A DNA stretch of 62,003 nt from a virus: IMG/VR virus record IMGVR_UViG_3300007735_000920, positions 1-62,003 of that record; one strand, 5' to 3'. Position 1 is the first letter of the stretch, and the number at the start of each line of letters is the position of its first letter. The notes beneath the pieces were generated by a model. That model was not told the origin of the DNA, ran no database searches, and was given only the letters and a program-made list of their open reading frames with translations. This document shows positions 1 through 62,003 of this stretch, in pieces. The translations under genes were made by a program, and so were the position numbers.

Positions 1-2
1 AG

Positions 3-3000
3 ATGAAATTTAGTCATATCAGCGATATTCATATTCATAATCTAAAGTATCACAAAGAGCAGAAACAAGTCTTTGAGAAAGTTTATGAACACCTGAAAGC
101 CAATAAAGTTGACATAAACATCCTTACTGGCGATCTATTTCATATCAAAGGAAATGTTACGCCAGAAGCATATCAAGCCGCTGCTGACTTTCTAAAAAAC
201 TTGGCAGACATTGCACCAACGCATATTATTCTTGGCAATCACGATCTAATCTTATCAAACAAGAATCGACTTGACAGCGTATCGCCAGTTGTTGATGCGT
301 TGAATCATCCGCTTTTGTTTTTACATAAGAATTCAGCAGAGATTACGATTGGCGATGGCAAGTTTGCTCTAAACGTAATGTCTATTGTTGATGAACAAGA
401 GGACTGGATTCCAGTATCAAATCCAAACGCTGTGAACATTGGTTTGTATCATGGTTCAGTTGCTGGAGTTCTAACTGATCAAAATTGGGTTATGACTCAT
501 GGCGAAATAGACGTTGAGAAGTTTGCTGATTTTGATTATGTTTTGCTTGGCGATATTCACAAAGCAAATCAAATTTTAGACACAGAAGGTCGTGTTCGTT
601 ATGCAGGAAGCCTGTGTCAAAACAACTTTGGGGATCTAGACGATAAAGGCTTTTTGATCTGGGATATAAAAGATAAAAACAACTTTACCGTTGAACATAT
701 TCATATTCCAAATCCAAAACCATTTATAAATCTAGATCTTGAAAGCGATGGAACTGTTCCAGCTAAATTTGCTTGCCCAATTGGTTCGCGTATTCGTGCA
801 ATTGGTCACACTGATTTATCATCTGATAAAATTAAAAAAACTCTTGAGCTTATTAGAAAAAAATACAAACCAGAAAGTTTGTCGTTTCAGAATAAATCAA
901 AAACAAGTGACACTCGTTTGCTTTTGTCTGACTCATTGAAAAATACAAATTTACGAGACGAAGACACACAAAAGAAACTAATCAAAGAATATCTAAAAGA
1001 ACACACCGTTACTGATGATGTGTTTGATGAAATTTATACTCTCAATGCTAAATATAATAGAGAGGCAGAAGCCAATGAAGAGGTATCGCGCAATGTTCAA
1101 TGGAAGCTGAAGAAGCTAACATGGGATAACCTTTTCAATTATGGGGAGGGAAACGAAATTGACTTCACCAAAATTAAAGGCACTGTGGGTATTTTTGGTA
1201 AAAACTTCTCTGGTAAGTCTAGCATTATTGATAGCTTACTATTCGCGATTTATAATAACACTTCTAAAAATATACGAAAAAATCTCTTTGTCATCAACCA
1301 AAACAAAAAGACTGCAAGTTGCTGTGTGGAAATCGAGGTTGATAGCAAAGTATACAAGATTGAGCGCAACTTATCCAGATACACCAAAAAGCTCAAAGGA
1401 GAGGTCACGGAAGAGGCGAAGGCGACGGTAGACTTTTCTTATTTTGATATGCTCTCAAATGAAACTGTTAGCCTAAATGGTGTTGACGGCAACGAAACAA
1501 ATAAAAATATACGCAAACTATTTGGCACCATTGAAGACTTTTTTGCTACTTCAATGTCATCACAGACTGGCGCACTTGATTTTATCAACGAAGGTTCGAC
1601 TCGGCGCAAAGAAATATTTGCCAAGTTCCTTGATTTAGAAATATTTGAGACAAAATTCAAGCTTGCCAAAGATCAATCTTCTGTTATCAAGGCGGCATTG
1701 CGTCGTCTTGAAAATAAGAATTTTGATTCTGAAGCCTCTGAAATCAGGCAACTTGTTATTGATAACGAAGAGAAAACAAAGAATAAAGTTGACGAGATAG
1801 AAAAAAACAAAGTTATTATCTCTGACCTATCAAAAGAGATTCAATCGCTTGAAGATAAAATCTCAAAGATTGATTCTGAAAACATTGATATTGTATCAGT
1901 AAAATCAGAGATAAAGAGTCTAGAGGAGACTAGAGATACTTTATTACAAGACAATTTTGCTAAAAACAAGAAAATCGAAGAGTCAGAAGCCTTCATCCAG
2001 AAAGCACAAGCCTTTTTATCTGAGTTTAATATTGACGATGTAAAGAGCAAAAAACAAAATCTAGCTTCTCTAATAAACCAACTTGACGCTCTAAACGCTT
2101 CAACTGCCGAACAAAAGAATCTTTTATCAATTTATAAAACCCACACCGATGGGCTAAACAATCTTCCTTGTGGTAAAACTTATCTTGATTCATGTTCTTT
2201 TATCAAAGAAGCAAATGAGTATTTGAGTAAAGTTGATGTTGTCGAGCTGGCTATTCAACAGGGCGAAACAAATGGTCAGCAGCTTGCTGCCCAAATTGCA
2301 GAAATAGATGAAAACAAACTCAACAACTATATTGAAAAATTCGAGAAGCTTCGGCTAAAGAAAAACGACGAAGAAAAAAATATCATCAATTTCAATCTTG
2401 TGATTGAGAAAAACAAAAATATAATCACAGGTCTATCAGAAAAATTACGTCTTTTTTCTGAAAAGTTAAAGTTTTACGAAGAGCACAAAGATGCAATAGA
2501 AAACAAGAAAAACCTACTTGTTGAACTTACAACCAAAAAAGTTGCAGTAGAAAATACTAAAGTTCTTGTAAAAAGTCTTGAGCTTGAGTTAGCATCTTTA
2601 TATAAAGAACATGGTTCGCTTGAGCAAAAGATTGAGACAATAAAACAAAATGAAAAAGAAAAAGTATCCCTTGAAAAACAATATGCAGCTTATGAACTAT
2701 TCATGCGTTGTATGCATAGCAACGGAATTGCATTTGATTTGATCAAAAAGAATTTACCAGTTATTAATCAAGAGATCGCCAAAGTTCTATCAAACATTGT
2801 AGAATTTGAGATATTCTTCGAGAATACGGATAATAAACTTGATATCTTTATCAAACACCCAAAATATGATGCTCGTCCTCTAGAAAACGGTTCCGGCGCA
2901 GAAAAAACATTAGCTGCAATGGCTATTCGCATTGCTTTGATCAATATTACAAATATGCCAAAGCCAAATATTTTTATTCTTGACGAACCGGGAACTGCCC

Positions 3001-3161
3001 TTGATAATGATAATATGGAGGGTTTTATCCGTATTCTAGATTTGGTCAAGAACTATTTTGATATCACGGTGCTAATTAGTCATATAGATCAATTGAAAGA
3101 TGCAGTTGATACAAACATTGAAATTTCGCGAAACGAAGGTTTCGCATTTGTAAAATGCTAA
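3..3161 (+). CDS. Fused SbcD/SbcC-type (gp47-gp46) recombination nuclease-ATPase
   Basis: Single 1052-residue chain joining the two subunits that T4 makes separately as gp47 (Mre11-like nuclease) and gp46 (Rad50-like ATPase). Residues 1-340 are a metallophosphoesterase: SDIHIH (D8, H10), GDLFH (D44) and GNHD (79-82). From about residue 370 an SMC-type ATPase starts: Walker A GKNFSGKSS near 398-406, long coiled coil about 560-890, a hook-like Cys pair (CGKTYLDSC, C-x7-C rather than CxxC) near 722-730, signature SGAEKT near 963 and Walker B IFILDEPGTALD near 990. The family resects DNA ends for recombination-dependent replication. The ATG is only two bases into the window, so its promoter is not visible. 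Followed after 9 bases by a lipoprotein gene. Confidence 0.93.
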   Translation: MKFSHISDIHIHNLKYHKEQKQVFEKVYEHLKANKVDINILTGDLFHIKGNVTPEAYQAAADFLKNLADIAPTHIILGNHDLILSNKNRLDSVSPVVDALNHPLLFLHKNSAEITIGDGKFALNVMSIVDEQEDWIPVSNPNAVNIGLYHGSVAGVLTDQNWVMTHGEIDVEKFADFDYVLLGDIHKANQILDTEGRVRYAGSLCQNNFGDLDDKGFLIWDIKDKNNFTVEHIHIPNPKPFINLDLESDGTVPAKFACPIGSRIRAIGHTDLSSDKIKKTLELIRKKYKPESLSFQNKSKTSDTRLLLSDSLKNTNLRDEDTQKKLIKEYLKEHTVTDDVFDEIYTLNAKYNREAEANEEVSRNVQWKLKKLTWDNLFNYGEGNEIDFTKIKGTVGIFGKNFSGKSSIIDSLLFAIYNNTSKNIRKNLFVINQNKKTASCCVEIEVDSKVYKIERNLSRYTKKLKGEVTEEAKATVDFSYFDMLSNETVSLNGVDGNETNKNIRKLFGTIEDFFATSMSSQTGALDFINEGSTRRKEIFAKFLDLEIFETKFKLAKDQSSVIKAALRRLENKNFDSEASEIRQLVIDNEEKTKNKVDEIEKNKVIISDLSKEIQSLEDKISKIDSENIDIVSVKSEIKSLEETRDTLLQDNFAKNKKIEESEAFIQKAQAFLSEFNIDDVKSKKQNLASLINQLDALNASTAEQKNLLSIYKTHTDGLNNLPCGKTYLDSCSFIKEANEYLSKVDVVELAIQQGETNGQQLAAQIAEIDENKLNNYIEKFEKLRLKKNDEEKNIINFNLVIEKNKNIITGLSEKLRLFSEKLKFYEEHKDAIENKKNLLVELTTKKVAVENTKVLVKSLELELASLYKEHGSLEQKIETIKQNEKEKVSLEKQYAAYELFMRCMHSNGIAFDLIKKNLPVINQEIAKVLSNIVEFEIFFENTDNKLDIFIKHPKYDARPLENGSGAEKTLAAMAIRIALINITNMPKPNIFILDEPGTALDNDNMEGFIRILDLVKNYFDITVLISHIDQLKDAVDTNIEISRNEGFAFVKC

Positions 3162-3170
3162 AGGAGTAAA

Positions 3171-5045
3171 ATGAAAAAGTATTTATTATTAATGCCGCTT
3201 CTAATAATTGGTTGTGGTGACGATCTTGGCTGGAAAGAAAAGAAAACCGACCATGATTGTGCAGATTCAATGGTAGCCGACGCTGGTTCTTCCGACGTTG
3301 CACAACCACAAGATGTAAGTGAGGTGAACGATGTTCAATCAGACACAAATCAAGTTGTTGAAGATTCTGTTGACGCCACCGAAACTGATATATCCGATAG
3401 CAGTGGGAGCGACGACACTAGCGTTTCCGTCCCTGATAGCGTTACAGGAGAAGATGCAGGAGATTCACAAGACGCAGCGGAAGACGTAACACAAGACGTT
3501 GCACCACCACCAGAGTGCGTGACTTCAACAGATTGCGCCGCCGCCGCACTCCCTTGCATCGCTCCTGATTGTGAAGCGGGTAAATGTGTAACAGTTCCAG
3601 CGGATACACCATGCTCAGACAACGATGAGTGTACTGTTGGCGATCAATGCCAAGTTGGTCAATGTGTTGGTGGCGCTCAGGCAAACTGTGACGATCTAAA
3701 TCCATGCACAGATGATTCATGTGATCCAGCTAAAGGCTGCGTTCATTTACCAAATCAAGTAACCTGTGTAGATGGAAATGGTTGCACTACTGATGATATT
3801 TGCAAAGATGGAGCTTGCGTAGCTGGTGTTCCATTCAATTGCGACGATGGAAATGTTTGCACAGATGATAGCTGTGAATCTATTGGTAAAAGCGAAATGC
3901 ATGTTTGCAAGCATTTACCAAATCAAGCAACTTGCACTGATGACAATGTTTGCTCTTTGGACGATGCCTGTGAAGGTATGTCTTGCAAATCAAAGTCAGC
4001 TGCTATTTGTGATGATAGTAATATTTGCACAAATGATTCTTGTGATCCTATAACTGGTTGTGTATTTTTACCAAATGAAGTGACTTGCACCGATAATGAT
4101 GCTTGCACTTCAGACGATAAATGCGCCGATAAAGTTTGTAAATCTGGTGCTCCGCTAAATTGTGCGGACACAAATGATTGTACAACTGACTTATGTAAGC
4201 CAGAAACAGGCTGTTATTTTGATAATAACCAAAATGTTTGCAGCGATAATAATGTTTGTAGCGTAGATGATAAGTGCGAAGCTGGTGTTTGTGTCGCTGG
4301 TCTTCCAAAAGTTTGCGATGATGCAAATATATGCACGATTGATTCTTGCGATCCTGTAAATGGATGTAAAGCTGTAAATGCTGCTGATGGAACAAAGTGC
4401 GCCGAAGGTATTTGCCAAAATGGTGCTTGTGCTTGCGTAAGCGGATTCGGCTGTGCTTCACCTAGCTTCTCATACGCCTCAGAAACAAATGCGGGCATGT
4501 TAGGCGGCATGGGTGGGCAAGTTGGACCAAAGATGGGTTGCAACGCTACTGATGTAATTATTGGTATCGGTTTTGATTTTAGTAATGGTCAAAAGAATGC
4601 AACAAAAACAACTGTCGTTTGTGGTAAAGTTTCTGTAGCACAAGACAGCACAGTTTCAACTGTTCAGACAACAACACAAAAGAACGGTGGTTCTGGCTGC
4701 TTTGGTTGGGATCCTTCAACCCCAACTCCGCTTGTTATTTGTCCAAATGGTTGGGCTGTGGTTGGTATTGAAGGAACAAAAGCAGGTTCAACATTATTCA
4801 ACAATGTCAAACTTGTCTGTGGTAAGTTGGGAATTAATGGTAAATCAACAGGGGAGACACAAACTCTAACTGTTAATGGAACCACTGGTCCCGGCACTCA
4901 AGCACAAGTTGTTGCTTGTGCCGCTGGAACAATCGCTCGTTATTTTGAGACAAGAGCTGGTTGTGGTCAAGATGCTTTGACTTTGTATTGTGCTACACCT
5001 TCACCAGATTGCACTGGTCAAGAATTAATTTGTAAGGATCTATAA
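3171..5045 (+). CDS. Secreted lipoprotein with tandem cysteine-rich repeats
   Basis: 624 residues. The N-terminus MKKYLLLMPLLIIGCGDD is a lipoprotein signal peptide with lipobox LIIGC, so mature Cys15 should be lipidated in the host envelope. Residues about 30-110 are an acidic Ser/Asp/Val-rich linker. Residues about 115-425 hold roughly five copies of a two-part Cys-rich unit (pattern CxDNxxCTxDDxCxxGxC then CDDxNxCTxDSCDPxxGC), a repeat familiar from surface proteins of Myxococcota. The C-terminal 200 residues contain further paired cysteines and look like a separate beta-rich domain. The start has a clear AAGGAG. It heads a run of three envelope-type genes with 2-6 base gaps before the lysis genes. 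Function unknown; host-surface modification or superinfection exclusion is inference. Confidence 0.85.
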   Translation: MKKYLLLMPLLIIGCGDDLGWKEKKTDHDCADSMVADAGSSDVAQPQDVSEVNDVQSDTNQVVEDSVDATETDISDSSGSDDTSVSVPDSVTGEDAGDSQDAAEDVTQDVAPPPECVTSTDCAAAALPCIAPDCEAGKCVTVPADTPCSDNDECTVGDQCQVGQCVGGAQANCDDLNPCTDDSCDPAKGCVHLPNQVTCVDGNGCTTDDICKDGACVAGVPFNCDDGNVCTDDSCESIGKSEMHVCKHLPNQATCTDDNVCSLDDACEGMSCKSKSAAICDDSNICTNDSCDPITGCVFLPNEVTCTDNDACTSDDKCADKVCKSGAPLNCADTNDCTTDLCKPETGCYFDNNQNVCSDNNVCSVDDKCEAGVCVAGLPKVCDDANICTIDSCDPVNGCKAVNAADGTKCAEGICQNGACACVSGFGCASPSFSYASETNAGMLGGMGGQVGPKMGCNATDVIIGIGFDFSNGQKNATKTTVVCGKVSVAQDSTVSTVQTTTQKNGGSGCFGWDPSTPTPLVICPNGWAVVGIEGTKAGSTLFNNVKLVCGKLGINGKSTGETQTLTVNGTTGPGTQAQVVACAAGTIARYFETRAGCGQDALTLYCATPSPDCTGQELICKDL

Positions 5046-5047
5046 TC

Positions 5048-6061
5048 ATGAAAAAGCTGCTGATACTTTTATTATTACTTATTCCAAAAGTTGCTGACGC
5101 TTGGGAATCAACTGTGGGCGTTGGTGCTTATGCGAGAAGATTTAATGAAAAGGATCAGCTTGGTGCCCTTTCTAAAGATGAGGGTCTAAAACCAGAGAGT
5201 TCGGCAGGGTTGGCGTTGAACGGTTCATTTCTGTTCAATGTCAGCCCTTCCCTCTTATTTGGTCCAGATTTAACAATAACTTATTCTTGGTTATCTGCGC
5301 CACAAAAAGATAATTTACAAACTCAAAGTCTTATCGCTGCTGGTAATTTACAATATAATGATAACGGCTTTAGTTTGGCTCTAAAATCCGGTTTTATTCT
5401 AAACTCACTTACTACTGAATATGATATAAAGATTGATTTTGATACAGGTTTTATAACTTCTGTGAAGGTTGGTTCAGAGGTTATGGATTCCGCAAGATTT
5501 TATTTTGAGCCACAGCTAATCATAACTCCATCAACTGAGGCGAAGAATGTTTTTGTAAATTCATTTGCTTTGGTTATTGGTATTGAAAATGTATTTAGAC
5601 CAAAGAAAAAGATTGAGGTTGTGAAAGTTGTAGAGGCTATTGTTGAACCTCCTAAAGAAATAACTCCCGTAAAATTACCAGAAGTTATTACACCAGTTGC
5701 CGCTCCACCTATTATTGTTGTAGCTCCAATCGTCGTTGAGCCACCAAAAGAAATAACGCCAGTAAAATTGCCAGAACCTCCAACGCCAGTTCAGCCTGTC
5801 GAAAAACCAAAGCCATTAGTTCTAAAATTTGATGGAAATGAACTATCACCAGAATCTATTGGCTTTTTAGAGAATATTGTAAAAATTCATAATAGTGTTG
5901 CCTCTGTTATCAAAGTCAATCACAGCAGAGGAAATAATGCTAAAAAGAAAGCAGAAATATTATACACTTGGTTTACTAATCATGGAGCGAAGAAAAAAGA
6001 GGTCTTGATAGTTCCCGGTCTAAAAGGCAAGGAAATAAGAATCGAAGTCGTTCCAAAGTAG
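5048..6061 (+). CDS. Outer-membrane beta-barrel-like protein with OmpA-like C-terminus
   Basis: 337 residues. Begins with a signal peptide (MKKLLILLLLLIPKVADA). Residues about 20-185 show alternating Gly/aromatic/hydrophobic segments consistent with a small outer-membrane barrel. A Pro/Val-rich linker (about 195-260) contains a duplicated PPKEITPVKLPE motif. The last 80 residues resemble a degenerate OmpA peptidoglycan-binding domain (IIKVNHS-type strand followed by the helix KKAEILYTWFTNHG), with the usual GHTD aspartate not evident. It lies 2 bases after one lipoprotein gene and 6 bases before another, suggesting co-expression and a common place in the outer membrane. Barrel assignment rests on composition, not on a recognised family. 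Confidence 0.6.
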   Translation: MKKLLILLLLLIPKVADAWESTVGVGAYARRFNEKDQLGALSKDEGLKPESSAGLALNGSFLFNVSPSLLFGPDLTITYSWLSAPQKDNLQTQSLIAAGNLQYNDNGFSLALKSGFILNSLTTEYDIKIDFDTGFITSVKVGSEVMDSARFYFEPQLIITPSTEAKNVFVNSFALVIGIENVFRPKKKIEVVKVVEAIVEPPKEITPVKLPEVITPVAAPPIIVVAPIVVEPPKEITPVKLPEPPTPVQPVEKPKPLVLKFDGNELSPESIGFLENIVKIHNSVASVIKVNHSRGNNAKKKAEILYTWFTNHGAKKKEVLIVPGLKGKEIRIEVVPK

Positions 6062-6067
6062 GGCAAA

Positions 6068-8152
6068 ATGAAAAAATTATCTTTATTATTGTTGTTGGTG
6101 GCTTGTTCTAACGCCGATCCAACAACTCAATCTTCTTTATCTATTGGCGGTAGTTTTATATTTGACGCCGGAACTCAAATAGAAAAAGACATTGAAGAAG
6201 ATACAGAAGAACAAATAGTAGATACTGTATCCTCCGAAGATCTTCAAGATATAGTTGAAGAAATACAGCAAGATACAACAGAAGATTCACAGGCAGATGT
6301 AGTAGAGCAAAAAGACATTGTTCAAGATACTAAGCCTGTTTGTGTCGATGAAGATGGTGATGGATATGGAGATAATTGTTCTAAAGGAAGCGATTGCGAT
6401 GACGCGAATCCAAACTTCACAACATATTGCCCAGATTGTAAAAAAGGCAATTATCCCGGCTGTATTTGCTCTGGTAAATCCGCTCCATGCTATTCAGCAG
6501 ATCCAACAACAAAAGCCGTTGGTCAATGTAAAGCAGGAACGCAAGCTTGCAAATCTGGTATTTGGCAAGTTTGTATTGGCGAGATAACACCTTCACCAGA
6601 AGTTTGTGATAACATTGATAATGACTGTGATGGTCAAATCGACGAAGGCGTAAAATCTTCTTGCGGAACTTGTGATCTTACTTGCGTAAAACAATCAGTC
6701 GGAGTCAATGAACCTATTATTCTCAACTCCGAGAACTCTTCTGGTGTCGGTATTGATCCAAATACAGGCTTTATAAAGATTGATTCAAGCCAAATCTCAT
6801 TGAAGCTCAAGTTCTTATGGGCTTCTAATTCAAGTGAAAATACTGTATCTAAAGTCGATTGTAAGACAATAAAAGAATCTGGTCGTTATCAAGTATGTAA
6901 TAATCCCTCTAGAACATCTGTAGATCTTGACGGAAATGTATTTGCTGCCTGCCGTGGCGATGGTAAGGTAGCTAAAATTATTGCGGACAAGAAAAACTGC
7001 GTTGATAAAAATGGAAATGGCGTTATTGAGACAAGCGAAGATCTAAATGGTGATGGCAATATATCTGGTAACGAAATGGCGAATAATGACGAGTGTATCC
7101 AATTTATCGTTCAGCCATTAGGTAATCAATCGTCTTATCCCGGCTCAAGAGGCGCGGCAGTTGATAAGTTCAATAATGTTTATATTGGTTATTGGAATGA
7201 AGCCAAAGTTGCCTATGTTGATGGAAAGACTGGAGCAACAATAAAAATAATTGATTGGCAATGCCCGACTTATGGTCTAGTTGTTGATCAAAAAGGAACT
7301 CTATGGGGTCAAGGTAATGGCTGCGGCTGGCTAATGTCCTACAATCCAACCAGCGGTCAGTGGGCAAAAGCTTCCTCATATGGGGCAAATGGAATTAGTG
7401 CTTATGGTATTAATGTTGATGGTAAAGGTCGTATTTGGGTTGGAGGAAGTTTGGCTCGCTACAATCCAGCAGATGGAAGCTGGATGAAATGTAATATAGG
7501 TTGTGCTGGTATTGCTACGGCAAACGACGGCATGGTTTGGCTAGCAAAAGATGGAAGCGGTATTGGAAAAGTTGATGGTGAAAATTGTGCTCAACTTGGA
7601 ACTGTGAATAGTGGTGGCGCTCCGCATGGTTGTGCTGTTGATTTTGATGGTTATGTTTGGGGTGTGAATCTTGGCGGAAACTCCGTTGATAAAATTGAAC
7701 CCGGCAAGACAGGGCAACAAATAGGACCATTATTAGGCTCTAGAAAAATAGGAAGCGGTCCATACACATATTCAGACATGACTGGATATACACTCAATTA
7801 TTTTACCGCTCCAAAGGGCTTATTTACAACAACCTTCTTCGCTGGTGGAAATGGTAATCCCATTTCGCAGATGAAGCCAAAGGCTGTATGGCAAGAACTA
7901 AATGTCGAAGCTATGTTGCCCCCTGCCACAAAAGTCCATATTCGTGTTCGTGCGGGCGATACAAAAGATCAATTAGATAATGGAAACTGGATAGACATTA
8001 TGGATTTGACAGATATGGCGCAAATGCCAGTTGATTTATCACAGAAAAACATTATTGGAATAATGCTTCAGATAGAGATAAACCTCATCACAGAAGATAA
8101 AAAGGTAAGTCCTTCTGTTGGCTCAATAACAGCTAAGGCAAAACTACAATAA
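6068..8152 (+). CDS. Secreted lipoprotein with MopE-type motif, EF-hand-like loops and beta-propeller
   Basis: 694 residues. MKKLSLLLLLVACSNADP is a lipoprotein signal with lipobox LVAC. An acidic linker (about 35-90) leads to a Ca-type loop DEDGDGYGDNC and the motif EVCDNIDNDCDGQIDEG, both hallmarks of the MopE-like putative metal-binding repeats common in Myxococcota. An EF-hand-like pair (DKNGNGVIETSED and DLNGDGNISGNE) follows near 310-335. Residues about 340-560 carry repeats such as VDKFNNVYIG, VDQKGTLWG, VDGKGRIWVG and VDFDGYVWG, the spacing of an NHL/Vgb-like beta-propeller. Ends 34 bases before the endolysin gene. Its role in a phage is unknown; acquisition from a bacterial surface protein is inferred from the domain set. 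Confidence 0.85.
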   Translation: MKKLSLLLLLVACSNADPTTQSSLSIGGSFIFDAGTQIEKDIEEDTEEQIVDTVSSEDLQDIVEEIQQDTTEDSQADVVEQKDIVQDTKPVCVDEDGDGYGDNCSKGSDCDDANPNFTTYCPDCKKGNYPGCICSGKSAPCYSADPTTKAVGQCKAGTQACKSGIWQVCIGEITPSPEVCDNIDNDCDGQIDEGVKSSCGTCDLTCVKQSVGVNEPIILNSENSSGVGIDPNTGFIKIDSSQISLKLKFLWASNSSENTVSKVDCKTIKESGRYQVCNNPSRTSVDLDGNVFAACRGDGKVAKIIADKKNCVDKNGNGVIETSEDLNGDGNISGNEMANNDECIQFIVQPLGNQSSYPGSRGAAVDKFNNVYIGYWNEAKVAYVDGKTGATIKIIDWQCPTYGLVVDQKGTLWGQGNGCGWLMSYNPTSGQWAKASSYGANGISAYGINVDGKGRIWVGGSLARYNPADGSWMKCNIGCAGIATANDGMVWLAKDGSGIGKVDGENCAQLGTVNSGGAPHGCAVDFDGYVWGVNLGGNSVDKIEPGKTGQQIGPLLGSRKIGSGPYTYSDMTGYTLNYFTAPKGLFTTTFFAGGNGNPISQMKPKAVWQELNVEAMLPPATKVHIRVRAGDTKDQLDNGNWIDIMDLTDMAQMPVDLSQKNIIGIMLQIEINLITEDKKVSPSVGSITAKAKLQ

Positions 8153-8156
8153 GCAA

Positions 8157-8166
8157 ACTACTTATA
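8157..8166 (+). promoter_or_regulatory. Late promoter (variant ACTACTTATA)
   Basis: One-base variant of the ACTATTTATA element found before many structural genes in this window. It lies 30 bases upstream of the endolysin ATG and just after the stop codon of the preceding lipoprotein gene, so it would separate the lysis cassette from the envelope genes. Inferred to be read by a gp55-like late sigma factor. Confidence 0.5.
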
Positions 8167-8186
8167 GTACAAACGGAGGATAAACA

Positions 8187-9125
8187 ATGCTAATAAAAAG
8201 AGGTATGACAGGTCCATTAGTTGCTGCTCTACAGCAAAACTTGGAAGATCTAGGATATGAACTAGGAAATGTTGATGGTGCTTTTGGTAAGAACACCGAA
8301 GCTGCTGTAAAAGATTTTCAAGGTAAAAAAGGACTTGGTGCCGATGGCGTTGTTGGTCCAAAAACATTACAAGCAATTGATGCTGCCCTAAAAGCTGCTG
8401 GCAAAGAAGGCGCTGAATTTGATGATCAACCAGAAGAAGCCCCAGCAGTTATTCAAGAAGTAAATGTAAAAATGGGTTGGGTCACTTGCCCTGCTGATAA
8501 ATATCCCGGCAAAGACGGCTATGGCTCAACAATTTTGAGAACTGATGCTGCGGCAGCATATAAAGAACTAAAAGCCGAAGTAAATGCTCTCGGTGGCGTT
8601 GTAACTTCTGCTGGTGGTCGTCGTGCTCTAAGCTCTGGTGCCGGTCCAGCAAGATCAAAAACCTCAATGCATTATACAGGTTTAGCTTTTGATATGTCAT
8701 TAGCAACTGGTATGCAAAGCACAGAAAGAGATCCTTTCTTATGTGTGAGAGTTCCAGATAGCCGCAAATGGACTGTTTGGTGTAAATCAGACAAAGCCTC
8801 AGAAGTAGAATTAGATGTTGTAACTTGCTCAACTGTAAAAGGCAAGACACAACTAAAAACAACCAAAATAAAAGTAAAAGCTTTCAACTTTACCGAAGTT
8901 GCTGAAAAACATGGCTTCTACAGCATTTCAGCTCGCAAGTCCTTCTTTGAGGGTGGTGCTTATGGTGGAGCCGAGTGGTGGCACTTCCAATACAACAAGG
9001 CTCTTACAAAGGGTCAAAGCAAGTTCGGTGAAGAACTATTAAAAGTTTATTCTCTAAATGAGGCTCAAAAGTTCGTTTATTGGAACGAAGTAAAAGACAA
9101 TGTTTACGGCGTAAACTGGTTCTAA
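8187..9125 (+). CDS. Endolysin: peptidoglycan-binding domain plus M15-type peptidase
   Basis: 312 residues. Residues 3-68 are a PG_binding_1 domain (GMTGPLVAALQQNLEDLGY, DGAFGKNTEAAVKDFQ, GVVGPKTL). The C-terminal part carries the M15 D-Ala-D-Ala peptidase zinc motifs: S160-M-H162-Y-T-G-L-A-F-D169 (SxHxxGxAxD) and E263-W-W-H266. It should cut peptide cross-links of peptidoglycan at lysis. There is no signal peptide, so it needs a holin; a two-TM candidate and spanin-like proteins follow at 9492-10798. Strong ribosome site CGGAGGA before the ATG. An unusually long segment (about 190-245) separates the two zinc motifs. Confidence 0.88.
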   Translation: MLIKRGMTGPLVAALQQNLEDLGYELGNVDGAFGKNTEAAVKDFQGKKGLGADGVVGPKTLQAIDAALKAAGKEGAEFDDQPEEAPAVIQEVNVKMGWVTCPADKYPGKDGYGSTILRTDAAAAYKELKAEVNALGGVVTSAGGRRALSSGAGPARSKTSMHYTGLAFDMSLATGMQSTERDPFLCVRVPDSRKWTVWCKSDKASEVELDVVTCSTVKGKTQLKTTKIKVKAFNFTEVAEKHGFYSISARKSFFEGGAYGGAEWWHFQYNKALTKGQSKFGEELLKVYSLNEAQKFVYWNEVKDNVYGVNWF

Positions 9126-9136
9126 GGAGTAAAAAT

Positions 9137-9481
9137 ATGGATAACAAGTTATTAAAAAAATTAATCATGGAAGAATTAAAAGTATTATTGAAAGAGGAAG
9201 TAGGAGGTTCTACCGCAAATCATCCTTGCGTAAAAGGCGATCCTATTCGTCCCGGCTATAGAAGTGTAAATGATGATACAAGCTCTCTTCAGCCAGCAGA
9301 AGCACAATTATCAAAAGCAAGATGCTTTAGAGCCGCAATCAATCTTACAGAACAAGCAAAAAAAACAACACCAACTGGCGGCGGGGCAGATCGTGGCGCG
9401 TATGTGCCAACCCCACAGGGAGAAAAACTTCTCAACATGGCGAAGCAAGCAATTGAAACTTATTTCCAACTGCAGAAATAA
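9137..9481 (+). CDS. Small protein with EE-helix leader, capsid-cargo candidate
   Basis: 114 residues starting MDNKLLKKLIMEELKVLLKE, an amphipathic Leu/Lys/Glu helix that recurs at the N-terminus of many proteins in this window. The rest (Pro/Gly-rich, two Cys) matches no family I know. The ATG at 9137 is chosen over upstream in-frame starts because AAGGAG sits 7 bases before it and the leader begins exactly there. It lies inside the lysis cassette between endolysin and spanin-like genes, which need not reflect its function. Confidence 0.7.
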   Translation: MDNKLLKKLIMEELKVLLKEEVGGSTANHPCVKGDPIRPGYRSVNDDTSSLQPAEAQLSKARCFRAAINLTEQAKKTTPTGGGADRGAYVPTPQGEKLLNMAKQAIETYFQLQK

Positions 9482-9491
9482 AGGGTAAATC

Positions 9492-9905
9492 ATGACTAAC
9501 TGGCTAAAAAACAATTGGGCTACTTTGCTTGTGTTTGTTGTTGTATTATCCGCTGCTTTATGGATCAAAGGTAAATTTGATGAAAGCAATACAGAGGAAG
9601 TAAAGCAACAATATATAAAGCAAATGGAAGATCAAAGAAAGTCTTTTGATTCTCAAATAAAAGAGATAAATAAGATTAATGAAGAAGCTTTATCAAAACA
9701 AAAAGAGTTGGCTTTACAACATCAACAAACTTTAGAGAACCTACAACAGCAATTTGATGAAAAAGTATCTGAACTTGAAGAGTTGAAAAAACTAAAAGTA
9801 AAAGAACTTACAAAGCAGCTTACTGATGATCCAGAAGTTGCTGTTCATGAAATGGCTCATAAGTTTGGTTTTGATGTTGTCGTTGTTCCCGAGGAAGAAC
9901 CATGA
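9492..9905 (+). CDS. Inner-membrane spanin-like coiled-coil protein
   Basis: 137 residues. One N-terminal transmembrane segment (ATLLVFVVVLSAALWI, about 10-26) is followed by a long coiled coil (about 35-110) and an acidic tail. This is the layout of Rz-type i-spanins, which span the periplasm and drive outer-membrane fusion at lysis. The gene overlaps the next one by four bases (ATGA), and that next gene also encodes an exported coiled-coil protein, as expected for a spanin pair. The assignment is from topology and position only. Confidence 0.55.
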   Translation: MTNWLKNNWATLLVFVVVLSAALWIKGKFDESNTEEVKQQYIKQMEDQRKSFDSQIKEINKINEEALSKQKELALQHQQTLENLQQQFDEKVSELEELKKLKVKELTKQLTDDPEVAVHEMAHKFGFDVVVVPEEEP

Positions 9906-10333
9906 ATAAAATAATAGCATTTATATTATGTTTCTTGTTTCCTCTATCAGCGTTCGCAGATAACGGCAAAGTTGCTTCAATTAGAGAAAGCCAGAAAGCT
10001 CCATTTACAGGCTTTCTTTTTGATGCCGCAGCATTTGCTAAGATAGAAGTTGATAAACAAACCATTATTGAGAAATATGAACTTGAGAAAAAGTTATTAA
10101 TTGAAAAATGCGAGGCAGAGAAAAAGTTTCTAAATGAAACTTGTATCAACGAAAAAGATGTTTTAGTCAAAACAAACGACGTTGTTCTCAAAGGAAAAGA
10201 TGAAGAAATAACAAGGCTAAATAAAATTATTGCTGATATGGCTCCACCAAATAGAGGCTTATGGCTTGGGCTTGGTGCGGCAGCAGGAATAGCAATTAGT
10301 CTTACAACAGTCTATTTAGTAAAGAACTTATAG
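9902..10333 (+). CDS. Exported coiled-coil protein with C-terminal TM, spanin-type candidate
   Basis: 143 residues. Signal peptide MNKIIAFILCFLFPLSAFADN, then a conserved-looking APFTGFLFDAAAFAKI motif (phage proteins with APF-x-G-x-L followed by AAAKI are common next to lysis genes), a coiled coil (about 55-110) and a C-terminal transmembrane helix (LWLGLGAAAGIAISLTTVYLV). A periplasmic protein anchored at its C-terminus could be a u-spanin-like partner of the preceding protein. Translation is coupled through the ATGA overlap. Confidence 0.55.
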   Translation: MNKIIAFILCFLFPLSAFADNGKVASIRESQKAPFTGFLFDAAAFAKIEVDKQTIIEKYELEKKLLIEKCEAEKKFLNETCINEKDVLVKTNDVVLKGKDEEITRLNKIIADMAPPNRGLWLGLGAAAGIAISLTTVYLVKNL

Positions 10334-10345
10334 GAGTGCTAATGT

Positions 10346-10798
10346 ATGGGAATCAAAGAAACAATTTCAGACGCAATAAAGAAAGAGGGTCAAGTGCAAG
10401 TCCCAGAAGATAAACAAAATCGTTTTAATGTAATCTTCCAAAAAATGATGAGTGTGAGATGGTATATCACATTTATCACAATGATTACTTTACTTGCTAT
10501 TCTCTGCGGTATTGTGCTTTCTATTATGGTAAAAGCTGATATGGCTCAAGAGTGGAAAGAGATTTTATTGCTTATTCTTGGCGCTTTTATTGGTTCTTAT
10601 AACAGAGTTATTGACTTTTGGTTTAATAATTCACAAAGAGATCAGATAATGCTACAGAAGATTGATGAAGAAGACGATCCACCGGGAACTCCAAAATCAG
10701 ATACACTTACTGTCTCCCCAGCGCAAGACGCAATTGAAGTTAAAATGCCCGAACCTACACCAGTAAAATCAAAGGAAGAAAAAAATGAAGATAAGTGA
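10346..10798 (+). CDS. Two-TM membrane protein, holin candidate
   Basis: 150 residues with two hydrophobic helices (ITFITMITLLAILCGIVLSIMV near 38-60 and ILLLILGAFIGSYNRVIDFWF near 72-92) and a charged, Pro-rich C-terminal tail. The second helix and the NRVIDFWFNN sequence after it resemble small phage holin-like proteins. Position after endolysin and spanin-like genes supports a holin role. An ATG at 10342 is out of frame; the start at 10346 has AGGAG nine bases upstream. Its 3' end overlaps the next gene by 14 bases. Confidence 0.55.
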   Translation: MGIKETISDAIKKEGQVQVPEDKQNRFNVIFQKMMSVRWYITFITMITLLAILCGIVLSIMVKADMAQEWKEILLLILGAFIGSYNRVIDFWFNNSQRDQIMLQKIDEEDDPPGTPKSDTLTVSPAQDAIEVKMPEPTPVKSKEEKNEDK

Positions 10799-11123
10799 AC
10801 TCAAACAAATAATAAAAGAAGAACTACAAAAAGCCCTAGCGGAAGAAAAAGAACTAACAGCAAGAGAAAAGAAACTAGCAGCGATGCGTCCACCAGAGGA
10901 TAAAATTACTAGAGGTGATGTTATTGCAGCCGCACAAAAAAAGAAAGCTGGTCAACTAGATGAAGAAGAAGCACAACATCTTTCTAAAGCTGAAAAGAAA
11001 GAAAAAGAAAAAATTGTAAAAGGCATGAAAGACAAGAAGTCAGATTTTGAGAAAAGATACCCCGGTCGTGGTGAAGAAGTAATGTATGCAACTGCTACAA
11101 AAAAAGCTAAAGAAATAAAATAA
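10785..11123 (+). CDS. EE-helix leader protein with YATATK module
   Basis: 112 residues. Starts MKISELKQIIKEELQKALAE, the clearest copy of the window-wide amphipathic leader. The middle has an RGDVIAAAQKKK segment and the C-terminus holds KSDFEKRYPGRGEEVMYATA then TKKAKE, a module I recognise from many marine T4-like phage proteins of unknown function. Highly charged and mostly helical. Overlaps the holin candidate gene by 14 bases and shares its ribosome site region AAGGAAGAAAAA. Capsid cargo is an inference from the leader. Confidence 0.75.
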   Translation: MKISELKQIIKEELQKALAEEKELTAREKKLAAMRPPEDKITRGDVIAAAQKKKAGQLDEEEAQHLSKAEKKEKEKIVKGMKDKKSDFEKRYPGRGEEVMYATATKKAKEIK

Positions 11124-11126
11124 ATT

Positions 11127-11136
11127 ACTATATATT
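11127..11136 (+). promoter_or_regulatory. Late promoter variant ACTATATATT
   Basis: Same variant as the one before the tail-tube gene (30050). It lies just after the preceding stop codon and 33 bases before the ATG of the 33-residue peptide gene, which also has a near-perfect AAAGGAGGTG ribosome site at 11141-11150. Confidence 0.45.
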
Positions 11137-11159
11137 ATACAAAAGGAGGTGATGATAAC

Positions 11160-11261
11160 ATGGCTATTAAACCAAGCAAAATTCCAGTAAAGAATCCCGG
11201 TCCAAATGAGAAATCAGGCGGCAAGCTCAAGCCACTCGGCGGCGGCAAGAAAGGCAAATAA
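11160..11261 (+). CDS. 33-residue basic peptide in its own transcription unit
   Basis: Encodes 33 residues, MAIKPSKIPVKNPGPNEKSG to a GGGKKGK tail, with Lys, Gly and Pro making up most of it. I do not recognise it. Support for a real gene is strong from context: the best Shine-Dalgarno in the window (AAAGGAGGTG) nine bases upstream, a late-type promoter before it and a strong terminator 18 bases after its stop. That layout predicts high, independent late expression. A DNA- or RNA-binding or packaged peptide is possible given the charge, but that is a guess. Confidence 0.7.
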   Translation: MAIKPSKIPVKNPGPNEKSGGKLKPLGGGKKGK

Positions 11262-11279
11262 TCTAGAAATAGATTGAAT

Positions 11280-11315
11280 CCCCTGCAAGTTACTATTTAC
11301 TTGCAGGGGATTTTT
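11280..11315 (+). terminator. Terminator whose loop contains a late promoter element
   Basis: Perfect 10-bp stem CCCCTGCAAG (11280-11289) with CTTGCAGGGG (11300-11309), then ATTTTTG. The loop carries the late promoter core, with ACTATTTACT at 11292-11301 running into the 3' arm, 32 bases before the next ATG at 11324. A transcript from upstream should stop here, while one started from the loop promoter would lack the 5' arm and read on. Confidence 0.75.
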
Positions 11316-11323
11316 GTATATAA

Positions 11324-11584
11324 ATGAAACTAGAGATTCTGATAGAAATGTGTAAAGCAATGGGCGTACCATACGCATATCCACTTCCGCTTTATTACAC
11401 AGAAGATGAGCCAAGTGATGATGAACAATGTGATCCAAAGTATGCTACAATTTCTGTAAAAGAAGTGCCATATGATAATGTGCCAGATGGTGCTGCATAT
11501 CTAATGAACTACCAAATTTTTGAGAAAAATGAAAAACAAAGACCCAAACTTCGTACCAAAATTAGAAAAAGCTATAGAAAATAA
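11324..11584 (+). CDS. Small unknown protein
   Basis: 86 residues (MKLEILIEMCKAMGVPYAYP start) with an acidic middle and a basic C-terminus. No family recognised. It is the first gene after the terminator/promoter element and overlaps the next gene by 56 bases, which is unusual here. The ribosome site is weak (GGGG 15 bases upstream). The composition looks protein-like, so I keep it with moderate confidence. Confidence 0.5.
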   Translation: MKLEILIEMCKAMGVPYAYPLPLYYTEDEPSDDEQCDPKYATISVKEVPYDNVPDGAAYLMNYQIFEKNEKQRPKLRTKIRKSYRK

Positions 11585-11891
11585 ATATGGCGAGATTGCT
11601 ACAAGAAATCCTTCTTACTTCTGGGATGAAGAAAAAGAGAAGGCGTATATAGCCCAGCTAAAAGAAGAAACAGAAAAACCACCAGAATATACAACTATTC
11701 AATCAGATGGTTTTTTTATCAAAAAGAAACTATTTATGAAAGCGAATCAAAGAACATGCTCGCAATGCGAAAAATATTCTTTTGATTCCAAGGACGATTT
11801 ATACATAAACAAATTTGAGACTTGTTTCAAGTGTTATGTAATTTACATTGAAGGCAGAGAAGAAAAATGGCTGAAAAAGAAAACTCCGTAA
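11529..11891 (+). CDS. Zinc-ribbon-like conserved phage protein
   Basis: 120 residues. N-terminal helical part (MKNKDPNFVPKLEKAIENKY, then FWDEEKEKAYIAQLKEE) is followed by a possible four-Cys zinc site: CSQC near 76-79 and CFKC near 101-104. The N-terminal part resembles small proteins encoded just before the packaging genes of other T4-like phages. I start it at the ATG at 11529, not the upstream TTG. Overlaps the next gene by 25 bases. Function unknown. Confidence 0.65.
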   Translation: MKNKDPNFVPKLEKAIENKYGEIATRNPSYFWDEEKEKAYIAQLKEETEKPPEYTTIQSDGFFIKKKLFMKANQRTCSQCEKYSFDSKDDLYINKFETCFKCYVIYIEGREEKWLKKKTP

Positions 11892-12430
11892 CCACTTATG
11901 ATATAGTAAAAGCGCTATCACAAGCTGCCTCTGTATATGATGGTGCTCATGATAAAGATGGCGAACCAGTAAAAGCTGGTCTTTCCAGAGAAGAAGGAAA
12001 CCCTCTTCTTGACAAAAGATGCATTGATGGTTTCAAGGTAAAGTTTGGTGGTCAGCACATGATACTGACTTATCACACAGAGTGCCTTCTCTCTGATATA
12101 CACAAGATGGGCATTGAAAAGTATGAAAACGAGATTGAAGGTCATATAAAAGACATTATAAATTTCATCAAGAAAGATTATAAGAATCATGCCAAAGGCT
12201 CAGTTTCTCTTACTCAAGAAGGCGAAACAGACATTTTGATTGAGCCAGTATCAAGAATCCGCACCACGGTTAGAGCAGTTGCTAAATTCAAGATCGGCTC
12301 TATAAAAGATATGGATGAAATGCCCGGTAAAAGAGATGATAGAAAAGATGTAAAGTCTCACAACGAATTAGGCGGGCTTGGTGGTAAAAGACCATCAAAT
12401 GATACAAGAAAGAAAACAGATGAAGATTAA
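11867..12430 (+). CDS. Unknown protein encoded before large terminase
   Basis: 187 residues, soluble, charged, with a Gly/Lys/Asp-rich C-terminal tail (from about 150). Residues 45-150 could form an alpha/beta domain (GFKVKFGGQHMILTYHTECL, ILIEPVSRIRTTVRAVAKFK). It sits where T4 has small terminase gp16 and its stop overlaps the terminase start by one base. I cannot show the helix-turn-helix expected of gp16, so small terminase is only a positional possibility. Confidence 0.7.
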   Translation: MAEKENSVTTYDIVKALSQAASVYDGAHDKDGEPVKAGLSREEGNPLLDKRCIDGFKVKFGGQHMILTYHTECLLSDIHKMGIEKYENEIEGHIKDIINFIKKDYKNHAKGSVSLTQEGETDILIEPVSRIRTTVRAVAKFKIGSIKDMDEMPGKRDDRKDVKSHNELGGLGGKRPSNDTRKKTDED

Positions 12431-14007
12431 TGGATACAATTTTTACCAAAGAAGATATAAAGAGAGAGATTGTTCGCTGCGGTAAAGATCCAGTTTACTT
12501 CATTAGTAATTTTGCACGTATTTCACACCCAATAAAAGGCACCATCCAATTCAACCTGTATCCCTTTCAACAACAAGTTGTAAGAGATTTCGTATCTCAT
12601 CGTTTCGTTGTTGTCAACAAAGGTCGTCAGCTTGGTCTTTCAACCACAACAGCAGCTTATGTTGCTTGGATGATGCTTTTTTATAGAGAAAAAAGTATTC
12701 TTGTTGTTGCAACAAAATTGGCAACTGCTGCCAACTTGGTTAGAAAAGTAAAATCTATTATAAAGAACTTGCCACCTTGGTTGGCTGTATCAAAGATAAA
12801 ATTTGACAATAAGAATTCATTTGAGTTAGAAAATGGCTCATGGGTAAAGGCTTCTTCTACTTCTGGCGATGCTGGTCGTTCTGAAGCTCTTTCTTTGCTA
12901 ATCGTTGACGAAGCTGCACACATTGAAAACATGGATGAAATGTGGGCTGCTATGTATCCAACGCTTTCTACTGGTGGTCGTTGTATTGCCATTTCAACAC
13001 CGTATGGCGTTGGTAACTGGTTCCATAAAACTTATACAGATGCAGAATCTGGAAAGAACGATTTCTATCCAGTAAAACTATTTTGGAATGTTCATCCCGA
13101 CAGAGATCAAGCATGGTTTGAGAAAGAAACCAAAAACATGCCAGAACGTCAAATTGCTCAAGAACTTGAGTGTTCTTTCAACGCATCTGGTGGAACGGTT
13201 GTATCTGGCAGAGATTTGGAAAGATTAGAAAAACTTACCAAAGAACCAAAATATAAAACAGGTTTTGATAGAAACTTCTGGATTTGGGAAAACTACGATC
13301 CCAGCAAAAAATATATGTTAGTAGCAGACGTTGCCCGAGGTGACGGAACAGACTATTCAACTTTCCATATATTTGATATAGAGTCAATGGAGCAAGTTGC
13401 TGAATACCAAGGCAAACTTCCACTAGATGAATTTTCTAGACTAATAAATGATTGTGGTAGAGAATATGGTTCTTGTTTGGCAGTTGTAGAAAACAATTCA
13501 TTTGGCGTTGGCGTAGCCAATAAAATAAAGGAACTTGGTTATCCTAATATATTCTACTCAAATAAAAATTTTGAATTTATAGACCAAATGACAGCGGAAG
13601 GATTATCAATCAATTCCCCCGGCGTCTATGTTTCAATGAAAACAAGACCGCTCATTATTGCAAAATTTGAGGAATTTATTAGAAACAATTATCTAAAAAT
13701 AAACTCAAAAAGATTGATGAACGAATTGACAACATTTATTTGGAATCACGGCAGAGCAGAAGCGCAAAGAAGCTATAATGACGACTTGGTTATGCCTTGC
13801 GCTATCGCATGTTGGATAAGAGATACTGCTATACAAACAGGCATAAAAGATTTACAATATAGAACTGCAATGATAAACTCAATTTCAGTTGGTTCTTCTT
13901 TTATAAATACAAAAATTGCAGGTATGCAAGGATATAGACAGCCAAAAACTGATCTGATGAATAAGTACTTAGAGTACCAACAACACTCTTGGATTATAAA
14001 GGCGTAA
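12430..14007 (+). CDS. Large terminase (gp17-like) ATPase-nuclease
   Basis: 525 residues, the size of the family. Motor domain: adenine-binding YPFQQQVV near 36, Walker A region NKGRQLGLSTTT near 60-71, Walker B LLIVDEAAH near 157-165, coupling motif STPYG. Nuclease domain (from about 295): metal ligands in VADVARGDGTDYS, VVENNSFG and YNDDLVM. It translocates and cuts phage DNA during head filling. The usual Walker A lysine (T4 RQLGKT) is replaced by Leu (RQLGLS); a Lys lies earlier in NKGRQ. Portal gene follows after 4 bases. Confidence 0.95.
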   Translation: MDTIFTKEDIKREIVRCGKDPVYFISNFARISHPIKGTIQFNLYPFQQQVVRDFVSHRFVVVNKGRQLGLSTTTAAYVAWMMLFYREKSILVVATKLATAANLVRKVKSIIKNLPPWLAVSKIKFDNKNSFELENGSWVKASSTSGDAGRSEALSLLIVDEAAHIENMDEMWAAMYPTLSTGGRCIAISTPYGVGNWFHKTYTDAESGKNDFYPVKLFWNVHPDRDQAWFEKETKNMPERQIAQELECSFNASGGTVVSGRDLERLEKLTKEPKYKTGFDRNFWIWENYDPSKKYMLVADVARGDGTDYSTFHIFDIESMEQVAEYQGKLPLDEFSRLINDCGREYGSCLAVVENNSFGVGVANKIKELGYPNIFYSNKNFEFIDQMTAEGLSINSPGVYVSMKTRPLIIAKFEEFIRNNYLKINSKRLMNELTTFIWNHGRAEAQRSYNDDLVMPCAIACWIRDTAIQTGIKDLQYRTAMINSISVGSSFINTKIAGMQGYRQPKTDLMNKYLEYQQHSWIIKA

Positions 14008-14011
14008 AAAA

Positions 14012-16069
14012 ATGGCAAGAAATATAGCTGGTGATAATAATACTAAAAATAGTCTTTCGCCTTTATTCAAGAAGCTTACAAAGCTTTTTTCGGGTCCAAT
14101 TGTAAATTATAATCAACAATACCAAAGAGCATTTAGAAGAAATCAATTAGATAAATTTGCTTCTAAATTCAATTCAATGGCTGGATTTGAGTTGCGAAAG
14201 ACAACTTATAATCCTTTTGATGCAATGAGAACAAATCTCATGGCAAATCAAAACCGTGGTGAAAGATATAGTGATTTTGATCAAATGGAATTTTATCCAA
14301 TACTTGCCTCTGCACTAGATGTTTATGCAGACGAAATGACGACTCACAGTGAATTGTCGCCATTGTTGAATATAAAATGTCCAAACGATGAAATAAAAGA
14401 AATTATTAAAATCTTGTTCCATGATGTTCTGAACATTGATTCCAATCTATTCGGTTGGTGCAGAACAATGTGCAAATACGGCGATTTCTTTCTTTATTTA
14501 GATGTTGATGAAACCGTAGGCATAAAATCTGTAATTGGTTTGCCTCCTGAAGAAATTGAAAGATTAGAAGGTGAGGACGAAACAAATCCAAATTATGTTC
14601 AATTTCAATGGAACTCTGGTGGTATGACATTTGAGAATTGGCAAATGGCTCACTTTAGAATTCTTGGTAATGACAAGTTTGCTCCTTATGGAACTTCTGT
14701 CCTTGATCCTGCTAGAAGAATTTGGCGTCAGTTGTCCATGATGGAAGACGCAATGATGAGCTTCCGTATTATTCGCGCTCCAGACAGAAGATTGTTCAAG
14801 ATTGACGTTTCTGGTATTCCTCCAGAAGATGTTGAGCAATACATGCAAAAAGTTATTACCCAACTAAAACGCCATCAAGTTGTCGATCCAGATACAGGTC
14901 GTGTTGATTTGCGTTATAATCCAATGAGCGTGGAAGAAGATTATTATATTCCAGTTCGTGCTGGTTCTTTGTCTGACATTTCAAGTGTTGCTGGTCAATC
15001 AAACGCAATGAACGTTGATGACATTAATTATCTAAAAGAAAACCTATATGCCGCAATCAAGATTCCTAAATCTTATCTTACAAGAGGTGAAGGTGGCGAT
15101 GCAAAAACGAATCTTTCTCAATTAGATGTTAGATTTGCTAGAACAGTTTTGCGCCTCCAAAGGGCAATTGTTGCTGAATTAGAAAAGATCGCAATGATTC
15201 ACCTATATGTTCTTGGCTATAGAGGCGAGGACATTTTATCTTTCAAGCTTGAACTAAACAATCCATCCAAGATTGCACAAATGCAAGAGCTTGAATTCTG
15301 GAAAGTCAAATTTGAGACAAACAATGCCGCCAAAGAAGCTGGATTTAGCAGCAGATGGTCAGCTAAACACGTTCTCAATCTTACTGAAGAAGAATTTGTC
15401 AGAAATATTTATGATAAGTTCTATGATAAGAAGATAAATGCTGCATTAGAAGGTGAATCAGGTGCAGGCGAAGGCGAAGTTCCCGGTGCAGCCTCAACTG
15501 GCGCTGGCGGCACATTAGGTGGTTTAGGTGGTCTAGGCGAACTTGGCGGTGAGGGCGAAGTACCCGCAGAAACTCCAGCGGGTCCAACACCAGAGGGAAC
15601 CCCACCAGCAGGCGAAACAGAAGCCCCAGCAGCCCCAGAAGCTCCAGAGGCACCAGAAGCTCCAGCCGCTCCAGCAGGCGGCGGCGAAGAATCGCCACTT
15701 CTAATAACTCCAGCAGGCAGAAGAGGTTATAATTGGGATGCCATAATGAATTTTGATTCAGGTGTCAAATATGAAAATAGTAAAGGTCAAACAACAACCA
15801 CAGCCTCAAAAGGTAAAATATACACACCAGTAAAAAATGATCAAAGAGGTGGTTCTGGTCCAAGAAAGAAAAACATGTCAAGCGCCGGGGGTAAGATTGA
15901 AACTTCCAATAGAGCTATGAATCCAAGCGCTTCTGAAGAGAGAAGAGTGGCAAGAGGTTTAATGGAATCTGATTCTAGAGAAACATTATATATGCTGTTA
16001 GAACAACGCATGAATAAAATAAATCAAGAAGTGAAAGAGATTTCTAAAAAAGTAGATCCCGAAGATTAG
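14012..16069 (+). CDS. Portal protein (gp20-like) with long C-terminal extension
   Basis: 685 residues. Residues 60-490 match the T4 gp20 portal core: FYPILASALDVYADEMTT, the DDINYLKENLYAAIKIPKSY segment and the clip/stem helices around LDVRFARTVLRLQRAI. It forms the dodecameric vertex through which DNA enters. Beyond about 495 is an extension absent from T4: a Gly/Ala/Pro/Glu-rich low-complexity stretch (about 495-570), a basic Ser/Gly region, and a terminal helix with LMESDSRETLYMLLEQRM that resembles the leader helices found elsewhere in this window. Downstream of terminase by 4 bases, followed by a late promoter. Confidence 0.93.
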   Translation: MARNIAGDNNTKNSLSPLFKKLTKLFSGPIVNYNQQYQRAFRRNQLDKFASKFNSMAGFELRKTTYNPFDAMRTNLMANQNRGERYSDFDQMEFYPILASALDVYADEMTTHSELSPLLNIKCPNDEIKEIIKILFHDVLNIDSNLFGWCRTMCKYGDFFLYLDVDETVGIKSVIGLPPEEIERLEGEDETNPNYVQFQWNSGGMTFENWQMAHFRILGNDKFAPYGTSVLDPARRIWRQLSMMEDAMMSFRIIRAPDRRLFKIDVSGIPPEDVEQYMQKVITQLKRHQVVDPDTGRVDLRYNPMSVEEDYYIPVRAGSLSDISSVAGQSNAMNVDDINYLKENLYAAIKIPKSYLTRGEGGDAKTNLSQLDVRFARTVLRLQRAIVAELEKIAMIHLYVLGYRGEDILSFKLELNNPSKIAQMQELEFWKVKFETNNAAKEAGFSSRWSAKHVLNLTEEEFVRNIYDKFYDKKINAALEGESGAGEGEVPGAASTGAGGTLGGLGGLGELGGEGEVPAETPAGPTPEGTPPAGETEAPAAPEAPEAPEAPAAPAGGGEESPLLITPAGRRGYNWDAIMNFDSGVKYENSKGQTTTTASKGKIYTPVKNDQRGGSGPRKKNMSSAGGKIETSNRAMNPSASEERRVARGLMESDSRETLYMLLEQRMNKINQEVKEISKKVDPED

Positions 16070-16074
16070 GATAC

Positions 16075-16084
16075 ACTATTTATA
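16075..16084 (+). promoter_or_regulatory. Late promoter ACTATTTATA
   Basis: Exact consensus, five bases after the portal stop and 27 bases before the ATG at 16102. Confidence 0.65.
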
Positions 16085-16101
16085 GTAGCGGAGTTTATTA
16101 G

Positions 16102-16932
16102 ATGAAATTCAAGCATAATAAAAGAAGAAATAGTGCCTTTTTGTATGAAGCTCTTGTAAGAGAGCTTGTAAAGAGCGCCATGAAAAAAGATGATAACAGA
16201 AAGCAAATCACAATTGATTTGATGAAGAAGTATTTTCATGCTGATTCTCCGCTTGGTAAAGAGCTAAAAGTTTATAAAGCACTTTATGAAACAACCAATC
16301 TTTCTCCAGAAGATGCCGAAAGATTACTTTATGAAGCTAAAAGAACATTTTTTGGTGTTGGTTTCGCTAGCCCGCAAGAAATATATGACGAACAAAGCCA
16401 GTTGATTGCTGCCGTAAACAAAAAACTATCTCCTTCAGTATTTTCTAATTTTGTTCCGAACTATAAAAGTATTGCCACAATCCAACAAATCTTCTCAAAA
16501 GAAGTTTCTATTCCAAATAGAATAATGCTTGAAAGAAAAATTCTCGATGATCTTTGCTCTAAGAAACTAATTGTTGAAAAGAAAGAAGAAAAGCTAAAGA
16601 TAAACGATCTTGTTATGAAAACAGCCATAAAGTCTTTCAATAAAAAATATGATAAACTCAATGAAAATCAAAAGAAACTAATTTCCAAGTTTCTTGTAAA
16701 GAGCGAAGAAACGGAAGCAGATTTACGCTTGTTTGTTTCAGAAGAGTTATCAAGAATAAAGAATAAATTATCTTCGTCTCTTACAATAAAAGAATTTGCT
16801 GAAGATAATATAATGAAACAAAAAGCTCAAAAGACTTTATTATTGATTGAAGAAACATTAAAAAGCGAAATAGATGAAGAAGAAGTTTCTTTGGTATTGA
16901 AACTTCAAGAACTAGAAAAGGAACTAGGCTAA
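16102..16932 (+). CDS. Conserved head-region protein of unknown function
   Basis: 276 residues, helical and charged. The N-terminus (MKFKHNKRRNSAFLYEALVR) resembles a protein found in the same place, between portal and prohead protease, in other marine T4-like phages. No catalytic motif. Position in the head-morphogenesis cluster suggests a prohead core or head-assembly role, by context only. Its stop overlaps the next start by one base. Confidence 0.8.
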   Translation: MKFKHNKRRNSAFLYEALVRELVKSAMKKDDNRKQITIDLMKKYFHADSPLGKELKVYKALYETTNLSPEDAERLLYEAKRTFFGVGFASPQEIYDEQSQLIAAVNKKLSPSVFSNFVPNYKSIATIQQIFSKEVSIPNRIMLERKILDDLCSKKLIVEKKEEKLKINDLVMKTAIKSFNKKYDKLNENQKKLISKFLVKSEETEADLRLFVSEELSRIKNKLSSSLTIKEFAEDNIMKQKAQKTLLLIEETLKSEIDEEEVSLVLKLQELEKELG

Positions 16933-17552
16933 TGGCTATAGAGATTGTTGTCGGTAATAAAGAAATAGAGGCAACAAAAATGCCACCAGATTCTTTGGGG
17001 CTAAACCCTATCCAGCCGGATGCACCAGTTGCTGATGGTGGAAAAGGTATAAAACTTATACTTAATGGGTATTTCTTTTCTATAAAACTAAACGCCAGAA
17101 AAACCTTAGATGGCAACATCATGGTCTATGATCATCCAAACATAGACATTGTTATCATGCCAACAAAAAATAAAATAATCTCAATGCCAAAGAAAAGCTA
17201 TTATCACGACACTTATCCAGTGCAAAAGCGTTTCTTTGACTTTCTTGAAAGCAGAGGTGCAACCGTTTTAGGTTCGACTAGAGGCGGCGTTGTTTATAAC
17301 TCTTTAGAAACATATTATCCAACCAACGAAGAGTTGGATGTTTTACAAGTTATATTATTATTAACAAAGAAGTTTCTCGAAGAAGAAACAGAAAATTCCA
17401 TGACTGAAAGAGAATACGAAGAAGAGGTCGAACAACTTTATACAAATCCAGATGATGATGACTCTACTGAATTAGGCGAAGTTCCTCAAGCCAAAAAGAA
17501 GGGCGCAATCGATCCAAATTACAAACCATACAACTTGTTATACAGGTTCTAA
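16932..17552 (+). CDS. Unknown head-cluster protein
   Basis: 206 residues. Residues 35-150 look like a mixed alpha/beta domain (IKLILNGYFFSIKLNARKTL, NIDIVIMPTKNKIISMPKKS), then an acidic segment (EEEVEQLYTNPDDDDST) and a basic end. No family recognised. One-base overlaps on both sides show tight coupling with its neighbours. Confidence 0.75.
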   Translation: MAIEIVVGNKEIEATKMPPDSLGLNPIQPDAPVADGGKGIKLILNGYFFSIKLNARKTLDGNIMVYDHPNIDIVIMPTKNKIISMPKKSYYHDTYPVQKRFFDFLESRGATVLGSTRGGVVYNSLETYYPTNEELDVLQVILLLTKKFLEEETENSMTEREYEEEVEQLYTNPDDDDSTELGEVPQAKKKGAIDPNYKPYNLLYRF

Positions 17553-17854
17553 TGCAATTATTATATTTTATTCTGATCTGCTATGGTCTTACGCAGATAA
17601 TTTGTTATGGTAAGATTTTTGATAACATAAGACCAAAAGCAGAAAGTTATAATGGACTAGGCTTATTGTTTCACTGTTCAATGTGCATGGGATTCCATGT
17701 CGGACTTTTTGTATATCTATTTTCAGTTTTTAGCAAACTATTTACTTTTGATTTCAGTTTTATAGACATGTTTTTTATGGCATGTATTAGTTCTGGAACT
17801 AGTTATATTTTAGACAAACTCATAGATGATAATGGATTGAGGATAAACAAATGA
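17552..17854 (+). CDS. Small membrane protein
   Basis: 100 residues with about three hydrophobic helices (LLYFILICYGLTQIICY, VGLFVYLFSVFSKLF, FIDMFFMACISSGTSYIL) and a conserved-looking FHCSMCMGFHVG segment, typical of small phage inner-membrane proteins. Its location among head genes is unexplained; T4 gp40 is a membrane protein for prohead initiation, so a similar role is conceivable but unproven. Confidence 0.65.
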   Translation: MQLLYFILICYGLTQIICYGKIFDNIRPKAESYNGLGLLFHCSMCMGFHVGLFVYLFSVFSKLFTFDFSFIDMFFMACISSGTSYILDKLIDDNGLRINK

Positions 17855-17934
17855 ATATAAGAAAAAAAGGTTTCAATCTTTGGGTACAAAAGTGGATGAA
17901 AAGACCACCAACTAATTGCAAGGGCGGGTGCTGA
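17851..17934 (+). CDS. 27-residue micro-ORF with Cys-Gly-Gly-Cys end
   Basis: Encodes MNIRKKGFNLWVQKWMKRPP then TNCKGGC. The ATG overlaps the TGA of the membrane protein gene (ATGA) and its own stop is two bases before the next ATG, the pattern of a translated, coupled gene. Basic with three Trp/Phe. Function unknown. Confidence 0.5.
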   Translation: MNIRKKGFNLWVQKWMKRPPTNCKGGC

Positions 17935-17936
17935 CT

Positions 17937-18194
17937 ATGAATAACAAGATAAAAATTCCTGTTGCTCGTTTGAGACAAATAATCCAAGAAGAAGTTTCTA
18001 GATTTTATGAATTAGATGAAGAGGAACAACAAGAAAACGAAAGTCTTCTTGAGGAAGATGAATTAGAAGAACAAGTTTCTTCAACTGAATTGACCAATAG
18101 ACAAGTAGGAGCAGAAATCAGCACCGCATTACAAAAACTAAATTCAATGCCAGCTGATCAAGCAAGAGCAAAATTAAAAGGTCTAGGATTATAA
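17937..18194 (+). CDS. Small acidic protein with EE-helix leader next to prohead protease
   Basis: 85 residues. N-terminus contains VARLRQIIQEEVSRFYELDE, a copy of the window-wide leader, followed by a very acidic stretch and a helical C-terminus. Located immediately before the prohead protease, where T4 encodes the small core proteins gp67 and gp68, so a prohead core component is plausible. The ATG at 17937 is preferred to an upstream TTG because it follows the micro-ORF stop directly. Confidence 0.7.
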   Translation: MNNKIKIPVARLRQIIQEEVSRFYELDEEEQQENESLLEEDELEEQVSSTELTNRQVGAEISTALQKLNSMPADQARAKLKGLGL

Positions 18195-18195
18195 C

Positions 18196-18786
18196 ATGTC
18201 AGAGAAATTTGTACTAACAGAGTTTCTAGAACTATCAAATGATTCTTCACTATTGACTGAAGCTGAAAAGCAAAAAGTTAATGAAGGCGAAGAATTTATT
18301 CTTGCTGGTGTAATGCAAAGAGCTGACGCCGAAAATGGCAATGGTCGTATCTATCCTCTTGATATATTAGAAAGAGAAGTTGAAAATTACAAGAAACTTG
18401 TAAGAGACAGCCGTGCTCTTGGCGAATTAGACCACCCAGACTCGCCCGTAATTGAGCTAAAAAATGCCTCCCATATGGTTACATACATTGAGATGCGTGG
18501 TAGAGATGTTGTAGGTAAAATTAGAGTTCTTGATACTCCAGCAGGGAAAGTTGCAAAAGAACTTCTAAAAGGTGGCGTAAAGCTAGGAATTTCTTCTAGA
18601 GGTCTTGGTTCAACAAAACAACAAAATGGTAAGACAATGGTTCAAGAAGACTTTCAATTGGTCTGCTTTGATCTTGTATCTGAACCATCAACAACTGGTG
18701 CCTTCATGTTGAAAGAAGGTATGCAACCCAATCTTTTCACAAAAGCAGATAGAATCAATAGAATACTAAACAGTATAATAAAGTAA
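18196..18786 (+). CDS. Prohead core protease (gp21-like)
   Basis: 196 residues, close to T4 gp21. Hallmarks of the phage prohead serine protease: NGRIYPLDILEREVENYKKL, catalytic His80 in GELDHPDSP, catalytic Ser in GISSRGLG (133-134) and the following QLVCFDLVSEPST strand. It should cut scaffold, capsid and internal proteins after (L/I)-x-E once the prohead is complete, and probably itself. The N-terminus (LTEFLELS, LLTEAEK) has possible self-cleavage sites. One base after the preceding gene, four before the next. Confidence 0.93.
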   Translation: MSEKFVLTEFLELSNDSSLLTEAEKQKVNEGEEFILAGVMQRADAENGNGRIYPLDILEREVENYKKLVRDSRALGELDHPDSPVIELKNASHMVTYIEMRGRDVVGKIRVLDTPAGKVAKELLKGGVKLGISSRGLGSTKQQNGKTMVQEDFQLVCFDLVSEPSTTGAFMLKEGMQPNLFTKADRINRILNSIIK

Positions 18787-18790
18787 TAAA

Positions 18791-19243
18791 ATGAAAAAAG
18801 AAGAACTCAAAAAAGTACTGAAGCCCGTTATTGAAGAGTGCCTGAAAGAGCTAATCTTTGAGAAAGGCGTTCTTTCTTCTATTATAAGCGAAGTGCAAGG
18901 CTCTCCTGCACAAGTTGTAACAGAAAACAAACAAGTTGCAAAACAATCATATCAGGAAAATGAACAAGAATTCATTAGAAAGAAATCAGCTGAAGCTCAT
19001 AATAAACTTTATGAGCACAAAAAGAAGCTAATGGATGCTGTTGGCAAACAAGCATACGGTGGCGTGAACATTTTTGAGGGAGTTCAGCCAATTGATGAAC
19101 CACCCGCCCCATCTCAAAGAAGCACCCCAAGCGCAATTGAAGTATTAGATCCCGGCAATACTGGTGGTATAAATTTAGGAAACATTCCCGGTATGGGCAA
19201 GTGGGGAAAAATTTTACAAAAAGTAAATGAATTGAAAGATTAG
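18791..19243 (+). CDS. EE-helix leader protein, head cluster
   Basis: 150 residues beginning MKKEELKKVLKPVIEECLKE, another leader-like helix. The central part is helical and charged (EFIRKKSAEAHNKLYEHKKK); the C-terminus is Pro/Gly-rich with GGINLGNIPGMGKWGKIL. Similar proteins occur beside the prohead protease in related phages. Probable prohead core or internal protein, from position and leader. Confidence 0.7.
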   Translation: MKKEELKKVLKPVIEECLKELIFEKGVLSSIISEVQGSPAQVVTENKQVAKQSYQENEQEFIRKKSAEAHNKLYEHKKKLMDAVGKQAYGGVNIFEGVQPIDEPPAPSQRSTPSAIEVLDPGNTGGINLGNIPGMGKWGKILQKVNELKD

Positions 19244-19253
19244 TCTATTTATA
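19244..19253 (+). promoter_or_regulatory. Late promoter TCTATTTATA
   Basis: One base from consensus, immediately after the preceding stop codon and 23 bases before the ATG of the bS21 homologue, placing that gene in the late class. Confidence 0.55.
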
Positions 19254-19266
19254 AGAAGAGGTTTTT

Positions 19267-19503
19267 ATGAAGAAAGGTCATGTACAAGTTAGTTTGGCAG
19301 AGTGTCATGGCGATACAAATCGTATGATCAAGAAGTTTATGAAGAAAGTCAAAAACGAAAAAATCATTGAAGATTATCGCAGAAAAGATTTCTTTGAGAA
19401 ACCTTCAATTACAAACGCTAGAAAGCGCAAAAGAAGAAAGAAAGTCATGCAAAAACTAAATATGCAAAGACTTGCTTTAGATAACAGAACGGAGAAAAAG
19501 TAA
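19267..19503 (+). CDS. Ribosomal protein bS21 homologue
   Basis: 78 residues. The central 45 residues follow bacterial S21: RMIKKFMKKVKNEKIIEDYR then RKDFFEKPSITNARKRKRRK, matching the F-[RK]-[RK]...E-x-RRR-E-F-Y-E-K-P-S...RKRK pattern. bS21 sits on the 30S platform near the anti-Shine-Dalgarno helix and influences initiation. Phage-borne bS21 is known from Pelagibacter and huge phages, where it is thought to bias host ribosomes towards phage mRNA. Here it is driven by a late promoter among head genes, followed after one base by a structural gene. No zinc site or fusion. Confidence 0.8.
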   Translation: MKKGHVQVSLAECHGDTNRMIKKFMKKVKNEKIIEDYRRKDFFEKPSITNARKRKRRKKVMQKLNMQRLALDNRTEKK

Positions 19504-19504
19504 A

Positions 19505-19948
19505 ATGCCCGGAAAAGTATTTCAAAATGATACAGGCATGTTGATGCACCAACCCGGTTTATCCAGCGTTGGCTCTTACCAAATGAGTGCAATTCCGTTT
19601 GCAACTTCTAGCTTGACTGTACCAGTAAATTCAGCTGCTCCATTGAAAATTCAATTTCCTTATGTGACAAAATTTGTGACCGTGGTAAATGAAAATACTG
19701 GAACCAACGTCAATATGAGAGTGGGGTTCAGTGTGCTTGGTATTTCAGGATCAGGCACTAATTTCTTCTTATTAGACAATGGCGAATCATATACTGGAGA
19801 ATGGAGAGTTGAAGACATATTTTTAATCTCTAATTCAACATCACAAACATCAGCATCTGTTATTGCCGGTTTGACTCCAATCCCAAGAGGTATTCCCTCT
19901 TTTGTTTCCACTGGTAATAACTGGTCTGGTTCTGCTGGAGTGGGATAA
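19505..19948 (+). CDS. Probable virion protein, beta-rich
   Basis: 147 residues, low charge, rich in Ser/Thr/Gly/Val and predicted beta strands (KFVTVVNENTGTNVNMRVGF). No family recognised. Composition, size and position between bS21 and scaffold genes suggest a capsid surface or decoration protein; this is inference. Confidence 0.7.
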   Translation: MPGKVFQNDTGMLMHQPGLSSVGSYQMSAIPFATSSLTVPVNSAAPLKIQFPYVTKFVTVVNENTGTNVNMRVGFSVLGISGSGTNFFLLDNGESYTGEWRVEDIFLISNSTSQTSASVIAGLTPIPRGIPSFVSTGNNWSGSAGVG

Positions 19949-19951
19949 TGT

Positions 19952-20938
19952 ATGAGAAGTGGATTTGGTGGATTTAATAAATTATCTCCTTCTGTTGGTA
20001 AATCAATAGCAATTGATTCTTACGGTAATCTTGAAACCGCATTACAATCAATTCTTGGCAATACAAATATACAAGTATTCACAACTGCTGTTCCAAGTTC
20101 AATAACTACAATAATAAGCGGCTCGACAACCGTTGTTAGTCGTTGGGATTCAATAACCAATCCAACGGCAAATTGTCATCTAACTCAATCTACTTTGGCA
20201 AGTATGCCAACCTTTGATTCAAGTAAGCAATTAGGAAAGTATAATGGAGTTAGATCTGTCGTAGATGATTCTTTAGCTCAATCAGCCACAACGGTGAATT
20301 CGGCGACACACACTTATATAATTTATGGTGTACATACATCTTATGCTGTATCAGGCGAAGATTATATATCATCTTATTGGATTGAGCCAGCAGCCCCATC
20401 ACAAGTTATTTATGGTACGCCAAAAATTAGCAGTTATAATGCTGCTGCTGGTAATGCGAATATCGCACTCGCAACAAAAACTGTCGCATTAAATTTAGGC
20501 TATAGAGCATATTCAGGTTTTGCTGGCAGCGCAGCAACAACCATTTTACCTAAAACTAATTATTATAGAGTATTTGAATCAAGAATATTACCAAACAGAA
20601 CTGGATCTATGGGAATATATGATTCTAATATGAATACCATAAATATAACAAATATGGGAATTGTTTTTCCAGCTGGCAGTGCAACTCTTTTAACTTCAAA
20701 TAAATCATATGTTACTTTTTCACCTTCTTCTTATTCGGCTTCATTGGCTGTAAATCTCTTTACTAATGCTGATTGGGATTCTTCCTTTGCTGGCGACACC
20801 TTCAGAGCAACAAGAATTGGATTTTTACGAAGCTGTGTAGATGCTTCATTGTTTACAGCTATTTTTATTCCAGCAGTTATTACAGCAGATCAATCGGCAA
20901 CAATAAAAACTTATTTAGATAAAGTATATGGTGCATAA
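19952..20938 (+). CDS. Lectin-like (LamG/ConA-type) virion protein candidate
   Basis: 328 residues. From about residue 45 the pattern resembles phage and bacterial LamG/ConA-like beta-sandwich proteins: a VSRWDSITNPTANCHLTQST strand, MPTFDSSKQLGKYNGVRSV, and a closing FIPAVITADQSATIKTYLDK helix. Such domains bind glycans; on a capsid they could decorate the shell. Starts at ATG 19952 after a short gap. Assignment by pattern only. Confidence 0.6.
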   Translation: MRSGFGGFNKLSPSVGKSIAIDSYGNLETALQSILGNTNIQVFTTAVPSSITTIISGSTTVVSRWDSITNPTANCHLTQSTLASMPTFDSSKQLGKYNGVRSVVDDSLAQSATTVNSATHTYIIYGVHTSYAVSGEDYISSYWIEPAAPSQVIYGTPKISSYNAAAGNANIALATKTVALNLGYRAYSGFAGSAATTILPKTNYYRVFESRILPNRTGSMGIYDSNMNTINITNMGIVFPAGSATLLTSNKSYVTFSPSSYSASLAVNLFTNADWDSSFAGDTFRATRIGFLRSCVDASLFTAIFIPAVITADQSATIKTYLDKVYGA

Positions 20939-21168
20939 TGGAAATAACTTATTTTATAAGAGACAATAATAATGAATATTCAGAACTTTGTTCTAAAGCT
21001 ACTATAAAATTACAAAAAAACAATCAGATATATTATGGCGGCGTACAGTGGGGAAGTATACAACCATCAAATTGTGTCATTTATATATCAACTTTATTGG
21101 ATAGTTTATCTTTTGATGATTGGATTGAAACAAACGGTTACAAAAGAGTTATAGAAGAACCAATGTAA
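20938..21168 (+). CDS. Small unknown protein
   Basis: 76 residues, MEITYFIRDNNNEYSELCSK start. It overlaps the preceding stop by one base. It ends with an acidic FDDWIETNGYKRVIEEPM tail. No family recognised; probably a chaperone or virion partner of the preceding lectin-like protein by coupling. Confidence 0.55.
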   Translation: MEITYFIRDNNNEYSELCSKATIKLQKNNQIYYGGVQWGSIQPSNCVIYISTLLDSLSFDDWIETNGYKRVIEEPM

Positions 21169-21184
21169 TTTACAAAAACAACAT

Positions 21185-21194
21185 ACTATTTATT
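21185..21194 (+). promoter_or_regulatory. Late promoter ACTATTTATT
   Basis: 38 bases before the scaffold ATG. The major capsid gene downstream has no obvious element of its own, so this promoter may serve both, ending at the terminator at 24388. Confidence 0.6.
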
Positions 21195-21222
21195 ATGTTA
21201 TTTTATACGTGGAGATTAGTAC

Positions 21223-22512
21223 ATGAGTTCATTGATCGAACAAGCTATTCTAGATGCCAAAGAATTAAAAGAGGCTGCCATTAAAAATGCGGAGCAACTT
21301 ATCATTGAGAAATATGCCAATGAAATAAAAAGCAATTTAGAGCAGCTTCTTGAGCAAGATTTAGGCGCAATGCCAGCGATGCCCGCTGCACCAGCAATGC
21401 CGGGAACTGTTGCGCCATCTCCACCACCAGTTGATCCAGCCAAAGCAAAAGCAGACAAAGACAAAGTTCCAAATCAGTTGGAATATGCTGCTTTTGATGG
21501 TATGACAATTGGTAAAACAAAATATGCAGATCTAAATGAAGAAGTTGAAATTGATCTAACTTCTCTAACAGAATATGAATTGAATCCAGAAAAAGGTCCA
21601 ACCAAAAGAAATCTTCAAGAATCTTTTGACATATCAGAAGAAGCACTACAAGAAATGCTTTCTGATTTAGACGCAGGTGGTGCAGATTATATGCACGAAG
21701 AAGAAGAACTAGAAGAAGAAATGACTGGTATGGAAGATACAACCATGCCTCTTTACGAAGAAGAGGAAGAAGTCTCAACAGATGATGACATGGATTTAAT
21801 GTCGGCTGACGATTCTATGGATGATTTAGGCACCGATGAAGGTGCAGAGAGTGATAGTTTATTGGCTTCTTTGTCCTCTGAAGAACCAGAAGAAGAAGAA
21901 ATGGAAGACATTTCTGCTGAATTATCTGAAGCCTTAAAGATTGATTATAACGAAAATTATAAAGCTGGTCGTGATTATCCATTTGGAGCAAATACAACCG
22001 AAGATACACACACTCTTATGCTTTCTAATCTCTATGATGAAGTTCAAGAGAAAGAAAAAGAAAATAAAGAACTAAAAGAACAAAATGAATTATTGAAGAA
22101 GAAACTTGCAGAAGCCGGTAAACTTATTGCTGAAGCTCACAAACAGCACTCTTCAATCAAAGAATCCTTTCACTCGATGAAAGGTAAATTGGCAGAAGTT
22201 CAGCTTATGAACGCTAAACTTCTATATTCTAATAAGGTATTGACAGATGCCTCCTTGAATGAGCGACAGAAAAATAAGATTGTCGAGTCATTGTCAACTG
22301 CCGATTCATTAGAAAAAGTAAAAATCGTTTATGAAACCCTTCAGAGCGCAGTGGAGGACAACACCTCTTGGGCACCTAAATCACTGAGCGAAGCTGTATC
22401 AAAACGTTCTTCTTCTTTATTGATCAAAGCCAATAGAAAAGAAGATAGGGATGCAAATCCTGTAAGTGAAACACTTTCTAGAATGAAAATTCTAGCAGGT
22501 ATTAATAAATAA
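21223..22512 (+). CDS. Prohead scaffold protein (gp22-like)
   Basis: 429 residues. The C-terminal half has the T4 gp22 signature: coiled coil KEKENKELKEQNELLKKKLA, then KLLYSNKVLTDASLNERQKN and a conserved end. The middle (about 140-245) is an extremely acidic region, and an Ala/Pro linker lies near 45-75. gp22 forms the internal core on which the capsid assembles and is then degraded by the prohead protease. Longer than T4 gp22 (269 residues) because of the acidic and N-terminal parts. The major capsid gene follows directly. Confidence 0.88.
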   Translation: MSSLIEQAILDAKELKEAAIKNAEQLIIEKYANEIKSNLEQLLEQDLGAMPAMPAAPAMPGTVAPSPPPVDPAKAKADKDKVPNQLEYAAFDGMTIGKTKYADLNEEVEIDLTSLTEYELNPEKGPTKRNLQESFDISEEALQEMLSDLDAGGADYMHEEEELEEEMTGMEDTTMPLYEEEEEVSTDDDMDLMSADDSMDDLGTDEGAESDSLLASLSSEEPEEEEMEDISAELSEALKIDYNENYKAGRDYPFGANTTEDTHTLMLSNLYDEVQEKEKENKELKEQNELLKKKLAEAGKLIAEAHKQHSSIKESFHSMKGKLAEVQLMNAKLLYSNKVLTDASLNERQKNKIVESLSTADSLEKVKIVYETLQSAVEDNTSWAPKSLSEAVSKRSSSLLIKANRKEDRDANPVSETLSRMKILAGINK

Positions 22513-22537
22513 CCATTATTTTAAGGAGTAAATCAAA

Positions 22538-24361
22538 ATGGCTACTATTGTTGAAAGTTTAACAAGAGATATAGTCGATCGCGATCTCCGTAAAGAAGGT
22601 GCCAATCTCATCAAGAAATGGGAAAAGACTGGTCTTCTTGAAGGTTTGAGCGACGACAGAGTAAAAAATACAATGTCGGTTCTATTAGAGAACCAAGCAA
22701 AAGAACTACTACGTGAAGCTTCTTCAATGTCCGCTGGTGACGTTGAAGGTTTCGCCGCTGTAGCATTTCCAATTGTACGTCGTGTATTCGGCGGTCTAAT
22801 TGCAAATGAATTAGTTTCCGTACAACCAATGTCATTACCATCAGGTCTAATCTTCTTCCTAGATTTTACCTTCTCGGCTGACACTGGCGCTAGAACTCAA
22901 TCAGGGTTTACTGCTGTAACTGCTTCTTCAGTATACGGTGGTGGCGTTGTTGGTCAACAAATCACTGGTGGTGTAAGTCTAACTGGTGCCAATGCCGAAA
23001 CGAGCTTCTATGCTCTAAATAACGGCTACTCAAGCGCCACTGGCTCTGCGGCAACAACTGTTGCTGCTGCAACCCCAGATGACCTTTTTGGTAGTGGTGA
23101 TACAACATCACTACAAAATAGAACACTTGCTGTTATTACAGCAAGCGATGTTTTATATTCTGCCATTCTAGGTTATGATGCCGATGAAGCTGCTCTAAAT
23201 TCCGGAACAATCTATTCTGTTGTAAGCATTCCATTATCAAACCTAACTGGTTCTGGTGGTAATCCTTTTGACACCAACAACTTGATCGCACTCAATGTTG
23301 CCTCTTCTTCTAATGGTTTGATTACAAACCAAGCTGCTGGCACAACTCACAGCGTTGTAAGAAGATTGACAAGACTCAGTGCAGACAAGACCAAGGTTAT
23401 TCTAACTGTAAAAAGCGCTGGTACCACACCAGCCAATCCAGTAAATACTTCTGGTACTCCTGCATGTACTTTTGCAGTCAAAGATAAGTTCACCGCTGAT
23501 ACAACTAGATTCTCAATTTCTGAGCTTCTAGCTGCTGAAGGCGCTGGTTCTGGCTCTGTTGGTCCCGGCTTAGGTCAATCCTCTGGTGCAAATGCAACAA
23601 TCCCCGAGATCGACATTAAGGTGGATTCAATTGCTGTAACTGCTCAAACCAAGAAACTAAAAGCAAAATGGACTCCTGAGCTAGCTCAAGATCTAAATGC
23701 TTATCACAACTTGGATGCAGAAGTAGAATTGACTGGTATTCTCTCAGAGCAAATTGCTCTAGAAATCGACCAAGAGATTCTAAACGATCTAGTTAAGGGT
23801 GCCACCGCTGGTACACTTTACTGGTCACGTCGCCCCGGTAAGTTCGTAAACCGTGAAACTGGCGCATCAATTGCTTCAGCAGTTGCTCCTCCAGACTTCA
23901 CTGGTAACGTGTCCGAATGGTACGAAACACTTGTAGAAACTCTAAACGACGTTTCTGCTCGTATTCACCGTAAGACACTACGCGGTGGTGCAAACTTCAT
24001 GGTTTGCTCACCAGAAGTTGCTAACATCCTAGAGTTCACCTCTGGTTTCCGCGCTTCTGTATCTGCTGAAGAACTCAAAGGTAATTCAGTGGGTGCCGTA
24101 AAGGTTGGCTCAATGAGCAAGAAGTGGGACGTATATGTTGATCCATATTTCCCACGTAACGTAGTACTAATCGGTCGTAGAGGCAAGGCGTTCTTAGAGA
24201 GCGGCTATGTCTACGCTCCTTATGTACCACTACAAGTTACCCCCACCATCTTTGGTGTCGAGGACTTCGTACCACGTAAAGGCGTAATGACTCGTTATGC
24301 CAAGAAGATGGTGCGCCCCGATATGTACGGTTTAGTAATCTGCGAAGATCTATTAGGCTAG
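22538..24361 (+). CDS. Major capsid protein (gp23-like)
   Basis: 607 residues. FPIVRRVFGGLIANELVSVQ then PMSLPSGLIFFLDFTF and the C-terminal VEDFVPRKGVMTRYAKKMV identify T4-type gp23. A predicted prohead-protease site L-L-R-E60|A61 matches the position of T4 cleavage after E65, so the mature protein should start near base 22718. Immediately after it lies SSMSAGDVEGFA, a motif repeated in the 58665-60227 product. About 85 residues longer than T4 gp23, mainly as a Ser/Gly/Ala-rich insertion at about 110-330. Strong ribosome site AAGGAG; codon use appears more optimised than in neighbours (many CGT, GGT, CTA). Followed by a terminator. Confidence 0.95.
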   Translation: MATIVESLTRDIVDRDLRKEGANLIKKWEKTGLLEGLSDDRVKNTMSVLLENQAKELLREASSMSAGDVEGFAAVAFPIVRRVFGGLIANELVSVQPMSLPSGLIFFLDFTFSADTGARTQSGFTAVTASSVYGGGVVGQQITGGVSLTGANAETSFYALNNGYSSATGSAATTVAAATPDDLFGSGDTTSLQNRTLAVITASDVLYSAILGYDADEAALNSGTIYSVVSIPLSNLTGSGGNPFDTNNLIALNVASSSNGLITNQAAGTTHSVVRRLTRLSADKTKVILTVKSAGTTPANPVNTSGTPACTFAVKDKFTADTTRFSISELLAAEGAGSGSVGPGLGQSSGANATIPEIDIKVDSIAVTAQTKKLKAKWTPELAQDLNAYHNLDAEVELTGILSEQIALEIDQEILNDLVKGATAGTLYWSRRPGKFVNRETGASIASAVAPPDFTGNVSEWYETLVETLNDVSARIHRKTLRGGANFMVCSPEVANILEFTSGFRASVSAEELKGNSVGAVKVGSMSKKWDVYVDPYFPRNVVLIGRRGKAFLESGYVYAPYVPLQVTPTIFGVEDFVPRKGVMTRYAKKMVRPDMYGLVICEDLLG

Positions 24362-24387
24362 TCTACAGGGTAAATGAGTAATGGGTG

Positions 24388-24425
24388 AGGCACCGAGGGA
24401 AACTTCGGTGCCTTATCTATTTTTA
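24388..24425 (+). terminator. Rho-independent terminator after major capsid gene
   Basis: 9-bp stem AGGCACCGA (24388-24396) with TCGGTGCCT (24405-24413), extended by G-T and G-C pairs closing a GAAA tetraloop, then a T-rich tail. The same loop design recurs at 41813 and 53860. Confidence 0.85.
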
Positions 24426-24435
24426 TAATAAAGAA

Positions 24436-24445
24436 ACTATTTACC
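24436..24445 (+). promoter_or_regulatory. Late promoter ACTATTTACC
   Basis: Directly after the capsid terminator and 24 bases before the ATG at 24460, so it restarts transcription for the neck genes. Confidence 0.6.
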
Positions 24446-24459
24446 TTGAGGGTCTATAA

Positions 24460-25704
24460 ATGTCAGCATTTCCTTTATTAACTCCAGTAAGCAATACAAA
24501 CATATCTGCTTTATCTTCCTCTGCAACTCCAGCAAATGCAGCATCTTTTACATATCCAATGGGAGTCTATACGACTAATGCTGCTTTCTTGAGTGGTGCT
24601 GCTGCTCAAGTTGCATTTGTATATCAAAGACTCGGTGGTGACATATTAGATATAGAATTGAAGAATGAAATGGTTTATTCTTCTTATGAAGAAGCAACTC
24701 TTGAGTATTCTTATCTTGTAAACCTTCACCAAGCAAAGAATTCATTACCCAGCCTATTGGGCAACACAACTGCCTCTTTCAATCAATTGGGCGAAGTTAC
24801 AACTGCTGGTTTGACGAATACACACGTTGAACTAAAATACCCCAATTTCCAAATACAAATGGCTCGCAAAATTGCGAGAGGCTTAGAAACAAGTATTGGC
24901 ATAGGCGGAACAACAACAATTTATACAGCCTCTTTTAACATTACCAATGGTCAACAACAATATGATTTACAAAGTGTAATGTCGGCTTCTTATCCAAGCG
25001 TTGTTGGTAATAAAAGAGCAATTGTTACAAAAGTATATTACAAGACGGCAGTCAACATCTGGAGATTCTTTGGTTATTATGGTGCCCTCAATGTTATTGG
25101 CAACTTATCAAATTACGGCATGTTTTCAGATAACACAACATTTGAGGTTGTTCCAACTTGGCAAAATAAACTTCAAGCCATAATGTATGAGGATTCAATC
25201 AATACCAGAATCTCCCATTATTCTTATGATATAAGAAACAATATGATTCGTTTATATCCAACACCAGATACATTTAGCCCCGGAAAATTCTACTTTGAGT
25301 TTTATGTTCCACCAGAAGGCTGGGATGAAGACGAAACAAGAGTTGATGGTGTATCTGGTATAAACAATATGAATACTTTGCCATTTGCAAATATACCATA
25401 TGAAAGTATCAACTCGATTGGTAAGCATTGGATTCGTCGTTATTCATTGGCAATTTGTAAAGAAATGCTTGGTCAAGTTCGTGGTAAATTCCAAGGAGTT
25501 ATTCCAATTCCCGGTGACAAGATCACAATGAATGCTTCAGATTTATTAGGTCAAGCCAAAGAAGAAAAGCAAGCTTTGCGTGATGAACTTATGAAGATTC
25601 TTGATGAATTGACTTACGCAAAGATTGGTGAAACAACAGCCAAGATGATTGAGGATACAAACAAAACTCTCAATGGTGTTCCATTGGGCATATTTGTAGG
25701 ATAA
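24460..25704 (+). CDS. Neck/head-tail connector protein candidate (gp13-like position)
   Basis: 414 residues. N-terminal 60 residues are Ser/Ala/Thr-rich; the rest is alpha/beta with a well-ordered C-terminal helical part (RRYSLAICKEMLGQVRGKFQ, then AKEEKQALRDELMKILDEL). The order capsid, this gene, a gp14-like gene, a gp15-like gene, sheath suggests the neck protein role of T4 gp13. I see no decisive motif, so the name is positional. Confidence 0.6.
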   Translation: MSAFPLLTPVSNTNISALSSSATPANAASFTYPMGVYTTNAAFLSGAAAQVAFVYQRLGGDILDIELKNEMVYSSYEEATLEYSYLVNLHQAKNSLPSLLGNTTASFNQLGEVTTAGLTNTHVELKYPNFQIQMARKIARGLETSIGIGGTTTIYTASFNITNGQQQYDLQSVMSASYPSVVGNKRAIVTKVYYKTAVNIWRFFGYYGALNVIGNLSNYGMFSDNTTFEVVPTWQNKLQAIMYEDSINTRISHYSYDIRNNMIRLYPTPDTFSPGKFYFEFYVPPEGWDEDETRVDGVSGINNMNTLPFANIPYESINSIGKHWIRRYSLAICKEMLGQVRGKFQGVIPIPGDKITMNASDLLGQAKEEKQALRDELMKILDELTYAKIGETTAKMIEDTNKTLNGVPLGIFVG

Positions 25705-25709
25705 AATAG

Positions 25710-26198
25710 ATGGCAAACAACAAATGGACAAGACCAGATGTTCGACCACCGAGGCTTTTTGCGGGGCAAAAAGAGAAAGATCTTGTCAAACAAGTCAACG
25801 ACGAAGTTCTTGAAAGAGTTGTTGGACAGCCAATTCTTTATTATCCGCTGGATCTAACAACTTCTAATTATCATCCTTTGTATGGTGAGGCAATTGTAAA
25901 AAACTTTTTACCACCAATTAGGGTTTATGCTCTAGTTGATTATGAAAACTATATCACTGAAATGACAGATTTTGGTCCAGATAAAAAGGTATCAATAACT
26001 GTGCGCTTCCAATATAGAAGACTCACTGAAGATCAAGACCTATTTGTTAGAGAAGGTGATATGGTTCTATACGACGGCTATTTCTTTGAGATTGTTTCAT
26101 TAGATCAAAAAACAGTTCTTTATGGTGATTCTTATCCTCCATTTGATACCATTGCTAAATGCGTTCTAGCAAGAAAGGGAACTTTCAATGCAAGCTAA
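25710..26198 (+). CDS. Neck protein candidate (gp14-like)
   Basis: 162 residues. The pattern EAIVKNFLPPIRVYALVDYE followed by FGPDKKVSITVRFQYRRL and FVREGDMVLYDGYFFEIV, a beta-rich fold with a connector-like loop, resembles T4 gp14/tail-completion proteins in layout. Overlaps the next gene by 11 bases. Likely part of the head-tail joining complex. Confidence 0.55.
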   Translation: MANNKWTRPDVRPPRLFAGQKEKDLVKQVNDEVLERVVGQPILYYPLDLTTSNYHPLYGEAIVKNFLPPIRVYALVDYENYITEMTDFGPDKKVSITVRFQYRRLTEDQDLFVREGDMVLYDGYFFEIVSLDQKTVLYGDSYPPFDTIAKCVLARKGTFNAS

Positions 26199-27018
26199 TA
26201 TACTTACACCCTCAACGCTTGAAACAGTTGATATGGCTTTTTATAACTTTATCAACGATAAAATAAATGTATTTGCGACAACAAATGAAGGCTTCAAAAA
26301 AGTTCCAATTATTTGGATAACAGCCGAGAGAGCTTTTCATATAAAAAATGAAAAAGAGATTAGAGAGATTGATTCACAGACTTTGGTTTATCCACTTATA
26401 TCCATAGAAAGAATCTCAACAACAAAAACAAAACCAAACGACAGACCTTTACCGGGAAATAAATTTCCATATCCCGATTATAAAAAAGGCGTTGTCACAA
26501 TTGCCAGACAGATAAATGCTGAAAAATCAAGAAACTTTACTAATGCTTTATCAAAACAAATAAATGGTCAGCAAAATTCTAAAAATGTCCCACCAAGAAC
26601 TGTGTATCAATATATCTCAATTCCATTACCAGTTTATGCAACAATGAATTATGAGGTCAAAATTCGCTCACAATACCAGCAACAAATGAACGAAATGATG
26701 TTGCCGTTCATAAACTACTCATCTGGTTGGAATTATTTTATGATTGATTATGAGGGTTTCAAGTATGAAACGTTTTATGATTCGGAGAGTGAATTCAAGT
26801 CAAATTCTTCTAATCAAGCAAACGATGAAAAGAAATATGATGCCAAGTTCAAGTTCAAGGTTATGGGGTATACAACAACTATAGGTGAGAATCAGCAGAC
26901 TCCAACAAATGTGTATAGAGAAAATGCTGTTGTTGTTAGATTCCCAAGAGAAAGAGTTGTTCTAAACGAAACAAATGAATTTGTCAGCAATCCTCAAAAC
27001 AAATCTTTTCGCCCCTAG
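26188..27018 (+). CDS. Tail completion/sheath stabiliser candidate (gp15-like)
   Basis: 276 residues. Contains a helical segment YEVKIRSQYQQQMNEMMLPF and strands around WNYFMIDYEGFKYETFYDSE, compatible with tail-terminator proteins that cap sheath and tube. It is encoded immediately before the sheath, as expected for gp15. No diagnostic motif; position is the main support. Confidence 0.5.
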   Translation: MQANILTPSTLETVDMAFYNFINDKINVFATTNEGFKKVPIIWITAERAFHIKNEKEIREIDSQTLVYPLISIERISTTKTKPNDRPLPGNKFPYPDYKKGVVTIARQINAEKSRNFTNALSKQINGQQNSKNVPPRTVYQYISIPLPVYATMNYEVKIRSQYQQQMNEMMLPFINYSSGWNYFMIDYEGFKYETFYDSESEFKSNSSNQANDEKKYDAKFKFKVMGYTTTIGENQQTPTNVYRENAVVVRFPRERVVLNETNEFVSNPQNKSFRP

Positions 27019-27036
27019 TATTTAGCCTAATAATAA

Positions 27037-27046
27037 ACTATTTATA
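27037..27046 (+). promoter_or_regulatory. Late promoter ACTATTTATA
   Basis: Exact consensus, 48 bases before the sheath ATG. This is the longest spacing in the set and leaves a short 5' leader with AAGGGAG. Confidence 0.65.
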
Positions 27047-27084
27047 AAAGCAAATAAGCTTCTATAAAAGGGAGATCTTCTAAT

Positions 27085-30033
27085 ATGGCAGTGTCAGCAA
27101 AAAATTATCGTTTCGTATCCCCCGGCATCGTGACTCAAGAAATTGATCGTTCGCGTATTCCAAACGCCCCCGCTCCAATCGGACCAGTTGTGATTGGTCG
27201 TGCAGAGAGAGGTCCAGCTTTTACACCAGTAACAGTTACTTCTTTTGATGAATTTACAAGCACATTTGGTAATCCAGTTCCCGGTGGTGTTGGTGGCGAT
27301 GTTTGGAGAGATGGAAATAAAACCTCTCCAATGTATGGTACATATGCTGCACAAGCTTGGTTGAAAAATGGTCAAGCATTGACTTATGTTAGAGTACTCG
27401 GTGATCAGTCTGATTCGGCTACAACGAACGGTAAAGCAGGTTGGAGCTTTGATGCGCCAACAACTACTAATTTCAAGGGTGCTTATGGTTTATTCGTTGC
27501 CCCTTCTGGTGCTGCCCCCGTAACTGGTGCTTTGGCAGCGGTTTGGTATTGTGGTACTGGCAATGGCTCTACCGACAGAGTTCCTGTTTTAGTGGGGACA
27601 ACCCCCGGTTTGGCAGCCAATGTAGCTGGCACTTGTGGTTTTGTATCTACAACCGATGGAACATTTACTGCTTACTTGTCTGGTTCTAGTGGCGCTGCTT
27701 TAGGACCATATAAATTCAGTTTAGATAAAACAAAGCCAAATTATATTAGAAAAGTATTCAACACCGATCCAACTCTTGTTGGTAAGTCTACTGCGTTTGG
27801 TGGAACTTCATACTTCTTAGGTGAAACCTTTGAGGACGTATATACTAACAATACAAATACAGCTGGTTGGTCTTCAACTACAAATTACTATGCTGTAATT
27901 TTACCATTGACTGATGGTACTACAAATTTTGCAAATCGTAAGTTTGCATATCAGCCAGCAAAATCTGGTTGGATTATTAGCCAAGATACCAGCGCCGATA
28001 CCAGCTCATTTACAATAACTGGTGCAAATGGCACAGTAACAGGCTCTTTCTTCAATAGCGGAAGAGTAAAGAAGCTATTTAGATTTGCTGCTCTAAACTC
28101 TGGCGAGTGGATACAAAACAATCTAAAAATTGCCATTACAAACATTACTGCTCCAACCAACATCAATGTAAATCCTTATGCTACATTTGATGTAGAATTG
28201 AGACTATTATTCGATCAAGATACAAATAAGAAAGTAGTTGAATCATTTAGTGGTTGTACTCTAAACGCTAATTCTGATTCATTTATTGCCAAAGTAATAG
28301 GTGATAAGTATGTAGACTATGATGAAACAAACGGCAGATTAGTTGAATATGGAAGCAATGAAAACAAATCAAGATATGTTCGCGTTGAAATGAATGACGA
28401 ATTTATCAATGGTACATCCGATTATGTTCCATTTGGTACAACTTTCCCCGTTGTTTACAAAAGCGCAACTATATCTGCGGCGAATGTCGGTGGCGCAGGC
28501 ACACTAGCTGGAAATAAATACTTTGGTGACAAAACATATGCAGCAGCTTCTGCTTCCGCAACTGTTGCAATAACTGGTGCCATTTCTTCACAATGGGACT
28601 ATCCAATTCCTTTATATAGAACTACAACCTCTGGTTTGAGTTCTCTAAAGTTTGCCTATTTCGGCGCTCAACCAGTTTCTGATTCTGGCGTTGTTGCAGG
28701 TTCTGTGATTGATGTTCTAAGAATGAATGCGGCGTTAGCGGGTGCGGCTTCTTATGACCCCGATGATACTAATACTGCTTATTCTGCAATTATCACTTTA
28801 GATAATGTCAAATATAGCACAACCTTGGGGTCTAATAGCAACCCATATTCTGATTTATCTTACGCTAACAATGCAAGATCGAGTGGCGTTTCTTTGACCG
28901 CAACTGGCTCTTTACCAAGCACGTTCCCACAAGCAGCAACTGTTTCTGGAACATACAAAGCCCCGTTGGCTCTTGGTATAAATAAATTCTGTTCATATTT
29001 CTATAATGGTTCTGATGGTTTTGACATAATAGAGTCAAATCCTCTAAGAAATGGTTTGATTGCAACAAATGCAACTGCTCAAAATGATTACAGATTTTTC
29101 TCATATCAAAGAGCAATTGACACTGTAAAGAACCCTGAAATTGCACAATACAACGCAATTACTGTTCCCGGCTTAACAATTCAATCATTGCACAACCGTC
29201 TAATCAATAATACAGAAACAAGAGCAGATGCCTTGGCAATCGTTGATGTTCCTAAAGGTTACAATCCAGAAGCCGAATGGCAATGGTTTACCCAAACAAA
29301 CACAACCGATGTACCAACCAAGGGCACTGCGTATATGGGCAATGTAAACGATGCTGTATCCTTATGGACAACTCGCGCTTATAATAGCAATTATGCCTGC
29401 GCCTACTATCCATGGGTACAAATTAGAGATGCTGTAAATGGCACAAATGTATGGGTTCCACCTTCAGTTGTTGCTTTCGGCGCAATGGCTTACACAGACG
29501 CAGTTCAAGCTCCTTGGTTTGCTCCTGCTGGTTTCAACCGTGGTGGCTTGTCAAGTGGCGTTGCTGGTTTGCCAGTAATCAATACTGCTCTCAAGCTATT
29601 CCAAACTGATAGAGATACTCTTTATAACATCAACATCAATCCAATTGCTTCGTTCCCCAATGAAGGCGTTGTGATCTTTGGTCAAAAGACTCTACAGGTT
29701 GAGAGAAGTGCTCTCGATAGAATCAATGTCCGCAGACTATTGATTTACGTCAAGAGCGGTATTTCTCAAATTGCTTCAAGAATTCTATTTGAGCAAAACA
29801 TCCAAGACACTTGGAATAGATTTATTGGTCAAGCAGAACCCTTCTTGGCTGATGTGAAATCAAGATTCGGCTTGGTTGATTACAAGTTCCTATTGGATCA
29901 AACAACAACCACACCAGATTTGATTGACCAAAATACTCTATATGCTAAAGTATACTTGAAGCCAGCCAGAGCAATTGAATTTATTGCACTTGACTTCATC
30001 ATCACAAATACTGGCGCTTCTTTTGAGGACTAA
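27085..30033 (+). CDS. Tail sheath protein (gp18-like)
   Basis: 982 residues. The N-terminus SPGIVTQEIDRSRIPNAPAP then IGPVVIGRAERGPAFTPV is classic contractile sheath, and the C-terminus (INVRRLLIYVKSGISQIASR, then FEQNIQDTWNRFIGQAEPFL) is the conserved sheath core. The middle (about 130-620) is a large insertion of Ser/Thr/Gly-rich domains that would project from the tail surface; T4 gp18 has 659 residues. Confirms a contractile tail. Confidence 0.95.
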   Translation: MAVSAKNYRFVSPGIVTQEIDRSRIPNAPAPIGPVVIGRAERGPAFTPVTVTSFDEFTSTFGNPVPGGVGGDVWRDGNKTSPMYGTYAAQAWLKNGQALTYVRVLGDQSDSATTNGKAGWSFDAPTTTNFKGAYGLFVAPSGAAPVTGALAAVWYCGTGNGSTDRVPVLVGTTPGLAANVAGTCGFVSTTDGTFTAYLSGSSGAALGPYKFSLDKTKPNYIRKVFNTDPTLVGKSTAFGGTSYFLGETFEDVYTNNTNTAGWSSTTNYYAVILPLTDGTTNFANRKFAYQPAKSGWIISQDTSADTSSFTITGANGTVTGSFFNSGRVKKLFRFAALNSGEWIQNNLKIAITNITAPTNINVNPYATFDVELRLLFDQDTNKKVVESFSGCTLNANSDSFIAKVIGDKYVDYDETNGRLVEYGSNENKSRYVRVEMNDEFINGTSDYVPFGTTFPVVYKSATISAANVGGAGTLAGNKYFGDKTYAAASASATVAITGAISSQWDYPIPLYRTTTSGLSSLKFAYFGAQPVSDSGVVAGSVIDVLRMNAALAGAASYDPDDTNTAYSAIITLDNVKYSTTLGSNSNPYSDLSYANNARSSGVSLTATGSLPSTFPQAATVSGTYKAPLALGINKFCSYFYNGSDGFDIIESNPLRNGLIATNATAQNDYRFFSYQRAIDTVKNPEIAQYNAITVPGLTIQSLHNRLINNTETRADALAIVDVPKGYNPEAEWQWFTQTNTTDVPTKGTAYMGNVNDAVSLWTTRAYNSNYACAYYPWVQIRDAVNGTNVWVPPSVVAFGAMAYTDAVQAPWFAPAGFNRGGLSSGVAGLPVINTALKLFQTDRDTLYNININPIASFPNEGVVIFGQKTLQVERSALDRINVRRLLIYVKSGISQIASRILFEQNIQDTWNRFIGQAEPFLADVKSRFGLVDYKFLLDQTTTTPDLIDQNTLYAKVYLKPARAIEFIALDFIITNTGASFED

Positions 30034-30049
30034 ATAAATTTGTCAGGGA

Positions 30050-30059
30050 ACTATATATT
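30050..30059 (+). promoter_or_regulatory. Late promoter variant ACTATATATT
   Basis: Same variant as at 11127, 36 bases before the tail-tube ATG. Confidence 0.45.
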
Positions 30060-30085
30060 TTATAAAGTAAGGAGAAAGTAAAAAC

Positions 30086-30673
30086 ATGGCAAGCCCCCTA
30101 ACACCTTGGACTCCCGGCTTTGAGCCAAAAAGAGAACATAAGTTTATATTGGAACTACAAAACATCAGCGCATATTTTATTACTGATGTTACTATTCCAA
30201 AAGCAACTATCACAGATACAGCGAAGCATAATTTTCTTTCTCATACTTTCAAGTTCCCCGGCAAATTATCTTGGGGTGATTCAACATTTACTCTTGTAGA
30301 TCCAATCGATCTCAATGCAGTGGATTTATTTATGAGACACCTAAAAGCTTCTGGCTACGTATTTCCAAGCAGCTTTGAGATAAACGACCCAACAAATTCA
30401 ACTTATTACCTAAAAACAATAAAGAAGAGTTTTGTTAGCGCAAATAATCAGATTCAAGGTATGACAATAAAATCCATAGACTCTGATGGCAATCCAATCG
30501 AAGCTTGGACTCTAAAAAATGCTTTCATAAAAGATTTAGATTTTGGTAATTACAAGTATGACACAGAAGGTCTAAAGAACGTGAAAACAATTGTTTCATG
30601 TGATTGGGTTGATTACGAGAGCTTCCGTTCTATTGATGGTGTCCTCATAAATACCAAAACTATAGGTGGGTAA
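30086..30673 (+). CDS. Tail tube protein (gp19-like)
   Basis: 195 residues, encoded directly after the sheath. Shows the gp19 layout: REHKFILELQNISAYFITDV, strand KFPGKLSWGDSTFTLVDPID, a helix VDLFMRHLKASGYVFPSS and a C-terminal IVSCDWVDYES. It polymerises into the inner tube. Strong AAGGAG ribosome site. A paralogue follows three bases downstream. Confidence 0.88.
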   Translation: MASPLTPWTPGFEPKREHKFILELQNISAYFITDVTIPKATITDTAKHNFLSHTFKFPGKLSWGDSTFTLVDPIDLNAVDLFMRHLKASGYVFPSSFEINDPTNSTYYLKTIKKSFVSANNQIQGMTIKSIDSDGNPIEAWTLKNAFIKDLDFGNYKYDTEGLKNVKTIVSCDWVDYESFRSIDGVLINTKTIGG

Positions 30674-30676
30674 TAG

Positions 30677-31303
30677 ATGGCTGAAATAAAGCCCGAAAAA
30701 GTTGTTTCCAGCTTATTTGGTGCTTATCTTGATGCTCCATTAGTTCCAGAATATGCTTTCAAGAGCGCTCAACAATCTCACAGATTTATACTTGAAGTTC
30801 AAGGTCTAAATGTTGCATTTGTTAAAGAGGTAAAGCGCCCATCTTTTTCAATAGAGTATCAAGAATTTGATCATTTAGGATATATAACCAAATTTCCTAA
30901 AAAAATAAAATGGGATAACATTTCATTTACAGTTATTGAAACCTATGATTATAGAGCCTTGGGTACTGTTTTGGGCAATATGATACATAAAGCACAAACA
31001 ACGGCATATAGATACCCAACAAACATCATATCATCTCAATTTTTTAACTTATCAAAGAAAAATCTGATAAACGATTTTGGTAATATAAATATAAAAACTA
31101 TTGATCCAGATGGCAATGTTGTCGATACGTGGCGCATATACAATCCAATGGTATCAAAAATTACACCATCACAGTTGAGTTATGCTTCTGATGACTTAAC
31201 AAATACACAAGTTGAGCTAACATATGATTGGGCAGAATACTATCTATCTAGCGACATTAGACCCGGTAAATTAGCTCAAGTAGGCATAGATAGAATTTTT
31301 TAA
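30677..31303 (+). CDS. Second tail-tube-like protein, tube paralogue
   Basis: 208 residues. Matches the preceding protein position by position in its landmarks: SHRFILEVQGLNVAFVKEVK, KFPKKIKWDNISFTVIETYD, IKTIDPDGNVVDTWRIYNPM, QVELTYDWAEYYLSS. In other contractile systems extra tube-fold proteins start or end the tube (T4 gp48/gp54 initiators), so this could be an initiator or a terminal tube ring rather than a second tube protein. Confidence 0.78.
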   Translation: MAEIKPEKVVSSLFGAYLDAPLVPEYAFKSAQQSHRFILEVQGLNVAFVKEVKRPSFSIEYQEFDHLGYITKFPKKIKWDNISFTVIETYDYRALGTVLGNMIHKAQTTAYRYPTNIISSQFFNLSKKNLINDFGNINIKTIDPDGNVVDTWRIYNPMVSKITPSQLSYASDDLTNTQVELTYDWAEYYLSSDIRPGKLAQVGIDRIF

Positions 31304-31315
31304 TAAGAGGTTATA

Positions 31316-32173
31316 ATGAGTAGCAGAAATAACGGGAGCAGATTTTCTGCCCCTTTGATGCCAGAAGATTTGAGAAGTCAAATGATGGCAGCCAGTGTTC
31401 ATCAGCAAAATCAAGCATCATATCAAACACCAACAGAAGTTGTTGAATTACCATCAAAAGGATTGTTTTATCCAGAAGGGCATCCTTTACATAATGCAGA
31501 AACAGTTGAAATAAAGTTTATGACAACCAAAGAGGAAGACATTTTGACTTCACCAACATTGGTGGAAAAAGGTATTGTCTTTGATAAACTTATTGAGAGT
31601 ATTTTGGTTGATAAAAGAATTGATGTTTCCAGCCTAATAACTGGTGACAGAAATGCGATTTTATCAAGAGCAAGAATTTCAGCATATGGTCCCGAGTATT
31701 CATTTGCAGCATCGTGCCCTTCCTGCTCTACAATACAAAAAGTTGATCATTTATTTACAGAGCTAAAGAATAAAGAAATTTCCTACGATGAACTTGAAAT
31801 AGAAAATGGTCTTTTCAAGCTTACTCTTCCAAAAAGCGGTGCAGTTGTGCATATGAAACTTTTGACAGGTAGAGATGAAAAAGAGATTGCCGAAGAACAA
31901 AAAAGAAGAATAAAAGCAAACCTTCCAGAAGAGCAGCTTGTTTTGACTTATAGAAAAATGATTGTGAAAGTAAATGGTAATGATGATATATTTGCAATTG
32001 CTAATTTCGTCACTTCAATGCCAATTTTGGACTCAAGATATATACGTAAGACTTATGCAGAAATAAAACCAGATCTAGATTTGACATATCGCTTTCAGTG
32101 CCAAAAATGTGGTCATGTCGATGATGGAGGTGTTGTCTCTATTACTGGAGACTTTTTTTGGCCTCAACTCTGA
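31316..32173 (+). CDS. T4_baseplate family protein (gp26-like hub)
   Basis: 285 residues. Contains the family pattern VELPSKGLFYPEGHPL, IKFMTTKEEDILTSPTLVEK, GDRNAILSRARISAYGPEYS and two Cys pairs (CPSC near 138-141, CQKC near 261-264) that could bind zinc. T4 gp26 helps assemble the baseplate hub. The 3' end contains a run of seven T followed by an overlapping ORF in another frame. Confidence 0.8.
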   Translation: MSSRNNGSRFSAPLMPEDLRSQMMAASVHQQNQASYQTPTEVVELPSKGLFYPEGHPLHNAETVEIKFMTTKEEDILTSPTLVEKGIVFDKLIESILVDKRIDVSSLITGDRNAILSRARISAYGPEYSFAASCPSCSTIQKVDHLFTELKNKEISYDELEIENGLFKLTLPKSGAVVHMKLLTGRDEKEIAEEQKRRIKANLPEEQLVLTYRKMIVKVNGNDDIFAIANFVTSMPILDSRYIRKTYAEIKPDLDLTYRFQCQKCGHVDDGGVVSITGDFFWPQL

Positions 32174-32327
32174 TTATATTCATAGTGTTTATGACAAGAT
32201 TTTTTATATGATTCAATTGGGTAATTGGCGCTTTTTTGAGGTTCACGCTATTCCTGTTACCTTGAGAAACTGGTTTTTTGATAAATTGCTTGAATATATG
32301 CAGAAGCAAAATACAACAAATAATTAG
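32109..32327 (+). CDS. Overlapping hub-assembly-like ORF (gp51-like position), start uncertain
   Basis: Up to 72 residues. The convincing part is FFGLNSDYIHSVYDKIFYMI followed by QLGNWRFFEVHAIPVTLRNW, downstream of the end of the gp26-like gene; the upstream part from ATG 32109 overlaps that gene by 65 bases and reads poorly. It may be expressed from an internal ATG (32115, 32121 or 32124) or as a frameshifted extension of the upstream protein at the T7 run. Located between gp26-like and tape-measure genes, where an assembly chaperone would fit. Confidence 0.55.
   Translation: MVMSMMEVLSLLLETFFGLNSDYIHSVYDKIFYMIQLGNWRFFEVHAIPVTLRNWFFDKLLEYMQKQNTTNN
32153..32159 (+). other. Possible programmed frameshift site (T7 run)
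   Basis: The sequence GACTTTTTTTGGCC lies five codons before the stop of the gp26-like gene. A +1 or -2 slip here joins ...GDFF to GLNSDYIHS of the overlapping ORF. Position and outcome resemble tail-assembly frameshifts, but this is unproven. Confidence 0.35.
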
Positions 32328-32334
32328 TTTCTCT

Positions 32335-32344
32335 ACTATTTAGG
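32335..32344 (+). promoter_or_regulatory. Late promoter ACTATTTAGG
   Basis: 27 bases before the ATG of the tape-measure-like gene; two bases from consensus. Confidence 0.5.
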
Positions 32345-32361
32345 TATTGAAGGGATAAAAA

Positions 32362-33933
32362 ATGGCTGAAATTAGTGCGGAAGAAAAAGTACTTTCATCA
32401 AGTAAAGCTCTTTTTGATTTAGCCAAAGGCACCAAAGACGCTTTTTCTGATATTGTAACCAAAATTGATGATTCAACAACTGCAGCAAATGGTCTAAGAA
32501 TACAATTTCAGCAAGCGTTTGGCATATTTGATGCCCAACAGGGCAGAGATTTGGTAAAAAGATTTGCCGATATAAGCAGTGAACTAATGTCACAAGGTAT
32601 ATCCGCAGAAAAATTAGGAGAAGCTTATAAAGTAGTAGGCACTGGAATCAATAATTTTATTATTAATAGAAGCAGTGAAGCTGTTGAGTCTTTTTCTAAA
32701 TTAGCTGCCATAAACAGTAAATTTGGCGTGGATATGCAAAGCACAGTTGGTGTAATTAATTATTTATCAACTGGGTTTAACAAAAGCACCGAAGATATAA
32801 CTAAATTCTCAAATAAACTGATGCAGTTTTCTAGAGAAACTGGTCAAGAATTTCGAAAAGTTTTTCAAGACTTTAATGAATCTATTAGAAGTTTCTATAC
32901 AATTTTAGATCCAGACAAAGCAGCGACTCAATTTATGTCTTTTCAACAAATGGCAAAAGGCTTTGGAAGCACTATTGATAAGTTGATGGATACCGCTGCA
33001 AAATTCGACAACATTGAAGAAGGTGTGGAATTTGGCGCAAAACTAAACAATGTTTTATCAGCCGTTGGCGGTTCATTTGATGCAATGTATGCATCAACAG
33101 CAAACTATGATGATAGAATAAAACTTATTATTCAAAGTATCGCCAATTCTAGAGATCAAATAACTGCAATGTCCGAAGTTTCTCAAAGAGCGTATGTCAG
33201 GCAGCTAGAGCAGACAACTGGTCTTGGTGGGCAAACAATTCAAGCGATCCTGAGAAACGATAAATTGGTTGAAAGTATGGATCAACTTACCAGCAAACAG
33301 TTTGACCAAATAAAAGAAGCACCGGTTGATCAAATGGCTGATAATTTTACAACGTTTCAAGATCGTGCAAACTTATTTATGAATCAGTATTTGAAAGTTG
33401 GTGCGCGCCTAGAAGGCTTCTTTGACCAATCAAGTAAAAATGTTAGAGATACACAAAAGAAAATACTAGATACAACAACAGCAATGGTTACCTCCGCAAG
33501 AACCGCACAAGAATTACTATTAAATTTAAAATCCGCTTTCTCTAAAGATAAATTAGAAGATCTTTATAATAAAGCAGTATCAGAAGTTGAAAAAAATGCA
33601 GAAAGTTTAAGAAAATCTATTAAAAGCTCTCTAGGCGAAGGTTCTTCGGGGGGCGTAGAATATAAAGTAAAACAACCCGGCAAACCAGAATCGCCCGCTG
33701 GGGGCGGAAAGATTCCAGTATATAATCCAAATACAATGAGAGAAGATGTAAAGCAAGGAGCCACTGATGGTATTGCTGCGGGCACAAAACAAGCACTAAT
33801 AGATATATCAAAAGCAGCTATTGCCAAACATGAAATTGTTGTTCATGTCAAGCCAACAGATGTAATGATAGCACTAATACAAGGCGGAACAGCCTCTAGA
33901 GCATTAGGTGCCGCCATAGGTCAAACGCCATAG
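32362..33933 (+). CDS. Tape-measure-like tail protein
   Basis: 523 residues, largely alpha-helical with heptad-like segments through about 420, then a Gly/Ser/Pro linker and a small C-terminal domain (HEIVVHVKPTDVMIALIQGG). Size is near T4 gp29 (590), the tape measure that sets tail length, and the gene sits between hub-assembly and tube-initiator/baseplate genes. No strongly diagnostic motif, so the call is from helicity and gene order. Confidence 0.65.
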   Translation: MAEISAEEKVLSSSKALFDLAKGTKDAFSDIVTKIDDSTTAANGLRIQFQQAFGIFDAQQGRDLVKRFADISSELMSQGISAEKLGEAYKVVGTGINNFIINRSSEAVESFSKLAAINSKFGVDMQSTVGVINYLSTGFNKSTEDITKFSNKLMQFSRETGQEFRKVFQDFNESIRSFYTILDPDKAATQFMSFQQMAKGFGSTIDKLMDTAAKFDNIEEGVEFGAKLNNVLSAVGGSFDAMYASTANYDDRIKLIIQSIANSRDQITAMSEVSQRAYVRQLEQTTGLGGQTIQAILRNDKLVESMDQLTSKQFDQIKEAPVDQMADNFTTFQDRANLFMNQYLKVGARLEGFFDQSSKNVRDTQKKILDTTTAMVTSARTAQELLLNLKSAFSKDKLEDLYNKAVSEVEKNAESLRKSIKSSLGEGSSGGVEYKVKQPGKPESPAGGGKIPVYNPNTMREDVKQGATDGIAAGTKQALIDISKAAIAKHEIVVHVKPTDVMIALIQGGTASRALGAAIGQTP

Positions 33934-33957
33934 GTAAATAACGAAGGAAATAAATAA

Positions 33958-34722
33958 ATGTCTGTTCTTTCAGATCCAAAACTTCAATATGCTCTGCCAA
34001 TGGAAAACGAGATTCGTCTCACTTATCCATTTGCAAATCTATATTTTACATTTCCAACAAAGCCATATGATGGCAATGAAATTTACTTTGCATCTTATCT
34101 AAAAAAAATAACCGATACAGTATCTCCCGAATACACTCCAACGCATGTATTTGGTCGTTCAGATCCTGTTGCAACTTATAAAAAGACAAGCAGAAAAATT
34201 TCTGTAGAGTTTGACATTCCAGCATATACAGAATTCGATGCTAACGAAATAATGAAAAAGCTAAACATTCTGATCAAAAATTTGTATCCCGGTTATTTAG
34301 AAAACCGAGGGCAATCAATAATAAATTCCCCTCCTTTGGTTAGACTAAAATATGCAAATATAATAAACAATCCTTTCAATGGCGATTCTGGGCTTCTTGG
34401 CTATCCAGATAATGTTGCTATTTCTCATGCGTTCGATACTGCTGGTGTATTTGTATTTGCAAATGAAAATACAAAAGACGGTTTCTTGTTTGCAAAATCA
34501 TATTCTCTTACTTTTGGTTTTACAGTGCTGCATGAAGAAGTTGTTGGGTGGGATGATAAAAATCAGAAATTCAAGACTGATAATTATCCTTATAAAACAG
34601 TTCAGCAAGAACTAATACCAGCATCTGCTAAAATTGGTACAGCAATCTCTAATTTGAGAGGCTCTTTAGTACAAAGTCCAGCGGCTGCAAAAGGTCTTAC
34701 ATTGGTTTTAGGGGCGGGCTAA
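33958..34722 (+). CDS. Baseplate protein candidate (gp48/gp54-like position)
   Basis: 254 residues, mixed alpha/beta: IRLTYPFANLYFTFPTKPYD, KISVEFDIPAYTEFDANEIM, and GFLFAKSYSLTFGFTVLHEE. The last pattern, a strand pair in a tube-like fold, fits proteins that connect tube and hub. It lies between tape measure and gp53-like genes. Function by position. Confidence 0.55.
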   Translation: MSVLSDPKLQYALPMENEIRLTYPFANLYFTFPTKPYDGNEIYFASYLKKITDTVSPEYTPTHVFGRSDPVATYKKTSRKISVEFDIPAYTEFDANEIMKKLNILIKNLYPGYLENRGQSIINSPPLVRLKYANIINNPFNGDSGLLGYPDNVAISHAFDTAGVFVFANENTKDGFLFAKSYSLTFGFTVLHEEVVGWDDKNQKFKTDNYPYKTVQQELIPASAKIGTAISNLRGSLVQSPAAAKGLTLVLGAG

Positions 34723-34725
34723 CAC

Positions 34726-35073
34726 ATGGCTGATTCAAGATATAGAAAAGTATTTCCTGTTTATAACGTTGATGAAGGCTATCAAAAGCTTTATACATAT
34801 TCTAGGTTTAGCCCAAAAGGTATCAAACAGTTACCAACGTTGAACCTAAAATACCCATCACAAAAACAAATTTTATCTTACACAATTCAATCAGAAATTT
34901 GGTCTGTTGGTCAAAGACTATACAAGCTAGCTGATAAGTATTATGGTGATCCGCAATACTGGTGGGTTATTTCATTTTTCAACAAAAAGCCAACAGAACA
35001 ACATTTTGCTCTTGGCGATGCTGTGCAAATACCTCTTCCTTTGAGTCAAGTTTTGAGTGATTTAGGATTATAA
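34726..35073 (+). CDS. Baseplate wedge protein (gp53-like, LysM-like)
   Basis: 115 residues. The segment SEIWSVGQRLYKLADKYYGD then PQYWWVISFFNKKPTEQHFA and LGDAVQIPLPL is a LysM-like fold, as in T4 gp53 and related wedge proteins. gp53 locks wedges around the hub. Three bases after the previous gene, one before the next. Confidence 0.78.
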   Translation: MADSRYRKVFPVYNVDEGYQKLYTYSRFSPKGIKQLPTLNLKYPSQKQILSYTIQSEIWSVGQRLYKLADKYYGDPQYWWVISFFNKKPTEQHFALGDAVQIPLPLSQVLSDLGL

Positions 35074-35074
35074 A

Positions 35075-37771
35075 ATGTCAACTTTCAAGTTAGATCCTTT
35101 CTTTCCAGACAAAAATCTAAATCCACAAGGTTGGGTTACTGATTTTATTACAAGTCGCCTCCAAAGAGTTGGTCAGCAAAGAAGTGACTTGGCAAGCTTG
35201 TTATATGACGAAGTATTGTCGGAAGATGCTAAAAAGCTTGTAAAAAATGATGCACTTGTAAAAGATATAGAAACTGCAAGAAAAAAGAATCCGAAAGATA
35301 AAACAATATATCTGAATCCTTTGTATTATGATGCTGTTGAGAGAAACACAGCAATTTCATCACAGGTTGTAGAAGATGAAAGAGCTTTGAGAGATTATTT
35401 CAATTACATGATCAATATAAAGCCAAATGAACTTTCTTCTTTTGTTCCATACGTAAAGATGAAATTTGGTTACAAAGAACCGAATGAAAAGAAATATGAG
35501 GAAGTAGAAATCCCTTTTGTGCAAAATCTAAAAACAGAAGTTAGTTCAATACTGGCTGATAAATTCTCCAGAGGTCAAGGTGCAGGTATAACTGGAATAA
35601 CAGCAGACAGGTCTTTTCCCGGTCTTGGTTTGACACTAAATGTTAGTGTAAATGTGAAATACTTCTTTAGCAGTATCTCTATCATCACTAAAAAAATCTC
35701 AAGTGCATTTATTCCGGACGATCTAAACTTTACTTATACTAAATTATTTTCCTTTTTACCATCCAGAAAACAAAAATTGTTTCTAGAATATGGTTATCAT
35801 GCGAATCCGCAAGATGAAAATTTGCGATTTGCGGGCAATAAAACAACATCAATTTCTACAATAAATGATATATTGAAAGCAGAAACCAAAAGAGTGCCAC
35901 TCGCTTATAAAAGTCATAAGCTAAATATACAAGAGGACGGTACAATTACAGTTGATGTAACTTATCTAGCAGAATCTGAAGCTAAATACTTCCAAAAAAA
36001 CGATGTTACATCTCCGAGTTTGGATTATATAAGTAAAATAAAAAATGAATCTTTGAGATCTGTTTTCAAGAATTATGCGGAATTGAATCAAAAGTATTAT
36101 AAGATTCAAGATCAGCTAAAAGATTATACAGAGCAAGAAGTTGAGCTTCAGCAAATTGGAAGTAACAAGAAAAAACTTGATTCAATCCGTAAAAAGAAAG
36201 AGGCAAAACAGAAAGAAAGTGTGCAAATCTCTAAAAATTTAACGATTGTAAAAGAAAAAATTGCGCCATTTGTCAAAGATTTATTTATAGACGCTCTAAT
36301 AAAAAGAAATCAAGTATTTTCTGTTTCTTTTACTTCTGAAAGAAAACAAGATGAATTCAACATCACAAGTTATTTGAGCTTGATAAAATTCAATAAAGAC
36401 ACTAACAAGCAAGAATTTGTTGATGTTGCTCCACCTTTTGTGACAAAAAAGAATCTAAGCGATTATAAAAAGTTTGATATAGGCGTTCTTGAAGATAATA
36501 CCGTTGGTCTAACAAAAGAAAATTTATTTCAACAAATCTTAGTCAATCTCTTTGATGGAGTAGAAAGAGCAAAAGGCTCCAACAGATTTGGTTATATTAC
36601 ATTCTTTCCACTAAAAGCATTATTATCAATAATGTATGAATTTTTACCAGATGAAAAAGATCCATCAATAAAGCAATCAATTCCATATATTTGTATTGGA
36701 AATGCAGTTGCTAGAAGCCTTGGAAAAGAATACTCAATAAACATTGGCGACATACTTGTTGAGATGGAAACTTTTAGAACTTGGCTTCATCGCAATTATG
36801 TACAGAAGAATAGAACTGAATACTCTTTCTCCTCATTTATGATTGATGTTGTTGAAGATTTAGTACCGGAAATTTTATATAGAAGGAATACTGGCTTTTA
36901 CAGACAAAATGCTTTAGGTACAATAAGACACCTAAATTATTTCAAGAAGCCAAACATTAGCCAAGAAACATTTGATAAGGTTTATAAAAATAATGTTGAT
37001 TTTACAACACTAAAGAGTATCTTCTCATCAGAAAAAGAAAAAGATGCAGAAGCGATGATTTATTATACACAAATGCTAAATCCTCTAAATGACTATACTT
37101 CTCCTTATCATAAAAAATATATTGCCAAAAGAGTTCTTCAACAGGATTCATATGATCTAGCCCAAGATAGTGCATTAGGCATCCCTCATGTAAGTATTGG
37201 TACTTCTAGAGGTCTAATAAAGAAAATAAATTTTAGTGCAATTGAACAGCCGTATTTAGCCACTTCTCTTATCACGCAAGCTATGGTTGACGGGAACACT
37301 AGGCTTCCAAGATATGCCTATAACATAAGTGTTGACATGTTTGGAAATAACCTTTTCAACCAAGCTGGATTCCTAGCTGTCCCTCCTTTTGGTGTGGAGG
37401 GGGATACAGATGTTATATTAGGATTGACTGGTTATTATGTTGTTACAAAAGTTTCTGATTCGTTGTCTATTGACGGCGGATACAGCACAAGCATAAATGC
37501 AATATGGCATGAAGATCCTTTGAGAAACAAACTAAAGGGTGAAGTGGCAACAACCAAAGATGCCAAACAATTTCCAGATCTGTTAGAATATATACAGTTT
37601 TCTGTTGATAATTATATAAAAGATTTGCTGGAACTAGATCCAAATACTCTAAAAGCTCTAGGTATAACAGCCAATCCAGTCAAACAAGATAAGAAAACTG
37701 ATGCAGAGAAGAAGCAAGATTCCAAAAAGCAGCCAAAGAGAGATAGAAAAGAAAACGTGGGAGCTAAATAA
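35075..37771 (+). CDS. Large baseplate hub protein with coiled-coil insertion
   Basis: 898 residues. The C-terminal region (about 700-830) follows tail hub proteins: GLIKKINFSAIEQPYLATSL, RYAYNISVDMFGNNLFNQAG, and LGLTGYYVVTKVSDSLSI. A coiled coil (about 345-395, QKYYKIQDQLKDYTEQEVEL) and a Lys-rich tail are added. Probably the gp27/gpD-type hub or a composite of hub domains. Overlaps the next start by one base. Confidence 0.7.
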   Translation: MSTFKLDPFFPDKNLNPQGWVTDFITSRLQRVGQQRSDLASLLYDEVLSEDAKKLVKNDALVKDIETARKKNPKDKTIYLNPLYYDAVERNTAISSQVVEDERALRDYFNYMINIKPNELSSFVPYVKMKFGYKEPNEKKYEEVEIPFVQNLKTEVSSILADKFSRGQGAGITGITADRSFPGLGLTLNVSVNVKYFFSSISIITKKISSAFIPDDLNFTYTKLFSFLPSRKQKLFLEYGYHANPQDENLRFAGNKTTSISTINDILKAETKRVPLAYKSHKLNIQEDGTITVDVTYLAESEAKYFQKNDVTSPSLDYISKIKNESLRSVFKNYAELNQKYYKIQDQLKDYTEQEVELQQIGSNKKKLDSIRKKKEAKQKESVQISKNLTIVKEKIAPFVKDLFIDALIKRNQVFSVSFTSERKQDEFNITSYLSLIKFNKDTNKQEFVDVAPPFVTKKNLSDYKKFDIGVLEDNTVGLTKENLFQQILVNLFDGVERAKGSNRFGYITFFPLKALLSIMYEFLPDEKDPSIKQSIPYICIGNAVARSLGKEYSINIGDILVEMETFRTWLHRNYVQKNRTEYSFSSFMIDVVEDLVPEILYRRNTGFYRQNALGTIRHLNYFKKPNISQETFDKVYKNNVDFTTLKSIFSSEKEKDAEAMIYYTQMLNPLNDYTSPYHKKYIAKRVLQQDSYDLAQDSALGIPHVSIGTSRGLIKKINFSAIEQPYLATSLITQAMVDGNTRLPRYAYNISVDMFGNNLFNQAGFLAVPPFGVEGDTDVILGLTGYYVVTKVSDSLSIDGGYSTSINAIWHEDPLRNKLKGEVATTKDAKQFPDLLEYIQFSVDNYIKDLLELDPNTLKALGITANPVKQDKKTDAEKKQDSKKQPKRDRKENVGAK

Positions 37772-39036
37772 TGGCAGTATCTAATGCGACAAATCTATCA
37801 AATGCAAAAGATATGTATGAGGGTAGATCTGCCTATAAAGAAGAGTTTCCTAAAACCGATATACAATTCGATTCAGGTTACACAAATAGACTTTTTGGCA
37901 GAGTGGATACGCTTGGAAACGTAATACAGGTCAATGAGTCTTTTCTTTCCTTCTTTGCAACAGCAATAGACAAAAGCAATGCTTCTTGCATACATTTTGT
38001 GGCTGATGCCTTTTTAGATTGTAGAAAACAATATAATATACAAGCTGCAAAAGGCAATATAAATACAGCATCCCCTTTCTTTCAGGATACCTTTCCTGTT
38101 TATCAAGGCTGGAAAAAACAGGAGTCCTTATTCGGCACAAACAACAACAACGTTTATACGTCTTTTACAAATTATATTTTTAATAATTCCTATAAAGTTT
38201 CTAAATTTGAGAATTACACGGAGTTATTGTTGAAATTTCTGAAAGAAGCGGATTTGCCATTGACAAGAGTTGGGTTTTATGAAAGTCCTTTCAATCCACC
38301 ATATACAAGCGGAATTGTTCTGGACGTTTTTGAGGGAGACGCAGGCGACGATTCGACAAGAGAGCAGTTTATTTCAGATCCAAATTATCCTTTAGTTTCT
38401 GAATTGCTTGCTGATAGAGGATTGAGATTTGATGCTCAAGTTCCTTGGAGAATTATTGCAAATATACAATCTGGTAATCTACAACCTTATATCCAAAAAA
38501 GGCTAAATAAATCTAATTTTGTTCTTCAAGACATATTTGATAGATTTTATTTCAAGTCTTTTGAGGGAGTTGAGTTTACATCATTTCAAGAGTTCAAGAA
38601 CACAATAAAAGCCTTTTATAATGCTTATAAAGTTGTCTTTCCAAAATTCAATCAGTTTGTTTATCACCCTTCTCCAATACAGCAAACATTTGCAAAAGGA
38701 GCTTACGCCAACACTAACTCTTGCAGCGGCGTAAAGAACGTATTTGTTTACGCTGAAGATATAAAACTTGTCCCTGATTCTAAAGAAGATGATTTATTCT
38801 TCCTTGACTTGTATTATCAAACAAGATTATTGGAAACCAAAATAATTCTGAAAGATTCTGTTCAAGAATTTCATAGAGGTAATTATCGTGGATTTTATCT
38901 CAACGATAAAAATAGACAAAATGGTATAAAAAAGGCTGTGAGCTATATCAACTATAATTTGGGTACCCTAGCTTTCAGAAGTCCAAGCGTGGACGAAATA
39001 AACTTGACGAGAACTGGCAACGCTGTTATCATGTAG
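37771..39036 (+). CDS. Structural protein, probably baseplate
   Basis: 421 residues, no signal or membrane segment, aromatic-rich (FFQDTFPVYQGWKKQESLFG, FYFKSFEGVEFTSFQEFKN). Last gene of the tail block and coupled by one base to the hub gene. No family recognised. Its 3' end contains a sigma70-type promoter for the polymerase gene. Confidence 0.65.
   Translation: MAVSNATNLSNAKDMYEGRSAYKEEFPKTDIQFDSGYTNRLFGRVDTLGNVIQVNESFLSFFATAIDKSNASCIHFVADAFLDCRKQYNIQAAKGNINTASPFFQDTFPVYQGWKKQESLFGTNNNNVYTSFTNYIFNNSYKVSKFENYTELLLKFLKEADLPLTRVGFYESPFNPPYTSGIVLDVFEGDAGDDSTREQFISDPNYPLVSELLADRGLRFDAQVPWRIIANIQSGNLQPYIQKRLNKSNFVLQDIFDRFYFKSFEGVEFTSFQEFKNTIKAFYNAYKVVFPKFNQFVYHPSPIQQTFAKGAYANTNSCSGVKNVFVYAEDIKLVPDSKEDDLFFLDLYYQTRLLETKIILKDSVQEFHRGNYRGFYLNDKNRQNGIKKAVSYINYNLGTLAFRSPSVDEINLTRTGNAVIM
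39004..39032 (+). promoter_or_regulatory. Sigma70-type promoter for polymerase gene
   Basis: TTGACG (39004-39009), 17-base spacer, TATCAT (39027-39032), inside the end of the preceding tail gene. The expected start of transcription lies within about three bases of the polymerase ATG at 39042 and no ribosome site is visible, so the mRNA may be leaderless. Confidence 0.6.
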
Positions 39037-39041
39037 CTGCC

Positions 39042-40214
39042 ATGTACTTCCAAACTATTGAACGTAACAAAAACTGCTTTGGTTTTTATGCGGATGGATC
39101 AATCAAAATCGATCTGCTGCCATCGCATCCATCAAAAACTTGGGATTACACACACCTATGCGATGACAGCACAGAACTTGCCAAGATCTATTGTGGTGGC
39201 AAGACACTTCTTGAGGTGTGTCCCGAGGAACTAAAGGACGAAGCCGTACAAAGTTTTGATAAACTGAAGGCTTTTATGCGTAGTATGGTTCACGCCAAGA
39301 TAGATTTTGATGTGAATTGTTTTTATGATCTGCTTCCAGAAAAGTTCTTGTTAGAACACTTTGAGATACGTAATAAAATCACTAAATATGTGCTTGAAAA
39401 TTACGAAAAGCCAAAGAACTATGAAACTCTACGTGACGCTTCAGAACTAATTTATAACATCGAACAACACAAGCTAAACATCGACCTAGAATCGGTCAAG
39501 AAAAAGCTGCCAAATCCAAAAGCGCAAAGATTTATAAAAAACAAGTATCCAAATCGTATCAAATATAATGTATTTGGTGCAGTTACGGGTCGTCTGACGC
39601 TAGGCAAAGACAGTTTTCCAATTCTGAATCTCGATAAAGAGCTTCGTGATTGTATCAAACCGAACAATCATCGTTTTGTTGAGCTAGATTATAATTCAGC
39701 AGAGCTTCGTGTTTTGCTTGCCATATGCAATAAAGAGCAGCCAACCATTGATTTACATGAGTGGAACTCAATAAACATCTTTGGTGGCAAGCTAGACCGC
39801 TCAAAAGCTAAACAGAAGATCTTTTCATGGCTTTATGACAAGAAAACTAACGAATTGGCTGAAAAAGTTTATGATAAACAGATAATTATAGATAAGTTCT
39901 ATGATGGAAATAAAGTGAAAACTGTTTATAATCGAGAGATTGAGTGCGACCAAGAACATGCTGTAAATTATGTCATTCAGAGCACAGCAACGGATTTGGT
40001 CGTGGAACAAGCACACAAGATTCAGAAGATTTTGCAAGGCAAGAAGTCTTTTATCGCATTTTATCTATATGATTCTGTTGTATTGGACTTCCACAAGGAA
40101 GATATGCATCTGCTGAAACAAATTGCAAATACATTTTCTAATACTCGGTTTGGAAACTTTTTGACCAATGTTTCTGTTGGCAAGAACTTTGGCGAAATGG
40201 AGAAGAACAAATGA
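39042..40214 (+). CDS. Family A DNA polymerase, polymerase core only
   Basis: 390 residues. Pol I palm/fingers motifs: FGAVTGRLTLGKDSFPILNL (like T-G-R-L-S...N), motif A FVELDYNSAELRVL near 211-224, O-helix R-x-x-A-K-x-x-x-F near 253, NYVIQSTATDLVVEQA and motif C YLYDSVVLDF near 339-348. The canonical His of motif C (HDE) is replaced by Tyr (YDS). There is no 3'-5' or 5'-3' exonuclease domain. Rhodothermus phage RM378, a distant T4 relative, also splits polymerase and exonuclease. T4-type family B gp43 is not in this window. Ends in an ATGA overlap with the next gene. Confidence 0.88.
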   Translation: MYFQTIERNKNCFGFYADGSIKIDLLPSHPSKTWDYTHLCDDSTELAKIYCGGKTLLEVCPEELKDEAVQSFDKLKAFMRSMVHAKIDFDVNCFYDLLPEKFLLEHFEIRNKITKYVLENYEKPKNYETLRDASELIYNIEQHKLNIDLESVKKKLPNPKAQRFIKNKYPNRIKYNVFGAVTGRLTLGKDSFPILNLDKELRDCIKPNNHRFVELDYNSAELRVLLAICNKEQPTIDLHEWNSINIFGGKLDRSKAKQKIFSWLYDKKTNELAEKVYDKQIIIDKFYDGNKVKTVYNREIECDQEHAVNYVIQSTATDLVVEQAHKIQKILQGKKSFIAFYLYDSVVLDFHKEDMHLLKQIANTFSNTRFGNFLTNVSVGKNFGEMEKNK

Positions 40215-41047
40215 TTTTTATGGGGCTTGGCGGTGGTGGTTGCTCGTTGGCAAAAAGATTTTATGAAGTTGCCGAGGAAGGCAATCAACTATTTCTTTTC
40301 GACACAAATGAAAAATATAAGCTTCCCAAAACCAAGTCAATGGAGGAAGCGGAACAAAAAACGCCAGACTTCAAGCTCAACATAAAAGATGAAGACATAT
40401 TGTTTATTCTTTGTGGGGGTGGAAATACATCTGGTCATGCTTTGAGAATTCTTGAGCAGATAAAAGATAATAACATTGACATTATTTATGTGCGCCCAGA
40501 TCTTTCTTTGGCAAATTCAGAAGAGAAGCTTCGTGAAAAAGTTGTTTTCAATATCTTTCAGGAAATGACTCGCTCTGGATTATTCAACAAGATGATTCTG
40601 GTTTCCAATGAGCATATTGCAAAGTCAAACGAAGATATAGCTCTTGACAATTATTACGATAAAATCAATGAAACGGTTGAATATGTTTATGGTCACATCA
40701 ACTTCTTTCTTTCTAAGAAAGCAATTAGAAGCAACTTGACAAGCCCGAAAGAAGCATGTAGGCTTGTCACTATCGGCATGGTAGATTACGAATCTGGTGA
40801 AGAGCAGATGTTATTCCCGATGGAAAATATAAGAGAAAAACAGTTTCTTTTCGGCTTGTCGCCTGAATCTGTAAAAAATCGTAAATCGTTACAAAAAATT
40901 CAAGACCACTTGACAAAAATTGAAAAGCAGGGTATCATCTGTTCCCATAAGATTCTTTCACTAGAAATAAGTGACAATCTCGTTTTTACTATTAATTACA
41001 CTAATTTTATACAAAACCAACTTATACTAAACAACGGAGAAAACTAA
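40211..41047 (+). CDS. Putative tubulin/FtsZ-superfamily protein
   Basis: 278 residues. Opens with MIFMGLGGGGCSLAKRFYEV, like the FtsZ T1 loop G-x-G-G-G-G-x-N, then FLFDTNEK where FtsZ has its TD/NTD strand, then ILFILCGGGNTSGHALRILE, close to the tubulin signature GGGTGTG. MILVSNEHI fits the T6 PNDxL position, followed by a long H7-like helix. The T7 catalytic motif NxDxxD is not intact (SNLTSPKEA). It is shorter than FtsZ and lacks a clear second domain. Located between polymerase and SSB genes and translationally coupled to the polymerase. A replication or DNA-positioning role is inference; a different Rossmann-type fold remains possible. Confidence 0.5.
   Translation: MIFMGLGGGGCSLAKRFYEVAEEGNQLFLFDTNEKYKLPKTKSMEEAEQKTPDFKLNIKDEDILFILCGGGNTSGHALRILEQIKDNNIDIIYVRPDLSLANSEEKLREKVVFNIFQEMTRSGLFNKMILVSNEHIAKSNEDIALDNYYDKINETVEYVYGHINFFLSKKAIRSNLTSPKEACRLVTIGMVDYESGEEQMLFPMENIREKQFLFGLSPESVKNRKSLQKIQDHLTKIEKQGIICSHKILSLEISDNLVFTINYTNFIQNQLILNNGEN
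40985..41013 (+). promoter_or_regulatory. Possible sigma70-type promoter for SSB gene
   Basis: TTTACT (40985-40990), 17-base spacer, TATACA (41008-41013) within the end of the preceding gene, 36 bases before the SSB ATG. Weaker -35 than the other members of this class. Confidence 0.4.
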
Positions 41048-41048
41048 A

Positions 41049-41786
41049 ATGGCTATTGATCTAAAAGCAATGCGTGCAAAACTATCACAACTAAACTCAA
41101 AAGGTGCAAATTCGGCTGGTCCGAAGTTCTGGAAGATTCCCGATGGTGAGAGCGTGATTCGCGTTCTACCAGCAAAAGATGGAGATCCCTTTAAGGAATT
41201 CCACTTCCACTACAATGTCGGTAAAGAGAACGGTTTCCTATGTCCAAAGAAGAATTTTGGCGAGAAATGCGCCGTATGTGATTTCGTATCGAAACTCTAC
41301 AAAGAGGGTGACGATGAAAGCCGTGCAATGGCGAAAAACTTCTCAAGCCGTCAACGCTTTGTGACACCGATCATTGTGCGTGGCGAGGAAAAGGAAGGAA
41401 CTAAGCTATGGTCTTATAGTAAGAAAGTCTATGAGAGCCTACTTCAGCTTGTTCTGAATCCAGACTATGGCGATATTGCTGACGAAAAAGAGGGTATTGA
41501 TCTTGTCATAGCTTACGGTAAAGCTCCCGGCATGTTGTTTCCTGCCACCAGCGTAACACCTCGCCGTAAAAGCTCGCCGCTGACAACCGACCGAGAACTT
41601 CTCGATGAGCTTCTTGAGGCTAACGTAGATTTTGCTACGTTGTTTGAGCGTAAAACCTCAGAGCAAGTTGAGCAAATCCTCGACCGTCACCTTCTTGGTG
41701 ATGACAAAGAGGAAGTTGTGAAAGGCGGAAAGACTGATGACGGTGAAGATGATATCGACCGTAAATTCAGTGAGATGCTTTCATAA
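41049..41786 (+). CDS. Single-stranded DNA-binding protein (gp32-like)
   Basis: 245 residues. Zinc-binding pattern H-x(n)-C-x(n)-C-x-x-C in FHFHYNVGKENGFLCPKKNF then GEKCAVCDF, as in T4 gp32, with the DNA-binding fold following (FVTPIIVRGEEKEGTKLWSY). The C-terminus is very acidic (DDGEDDIDRKFSEMLS), the part that recruits replication partners. Codon use appears optimised (CGT, GGT, GTC), consistent with high expression. Good AACGGAG ribosome site, followed by a terminator. Confidence 0.93.
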   Translation: MAIDLKAMRAKLSQLNSKGANSAGPKFWKIPDGESVIRVLPAKDGDPFKEFHFHYNVGKENGFLCPKKNFGEKCAVCDFVSKLYKEGDDESRAMAKNFSSRQRFVTPIIVRGEEKEGTKLWSYSKKVYESLLQLVLNPDYGDIADEKEGIDLVIAYGKAPGMLFPATSVTPRRKSSPLTTDRELLDELLEANVDFATLFERKTSEQVEQILDRHLLGDDKEEVVKGGKTDDGEDDIDRKFSEMLS

Positions 41787-41812
41787 AGCCTTCTAAAAAT
41801 TGAGATAATTGG

Positions 41813-41850
41813 AAAGCCTACCCGAGGAAACTTTGGTGGGCTTTCTGCTT
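41813..41850 (+). terminator. Terminator after SSB gene
   Basis: Stem AAAGCC (41813-41818) with GGCTTT (41839-41844), extended inward with one mismatch and closed on a GAAA tetraloop (41827-41830), followed by CTGCTTTTTG. Same loop type as at 24388 and 53860. Confidence 0.8.
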
Positions 41851-41856
41851 TTTGCG

Positions 41857-41866
41857 ACTATTTATA
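41857..41866 (+). promoter_or_regulatory. Late promoter ACTATTTATA
   Basis: Exact consensus directly after the SSB terminator and 29 bases before the ATG at 41886. It puts the next two genes in the late class although they sit inside the replication block. Confidence 0.65.
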
Positions 41867-41885
41867 TTGTCGAGGACTGTCCAAT

Positions 41886-42560
41886 ATGAATATACGTGAA
41901 ACAATTCTTCAAGAAATGGCGAGCTTATTAAAAGAGGATAAACAAAGAGTTTCTGTTCAAGAATTTATTAAAGATAAGGTCAGAGAGCAACTAGATGATG
42001 AAACTTTTAACTTACTACAAAAGTGGGACAAAATAGATAGCAAATCCCCGGAATTTGATAAAACTTATGAAGATATAAATAAAATCATTCAGGCGTGGAA
42101 TAAATATTTTGAGAATAAAGTATTTTACGGAGAATATATTGGAAAAAAAACTGGACAAAAACTTGGCGTAGATCTTGTTGAAGATTATAAAAATTGTAAT
42201 TATTTATCAATTGCTTATGCTATGGGCAGAGAAAAAACAGCAATTGCATATTACTATAAATGTAAGCCTTCTATTTATTTAGATAGATTTAGTGATTATG
42301 TAGCAGAAGCTATACAAGAACTTGAGGTAGAAAAAAAAGTATCTGCACCGGAAACAACTAAGTCTCCTGAAGCTAAAGCCCCTATAACACCAACTACTGT
42401 TTCATTTGTTGTTGGCGACTCCGTATATTATAAAAAGAAACCAGAACTGGGCTTTTTTACAGTATCAAAAATTTTACCAGATAACAAAATGATTATAAAA
42501 GATGCATCTGGAAAAGAACTTACCGTCAACATGAGTTCTTATGCTAAAAAAGGACAATAA
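41886..42560 (+). CDS. EE-helix leader protein, late class, unknown function
   Basis: 224 residues beginning MNIRETILQEMASLLKEDKQ. The middle is helical (FIKDKVREQLDDETFNLLQK), then a Pro/Ala linker (about 155-170), and the last 50 residues resemble a small SH3/KOW-like barrel (VVGDSVYYKKKPELGFFTVS). Driven by its own late promoter inside the replication region. Capsid-cargo candidate by leader and expression class. Confidence 0.7.
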   Translation: MNIRETILQEMASLLKEDKQRVSVQEFIKDKVREQLDDETFNLLQKWDKIDSKSPEFDKTYEDINKIIQAWNKYFENKVFYGEYIGKKTGQKLGVDLVEDYKNCNYLSIAYAMGREKTAIAYYYKCKPSIYLDRFSDYVAEAIQELEVEKKVSAPETTKSPEAKAPITPTTVSFVVGDSVYYKKKPELGFFTVSKILPDNKMIIKDASGKELTVNMSSYAKKGQ

Positions 42561-42561
42561 A

Positions 42562-43707
42562 ATGAATATTAGAAAAACAATAGAGCAAGAAATAAAAAGA
42601 GTGTTGAGAGAAGCCGACGAAGTAGATCCGGATGATCCAAGTGCGGCAGGCTTACAAGGAGAAAAAGAACCAGCGCAAGTAACCCCTTCCACCGATTCAA
42701 CTCCTTCTTCCGAAACACAAAGAACTGCAGGAAAAAGAAACAAACAGATTCCTCCTTCAGTCACTCCAACAGAAAAAGGTTTTTCTGCTCAAAATCCTTT
42801 TGATTCCGTTCAAGAACTTCAAGCTTATTATGCAAAACCTGAAAACAAAAAAGAACAACAAGAAATAGCCTTTTATAAAACCGATAAAGGTGGGATAGTC
42901 AAAGCGTATGTTGTTGATGGTAACATTAAAGAAACATCCTCGGCACAACTAAAATACCCAAGCCCATTAGATTATGCCGATCAACAAACGCTAGCTAAAC
43001 AAAGTCTTACAAGAAGATTCGGAGCAAAATGTGAATTTGCTTCTTTTGTTCAGAATCTAATAAGAGAAAAAATTAAATTTGACGATCCAATTCTCGTTAA
43101 AAAATTATCTGATGGCAAAATGGGTTTTGTAACAGCGACAGCTATAAATTATATGATAAATTATGCGACCAAAGCCGGTATACAAACAAATATAAAGCCG
43201 ATCGCTTATAATAAACGGGCATATTTGAACGCCTGCAAAACAGATACTGCTACCATGCAAGAATTTCAGAAGTTATTTTATGCTGTACCAGCAGAAGAAA
43301 TAAAAAAAGTGATACAACAAGCTGCGGCGCAACCAGCGGCGCAACAAGCTGATACCAATGATGTAACCCTTGAATTGTCTATGATTAGACAAATTATAGC
43401 AAAAAGATTAAGTATATTACTAAAAAATCCTTCTGACATTAAAAGAGTCTCTGATACAATATATACACAGTATTTACCAAATGAGATATATAAGAGCCGT
43501 ATGAAACCTGAAGGCATTACAACAGATGAAATGTATCGAATTGTAGGTGTTGTACTTGATCGATTTGACGCTGATTTTCCCGGCGCACTAGAAGATAAAC
43601 CCAGCGCAACAGGCGCAGGAGCACCAGTGGGTAGTTTCGGGGGTGTGCAAGAATCCAAATCCCTCCGAAGTATGATCCTCAAAGAGATCCTTGCTGCTCT
43701 AAAATAA
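42562..43707 (+). CDS. EE-helix protein with leader at both ends
   Basis: 381 residues beginning MNIRKTIEQEIKRVLREADE, including an L-R-E|A site identical to the predicted gp23 cleavage site. A Pro/Thr/Ser linker (about 25-75) precedes a helical body. The C-terminus ends QESKSLRSMILKEILAALK, a second leader-like helix. I use the ATG at 42562 (AAGGA upstream), not the one at 42541 inside the previous gene. Function unknown; late class by operon. Confidence 0.7.
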   Translation: MNIRKTIEQEIKRVLREADEVDPDDPSAAGLQGEKEPAQVTPSTDSTPSSETQRTAGKRNKQIPPSVTPTEKGFSAQNPFDSVQELQAYYAKPENKKEQQEIAFYKTDKGGIVKAYVVDGNIKETSSAQLKYPSPLDYADQQTLAKQSLTRRFGAKCEFASFVQNLIREKIKFDDPILVKKLSDGKMGFVTATAINYMINYATKAGIQTNIKPIAYNKRAYLNACKTDTATMQEFQKLFYAVPAEEIKKVIQQAAAQPAAQQADTNDVTLELSMIRQIIAKRLSILLKNPSDIKRVSDTIYTQYLPNEIYKSRMKPEGITTDEMYRIVGVVLDRFDADFPGALEDKPSATGAGAPVGSFGGVQESKSLRSMILKEILAALK

Positions 43708-43712
43708 GTTTC

Positions 43713-43741
43713 TTGACATTATAGACAATAAGCCCTATACT
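43713..43741 (+). promoter_or_regulatory. Sigma70-type promoter for uvsX
   Basis: TTGACA (43713-43718), 17-base spacer, TATACT (43736-43741). The -10 is also most of the 5' arm of the terminator hairpin at 43733, so RNAs started here escape that hairpin. Confidence 0.75.
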
Positions 43742-43767
43742 TGTGCAAAACTTGTATAGGGTTTTTG
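43733..43767 (+). terminator. Terminator overlapping the uvsX promoter
   Basis: 8-bp stem CCCTATAC (43733-43740) with GTATAGGG (43754-43761), then TTTTTG. It stops the late transcript of the two upstream genes. Confidence 0.7.
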
Positions 43768-43781
43768 TTTATAGGAGAAAT

Positions 43782-44936
43782 ATGGCTAGAGCTACAAAAC
43801 AAAAAGAAGAAAAAGGTCGCATTGGTATATCTCAATTGCGTGAGATGATAAATAAAAAGGCAGGCGCAAATGTTGCGTTTGATCTTACACAAGATAATCC
43901 ATCAGATGTTACAGAGTGGATTAGTACTGGTTCTCATGTTCTAGATTCTATTATTTGCCGTGGTAAAAAAGCTGGTATTCCTGCTGGTCGTATTACAGAA
44001 CTAGCTGGATTGGAAGCCTCTGGCAAGTCTTATCTTGCTGCACAAATTGCAGCAAATGCACAAAAGCAAGGCTTTGATGTTGTTTATTTTGATTCAGAAT
44101 CTTCGCTTGATTCAGACTTCCTTGCCAAAGCGGGTTGTGATGTAAGTAACATTATTTATGCTCAAGCAACTTCAATCGAGTTTGTTCTTGAAACCATTGA
44201 AGAACTTTTGGGCAGCAATCAAAACAAGATGTTGTTTATTCTAGATTCATTTGCTTTCACACCTTGCATGGCAGATCTAAATGGCGACTTCAATCCGCAA
44301 TCCAGTATGGCAATGAAGCCTCGTATCATGTCAAAAGGTTTGACAAAGCTTATTCAGCCAATTGCTAACTCTGGTTCTGCATTTTTGGTATTGAATCAGC
44401 TAAAACAAAACATCGTGACAGGTCCAACTGCTCACGTTGAAATGATGATCAATCCTTATATTGTTCCCGGTGGTAAAGCTCTTGCTTATGCTTATTCGTT
44501 GCGTGTCTGGCTGACTGGTCGCAAGAGCAAATCAAGCTATGTTATTTCAGAAAATGGATTCCGTATTGGTAGCGAAACTAAATGTACTCTCAAAAAGAGC
44601 CGTTTTGGTACAGAAGGTCGTGAGTGTTCTGTAAAACTTCTGTGGGGTGGCGAACAGATCCACGTTCAAGATGAAGATGCTTGGATGGAAATTCTCAAAA
44701 ATTCTGAACATGTAACTGTCGGACCTTGGTGGTCACTAAAATATGCTGATGGTTCTGTCGCTAAATTCCGTTCAGCAGATTTTATGCAAGAACTGGCAGA
44801 TACAAAATTCCGTAATCGTGTTGTCGAGATCGTAGAGGAAGAGCTTATTACAAAATTTGATCAACAAAAAGGAAATGCAGCTAATTATTATAATGTTGAT
44901 GGCTCTTTAGACGGCATCACAGAAGAAGAGGAATGA
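43782..44936 (+). CDS. uvsX: UvsX/RecA-like recombinase
   Basis: 384 residues, near T4 UvsX (391). Walker A G76-L-E-A-S-G-K82-S, Walker B MLFILDSF, then NQLKQNIVTGPTAHVEMM (L2-type loop) and GGKALAYAYSLRVWL. It catalyses strand exchange in recombination-dependent replication. The ATG at 43782 has AGGAG upstream; the longer upstream start would lie inside the terminator. Followed by a small basic-protein gene after 1 base. Confidence 0.93.
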   Translation: MARATKQKEEKGRIGISQLREMINKKAGANVAFDLTQDNPSDVTEWISTGSHVLDSIICRGKKAGIPAGRITELAGLEASGKSYLAAQIAANAQKQGFDVVYFDSESSLDSDFLAKAGCDVSNIIYAQATSIEFVLETIEELLGSNQNKMLFILDSFAFTPCMADLNGDFNPQSSMAMKPRIMSKGLTKLIQPIANSGSAFLVLNQLKQNIVTGPTAHVEMMINPYIVPGGKALAYAYSLRVWLTGRKSKSSYVISENGFRIGSETKCTLKKSRFGTEGRECSVKLLWGGEQIHVQDEDAWMEILKNSEHVTVGPWWSLKYADGSVAKFRSADFMQELADTKFRNRVVEIVEEELITKFDQQKGNAANYYNVDGSLDGITEEEE

Positions 44937-44937
44937 T

Positions 44938-45096
44938 ATGGCAAAGACAGAAGCTTCACTTTCTAAGAATAGCAAACGTGGACGCACAAAGCCCAAAAAG
45001 ACTCGTCAAGGGCGTAGCTGCAATACCAAGTATGCGTTACATAAGAACTCAAAGCTTTATAAGAAAAAGTATCGCGGTCAAGGTAGAAAAAGATAA
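44938..45096 (+). CDS. 52-residue very basic protein
   Basis: Encodes 52 residues: MAKTEASLSKNSKRGRTKPK, then KTRQGRSCNTKYALHKNSKL and a YKKKYRGQGRKR end; nearly half Lys/Arg. Small proteins with a KTRQGRS-x-NTKY core and a YRGQGR end occur in other marine T4-like phages. It starts one base after uvsX, with GAGGAATGAT overlapping as ribosome site. Nucleic-acid binding is likely from charge; role unknown. Confidence 0.7.
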   Translation: MAKTEASLSKNSKRGRTKPKKTRQGRSCNTKYALHKNSKLYKKKYRGQGRKR

Positions 45097-45098
45097 AG

Positions 45099-45108
45099 AC
45101 TATTTATA
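45099..45108 (+). promoter_or_regulatory. Late-type element ACTATTTATA
   Basis: Exact match just after the preceding stop, but followed by a terminator before any gene. It may be silent, make a short RNA, or serve deformylase late in infection if the hairpin is bypassed. Confidence 0.4.
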
Positions 45109-45112
45109 GTAC

Positions 45113-45141
45113 TTGACTCGATGAAGAAGATCCCCTATAAT
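45113..45141 (+). promoter_or_regulatory. Strong sigma70-type promoter
   Basis: TTGACT (45113-45118), 17-base spacer, TATAAT (45136-45141), the best match in the window. The -10 lies in the 5' arm of the terminator at 45130. Confidence 0.8.
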
Positions 45142-45172
45142 GAACTCAACATTTGTTATAGGGGATTTTTTT
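45130..45172 (+). terminator. Terminator overlapping a sigma70 -10 box
   Basis: Perfect 11-bp stem ATCCCCTATAA (45130-45140) with TTATAGGGGAT (45156-45166), then TTTTTT. RNAs from the embedded promoter lack the 5' arm and should read through. Confidence 0.82.
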
Positions 45173-45337
45173 ATGAGTGAAGAACAGAAAGAGAAGCAGT
45201 GTCTGCAAAATATGCAAAACCCTGACTTTTTATGGGAGATTCCTAAAAATGGTTCAGAGCAACATCTTGTACAGCAAGTGCAAGAAGTCGGAAGATCCGG
45301 AGAGGATACAACAAGTAATAAGGATCTTGAGAAGTGA
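45173..45337 (+). CDS. Short ORF overlapping deformylase, possible frameshifted N-terminus
   Basis: 54 residues, MSEEQKEKQCLQNMQNPDFL then WEIPKNGSEQ. The first 25 residues look like real protein and precede the deformylase reading frame, but the ORF continues out of frame over it. A +1 shift near the AAAAA at 45245-45249 would join the two. Alternatively it is a separate leader peptide. There is no ribosome site before the ATG. Confidence 0.35.
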   Translation: MSEEQKEKQCLQNMQNPDFLWEIPKNGSEQHLVQQVQEVGRSGEDTTSNKDLEK

Positions 45338-45677
45338 ATTGAATATAAGTGAAAGCGGTGTTGGTCTTTCGGCAAATCAAATTGGTATCAACGAAAGTAT
45401 TTGTATCGTAAATGCCATTAGAGAAATAGTGTTTGTAAATCCAGAAATTGTTGAGGCATCTGAAGAAATGTTTACATTTCACGAAGGATGCCTTTCTTTT
45501 CCAAATACTTTTGTAAAGACTACAAGACATAAACGCGTTGTGGTAAAATCTGATAATAACGAACTTATGGAATTTATTTATCGTGAATTTGATGATAAGA
45601 ACAACTTGGAACTTGTCTGTGTTCAACACGAAATAGATCACCTAAACGGTATAACAATGTTTGATAGGAAACAATGA
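45249..45677 (+). CDS. Peptide deformylase
   Basis: 142 residues from ATG 45249 (GGGAG ten bases upstream). All three family motifs are present: I GVGLSANQIG, II HEGCLSFP (usual EGCLSxP), III VQHEIDHLNG (HExxH-type QHEIDHL). It removes the formyl group from nascent proteins using a metal held by Cys and two His. Phage copies are thought to aid fast protein maturation. A longer in-frame start at 45177 gives an unconvincing basic N-terminus. Ends in an ATGA overlap with the exonuclease gene. Confidence 0.85.
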   Translation: MVQSNILYSKCKKSEDPERIQQVIRILRSELNISESGVGLSANQIGINESICIVNAIREIVFVNPEIVEASEEMFTFHEGCLSFPNTFVKTTRHKRVVVKSDNNELMEFIYREFDDKNNLELVCVQHEIDHLNGITMFDRKQ

Positions 45678-46612
45678 GATATATGATCATAGACAGCCTC
45701 AATCAATTTTTGAGGTCACTTGTCGTCAATCCAACTTTATCGCCAAACGGTCAGCGTATTGGTGGTATCGTTGGATATATGAAAACATTGCAGAAACTCT
45801 GCCGCGAAATCAAACCAGACCGTGTTATCATCTGCTGGGATGGTCAAGGCGGCTCTCAACGACGACGTTCGGAAAACAAAAATTATAAAGAAGGACGCAA
45901 ACCTTTGCGTCTAAATTGGAATAACGATCTAAACGAGGAAGATACCCTCAAGAATAAACTTTGGCAAACAAGCCGCTTGATGGAGTATATGAACAACCTT
46001 CCAGTTTGTCAGCTTATGTATGCTGCTACAGAAGCAGACGACATTGTTTCTATGGTTTGTAAAGAATTGCCAGAAGATCAAAAGATTATTATTTCATCAG
46101 ATAAAGACTTTTATCAATTATTGGACGACAAAACAATAATCTTTCGTCCCGTGCAAAATGAGTTTGTAAATCGCAAAAAAGTCTTGGAAGAGTTTGGCAT
46201 TCATCCAAACAATTTCGCAATTTCTAGAGCCATTTGCGGTGATAATTCAGACAATCTTTCTGGCATCAAAGGAGCCGGTCTGGCAACTGTTGCAAAGCGC
46301 CTGCCTTTCTTGAAAGAAGACAAATCAGCCACTTTCCAAGACATTTATGATTATTGTGAAGGTCAAGATAAGATCAAACTATATGACAATATATTAGAAT
46401 CAAAACAAGTTATTGAAAACAATTATAAATTGATGCAGCTTTATGCGCCTTCGGCTGCACCATACATAAAACAAGGAATTCGGGACTCTTTAGAGAATTA
46501 TCCAAAGAGCCTAAATAAGACAGAAGTGCGTAAAATGTTCATGATTGATGGGATAGGGGAGCTAGATTGGAGCGATCTTTTTTCAGTAATGACAAAGATT
46601 TCTTTCTCCTAA
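45674..46612 (+). CDS. rnh: 5'-3' exonuclease / RNase H (FEN family)
   Basis: 312 residues, as T4 RNase H (305). PIN-like acidic motifs: MIIDSLN, VIICWDGQGG with SQRRRSENKNYKEGRK, EADDIVSMV, SSDKDFYQLL and GDNSDNLSGIKGAGLATVAK (helix-hairpin-helix). It removes RNA primers and 5' flaps. Coupled to deformylase by ATGA. Followed by a terminator. Confidence 0.9.
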   Translation: MRYMIIDSLNQFLRSLVVNPTLSPNGQRIGGIVGYMKTLQKLCREIKPDRVIICWDGQGGSQRRRSENKNYKEGRKPLRLNWNNDLNEEDTLKNKLWQTSRLMEYMNNLPVCQLMYAATEADDIVSMVCKELPEDQKIIISSDKDFYQLLDDKTIIFRPVQNEFVNRKKVLEEFGIHPNNFAISRAICGDNSDNLSGIKGAGLATVAKRLPFLKEDKSATFQDIYDYCEGQDKIKLYDNILESKQVIENNYKLMQLYAPSAAPYIKQGIRDSLENYPKSLNKTEVRKMFMIDGIGELDWSDLFSVMTKISFS

Positions 46613-46627
46613 AAGCTAATTATATAC

Positions 46628-46672
46628 AAATCCACCATTTGATAGTTCTCTATTGAGTGGTGGATTTTTTTT
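46628..46672 (+). terminator. Terminator after exonuclease gene
   Basis: 10-bp stem AAATCCACCA (46628-46637) with TGGTGGATTT (46658-46667), running into eight T. The rest of the 117-base gap holds the helicase promoter. Confidence 0.8.
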
Positions 46673-46675
46673 ACC

Positions 46676-46704
46676 TTGATCAATCTAGGACAGTGTGTTA
46701 CGAT
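46676..46704 (+). promoter_or_regulatory. Sigma70-type promoter for helicase gene
   Basis: TTGATC (46676-46681), 17-base spacer, TACGAT (46699-46704), right after a terminator and about 20 bases before the ribosome site of the helicase gene. Confidence 0.65.
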
Positions 46705-46729
46705 GCCAACATCATTTGCAGGAGAATTT

Positions 46730-48130
46730 ATGACAGCCCAAAATGAAAAAGTGGACTTTTCCAAATTCGGTAAAAATTTTCAAGAAAAACTAGTACATAT
46801 CATGTTTCGTGATCGGTTATTCTGCGACCAAATGCGCGAGGTAATCGATCTAAATTTCCTAGAAAACGCTTATACTCGCGTCTTTGTTGAGAAGATGTTC
46901 GATTATAAGGATAAGTTTCAATCGCATCCATCTGAAGCTACAGTTGCAACTATTTTGCGTTCAGACTTGGATAATGAAAATGAGGCAACACAAAAGCAAG
47001 TGCGTGAGTATTTTGCTCGTATTGTTGCGGACAAAGAAGTTGAAGATGCAGACTTCGTAAAGACAACTGCTCTTGACTTTTGCAAAAAGCAGAAGCTCAA
47101 GGAAGCCATTATCAAGTCAGCAAAACTGCTGCAAAAATCTGCATCTTATGATGAAATCAAAAATGTTGTCGATTCCGCTCTTCGTTTGGGCAGCGATAAT
47201 AACTTTGGTTATGATTATGAAAAAGACTTTGACAAACGCTTTGAGCATCACTCTCGTAAAGCCATTTCAACTGGCTGGTCTGAGATTGATGAAATCACGC
47301 AAGGCGGTCTTGGTCGTGGTGAAATGGGTGTTGTAATTGCAGGAACTGGCGGTGGTAAATCGTTTAGTCTTGTTCATATCGGCGCTAATGCAATTTTATC
47401 AGGTAAAACTGTTGTTCACTATACGCTTGAGCTTTCTGATGTAAGTGTCGGTAAACGCTATGATAGTTGCATCACGGGTATCGAGCTAAATGAACTTACT
47501 AAAAACAAGCTAAAAGTTTTTGATACACTAAAAGAGGTTGTGAAAGGCAAGCTTATCATCAAAGAATACCCAACTCGTACAGCTAGCGTTCTTACGTTGC
47601 GTAATCACTTGATGAAGCTAAAAAATTCCGGTAATGATCCCGATGTTATTATCGTGGATTATGGCGATCTTTTGGTAACAAAAAATGGTTCTGGTCAGAA
47701 ATGGATTGACATGGAGACTATTTATGAAGAGTTGCGTGGTCTAGCACAGGAGTTTCAGTGCCCCATCTGGACGGCTTCTCAAGTAAACCGTAGTGCCTCG
47801 GAATCAGAGGTCATTACAATGGACGGTATCGCTTCGGCGTTCAGTAAGTGCTTCGTGGCAGACTTTATTTGTTCAATGGCTCGTAATTCTAGTGCCCGCA
47901 ATGGCAATTCTGCTCGTATGTATATTGCTAAAAATCGTAATGGTCCAGATGGCGGCATCTTCCCGATGTATATCGACTTATCCCGCGCCAAGCTAGAGGT
48001 ATTACCAAAAGCTACGGAGACAGTTGATTCCGTTCGTGAAGAGTCTGCCAAACGTCAAGCTGATTCACTGAAAGAAAAGTATAAGAAATTCAAGAAGTCC
48101 ATGGATATGGACGATGACGACGAGGAATAA
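46730..48130 (+). CDS. Replicative DNA helicase (gp41, DnaB-like)
   Basis: 466 residues (T4 gp41 has 475). RecA-fold core: Walker A GTGGGKS (205-211), ELSDVSVGKRYDSCITGIEL, Walker B VIIVDYGDLLV, WTASQVNRS (Q-sensor) and an arginine-finger region IAKNRNGPDGG. Acidic C-terminus. It unwinds the fork with primase gp61, not found here. The ATG at 46730 with AGGAG is preferred to an upstream TTG at 46676, which is part of the promoter. Next gene begins one base after its stop. Confidence 0.93.
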   Translation: MTAQNEKVDFSKFGKNFQEKLVHIMFRDRLFCDQMREVIDLNFLENAYTRVFVEKMFDYKDKFQSHPSEATVATILRSDLDNENEATQKQVREYFARIVADKEVEDADFVKTTALDFCKKQKLKEAIIKSAKLLQKSASYDEIKNVVDSALRLGSDNNFGYDYEKDFDKRFEHHSRKAISTGWSEIDEITQGGLGRGEMGVVIAGTGGGKSFSLVHIGANAILSGKTVVHYTLELSDVSVGKRYDSCITGIELNELTKNKLKVFDTLKEVVKGKLIIKEYPTRTASVLTLRNHLMKLKNSGNDPDVIIVDYGDLLVTKNGSGQKWIDMETIYEELRGLAQEFQCPIWTASQVNRSASESEVITMDGIASAFSKCFVADFICSMARNSSARNGNSARMYIAKNRNGPDGGIFPMYIDLSRAKLEVLPKATETVDSVREESAKRQADSLKEKYKKFKKSMDMDDDDEE

Positions 48131-48131
48131 A

Positions 48132-49991
48132 ATGGATATATCACAAAAAATACTTAGCGACATTACTCATCACATGAAATATGCTCGCTATATCAAGCAA
48201 GAACTACGCAGAGAAAGTTATGAAGATACTGTAACTCGTAATATGTTAATGCATATTGCTAAGTTTCCTGAATTAGAAGCACAAATTCGGGATGCTTATA
48301 AATTTGTACTTGATCGTAAGGTTCTACCTTCAATGCGTTCAATGCAATTTGGCGGGCGTCCTATTGAAGTAAATCCAGTTCGTATATTTAACTGTGCGTT
48401 CTTAGCTCTTGATGATGTTCGTGCTTTTAATGAGATCATGTTCCTTCTTCTTGGCGGAACTGGTGTCGGCTATTCAGTACAAAAACATCATGTAGAAAAG
48501 CTACCAGAGATTCGTAAGCCAAATCCAAAACGTACCCGTCGTTTTCTAGTTGGTGATAGCATTGAAGGCTGGGCTGATGCTGTAAAAGCATTGATGCGTT
48601 CCTATTTTGATGGCGGATCAAAAGTTGTATTTGATTTTCGTGACATTCGTCCAAAAGGTGCTCGTCTTGTAACTGCTGGTGGCAAAGCCCCCGGTCCACA
48701 ACCATTAAAAGAGTGCCTAATCAAACTAGAAGGCATTTTGGAGGGTAAAGAAGATGGTGACAAGCTTGAACCAATTGAAGTACATGACATTGTATGCCAT
48801 ATCGCAGATGCCGTATTGGCTGGTGGAATTAGACGTTCTGCTCTTATTTGTCTCTTTAGCGCAGACGATGATGAAATGATCGCCTGCAAATCAGGTGCTT
48901 GGTGGGAAACCAATCCTCAACGTGGTCGTGCCAATAACTCCGCTGTTATTTTGCGTCACAGAATAACAAAAGAGTATTTTATGGATTTGTGGGCACGCAT
49001 CAAAGCCTCTGGTGCTGGTGAACCCGGTATTTTCTTTACAAATGATAAAGAGTGGGGTACAAACCCATGTGCAGAGATTGCTCTTCGCAGTAATCAGTTC
49101 TGCAATTTATGTGAAGTAAACGTAAGCGACCTAGAATCACAGGAGGATTATGAAGCAAGAGTCAAAGCGGCAGCGTTTATTGGTACGCTTCAAGCATCGT
49201 ATACTGATTTTCACTACCTACGCGATGTATGGCGTAGAACAACTGAAAAAGAGGCTCTTCTTGGGATTGGAATGACAGGTATTGCTTCTAACAAAGTGCA
49301 AAAGCTTGATATGAAAAAGGCTGCGAAAGTTGCAGTTGAAGAAAACAAAAGAGTTGCTGCTTTGTTAGGTATCAATCCTGCTGCCCGCGTCACCACTGTA
49401 AAGCCTTCAGGCACAACTAGTTTGATTCTTGGTACTTCTAGCGGCGTTCATGCTTGGCATAATGATTATTATGTTCGCCGCATTCGTGTTGGTAAGAACG
49501 AAGCCATTTACAAGTATCTACTAGATAATCATCCAGAGTTAGTTGAAGACGAATACTTCCGCCCACATGATACGGCTGTTATTTCGGTTCCACAAAAGGC
49601 ACCAGAAGGTGCTACTATGAGAACGGAAAGTGCCCTAGAAATGCTTGAGCGAGTAAAGGACATTCATAGCCGCTGGGTAAAGCCGGGACATATTAGAGGA
49701 CAAAACACTCATAATGTTTCAGCTACAGTCTCAATCAAAGAAGATGAGTGGGAACAAGTTGGTGAATGGATGTGGGAAAACCGCGATTCATACACTGGCT
49801 TGAGTGTATTGCCTTTTGATACAGGAACATATAAACAGACCCCTTTCCAAGACTGTACAAAAGAAGAATTTGAAAGACTTTTTAATGAACTAAAAAATGT
49901 GGAACTAACTCATGTTCTTGAAGTAGAAGATAATACCGATCTTCAGAATGAATTAGCGTGTACGGGACCAAATGGATGTGAGATAAAATAA
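48132..49991 (+). CDS. Class II (adenosylcobalamin-dependent) ribonucleotide reductase
   Basis: 619 residues. RTPR-type features: C88 in IFNCAFLALDD, C313 in TNPCAEIAL and C324 in NQFCNLCEVNV (the 11-residue spacing of the active-site cysteine pair), VKPSGTTSLILGTSSGVHAW, GQNTHNVSATV and a C-terminal shuttle pair C610/C616 in ELACTGPNGCEIK. It reduces ribonucleotides using B12 and needs no oxygen, so it works in oxic and anoxic hosts. The shuttle spacing here is C-x5-C; the next gene ends in a related tail with canonical spacing. ATG at 48132, one base after helicase. Confidence 0.92.
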   Translation: MDISQKILSDITHHMKYARYIKQELRRESYEDTVTRNMLMHIAKFPELEAQIRDAYKFVLDRKVLPSMRSMQFGGRPIEVNPVRIFNCAFLALDDVRAFNEIMFLLLGGTGVGYSVQKHHVEKLPEIRKPNPKRTRRFLVGDSIEGWADAVKALMRSYFDGGSKVVFDFRDIRPKGARLVTAGGKAPGPQPLKECLIKLEGILEGKEDGDKLEPIEVHDIVCHIADAVLAGGIRRSALICLFSADDDEMIACKSGAWWETNPQRGRANNSAVILRHRITKEYFMDLWARIKASGAGEPGIFFTNDKEWGTNPCAEIALRSNQFCNLCEVNVSDLESQEDYEARVKAAAFIGTLQASYTDFHYLRDVWRRTTEKEALLGIGMTGIASNKVQKLDMKKAAKVAVEENKRVAALLGINPAARVTTVKPSGTTSLILGTSSGVHAWHNDYYVRRIRVGKNEAIYKYLLDNHPELVEDEYFRPHDTAVISVPQKAPEGATMRTESALEMLERVKDIHSRWVKPGHIRGQNTHNVSATVSIKEDEWEQVGEWMWENRDSYTGLSVLPFDTGTYKQTPFQDCTKEEFERLFNELKNVELTHVLEVEDNTDLQNELACTGPNGCEIK

Positions 49992-50014
49992 TCCTCTAAT
50001 AATGGTGTTTATTT

Positions 50015-50062
50015 TTACCACCTCTTTTTGTAGATATAACTATTTATATTAAGAGGTGGTAA
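50015..50062 (+). promoter_or_regulatory. Inverted repeat sequestering the HNH ribosome site, with late promoter in its loop
   Basis: Perfect 12-bp inverted repeat TTACCACCTCTT (50015-50026) and AAGAGGTGGTAA (50051-50062). The 3' arm contains the ribosome site AGAGGTGG for the ATG at 50065. The loop contains ACTATTTATA. Read-through RNA would bury the ribosome site; RNA started in the loop would lack the 5' arm and be translatable. Confidence 0.8.
50039..50048 (+). promoter_or_regulatory. Late promoter ACTATTTATA in hairpin loop
   Basis: Exact consensus inside the loop described above, 26 bases before the HNH gene ATG. Confidence 0.7.
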
Positions 50063-50064
50063 AG

Positions 50065-50646
50065 ATGAAAAGCAAGTTTGATAATACCTATGAAATAGGA
50101 CATTTATTTGGTGAATGGAAACTATTAAATAATATTCCATTACGAATTCCAAAAAAGTCATCTACAACTAAAGATAAACATACGTTGAAATTTTTATGTT
50201 TATGTACAAGCTGCAATACAGAACATTTAGTTGATTGTTATAATCTAGAAAAAAGCATAAGTAAAAGGTGCTATAAATGCTCTATGAAAAATACTAAAGG
50301 GTGTAATAATCCATTTTGGAAAGGATATGGAAAAATTGGTGCAAAGTTTTTAAGTCGTGCTAAACACGGTGCTTCTTTAAGAAAAATAAATTTTAATCTA
50401 ACTTTGGAAGAGCTGGACAGAAAATGGCATGAACAAAAAGAAATTTGTGCTTTATCTGGTAAGCTCTTAACTTTAGAAGAAGCATCTATAGATAGAATTG
50501 ATAGCGACGGAATATACGAATATAATAATATTCAATGGGTCCACAAAGACATTAATCTTATGAAAAACCACTTAAATCAAGAATATTTTATTGAGATGTG
50601 TAGACTAGTTTCTGGCTATGCGGGCGGCGCTTGTGAAATCAAATAA
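50065..50646 (+). CDS. HNH homing endonuclease-like protein with RNR-derived tail
   Basis: 193 residues. N-terminal half has a possible zinc site (CLCTSC, CYKC) and the C-terminal half a phage HNH pattern: ICALSGKLL, ASIDRIDSDGIYEYNNIQWV then HKDINLMKNHL. Such enzymes are mobile and spread by cutting a target gene. The protein ends SGYAGGACEIK, while class II RNRs typically end C-x4-C-E-I-K, and the RNR just upstream ends CTGPNGCEIK. This suggests insertion into the RNR 3' end. Expression appears limited to late infection by the hairpin at 50015-50062. The start at 50065 is preferred to a GTG at 50056 within the ribosome site. Confidence 0.82.
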   Translation: MKSKFDNTYEIGHLFGEWKLLNNIPLRIPKKSSTTKDKHTLKFLCLCTSCNTEHLVDCYNLEKSISKRCYKCSMKNTKGCNNPFWKGYGKIGAKFLSRAKHGASLRKINFNLTLEELDRKWHEQKEICALSGKLLTLEEASIDRIDSDGIYEYNNIQWVHKDINLMKNHLNQEYFIEMCRLVSGYAGGACEIK

Positions 50647-50655
50647 CTATTTACG
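50646..50655 (+). promoter_or_regulatory. Late promoter ACTATTTACG overlapping a stop codon
   Basis: Begins in the HNH stop codon and ends only two bases before the ATG at 50658, so RNA would start at or just after that ATG. Confidence 0.5.
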
Positions 50656-50657
50656 GT

Positions 50658-52157
50658 ATGCCTCTTCCGTTTAGAATACCAAAAACAGACAATACAATAA
50701 CTAGCCCTCTAACTTCCTTCAACGAGGTAAGTGTTTCCGAATTATATCCGGCTGCACAAGGCGATTTTATATACGGCATAAATAATGTTGTATTTATATC
50801 CAGCTCGTATTCTGGCGGTTCAATTTCAGGCAGCAACGGTTTCGGAATTGTAAAAAGCGGTACCAGCGTCACTGGCTCTGCGCTTATTAGTCTTCGACGT
50901 AATCTAAAATATAGACCCGGTTTTGGTTCTCTTATCAGAGCAACGTGTCTTTTTGATACACCTGTTTCTGGTAATGCTCAATTGATCGGCATAGGAAATG
51001 CAGAATGTGGTTATTATTTTGGGTATTACGGAACCCAATTTGGTATTTTACACCAAGAAACTTCGCAAGTTGAGATAAGAAAGCTTACAGTAACAACACC
51101 AGCAGGTACAGAAACAATAACGATTACGCTAAATGGTGTTTCAGTCGGCGTTCCAGTTGTTGGTGGTGGTGATGCAAATCAGACCTCTTATCAAATAGCA
51201 AAATACGATTTTAGAAATGTTGGTGTTGGTTGGCAGGCTGATGCAATAGATGGAACAGTATATTTTACCGCTGGAGTATCTGGTCCTTTTACTGGATCTT
51301 ATTCTGCCGTTGGTAGTAGTACTTTTGTTGGAACATTTGCTGGAGTTCTAACTGGAAGCACTGGTACTTCTTCTTTTATTCCGCAATCTTCTTGGAACAT
51401 TGACCAACTTTGTTCTAACTGTGGAAGCGAATTTGTCTTGAATCCGCAAAAAGGTAATGTCTATCAAATAGGTTTTCAGTATCTAGGTTTTGGTAATGCT
51501 TTCTTTGGTATAGAAAATCCTGAAACTGGAAGAATTACGCCAGTTCATATGATAAAAAATACCAACGCAAGAACAACTGCTGTATTGAAAAACCCGCAGA
51601 TGACAACTACACTAATAAGTAAAAACTTTGGTTCTTCAACCAGTGTTCAGCCAAAATCTTTAAGTATGGCTGCCTTCACAGAGGGCTTTGCTAGAAAGCT
51701 AGACCCAAGATTTGCTGCGTCTCATACCTTTTCTGGTTATAACTCCACAACAAAAGCGCCTCTTTTGGCTCTAAAAATCAATGCAGTTTATAACAATCAA
51801 ACTTGTTTTGCTGAATTTGACATTTTAAGAATAGCAGCATCAAACGAATCGACAAATAAAACTCTCACTATTTCAGTTTATAAAAATTTAGACATCAATG
51901 GTGCTGTAAACTTTCAATATGTTGATCAAGCCAATAGTGCAGTGTCTTACGCGAATCTGACTCCCGGAACAAATACTGTGACTACCACTGGAAAAGTTCC
52001 ATTTTTAACTTTCTCTGTTGGCGCAAATAATGCCGCAACAATAGATATAGCACCCGAAGAATTAGTTTTCGGTGCTGGAGAAATTGTTATTATTTGTATT
52101 TCTACTTCTGGAGCGGTAACTGGAGAAGTTGGCATCAACTGGTTTGAGCAACAATAA
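50658..52157 (+). CDS. Large beta-rich virion protein, function unknown
   Basis: 499 residues, low charge, Ser/Thr/Gly-rich. Landmarks: MPLPFRIPKTDNTITSPLTS start, FDTPVSGNAQLIGIGNAECG, YYFGYYGTQFGILHQETSQV, VGWQADAIDGTVYFTAGVSG, LVLNPQKGNVYQIGFQYLGF-type strands. This looks like a multi-domain jelly-roll type structural protein, perhaps a fibre or capsid surface component. No ribosome site precedes the ATG and the late promoter is almost adjacent, so initiation may be leaderless. Confidence 0.6.
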   Translation: MPLPFRIPKTDNTITSPLTSFNEVSVSELYPAAQGDFIYGINNVVFISSSYSGGSISGSNGFGIVKSGTSVTGSALISLRRNLKYRPGFGSLIRATCLFDTPVSGNAQLIGIGNAECGYYFGYYGTQFGILHQETSQVEIRKLTVTTPAGTETITITLNGVSVGVPVVGGGDANQTSYQIAKYDFRNVGVGWQADAIDGTVYFTAGVSGPFTGSYSAVGSSTFVGTFAGVLTGSTGTSSFIPQSSWNIDQLCSNCGSEFVLNPQKGNVYQIGFQYLGFGNAFFGIENPETGRITPVHMIKNTNARTTAVLKNPQMTTTLISKNFGSSTSVQPKSLSMAAFTEGFARKLDPRFAASHTFSGYNSTTKAPLLALKINAVYNNQTCFAEFDILRIAASNESTNKTLTISVYKNLDINGAVNFQYVDQANSAVSYANLTPGTNTVTTTGKVPFLTFSVGANNAATIDIAPEELVFGAGEIVIICISTSGAVTGEVGINWFEQQ

Positions 52158-52158
52158 T

Positions 52159-52168
52159 ACTATTTACA
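52159..52168 (+). promoter_or_regulatory. Late promoter ACTATTTACA
   Basis: Directly after the preceding stop and 34 bases before the ATG at 52193, which has GGAGAC upstream. Confidence 0.55.
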
Positions 52169-52192
52169 AACATCTTATTTTGGAGACAAGAA

Positions 52193-52498
52193 ATGGGAAC
52201 AAATAATAGTGAACAAGAAGTCGAAAAAGCCATACAAAATGCTGTACAATTTGCAGAAATTATGGGAAAATTGGTAAGAATTGAAGACGGTATTTCTGAT
52301 CTAAAAAATAGAAATACTGAAATGGCTGAAGATATAACAAAAATAAAAGAAGCCATTTATAAGCCCGACGATGGAATTTATGCACGCCTAAAATCTCTGG
52401 AAGCTTGGAAAGAATCCACAAGTAAAATACTTTGGATTTTGATAACAGCAGTGATTGGTGGCGGCGTCGGCTTTGTCTTCAATATGCTAAAACACTAA
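52193..52498 (+). CDS. Small coiled-coil protein with C-terminal TM (XhlA-like)
   Basis: 101 residues: an N-terminal coiled coil, the motif IYKPDDGIYARLKSLEAWKE and a C-terminal transmembrane helix (ILWILITAVIGGGVGFVFNM). This layout is shared with hemolysin XhlA-like and other small phage tail-anchored proteins sometimes linked to lysis. Driven by its own late promoter, far from the lysis cassette. Confidence 0.6.
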   Translation: MGTNNSEQEVEKAIQNAVQFAEIMGKLVRIEDGISDLKNRNTEMAEDITKIKEAIYKPDDGIYARLKSLEAWKESTSKILWILITAVIGGGVGFVFNMLKH

Positions 52499-52510
52499 TA
52501 AGAGGTTTCC

Positions 52511-52774
52511 GTGTCTGATAAAACAAAACAAGAACATATGTCAAGCTTTATAAAATCTATCGCAGCTATTGATGATTGTATCAAGCCTTACCTAGAACAA
52601 AAAAAAGAATTACGAAAAGAGTACGTCGATAACAAGTGGTTGACAAAGGAAGATATAAAGTATACAATGAAAGCCTATCGACTGTTGAAGGACAACACAG
52701 ATATGGTTGAATTGGATAAAATCTATTCCGAACTTCAAGAACTTGTAGGAGACAATGATGGCACAGACGAATAG
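52511..52774 (+). CDS. Small helical phage protein
   Basis: 87 residues from a GTG start (AAGAGG upstream). Charged and helical: IAAIDDCIKPYLEQKKELRK, YVDNKWLTKEDIKYTMKAYR. Resembles small conserved proteins of T4-like phages with no known role. Its end overlaps the next gene by 17-20 bases. Confidence 0.6.
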   Translation: MSDKTKQEHMSSFIKSIAAIDDCIKPYLEQKKELRKEYVDNKWLTKEDIKYTMKAYRLLKDNTDMVELDKIYSELQELVGDNDGTDE

Positions 52775-53015
52775 TTATTCTGGTACTTTTCGTAAAAAAG
52801 ATGGTAGTGATCGCCAAATGCGTTTCGTAAGGATGGCGGAACTTACTGAACAACAAAAAAGTAATATTGGTCTTATCCCCGGCGCTTCCGCAAATCGTCA
52901 AATTTATTTGCAGCCGGGATTTGAGATTGTATATGATCTAGATGCAAAAGAGTTTCGCACTTTCAATTGGAACGCAACTGTTGGAGAAGTGCAAAAACAA
53001 CAAATAGAATTCTAA
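52758..53015 (+). CDS. DUF2693-like small protein
   Basis: 85 residues. FRKKDGSDRQMRFVRMAEL, then GFEIVYDLDAKEFRTFNWNA, is the pattern of the small beta-barrel family found in many T4-like phages (DUF2693). The second of two tandem ATGs (52758) fits the AGGAG at 52747 better. Function unknown. Confidence 0.65.
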   Translation: MAQTNSYSGTFRKKDGSDRQMRFVRMAELTEQQKSNIGLIPGASANRQIYLQPGFEIVYDLDAKEFRTFNWNATVGEVQKQQIEF

Positions 53016-53024
53016 AGAGGAAAA

Positions 53025-53309
53025 ATGAATCTAAAACCTTTCAATCGTCGGCTTATCGTTGAGCGAATAGAAACGAAAGAAGACAAAAATACAAGTGCAT
53101 TTTATATTCCCCCAGAAATGGAAGAAGAGTTTGCGAAGCGAAAAGAATTTGAGCTTGTCTCAATTGTAAACAAAGCCAATGATGTAAGTCTCCCCGTATC
53201 TATAAATGATAAAGTTGTGATTTTATCACACATGATTGAAAAAATAGAAATAAATGGCGAAACTTTATTGGCTGTAGCTGAAAATAATGTTATTGGCAAA
53301 ATCATCTAG
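53025..53309 (+). CDS. GroES-like co-chaperonin (gp31 functional analogue)
   Basis: 94 residues. Cpn10 pattern: MNLKPFNRRLIVERIETKED, mobile-loop region TSAFYIPPE, INDKVVILSHMIEKIEINGE and a final AVAENNVIGKII. T4 gp31 replaces GroES so that GroEL can fold gp23; this protein probably does the same for the capsid protein here. The loop tripeptide FYI replaces the usual IVL. Good AGAGGA ribosome site. Confidence 0.85.
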   Translation: MNLKPFNRRLIVERIETKEDKNTSAFYIPPEMEEEFAKRKEFELVSIVNKANDVSLPVSINDKVVILSHMIEKIEINGETLLAVAENNVIGKII

Positions 53310-53317
53310 GAGGATAA

Positions 53318-53830
53318 GTGAACATTTTTGCTATTGAAGGTAACGAGACAACTGGTGAAGTAAATTGGTATCTATCGGGTCGTTCTCAAGACAATTATCG
53401 TACAGTAAAAATGATTCTTGAGAGTACTCAACTACTTTCATCTGCCATGCATCTAAATGGTATGGTGGGTCCATATAAATTGAATCATCCTAAACATCCA
53501 TCTACATTATGGACTGCCGAAAGCTCTCATAATTGGGGCGCTTTGATGATTCATGCTTTTGCTTTATGCGAGGAATATCAGGAGCGTTTTGGTAAAAAAC
53601 ATAAATGTTATGATATTCTTGTTGAAATGGCTAAAAAAGTGGATGCAAAAAAGTTTCCAAGTGACAAACCAACACCGCTTCGTATGGCTATGCCAGAACA
53701 ATTCAAGAGCGAAAACGTTGTAAAATCTTATCGAGATTATTACGCATCAAAGCCCAACATGCGCTATCCAAAAGGTAAGGCTCCAGAGTGGTTCTTGAAA
53801 CGAAGAACCGTTCCTTTTGTAGAGTGCTAA
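53318..53830 (+). CDS. Conserved phage protein of unknown function
   Basis: 170 residues from a GTG with AGGAGG upstream. Recognisable pattern from T4-like phages: RTVKMILESTQLLSSAMHLN, HPSTLWTAESSHNWGALMIH, LCEEYQERFGKKHKCYDIL, and a C-terminal SYRDYYASKPNMRYPKGKAP. The invariant His, Trp, Asn and Glu suggest an enzyme, possibly acting on nucleic acid or nucleotides; I cannot name the reaction. Confidence 0.7.
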   Translation: MNIFAIEGNETTGEVNWYLSGRSQDNYRTVKMILESTQLLSSAMHLNGMVGPYKLNHPKHPSTLWTAESSHNWGALMIHAFALCEEYQERFGKKHKCYDILVEMAKKVDAKKFPSDKPTPLRMAMPEQFKSENVVKSYRDYYASKPNMRYPKGKAPEWFLKRRTVPFVEC

Positions 53831-53859
53831 AATAATCTAAAATTTAATATATACTATGA

Positions 53860-53891
53860 GGCACCGATGGGAAACTATCGGTGCTTTTTTG
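53860..53891 (+). terminator. Terminator with GAAA tetraloop
   Basis: 8-bp stem GCACCGAT (53861-53868) with ATCGGTGC (53877-53884), extended by G-T and G-C pairs closing a GAAA loop (53871-53874), then TTTTTTG. Almost identical in sequence to the hairpin after the capsid gene. Confidence 0.85.
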
Positions 53892-53902
53892 TTTTATTGG
53901 CA

Positions 53903-53912
53903 ACTATTTATC
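53903..53912 (+). promoter_or_regulatory. Late promoter ACTATTTATC
   Basis: After the terminator and 26 bases before the ATG at 53929. It probably drives the cluster up to 58641. Confidence 0.6.
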
Positions 53913-53928
53913 TTGTCGGAGGATTATT

Positions 53929-54291
53929 ATGGAAGAATTAGTTACAAGTTTGCTACAAATCCAACAGCAAACAAGAATTTTACATTGGCAAACAAAGTCA
54001 TATGCTCGTCATAAAGCCTATGGAAAAATATATGATGATTTAGGCGATCTAATAGATGAGTTCATGGAAGTTCACATGGGCAAATATGGTCGTTTTGAGT
54101 TAGAAGACAAAAGAATTGCTGTAGAAAATTTAGAAGATATGACTGTTTCTGATTTTCTTGATCAATCAATTGAATTTCTAATTGGTTTGACCGACCAACT
54201 TGATGCAAGAAGAGATACAGACCTTCTCAATATTAGAGATGAAATGTTAGCTAAAATGAATAGATTGAAATATCTACTAACTCTGAAATAG
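53929..54291 (+). CDS. Ferritin-like/Dps-like small phage protein (DUF5856-type)
   Basis: 120 residues. ILHWQTKSYARHKAYGKIYD then LGDLIDEFMEVHMGKYGRF resembles the Dps ferroxidase helix pair (HW...H...Y...D-x-x-x-E), and the whole chain is helical. Dps proteins bind iron and protect DNA, but the iron-site residues are only partly matched. GGAGGA ribosome site supports the ATG at 53929. Heads a late operon that also holds a superoxide dismutase. Confidence 0.65.
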   Translation: MEELVTSLLQIQQQTRILHWQTKSYARHKAYGKIYDDLGDLIDEFMEVHMGKYGRFELEDKRIAVENLEDMTVSDFLDQSIEFLIGLTDQLDARRDTDLLNIRDEMLAKMNRLKYLLTLK

Positions 54292-54301
54292 GCTTTTTAC
54301 C

Positions 54302-56626
54302 ATGAAAATTCAGATTCGCAAAACACTTTCAGAAGATATGAAAGCTCCTTATTATAAGAGAGTAAAAGGTATCCACGAAAAGAATAAAAAAATTCTGATT
54401 GGTTTTGGTGTCGGAGCCGATGAAAACAGAGGACCGTTCAAGACCGACCGTTCGATGGGCAAGAAGGGTAAATCTGCACCTCCCGGCGCTGCTGGTGGTG
54501 GTTCTTTAGAAGAAGTGCTGGTAGAAGGCGGTGTTGCTGGGCATATGAATCACTTATATGATAATCCAGACATTACATTTAGCCAAATAAAAGATATATT
54601 CAATAAAGCTTCTGCTGGCGAACTGGAAGGTACAGAAAAAACCGATGGGCAAAATTTGCAAATCTCTTTTTCAGTACCAGAACAAAGAGCTAAAGCCGCT
54701 AGAAATAAAGGCAACATCAAGGCTGGTGGTCTAACTTCCGACGAACTAAAAACCAAATTTGCTGGTCGTGGTCCACTGGAAGAAACATTTGCTGATGCTC
54801 TTCAATCTTTTGAGGAACTTGTAAAAACTTTACCCCAAGAACAACAAGTAAGTATTTTTGGTCCTAATACTGAAATATATTATAATGCCGAAGTTCAAGA
54901 TCCTAGAACAGCTAATGTAATTTATTATGATTCGCCAAACTTGGTTATTCACCAAGCTGGACATGCTAAATACAATAGAGAAACGGGAGACAAAGAAGAA
55001 GTTGACGTTTCACAAAATGCAGCAATGCTCAACGATCTGTTGCAAAAACAACAGAGTTCACAACAAAGTAAATTCAAGGTTCAATCTAACGCTATAAGAA
55101 AATTACAAGCTATATCAGATAAAAGTATCGTAAAGAACTACATCACAAGACTAGACCAAGAAATAAGCAAGTATGGCATCTCGGATAATCAAAAACTAAA
55201 AGATTATGAAAAAGCCAGACTTCGACAAATCATAAAGCAAGAATTCAACATTGAGCTAAATGATGAACAATTTGAGATGATTTCAACCAAGATGTTTGGC
55301 GAAACATCAGAAAACATAAATCAAGTTGTAAAGAGATTTCCACCTGAAATTGCTGCAACAGTAAAAACTATTATTGCCTCCAAAGATTTATTAGGTAAAG
55401 CCGTAAGACCAATTGAGGTAATTATTCATGATTTTGCTGTGGAAATTCTAAAGGGTCTTGAGAGCGCATTTGTTCTAGATAATAAGAAAGAAGTAAAGAG
55501 ACTAAAAGACGAAGTTGCAGATGCTATAAATCAAATACAACAATCTGGGCAAGAAGAAGCTATAACTATTCTAAACAAACAATTGGAAAAACTCAAGACG
55601 GCTGACAATGTTTATACAGCAGCTGAAGGATTTGTCTTCCAGTATGATGATGTTGTGTATAAATTTACTGGTAATTTTGCTCCAATAAATCAAATCTTGG
55701 GATTGTTCAAGTATGGCAGAGGCTCTGTGCCAGCTATCAAAAAACAAATCAGTGAATCAACTGAAGCACAAAATGTAATTGTTGTATTCCCCGGTTCCTT
55801 CAAGCCTCCGCACAAAGGACATATAGGACTTGTTGACGAAGTATCACACATGTCTGGTATCAGTAAAGTTGTTGTCCTTATATCTGATCCTGTGCAAGAA
55901 ACCAGTATAAGAACAAAAGACTTTGGCGCTAAAGAAGTCAAACTAATTTTCGATCTTTACAGCGAAGTGTATGACTTTGGCTGTAGTGTTGATTTTGATG
56001 TTGCTAATGCGCCTTCCCCATTGACTGCGGCTTATAAGTATTTGGAAACAGAAAACTTTCAGCCGGGAACCAAAGTTTTATTTGCAACATCAAAAGCAGA
56101 TGCTGGAAGGTATCCGCAAATCAAATTAGATAAATCTGCTTCCAAAAATCCTTCTGGACCAACCGCTGGCTCTATAGAATTACCAGAGATGATCGATCCA
56201 GATACAGGAAAGAAATTTAGTGCAACAAACATGCGTGAAATTCTTGCAGATCCAAATGCAGATAAACAACTGCTGAAGAGATATATGCCAAATGAACTTC
56301 CCGATGAAGATAAGGAAATGGTGATTGATATGCTTACAAAAGGCTCTAAAAAACAAGAGATGGAAACTATGATAACAGAAATCTTAGCAGAAATGTTAGG
56401 ACTTTCTGAGAAGAAAGATATGATTTGTGATGGTACCATGTGTAATGAAGTTCATGATGGTATGAGTCACAAAGAATATGAATCATATTTGATGCAAGAA
56501 AAAGAGGGCGAAGATGATCGTTGCACTCGTATTGCAAAAAGAAAGTACGATGCTTGGCCAAGCGCTTATGCTTCTGGTGCAGTTGTAAGATGCCGCAGAG
56601 GCGAAATTTGGAAAGGCGAAAAGTAA
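54302..56626 (+). CDS. Ligase-like nucleotidyltransferase + HxGH nucleotidylyltransferase fusion
   Basis: 774 residues. Leader MKIQIRKTLSEDMKAPYYKR. Residues about 80-470 look like a covalent nucleotidyltransferase (RNA/DNA ligase fold): motif I E112-K-T-D-G116, acidic strand YYNAEVQDP, motif IV-like EGFVFQYDD near 442 and K in VYKFTGNFAPINQILG. Residues about 490-690 are a nucleotidylyltransferase: FPGSFKPPHKGH (H504-H507) and SATNMRE (640-646), as in NMN/cytidylyl transferases. The C-terminus (about 745-774) is a KYDAWPSAYASGAVVRCRRG module seen in other phage proteins. Joint action on NAD or RNA ends is possible; the substrate cannot be read from sequence. Confidence 0.75.
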   Translation: MKIQIRKTLSEDMKAPYYKRVKGIHEKNKKILIGFGVGADENRGPFKTDRSMGKKGKSAPPGAAGGGSLEEVLVEGGVAGHMNHLYDNPDITFSQIKDIFNKASAGELEGTEKTDGQNLQISFSVPEQRAKAARNKGNIKAGGLTSDELKTKFAGRGPLEETFADALQSFEELVKTLPQEQQVSIFGPNTEIYYNAEVQDPRTANVIYYDSPNLVIHQAGHAKYNRETGDKEEVDVSQNAAMLNDLLQKQQSSQQSKFKVQSNAIRKLQAISDKSIVKNYITRLDQEISKYGISDNQKLKDYEKARLRQIIKQEFNIELNDEQFEMISTKMFGETSENINQVVKRFPPEIAATVKTIIASKDLLGKAVRPIEVIIHDFAVEILKGLESAFVLDNKKEVKRLKDEVADAINQIQQSGQEEAITILNKQLEKLKTADNVYTAAEGFVFQYDDVVYKFTGNFAPINQILGLFKYGRGSVPAIKKQISESTEAQNVIVVFPGSFKPPHKGHIGLVDEVSHMSGISKVVVLISDPVQETSIRTKDFGAKEVKLIFDLYSEVYDFGCSVDFDVANAPSPLTAAYKYLETENFQPGTKVLFATSKADAGRYPQIKLDKSASKNPSGPTAGSIELPEMIDPDTGKKFSATNMREILADPNADKQLLKRYMPNELPDEDKEMVIDMLTKGSKKQEMETMITEILAEMLGLSEKKDMICDGTMCNEVHDGMSHKEYESYLMQEKEGEDDRCTRIAKRKYDAWPSAYASGAVVRCRRGEIWKGEK

Positions 56627-56627
56627 A

Positions 56628-57476
56628 ATGAAAATTCCTCTGAACCAACTTCAGCAGATTATCAAAGAAGAGCTTACAAAAGCCATTGAAGAAGAGTGGT
56701 CTGAAAAATATAAAAGATCAATTGACTGCAAAAATCCAAAAGGCTTTTCTCAAAGAGCACATTGCCAAGGCAGAAAGAAAAATGAAGCTAGTGATCCAAA
56801 AGTAGGAACAGGTAAAAAACCAGAGGGTTCTGGTCGCCGCTTATACACAGATGAAAATCCAAAAGATACTGTGAGTGTTAAATTTTCAACTGTTCAAGAT
56901 ATAAAAGACACTCTCTCAAAAGAATCTTTCAAGTCAAAACCACATGCTCGTCAATCACAGATAATCAATCTAATTCACCAGAGAGTTCGCGCTGCCTATG
57001 AAAACGCAAAAGATCCAGAAGTGAAAGCTAGACTAAAGAAAGCATATGAATATGCAGAGCAAAGAAAAGAAGCCTCAAAAGAAAAAACTGCCAGTTTGCA
57101 AAAGGAAGAACAAGACGTTCAACTAAATGAAAAATGCTGGGAAGGTTATACACAGAAAGGCATGAAAACAATGTTTGGCAAGAAATACCCAAACTGCGTA
57201 AAAAAGACAAATGAAGAAGTTGAATTAGATGAGCGCAAACTTGGCAAGCCTTCTAGTGAAACTTCTTTGAGAGATTGGTTCAAGCGCAAAGGTGCCCCCG
57301 GTAAAGGCGGCGGTTGGGTTGATTGTAATACTTGTCGTGATGGTAAATGCAAGCCATGTGGCAGACAAGAAGGCGAAAAGAGAAGCAAGTATCCAAGATG
57401 CCGTCCAACTCCTGCCCAATGTAAGGGCTACAAGAGAAGAGGCGATAATCTACAAAAGGAAGCGGAAGAACAATGA
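56628..57476 (+). CDS. Modular Cys-rich protein with EE-helix leader
   Basis: 282 residues. Leader MKIPLNQLQQIIKEELTKAI. Then modules known from other marine phage proteins: KYKRSIDCKNPKGFSQRAHC; a helical segment SQIINLIHQRVRAAYENAKD; CWEGYTQKGMKTMFGKKYPN with CVKK; and SLRDWFKRKGAPGKGGGWVD followed by CNTCRDGKCKPCGRQEGEKR and YPRCRPTPAQCKGYKRRG. At least nine Cys could bind zinc. Strongly basic. Overlaps the SOD gene by four bases (ATGA). A packaged, nucleic-acid-binding protein is plausible from charge and leader. Confidence 0.72.
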   Translation: MKIPLNQLQQIIKEELTKAIEEEWSEKYKRSIDCKNPKGFSQRAHCQGRKKNEASDPKVGTGKKPEGSGRRLYTDENPKDTVSVKFSTVQDIKDTLSKESFKSKPHARQSQIINLIHQRVRAAYENAKDPEVKARLKKAYEYAEQRKEASKEKTASLQKEEQDVQLNEKCWEGYTQKGMKTMFGKKYPNCVKKTNEEVELDERKLGKPSSETSLRDWFKRKGAPGKGGGWVDCNTCRDGKCKPCGRQEGEKRSKYPRCRPTPAQCKGYKRRGDNLQKEAEEQ

Positions 57477-58009
57477 AAATAAGACTGCTTCTGGAGTCAA
57501 AGAAGAAATACGTTCAAGTTCCTCTGCCTGTAAAAAAGACGGAACTTGAACCTGTTATGTCTGCTGACACAATTGATTATCATTATGGCTCTCTTTATAA
57601 AGGCTACGTTGATAAAGCCAATAAAGGTATTGGTGGTGAATTCCAAAAAGCAGGAGCTTTTCTTCATAACATTTGGTTCTCACAATTTACAAAGCCTTCC
57701 TCAAAAAAACCAGACGGTTTATTCCTTGAGCTTGTAAATCGCAAATACGGTTCTTATGCCTCTTTCCAAAAAGAAATGAAAGAAGTTGCCATGAAGATTC
57801 AAGGCTCTGGTTGGGTCTATATGGATAAAAACGGCAACATAAAAACTATTGTAAATCACGAAATCAAACCAGACATTATCCTATTGATTGATTGGTGGGA
57901 ACACGCTTGGGCTTTGGATTATCAAGCAGATAAAGAAGAATACCTAGACAACATTTACAAAGTTATTGACTGGAATGTTATAAACGCTCGTTTATCGACG
58001 GAGCAATAA
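57473..58009 (+). CDS. Fe/Mn superoxide dismutase with leader peptide
   Basis: 178 residues. Leader MKIRLLLESKKK, with an L-L-E|S protease-like site, precedes a SOD fold: SADTIDYHYGSLYKGYVDKA, FLHNIWFSQF, GSGWVYMDKNG and LLIDWWEHAWALDYQADKEE. All four metal ligands are present: H37, H65, D140, H144, plus the gateway Tyr45. The second-sphere KHH motif is changed to SLY. It should convert superoxide to peroxide and oxygen. Overlaps the preceding Cys-rich gene by four bases and the next gene by one. Late class by operon. Confidence 0.85.
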   Translation: MKIRLLLESKKKYVQVPLPVKKTELEPVMSADTIDYHYGSLYKGYVDKANKGIGGEFQKAGAFLHNIWFSQFTKPSSKKPDGLFLELVNRKYGSYASFQKEMKEVAMKIQGSGWVYMDKNGNIKTIVNHEIKPDIILLIDWWEHAWALDYQADKEEYLDNIYKVIDWNVINARLSTEQ

Positions 58010-58641
58010 TGGCTTATCTCAATCACAATATACCAACAATAACTTGCTACATTAGAAATGAGTATTTATTCAATCACGAAAAAGGACATGGCGAGTATTC
58101 GCTATGTGATGTTCACTCTGTTGCTTCAATGGAAAAGAGAGTTCCTTTATTTGAGGCGTTCCTTGAAAATGGTGTGAACTGGACAAGACGACCTATCCAC
58201 GCTTTCTGCTGGAAGAAAGAAGCTCCTATTAGAAAACTAGAAGAACATATTTATTGGGACTGTTTCAGCCCATATGTCGATGTTCAAGTTAGAAACAGAT
58301 TGGCTGGATTGAAAGCACAGCTTATTGATTATAAAGGTAATAAACACCTTGGTCAATATATGTTTACTCTTGATTGGTCTTGGGAAAACAAATCTGGCAA
58401 TATGGACACAAATTTTAGTGAAACTCCAGAACATAAATGCGGGCACCTATTCAAGATGGACGAAGGTAACTTCTTTATTTATCCTAACAACAGAATCATT
58501 TGGTATGATGATGCTTGGACAAAGGATAGAATCAAAGGCAATCCCGGTTATAGAATTGATATGACAGTTTATTCTGTTGAAAATAAAAGATTATATGAAA
58601 CAGATGACCAATACTTTACGGAGTTTTCTAAAGCAAAGTAA
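58009..58641 (+). CDS. Conserved marine-phage protein of unknown function
   Basis: 210 residues, start MAYLNHNIPTITCYIRNEYL. Continues with HGEYSLCDVHSVASMEKRVP, PIHAFCWKK and IYWDCFSPYV. Related proteins occur in many T4-like phages; no function is known to me. Rich in aromatic residues and His, no leader helix. Overlaps the SOD stop by one base. Confidence 0.7.
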   Translation: MAYLNHNIPTITCYIRNEYLFNHEKGHGEYSLCDVHSVASMEKRVPLFEAFLENGVNWTRRPIHAFCWKKEAPIRKLEEHIYWDCFSPYVDVQVRNRLAGLKAQLIDYKGNKHLGQYMFTLDWSWENKSGNMDTNFSETPEHKCGHLFKMDEGNFFIYPNNRIIWYDDAWTKDRIKGNPGYRIDMTVYSVENKRLYETDDQYFTEFSKAK

Positions 58642-58650
58642 CTATTTATA
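58641..58650 (+). promoter_or_regulatory. Late promoter ACTATTTATA
   Basis: Exact consensus starting in the preceding stop codon, 24 bases before the ATG at 58665. Confidence 0.62.
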
Positions 58651-58664
58651 GGCTGGAGCACATA

Positions 58665-60227
58665 ATGAATTTTAGACTCATAAGACAGCTTGCTAGAAAG
58701 ATTCTTCTAGAAGAACGCCCAGCCATATCTCTTGGACCTTGGAGTGAAGAAGATAGCGGATTTTGTAGATATAATGCAAAAATTAATGAATATGCCGCAG
58801 ACTCTCCAGAAAATCTTGCCGAAGTTCTAATCTTCTGTGTTGCCTCTCAACTTGTTGATTGGCCAAACATTTATACAAGATTTCCATATCTCATAAATTG
58901 GATATATGCCCATGATGGTATGTATCCAAAAGATGCTAAAATGGTTGGTAAAAAAATGGAAGGTGGATTTCCAAAAACTTTCGAGGCAATCGCTCTTGGC
59001 GAAAAAGCTAAATCCATAAATTTTCTTTGGAAAGATAGAGATAACGTATTCAGAACACTCTCTCCGATTATAAGAAGATATAAGAACATGAAAGAGGGAG
59101 AAGCAAAAGAGCAAGCAGCTTTTGAGCTTTATCTGAAAATACTTGATGTTAGACACTTGAAACTTGCAAAAGCTGGTTTTGCTGTACAATTGTTGATAGG
59201 TAGATATGGTTGCATAGACTCAATAAATACTAAGTTATTAAAAGTGCCAATGCCAGCAACTCTTGTTACAACTGACAAAGAAGGCAAACCTTCCTTCAGA
59301 GATTATACGAAAAAATATGTAAATGATACTGCATTTGGAGTTTCCGCAGAGGAATCCAAAGAAAGACTAGCCAGATTATATGCTGATTATTTATTGGAAA
59401 TTGGTAATTTAGCAAAAGATAATGAATCAAAAGTTTTATGGGACAAATGGTGTGACATTGTTGCTGCTAAAATAAACTTTGCTGGTAAAGAATTTGATGT
59501 TACTGATCCACAAGGTATATATAAAGATGCGACTGTCAAAAGTGATTATGCTGTAAACATCAAACCAACTACGCCACCAGCAAGTTATCAATATGGTCCC
59601 GGTAAAAAAGAAATTGCTGGTCCAGAAGTGAGCAGACAACATGCCGGTCTATATAGAGGTATGAGAGACATAACGGAGAACAACATGAACAATAAACTAA
59701 AATCTATAATTCTTGAACAATTACTAGAAATGCTAAACGAAAAGACATTTGCCGGAAAGAAAGAGTTAGATAACGATGGCGATGGTGTTCCAAAATGGGC
59801 TGACAAGGACGATGCTAATCCAAAAGTTGGATCAAAGTCAAGTAAGAAAAAAGAACTCGATGAAATGTCCTCAATGAGCGCTGGTTCTGTTGAAGGTTAT
59901 GCAGCCCCACTAGATGAAGAAGATGATACAATTGTTGAGTATTTGACCGAAGAAGAAGCCAAGAAAAAACAGCCAAGACTCGGAAAGGTGACTCGTAATC
60001 CGGCAGGATCAAATAAGAAATTTCACGTTTATGTGAAGTGCAACGGAAGAGTAAAGAAAATTTCTTTCGGTGATCCCGGTTTATCAATCAAGAGAGACTC
60101 CGCTGCTCGTAGAAAGAATTTCAGAGCAAGACACAAATGCGATAAACCAGAGGGTAAAAATCGCTGCACAGCCCGCTATTGGTCTTGTTATCAATGGAGA
60201 GCAGGCAAGAAAGTAGAAGGCGAGTAA
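58665..60227 (+). CDS. Mosaic protein with leader, internal leader copy and capsid-like motif
   Basis: 520 residues. Leader MNFRLIRQLARKILLEERPA, then a helical domain (about 25-320) with no known match. At about 345-362 a second leader-like helix MNNKLKSIILEQLLEMLNEK begins what looks like a separate small protein: a Ca-loop-like DNDGDGVPKWADKDDANP, then MSSMSAGSVEGYA (residues 401-413), nearly the sequence after the gp23 cleavage site, and a C-terminal module VYVKCNGRVKKISFGDPGLS with RHKCDKPEGKNRCTARYWSC seen in many marine phage proteins. Probably a fusion that could be cut by the prohead protease. Confidence 0.72.
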   Translation: MNFRLIRQLARKILLEERPAISLGPWSEEDSGFCRYNAKINEYAADSPENLAEVLIFCVASQLVDWPNIYTRFPYLINWIYAHDGMYPKDAKMVGKKMEGGFPKTFEAIALGEKAKSINFLWKDRDNVFRTLSPIIRRYKNMKEGEAKEQAAFELYLKILDVRHLKLAKAGFAVQLLIGRYGCIDSINTKLLKVPMPATLVTTDKEGKPSFRDYTKKYVNDTAFGVSAEESKERLARLYADYLLEIGNLAKDNESKVLWDKWCDIVAAKINFAGKEFDVTDPQGIYKDATVKSDYAVNIKPTTPPASYQYGPGKKEIAGPEVSRQHAGLYRGMRDITENNMNNKLKSIILEQLLEMLNEKTFAGKKELDNDGDGVPKWADKDDANPKVGSKSSKKKELDEMSSMSAGSVEGYAAPLDEEDDTIVEYLTEEEAKKKQPRLGKVTRNPAGSNKKFHVYVKCNGRVKKISFGDPGLSIKRDSAARRKNFRARHKCDKPEGKNRCTARYWSCYQWRAGKKVEGE

Positions 60228-60232
60228 AACAC

Positions 60233-60261
60233 TTGACTGGCATCTAAAGAGCTGTTAGACT
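60233..60261 (+). promoter_or_regulatory. Sigma70-type promoter for Dam methylase
   Basis: TTGACT (60233-60238), 17-base spacer, TAGACT (60256-60261), six bases before the ATG at 60268. RNA should start at or next to the ATG, and no ribosome site is present. Confidence 0.65.
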
Positions 60262-60267
60262 GGTGCC

Positions 60268-61032
60268 ATGAAAACTCTTCTACGCTATCCCGGTGGTAAA
60301 GCCAAGGCTGTAAAAGCCCTATTACCATATATCCCTAAAGATACTAAAAAAGTTATATCACCTTTCTTTGGCGGTGGTTCGCTTGAATTTGCTTTATCAG
60401 AGCAAGGCATTGAGGTTGAAGGCTTTGATATATTCAAGCCTGTTGTCAATTTCTGGAAGGTTGTTCGATATAATCCAAATGAATTGGCTGACAAGATTCA
60501 GGAGTATTTGCCAGTTACCAAGGAAAAGTTCCTTTATTTGCAACAGAATCTGCGTGAAAAAAACGATAAATTATTCAAGGTTGACATTGAGGCTGCAGCA
60601 ATTTTCTTTATTCTAAACCGCTGTTCCTTCTCTGGAACAACACTATCTGGCGGATTTAGCAAAGAGGCATCCACTGGTAGGTTGACTCAAACATCAATTG
60701 ATAAGATTCGTAGCTTTGATAGTAAAATTGATGTATTTGCCATACCATTTGAGGAAACTATTCCGAAGGCAGATGGTCTATTATTTTGTGATCCTCCCTA
60801 CTATCTTGGAAATAAATCAAATCTTTATGGTGATAATGGAGATACACATAAAAACTTCAATCATGAGCTTTTGGCAGAACTATTGAAAAAGAAAGATAAC
60901 TGGATTCTGTGTTATAATAACGATCCATATATTCGTAACTTATATAAGGACTACGAGTGGCGTTATCCAAATTGGAAATATGGCATGTCATCTGAAAAAA
61001 ATTCTAAAGAGATTCTTATTGTGTGCCCATGA
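60268..61032 (+). CDS. Dam-type DNA adenine-N6 methyltransferase (D12 class)
   Basis: 254 residues. Family motifs: LLRYPGGKAKAVKALLPYIP at the start, SAM-binding PFFGGGSLEF near 31-40, and catalytic CDPPYYLG near 173-180. T4 Dam methylates GATC; specificity here is not deducible. It may protect phage DNA from host restriction. It stands alone under a sigma70 promoter between two late genes, so it is likely made early. Confidence 0.9.
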   Translation: MKTLLRYPGGKAKAVKALLPYIPKDTKKVISPFFGGGSLEFALSEQGIEVEGFDIFKPVVNFWKVVRYNPNELADKIQEYLPVTKEKFLYLQQNLREKNDKLFKVDIEAAAIFFILNRCSFSGTTLSGGFSKEASTGRLTQTSIDKIRSFDSKIDVFAIPFEETIPKADGLLFCDPPYYLGNKSNLYGDNGDTHKNFNHELLAELLKKKDNWILCYNNDPYIRNLYKDYEWRYPNWKYGMSSEKNSKEILIVCP

Positions 61033-61042
61033 ACTATTTATT
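61033..61042 (+). promoter_or_regulatory. Late promoter ACTATTTATT
   Basis: Overlaps no codon of the Dam gene beyond its stop and lies 27 bases before the ATG at 61060. Confidence 0.6.
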
Positions 61043-61059
61043 CGACATAGGAGTGTCAC

Positions 61060-61779
61060 ATGAAAGAGATTTTTAGAAGCTGGAATAAATACTTGTTAAC
61101 TGAGTCATCTTTATCAAGAGTGCTTGAGCATATTGAGGCTCATGATTGCGCTGTAATAACTGCTTTTAGAAGCGATCCGGATGATACTTCTAAGTGTGCC
61201 GATGGCACTGATTCAGATTCTGAAAACGTTTCTGATGTTGGCTCCGAAGAAGAAGTAGAAGCCGTAGAGATGGAAAAGCCAAAAGTTGGTAAGAAAGAAA
61301 CTTTAAGCAAAAACAAAGTTAGAAACCGCGACCTCAAAGCCACTCTTTTAGATAGAGGATATGGTGTCACCGCAGTTGTCGGATCTTATGTAGAGAATTT
61401 CATGGAAGAAAACTCTGTGGAAGTGAAAGAGGACAGTCTATTTGTTGTAAATCTAAAGGAAGATGGAGACTTCATTAATACCATCGAGTCTTTAGGTCGC
61501 AAGTACTGCCAAGATTCAGTGCTTATAATTCCTCAAGGCGGTAAAGACGCTTATCTGCTTGGTACAAACAACGCAGATTTCCCCGGCTTAGGCAACAAAG
61601 AAGTTGTTGGTAGTTTTCAGGCTGGGCGCGAAGATCAATTCATGACTCGCGTTGGTGATCGCCCATTCACCATGAAAGAAAGAAAAGAATTCAAGCTTGA
61701 GACTCTAGCTAATCACACAAGAAACTCTCGCTGGGCAATCAAGACAATTGCAAAAAGAGTAAATAAAACTTTACGATAA
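61060..61779 (+). CDS. Leader-bearing conserved marine-phage protein
   Basis: 239 residues. N-terminus MKEIFRSWNKYLLTESSLSR resembles the W-x-x-[FY]-L-x-E starts of many cyanophage proteins and the T4 capsid-targeting peptide (MKTYQEFIAEA), with an L-T-E|S site. The body (GYGVTAVVGSYVENFMEENS, SLFVVNLKEDGDFINTIESL, GRKYCQDSVLIIPQGGKDAY) is a conserved alpha/beta domain of unknown function. An acidic linker lies at about 45-75. Confidence 0.72.
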   Translation: MKEIFRSWNKYLLTESSLSRVLEHIEAHDCAVITAFRSDPDDTSKCADGTDSDSENVSDVGSEEEVEAVEMEKPKVGKKETLSKNKVRNRDLKATLLDRGYGVTAVVGSYVENFMEENSVEVKEDSLFVVNLKEDGDFINTIESLGRKYCQDSVLIIPQGGKDAYLLGTNNADFPGLGNKEVVGSFQAGREDQFMTRVGDRPFTMKERKEFKLETLANHTRNSRWAIKTIAKRVNKTLR

Positions 61780-61783
61780 CAAT

Positions 61784-61963
61784 ATGGTAACAATAGAATT
61801 TATCGTCGATCAATACGGCGAAGTCTGGACTCTAAATGGCAATCGGCACAGAGAGGATGGACCTGCTATGATTGATATAGATGGGTCGAAATACTGGTAT
61901 CTTGAAGGTGTTCGTGTAGATGAAGAATATGCTAAAGACAACCCTATAAACTATTTATTATAA
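61784..61963 (+). CDS. MORN-like short protein
   Basis: 59 residues. Contains WTLNGNRHREDGPAMIDIDG followed by SKYWYLEGVRV, the HREDGPA type of MORN-like repeat common in phage proteins. Starts five bases after the previous stop, without a clear ribosome site. Ends in a late promoter element. Function unknown. Confidence 0.6.
   Translation: MVTIEFIVDQYGEVWTLNGNRHREDGPAMIDIDGSKYWYLEGVRVDEEYAKDNPINYLL
61950..61959 (+). promoter_or_regulatory. Late promoter ACTATTTATT
   Basis: Within the last codons of the MORN-like gene, 32 bases before the ATG of the gene cut by the window end. Confidence 0.5.
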
Positions 61964-61981
61964 TCACTTATGGAGGGTCTA

Positions 61982-62003
61982 ATGTATGTTCAATTTATTA
62001 GCA
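61982..62003 (+). CDS. Start of a gene truncated by the window end
   Basis: GGAGGG at 61972-61977 precedes ATG at 61982 (MYVQFIS) and an alternative ATG at 61986 (MFNLLA) in another frame. Too short to identify. Confidence 0.4.

Follow-up and report, generated by a model that had tools for sequence, protein, structure and literature searches.

The question raised by this locus is whether two domains for nucleotidyl transfer, encoded by one gene of a T4-like phage, make up a single enzyme or a precursor from which separate enzymes are released. The window, i.e., the whole stretch of 62,003 nucleotides that was analysed (IMG/VR virus record IMGVR_UViG_3300007735_000920), is a virus record with a T4-type large terminase, portal, head maturation protease, major head protein, and tail sheath. 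The first-pass annotation described a ligase-like domain and an HxGH nucleotidylyltransferase fused in one protein and proposed NAD-linked modification of RNA or protein. The fusion is real and conserved, but it was partly misread, and the product is most likely a precursor separated by the head protease into cargo enzymes. We estimate the probability at about 0.6 that the gene product is cargo of a T4-like phage, made late as a polyprotein that is cut in the prohead and whose enzymes are ejected with the DNA.

The gene and its phage context

All the motifs named in the first-pass annotation were found in the product of the gene (Table 1). In the ligase part, these and adjoining motifs are located at residues 112-116 (E-K113-T-D-G), 134 (RNKG), 195 (NAEV), 442-446 (EGFVF), and 453-457 (YKFTG), and in the rest of the chain at residues 504-507 (HKGH), 640-645 (SATNMR), and 748 (KYDAWPSAYASGA). 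The C-terminal KYxxWPSAYASGA module is a real feature of this protein but not of the family, as the SAYASG motif was confined, among the fetched open reading frames, to the window and its copy with 99% identity. Stretches similar to the module occur in an unrelated Flavobacterium phage protein and in phrog_727, and residues 17-65 are similar to the C-terminus of a different phage protein (L039, 2882-3880).

Table 1. Features of the putative cargo gene and of two head genes in the window (vertical bars mark junctions).
Feature	Position	Strand	Details
Whole gene	54302..56626	+	Predicted precursor, cargo polyprotein, 774 aa
Leader/propeptide	54302..54526	+	Residues 1-75; candidate sites LSE11|D and LVE75|G
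Ligase-fold domain	54527..55756	+	Residues 76-485, ~46 kDa; predicted mature N-terminus Gly-Gly
ISE485|S486	55748..55756	+	Predicted head-protease site separating both enzymes
HxGH nucleotidylyltransferase	55757..56392	+	Residues 486-697, ~23 kDa
Tail	56393..56623	+	Residues 698-774; candidate sites ILAE697|M and LSE703|K; KYDAWPSAYASGA module
T4 gp21-type head maturation protease	18196..18786	+	phrog_207, 1.5e-52
Candidate scaffold protein	21223..22512	+	Eight (L/I)xE(A/G/S) sites; eight reached in 0.1% of shuffles

The protease of the window is 33.5% identical to T4 gp21 over residues 34-185, and direct T4 matches of the capsid and sheath proteins, over the matched parts, reach 31 and 38% identity, respectively. 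The eight (L/I)xE(A/G/S) sites in the candidate scaffold protein fit a T4-like specificity of this protease. Of the 15 long related records, 14 contain the gp21-type family, and in 83 fetched loci the retrieved sequence includes a homologue of the large terminase. Both the major head protein (22538-24361, 607 aa) and the tail sheath (27085-30033, 982 aa) are unusually long for a T4-type phage.

Upstream of the putative cargo gene, positions 50658-52157 encode a virion structural protein, and several neighbours of the cargo gene have similar leaders. The Fe/Mn superoxide dismutase encoded at 57473-58009 (PF02777, 4.5e-21) starts with MKIRLLLE|SKKK, a leader like those of packaged T4 proteins, and is possibly virion-borne. 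An S-adenosylmethionine-lyase-like protein (PF23780), an anti-restriction enzyme, is encoded at 61060-61779; it starts with MKEIFRSWNKYLLTE|SS and may also be head cargo. Short MKI, MNI, or MNF leaders, mostly followed by an (L/I)xE triplet, were found at gene starts 10785, 41886, 42541, 56628, and 58665, and such leaders suggest a wider set of head cargo.

Two predicted nucleotidyl-transfer domains

The IMG/VR scan with the window protein gave 43 relatives, and the scan with the form from Microcystis phage Mel-JY01 gave 304, of which 80 were fetched. Among deposited phage genomes, the ligase domain was found only in Mel-JY01 and two uncultured huge phages, and among metagenome-assembled genomes in seven contigs; the literature search returned no description of the ligase/HxGH fusion or of the ligase-domain family. 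In branch 1, to which the window protein belongs, the ligase domain precedes the transferase. In branch 2 and Mel-JY01 the order is reversed, with the transferase upstream and the ligase last, in proteins of up to 1643 aa that keep the same junction. The three branch-2 polyproteins tested also contain a P-loop kinase domain of the AAA_33/zeta-toxin group, whose P-loop is visible in 19 of the 29 long branch-2 polyproteins. This group includes polynucleotide kinases and also kinases that do not act on RNA. One relative of 1572 aa (L022, 113-4828) combines a zincin-like HELVHH segment, an ART-like segment, the ligase domain, DUF4116 repeats, and the HxGH domain, and its ART-like, ligase, and HxGH parts are preceded by QLNE or QLTE linkers.

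An alignment of the ligase domain covered 29 diverse sequences of both branches; the identity of branch 2 to the window protein is no more than 26-31%. Residues K113, D115, G116, R134, N135, E442, G443, V445, and F446, as well as Y453, K454, T456, and G457 in the motif V region, are invariant, the motif III glutamate E197 is kept in 28 of the 29, and motif I has the extended consensus E-K113-x-D-G-x-N across both branches. Because this invariance spans two branches so distant from each other, the motifs are not a product of chance. The combination by which the superfamily is recognized (K-x-D-G in motif I, the motif III glutamate, and EG in motif IV) is present. In the profile-profile comparison with T4 Rnl2, motif I and the next R-containing motif are in register, and the match to the deeper Rnl2 set has P 4.8e-4, whereas the best-scoring of nine unrelated phage families reached 0.023. 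The AlphaFold2 model built from 35 sequences is confident over the ligase domain; prediction from the single sequence gave pLDDT 36. Among the viral models listed as structural matches are several RNA ligases, along with many "cytidyltransferase-like" phage proteins, and since the table of matches holds no aligned ranges, we infer that the RNA-ligase matches belong to the ligase domain. The PDB fold matches listed are filled by the HxGH domain and contain no ligase, which does not count as evidence of its absence. The first-pass proposal of a ligase-like domain is supported by the invariance of its motifs in two branches and their register with T4 Rnl2; we regard a ligase-type domain as highly probable, the ligase fold as very likely, and its catalysis as likely.

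The domain stands apart from the known families. The curated cut-off of PF09414 (Rnl2-type) was missed (best of 35 members, E 0.026), Pfam and PHROG scans gave chance-level results, profile searches against PDB sequences returned only chance-level matches, none of them a ligase, and no curated family in Pfam, PHROG, or NCBIfam covers it. Its motif V region carries a single lysine (K454-F-T456, i.e., KxT) within the family-specific block YKxTGxFxPxNQ; the two-lysine K-x-K motif of Rnl2, in which K225 and K227 are invariant, is absent. A long helical insertion is placed between motifs III and IV. The one-lysine motif V, the insertion, and the missing family match would suit virion-delivered cargo whose ligase-fold domain modifies a host protein or small molecule, or merely binds a nucleotide. 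We consider this unlikely, as motifs I, III, and IV are retained, the sole detectable relatives are RNA ligases, and branch 2 adds the AAA_33/zeta-toxin P-loop kinase, although that group also holds non-RNA kinases.

The second domain was correctly recognized as an HxGH nucleotidylyltransferase. It has the HKGH motif and passes the PF01467 cut-off (21.9 bits vs. 21), and its residues 490-686 match NMNAT/NaMNAT and PPAT both by sequence and by fold (Z 12-13). NMNAT-type and PPAT-type chains are tied as best folds, so the substrate family is not assignable. Scores for the family models are far below their cut-offs (19.0 vs. 240 bits for NadD, 16.5 vs. 397 for NadM, and 21.5 vs. 103.3 for CoaD). 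In most branch-2 copies, GxHH is found instead of HxGH, the first histidine being replaced.

These results bear on the proposal of a single NAD-linked enzyme with two functions: the HxGH domain would make NAD or an NMP conjugate, and the ligase domain would apply it to RNA or protein. Such an enzyme would account for the two domains sharing a chain and for the resemblance of the HxGH domain to NMNAT/NaMNAT in sequence and fold. We nevertheless find it very improbable, because PPAT folds match equally well, the NadD, NadM, and CoaD cut-offs lie so far above the scores, and the HxGH histidine is lost across most of branch 2. The genome context speaks against it as well: no NadV-type phosphoribosyltransferase (PF04095) was found in the search, which covered 15 long related records, some of them possibly incomplete. 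The assignment to NMN or NAD, and with it the suggested NAD-linked modification, therefore finds no support in the family cut-offs or the search for partner genes. The view of the fusion as one enzyme is further opposed by the predicted head-protease sites between the domains and by the opposite domain order in relatives.

(L/I)xE sites and predicted processing

The ligase domain begins with Gly-Gly (or Gly-Ala) in all 96 distinct relatives compared, a count outside which stands L045, the most distant relative, whose ligase domain has no GG. The preceding residue is the glutamate of (L/I)xE in 72 of the 96 and Met in 24. T4 prohead protease gp21 cleaves after L/I-X-E (PMC9026906), and in the window the leader ends with this motif directly before the ligase domain (LVE75|GG76). 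Upstream of the junction the residues are variable and dispensable, save for L/I at -3 and E at -1; short-form leaders mostly count 7-12 aa. In five relatives (L083, L091, L095, L124, and L126), AAGGAG-N9-ATG occurs at M|GG within a longer frame, and the E|GG examples set beside them have no ATG at the ligase start. Because this in-frame AAGGAG and ATG are located exactly at the Gly-Gly, the identical N-terminus appears to be reached either via a start codon or via a predicted cleavage.

We considered whether the M|GG genes, the upstream genes of which end with LLEEGK, originated when a fused gene was split at the cleavage site. This origin was rejected, since the product of the upstream gene is a small coiled-coil protein whose gene is found ahead of an LxE form (L037) as well. 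This protein (~83-116 aa, mostly with an end like LLEEGK) is conserved upstream of many leaderless M|GG forms, and its gene is directly upstream in L004, L006, L010, L013, L018, L020, L034, L037, and L040.

The linker and the cores of the domains show the same motif distributed unevenly. Before the transferase, (L/I)xE was found in 49 of 56 relatives, compared with 16.8 in shuffles. The ligase cores are depleted of the triplet (108 vs. 296 expected), and control families from the same loci (TerL, portal, and others) remain at 0.93-2.0 of expectation. The ratio in the core equals 0.10 for branch 2, 0.56 and 0.52 for branch-1 members with and without a leader, respectively, and 0.19 for the window. 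Pooled counts overstate significance because the sequences are related; the depletion persists beyond relatedness, as the controls and a set of eight diverse representatives (ratio 0.63, 0.65% of shuffles) indicate. Eight of the ten triplets in the window protein are located in the leader, inter-domain linker, or tail, and the other two (LEE159 and LPE627) lie inside folded regions. For (L/I)xE(A/G/S), the entire window protein has 2 sites vs. 1.9 by chance, and with no excess only the positions of the sites are informative.

It could be argued that the protein works as an ordinary late enzyme in the cytoplasm without being cut or packaged, and that (L/I)xE|GG is an inherited N-terminal sequence of the fold. 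About one-quarter of relatives do start directly at M|GG, and (L/I)xE is a short motif, which is a caveat for any reading of cleavage sites. However, only L/I at -3 and E at -1 are kept upstream of the junction, the same motif marks the other linker too, the cores are depleted of it, in contrast to other families from these loci, and an internal ribosome-binding site with ATG recreates the same start in five relatives. We consider a cytoplasmic enzyme improbable. The leaderless forms (24 of 96) count against packaging, yet their cores are depleted too. The guess of the first-pass annotation that the protein might be packaged gains support from the (L/I)xE|GG junction, the linker sites, and the gp21-type protease. 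Processing and packaging of the polyprotein can be regarded as probable with good confidence.

Proposed course of events and comparison with known systems

In the proposed mechanism, the polyprotein would be produced late, alongside the head proteins, and would enter the prohead. There, the gp21-type protease would cleave behind the glutamate of (L/I)xE. Its cuts would include LVE75|GG76, ISE485|S486, and probably a position near residues 697-703, and would release the ~46 kDa ligase-fold enzyme with its N-terminal Gly-Gly and the ~23 kDa HxGH nucleotidylyltransferase. Both freed enzymes would ride in the head and leave with DNA into the next host cell, where K113 would take AMP (or another NMP) for transfer, most likely to an RNA end, resulting in RNA repair or modification at the start of infection. 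We infer the actual cleavage, packaging, and ejection, as well as the nucleotide, substrate, and purpose. We favour RNA repair or modification for two reasons: no relatives of the ligase domain other than RNA ligases could be detected, and the additional kinase of branch 2 comes from a group to which polynucleotide kinases belong; for an RNA task of the ligase enzyme, the odds may come close to even. Somewhat more tentatively, the head-carried polyprotein, built around a new ligase-fold family, might be cut into enzymes (ligase and HxGH transferase, joined in branch 2 by the P-loop kinase) that act together in RNA repair or against host defences, are delivered ahead of all phage gene expression, and are widespread in T4-like, largely uncultured phages.

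If the proposed mechanism is correct, then the capsid-targeting logic of T4 would extend from single internal proteins to a multi-enzyme precursor, and a ligase-fold family lacking a profile in Pfam, PHROGs, and NCBIfam would be added. This would suggest that hundreds of uncultured phages deliver nucleotidyl-transfer chemistry as their DNA enters, which is when the RNA-targeting defences of the host act. It would also call for caution, as domain fusions in phage late genes should not be taken for multifunctional enzymes until head-protease sites have been checked.

The packaged T4 proteins Alt and IPI are the precedents (PMC9958956, PMC9026906). As for T4 IPI-III and Alt, a short N-terminal leader ending with (L/I)xE, a genome-encoded gp21-type protease, and a position among late genes were found, and the short-form leaders of 7-12 aa are comparable to those of Alt (7) and IPIII (10); delivery with DNA is predicted as well. 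In contrast to the T4 proteins, one precursor here contains several enzymes with sites between them, and the cargo is of the ligase-fold and HxGH type. With T4 Rnl2 and the covalent nucleotidyltransferases, the ligase domain shares motif I (E-K-x-D/H-G-x-N), the next R-containing motif, the motif III Glu, and EGxV of motif IV; it differs from Rnl2 in having a long helical insertion that separates motif III from motif IV, a single lysine in the motif V region, and the TGxFxPxNQ block, and in lacking a PF09414 match. The HxGH domain resembles NMNAT/NaMNAT and PPAT in its fold (Z 12-13) and in carrying HxGH and SATxxR motifs, but falls far under the curated cut-offs of NadD, NadM, and CoaD. The nearest described multi-enzyme cargo is that of polyvalent proteins, for which release by embedded peptidases was proposed (PMC5512222). 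They likewise combine several enzyme domains per protein with predicted delivery to the host, and some of the relatives described here add kinase, zincin-like, or ART-like segments. Unlike in polyvalent proteins, the sites match the separate head protease of the phage, and it is the ligase-fold domain that stays constant.

Follow-up and report, generated by a model that had tools for sequence, protein, structure and literature searches.

We identified, in a 62,003-nucleotide virus record (hereafter the window), a phage Fe/Mn superoxide dismutase (SodFM) of 178 amino acids whose precursor carries a predicted capsid-targeting leader. We think it likely, with real room for doubt, that this enzyme is head-packaged cargo which a prohead protease processes and which probably leaves the particle together with the DNA – though targeting, cleavage, packaging, ejection, activity and purpose are all inferred. 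Phage SOD genes have so far been read as auxiliary metabolic genes working in the infected cell. If our reading is true, hundreds of these proteins bear a conserved head-targeting leader that brings the enzyme into the particle, and superoxide already matters when the DNA enters the cell or even earlier.

Identification of a phage superoxide dismutase

An earlier note had placed a phage Fe/Mn SOD at 57473–58009. The coordinates are exact, on the + strand, and Pfam, AlphaFold (AF2) and Foldseek analyses bear out the assignment. The open reading frame starts with an ATG that overlaps the stop codon of the preceding gene and matches Sod_Fe_N (6.7e-8) and Sod_Fe_C (4.5e-21), both above the gathering cut-offs. 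A PDB sequence search returned 158 distinct matches with Bacteroidales Fe-SODs on top, and a PHROG search returned no family covering the reading frame. The AF2 model, built on an input alignment of 25 sequences from the window and viral contigs only, has a pLDDT of 90.3, with residues 1–9 as the sole stretch below 50. Foldseek matched this model to SodFM structures, with query TM scores of 0.80–0.87 for 8avl and 1wb8. The protein has both features we required of a SodFM, namely the pair of Pfam domains and the two-domain fold, and is a true Fe/Mn superoxide dismutase by family and fold; its dismutase activity and its metal are inferred.

A profile-guided scan of IMG/VR recovered at least 593 viral contigs with relatives of this SOD. 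We fetched 80 of them, most at 54–61% identity, and the leader statistics below rest on the fetched contigs. Named phages with related SODs include the PA5oct group (39%) and Vibrio phage 2.275.O (34%), and BFVD contains one 57% relative annotated ‘superoxide dismutase’. Cellular-type SODs in phage-labelled records (MW462191, MT839568 and others) are unlike these proteins and were excluded as members.

The phage enzymes form a separate clade with an altered gate

To compare active sites, we aligned 38 phage homologues with 78 cellular SODs. The four metal ligands that the earlier note had listed, H37, H65, D140 and H144, correspond to E. coli SodB H26, H73, D156 and H160 and are unchanged in 38/38 phage homologues, as are the equivalents of Tyr34 (Y45 in the window), Trp122, Trp158 and Glu159. 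The same note had pointed to a changed KHH segment near the active site, and this too is correct: KHH is replaced by S40-L41-Y42, so that Leu stands at the His30 position (L41) in all 38 phage SODs, where 78/78 cellular sequences have His. At the Tyr163 position (A147 in the window), the phage proteins have Ala (33), Ser (3), Met or Val, versus Tyr in every cellular sequence. The His30/Tyr163 gate pair, customary in cellular SODs but no strict condition of membership, is thus absent from the phage clade. The hairpin is also shortened, and Leu or Ile occupies the position two residues ahead of the Asp ligand.

The solvent gate of human MnSOD consists of His30 and, from the partner subunit, the residue equivalent to Tyr163. 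Their joint loss therefore points to reconstruction of the gate more than to a dead site. This is an inference, and activity could be lower than usual. Alternatively, the gate residues may have been lost because catalysis is no longer selected, the SOD fold serving as a head-internal structural or metal-binding protein (a core filler or DNA-associated protein) instead of a dismutase. We regard this as improbable: the uniform replacement of both gate positions fits it, but the ligands, the four conserved aromatic and acidic positions and the second-sphere His are unchanged in 38/38, and codon changes between the closest phage variants are mostly synonymous (54 versus 15 otherwise). The clade widens knowledge of the SodFM active site because two residues fixed in the sampled cellular SODs are replaced together.

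Under the SodFM scheme of PMC10172142, a C-terminal His as the water-coordinating second-sphere residue points to SodFM3/4. This His (H129 in the window) is present in 38/38 phage SODs, all of which have Gly at the position aligned with the N-terminal second-sphere Gln that marks SodFM2. As for SodFM4 features, the second His of HXXXHH is lost in 36/38 phage SODs, and the first His is lost too. In a phylogenetic tree that includes 84 other SODs, nearly all of them from cells, the phage SODs separate as their own clade with a support of 100/100; sampling of SodFM3/4 is thin there and some branches are long. As far as these sequences allow us to judge, the window SOD belongs to a phage-only SodFM clade.

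A conserved leader with the form of a prohead-protease site

The earlier note had suggested that the first residues of the SOD are a capsid-targeting leader, implying possible packaging or delivery. Codons 1–8 (57473–57496, + strand) encode MKIRLLLE, within the stretch of low model confidence, and homologue conservation and model disorder predict a prohead-protease cut after E8 (LLLE↓S, the arrow marking the predicted cut). The mature enzyme would then start at S9 and be encoded by 57497–58006 on the + strand.

We grouped 86 homologues at 80% identity into 37 clusters and found (L/I/V/M/F)-x-E before the SOD domain in 36 of them. Of the 37 clusters, 30 have the extended form (L/I/V/M/F)-x-E↓(G/S/A), whereas shuffling each leader gives an expectation of 2.4 (sd 1.5); P3 is mostly L/I and P1' mostly G/A/S. 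Leaders are 8 residues long in the window phage and 7–19 in relatives, and only their end is kept: they are otherwise free to vary, as in MKIRLLLE↓S, MMIKIILE↓S, MKNFSHFIE↓S, MAYNFIQKFIVE↓G and MTQDIKHFIDLVE↓S. In a single cluster, L020, the cut site lacks the E (IFA↓SS). The predicted cut mostly lies 28–31 residues before the first ligand and the Met-to-His distance is ~25–29 in most of the cellular SODs listed, so cleavage would leave a roughly normal SOD N-terminus.

Leaders of this type are absent from the cellular SODs listed, and none of the 15 UvsE and 10 QueD proteins encoded in SOD contigs carries the motif. Among the other open reading frames of these contigs, 31/367 have it versus 16–28 in control segments, which is near background. 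An IscA-type gene beside many SODs scored 6/16, but these matches fall in the start of the conserved domain (e.g. ITES) and not in an added leader, and we rejected this candidate.

It could be argued that MKIRLLLE merely extends the N-terminus and contains LxE by accident, since [LIVMF]xE is common at N-termini in the window (24/61 versus 13–23 in control segments). Against this, the leaders change freely except at their end, and the count of 30 clusters for the extended motif, across 37 diverged clusters, statistically excludes a chance motif. We give this explanation almost no weight; judged by its distribution across the homologues, the leader with its gp21-site form is not a product of chance. 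These independent homologues lend strong support to the interpretation in the earlier note.

Among the clade members examined, only the SOD of Vibrio phage 2.275.O (contig L010, 6004–6573) lacks an N-terminal leader; at its other end it has a leader-like tail, MLDE↓SVNIRHLINFISK (shuffle p ~0.004). C-terminal processing also occurs in T4 Alt (PMC9026906), which makes it possible that the targeting tail has moved to the C-terminus in this phage, an analogy that rests on a single case.

The phage encodes a protease that could cut the leader

The 62-kb window has a T4-like layout, with terminase, portal (phrog_213), prohead protease, major capsid protein and tail sheath genes. The protease that would cut the leader is of the T4 gp21 type (18196–18786, + strand; phrog_207 head maturation protease, 1.5e-52), and the major capsid protein is also T4-type (22538–24361, + strand; phrog_138, 1.2e-70). 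A site scan of the latter predicts a propeptide cut, LLRE↓AS, after residue 60, which follows the same rule as the SOD leader and recurs in the capsid protein of a relative (G001). In T4, gp21 cleaves after L/I-x-E, capsid targeting needs no more than the initial 10 residues of IPIII, and foreign enzymes fused to a capsid targeting sequence (CTS) are brought into heads and then into cells (PMC9026906). The window phage has both of the CTS features we looked for: a short N-terminal leader ending in L/I-x-E and a gp21-type protease encoded by the same phage.

The protease is also found in other SOD records. Of 17 searched, 6 encode a gp21-type protease and the same 6 encode a T4-type capsid protein, so that the protease is present in every SOD contig showing a T4-type capsid gene; the records without it are mostly fragments. 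The exception in size is G004, a 265-kb SOD contig with neither a T4-type protease nor a T4-type capsid protein. A search of G004 for another head protease family (phrog_3014) gave no match, but the control was silent too. A megablast search of the window head and tail region against public phages gave no match.

A peptide directly following the predicted capsid-protein cut, MSAGDVEGFA (window 22727), repeats as MSAGSVEGYA or MSGGAVQG(Y/F)A in products of genes shortly downstream of the SOD (window 59874; L002, L004, L005 and L006). It is possibly a common capsid-interaction motif.

From these elements we propose the following route. The precursor of a phage-specific SOD would be synthesized late, and its N-terminal capsid-targeting leader would attach it to the scaffold core of the prohead. 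The gp21-type protease, cutting after (L/I)-x-E, would then release mature SOD inside the head, where it would be packed with DNA and probably ejected together with it. The ejected enzyme would remove superoxide at the start of infection, before any phage gene expression; alternatively, packaged SOD may protect the packaged DNA or internal head proteins. Counting against packaging are the cluster without E at the cut site, the large contig without T4-type head genes and an only modest enrichment of leaders across the window.

The SOD lies in a putative late operon

The earlier note had put the SOD in a late operon, among leader-bearing proteins and a Dps-like protein. A late operon is plausible. 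An intrinsic terminator (53858–53887, + strand; 13-pair stem and T run) is followed by a ACTATTTA motif (53903–53910, + strand) lying 26 nt before the first gene of the putative operon. This motif has 18 copies on the + strand (e.g. at 16075, 21185, 24436, 27037, 32335, 41857, 53903, 58641 and 61033) and 0 on the – strand, and 12 copies are within 10–70 nt of gene starts versus 1.1 expected. It also precedes head and tail genes. The T4 late promoter TATAAATA has 0 exact copies upstream of genes on the + strand, and ACTATTTA fits instead. We infer from this placement that ACTATTTA is a good candidate late promoter of the phage group, in which case the SOD would group with the structural genes.

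Support for the neighbours is weaker. The first gene of the putative operon (53929–54291, + strand) encodes a small helical protein, and its description as Dps-like rests only on DUF5856 (PF19174, 1.4e-20), a PHROG label (phrog_858) and a weak PDB similarity to a Dps-type NAP (E 0.38). Leader-bearing neighbours are indeed present, but their excess across the window is modest, with [LI]xE[GSADE] at 14/61 N-termini versus 3–7 in control segments. They include a protein starting MKIQIRKTLSE↓D with a cytidylyltransferase-like domain (54302–56626, + strand; PF01467, 2.1e-4), the upstream overlapping gene (56628–57476, + strand; MKIPLNQLQQIIKE↓EL; PHROG families of unknown function) and a phrog_7595 protein (58665–60227, + strand; 1.3e-13) that starts MNFRLIRQLARKILLE↓E and is preceded by ACTATTTATA. 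Directly downstream of the SOD lies a phrog_3704 gene (58009–58641, + strand; 1.5e-47) from a family labelled ferredoxin, whose product has no Pfam match and no PDB match.

Other genes of the window include an S-adenosylmethionine lyase family protein (61060–61779; PF23780, 1.1e-12) with a leader-like start, MKEIFRSWNKYLLTE↓SS – such an anti-restriction enzyme, if packaged, would have a counterpart in T4 IPI – as well as a GroES-like co-chaperonin (53025–53309; Cpn10, 3.1e-7) and a protein with a Gly-rich N-terminus (MIFMGLGGGGCSLAKRF; 40211–41047), perhaps tubulin/FtsZ-like or another nucleotide-binding protein. In one relative (L076, 2138–8377), adjoining genes share one leader type (MRAYQFITE↓A, MRANEFLE↓G, MRAQEFTE↓G and MKINEVIMRE↓Y).

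Packaged enzyme or auxiliary metabolic gene

The established way to read such a gene is that the infected cell produces SOD, which shields the host and the replicating phage (Fe-S proteins, RNR and DNA) from superoxide, the leader being incidental or having another role and any particle association being minor. An intracellular ‘phage-mediated ROS defense’ has been proposed for freshwater phages that carry genes for SOD, ferritin and thioredoxin, and the accessible portion of that source does not mention packaging (PMC6802176). Gene neighbourhoods are favourable to this explanation as well. In many relatives (L007, L028, L036, L041, L052, L063, L084 and others), the SOD adjoins genes for a UV endonuclease, an A-type Fe-S carrier, an IscU-like protein and a QueD-like protein, named from sequence motifs and not by family search; none has a conserved added leader, and together they fit a DNA-damage or oxidative-stress theme. 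The SOD gene of Pseudomonas phage PA5oct is likewise situated in a metabolic cluster.

Evidence from outside the sequences also comes from PA5oct. The public record flags its SOD homologue, gp223, which has its own leader (SIAE↓A), as ‘ESI-MS/MS’. What this flag covers we take from PMC6950013, according to which PA5oct underwent structural proteomics, and from a related ESI-MS/MS protocol that used a purified phage suspension (PMC4908380). Within the PA5oct central region, the leader motif is found in 11/93 MS-marked versus 2/122 unmarked proteins (Fisher p = 0.0026). RNR, ThyA and UvsX also figure in the MS list, which leaves room for carry-over, and detection alone is no proof; the flag is only indirect evidence for cleavage or presence in the virion.

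An exclusively intracellular enzyme would leave unexplained the leader in 36/37 clusters, its gp21-site form, a cut at approximately the natural SOD N-terminus and the detection of the PA5oct homologue. We therefore think it unlikely to be the whole account, though the two roles are not exclusive, and packaged and expressed SOD may coexist. Returning to the head-packaged enzyme, culturable Pseudomonas phages allow a cheap test of packaging, and the form of a leader and the place of its cut offer a way of predicting from sequence which enzymes are packaged.

We are evenly divided on the broadest form of the proposal: that the phage-only SodFM lineage is standard head cargo, with a CTS-like leader and prohead-protease maturation, injected as a first-minute antioxidant or anti-defence effector, and is the first virion-packaged SOD described for bacterial viruses. 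A literature search on phage SODs and packaging found no earlier description of a packaged SOD, with subscription papers outside its scope.

Comparison with known systems

The closest functional parallel is T4, whose internal proteins IPI–IPIII and Alt carry a CTS cut by gp21; the window phage likewise combines a short N-terminal leader ending in L/I-x-E with a gp21-type protease. In contrast to these proteins, the SOD is a metalloenzyme whose family is widespread among cellular organisms, its leader sequence differs and its targeting and cleavage are inferred.

Within SodFM, the nearest enzymes by sequence are Bacteroidales SodFM2 (8avm, 1ues), which share the fold, ligands, Tyr34 and WEH motif. 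The phage SOD differs from them in its shortened hairpin, loss of His30 and Tyr163, leader, separate clade and use of a C-terminal His rather than an N-terminal Gln. SodFM3 and SodFM4 (PMC10172142) also have the C-terminal water-coordinating His, and SodFM4 has also lost the second His of HXXXHH; the phage SOD additionally lacks the first His of HH and stands apart in a tree containing few SodFM3/4. PA5oct gp223 and its homologues in Wroclawvirus-type phages (MIJ3, Callisto and Paride) belong to the same clade and have their own leader (MNDSIKKYISIAE↓A), but are 39% identical to the window SOD and annotated as hypothetical or sodB; the MIJ3 and Callisto papers do not discuss them.

Giant-virus virions contain SODs, including the Cu,Zn-SOD of Megavirus chilensis and others (PMC9405923), and thus carry an antioxidant enzyme in the virion as proposed here. 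The Megavirus enzyme, however, has an unrelated Cu,Zn fold, a eukaryotic host and no prohead-protease leader. The enzyme family and CTS cargo were each known; what is new is their combination, its breadth and the altered gate.
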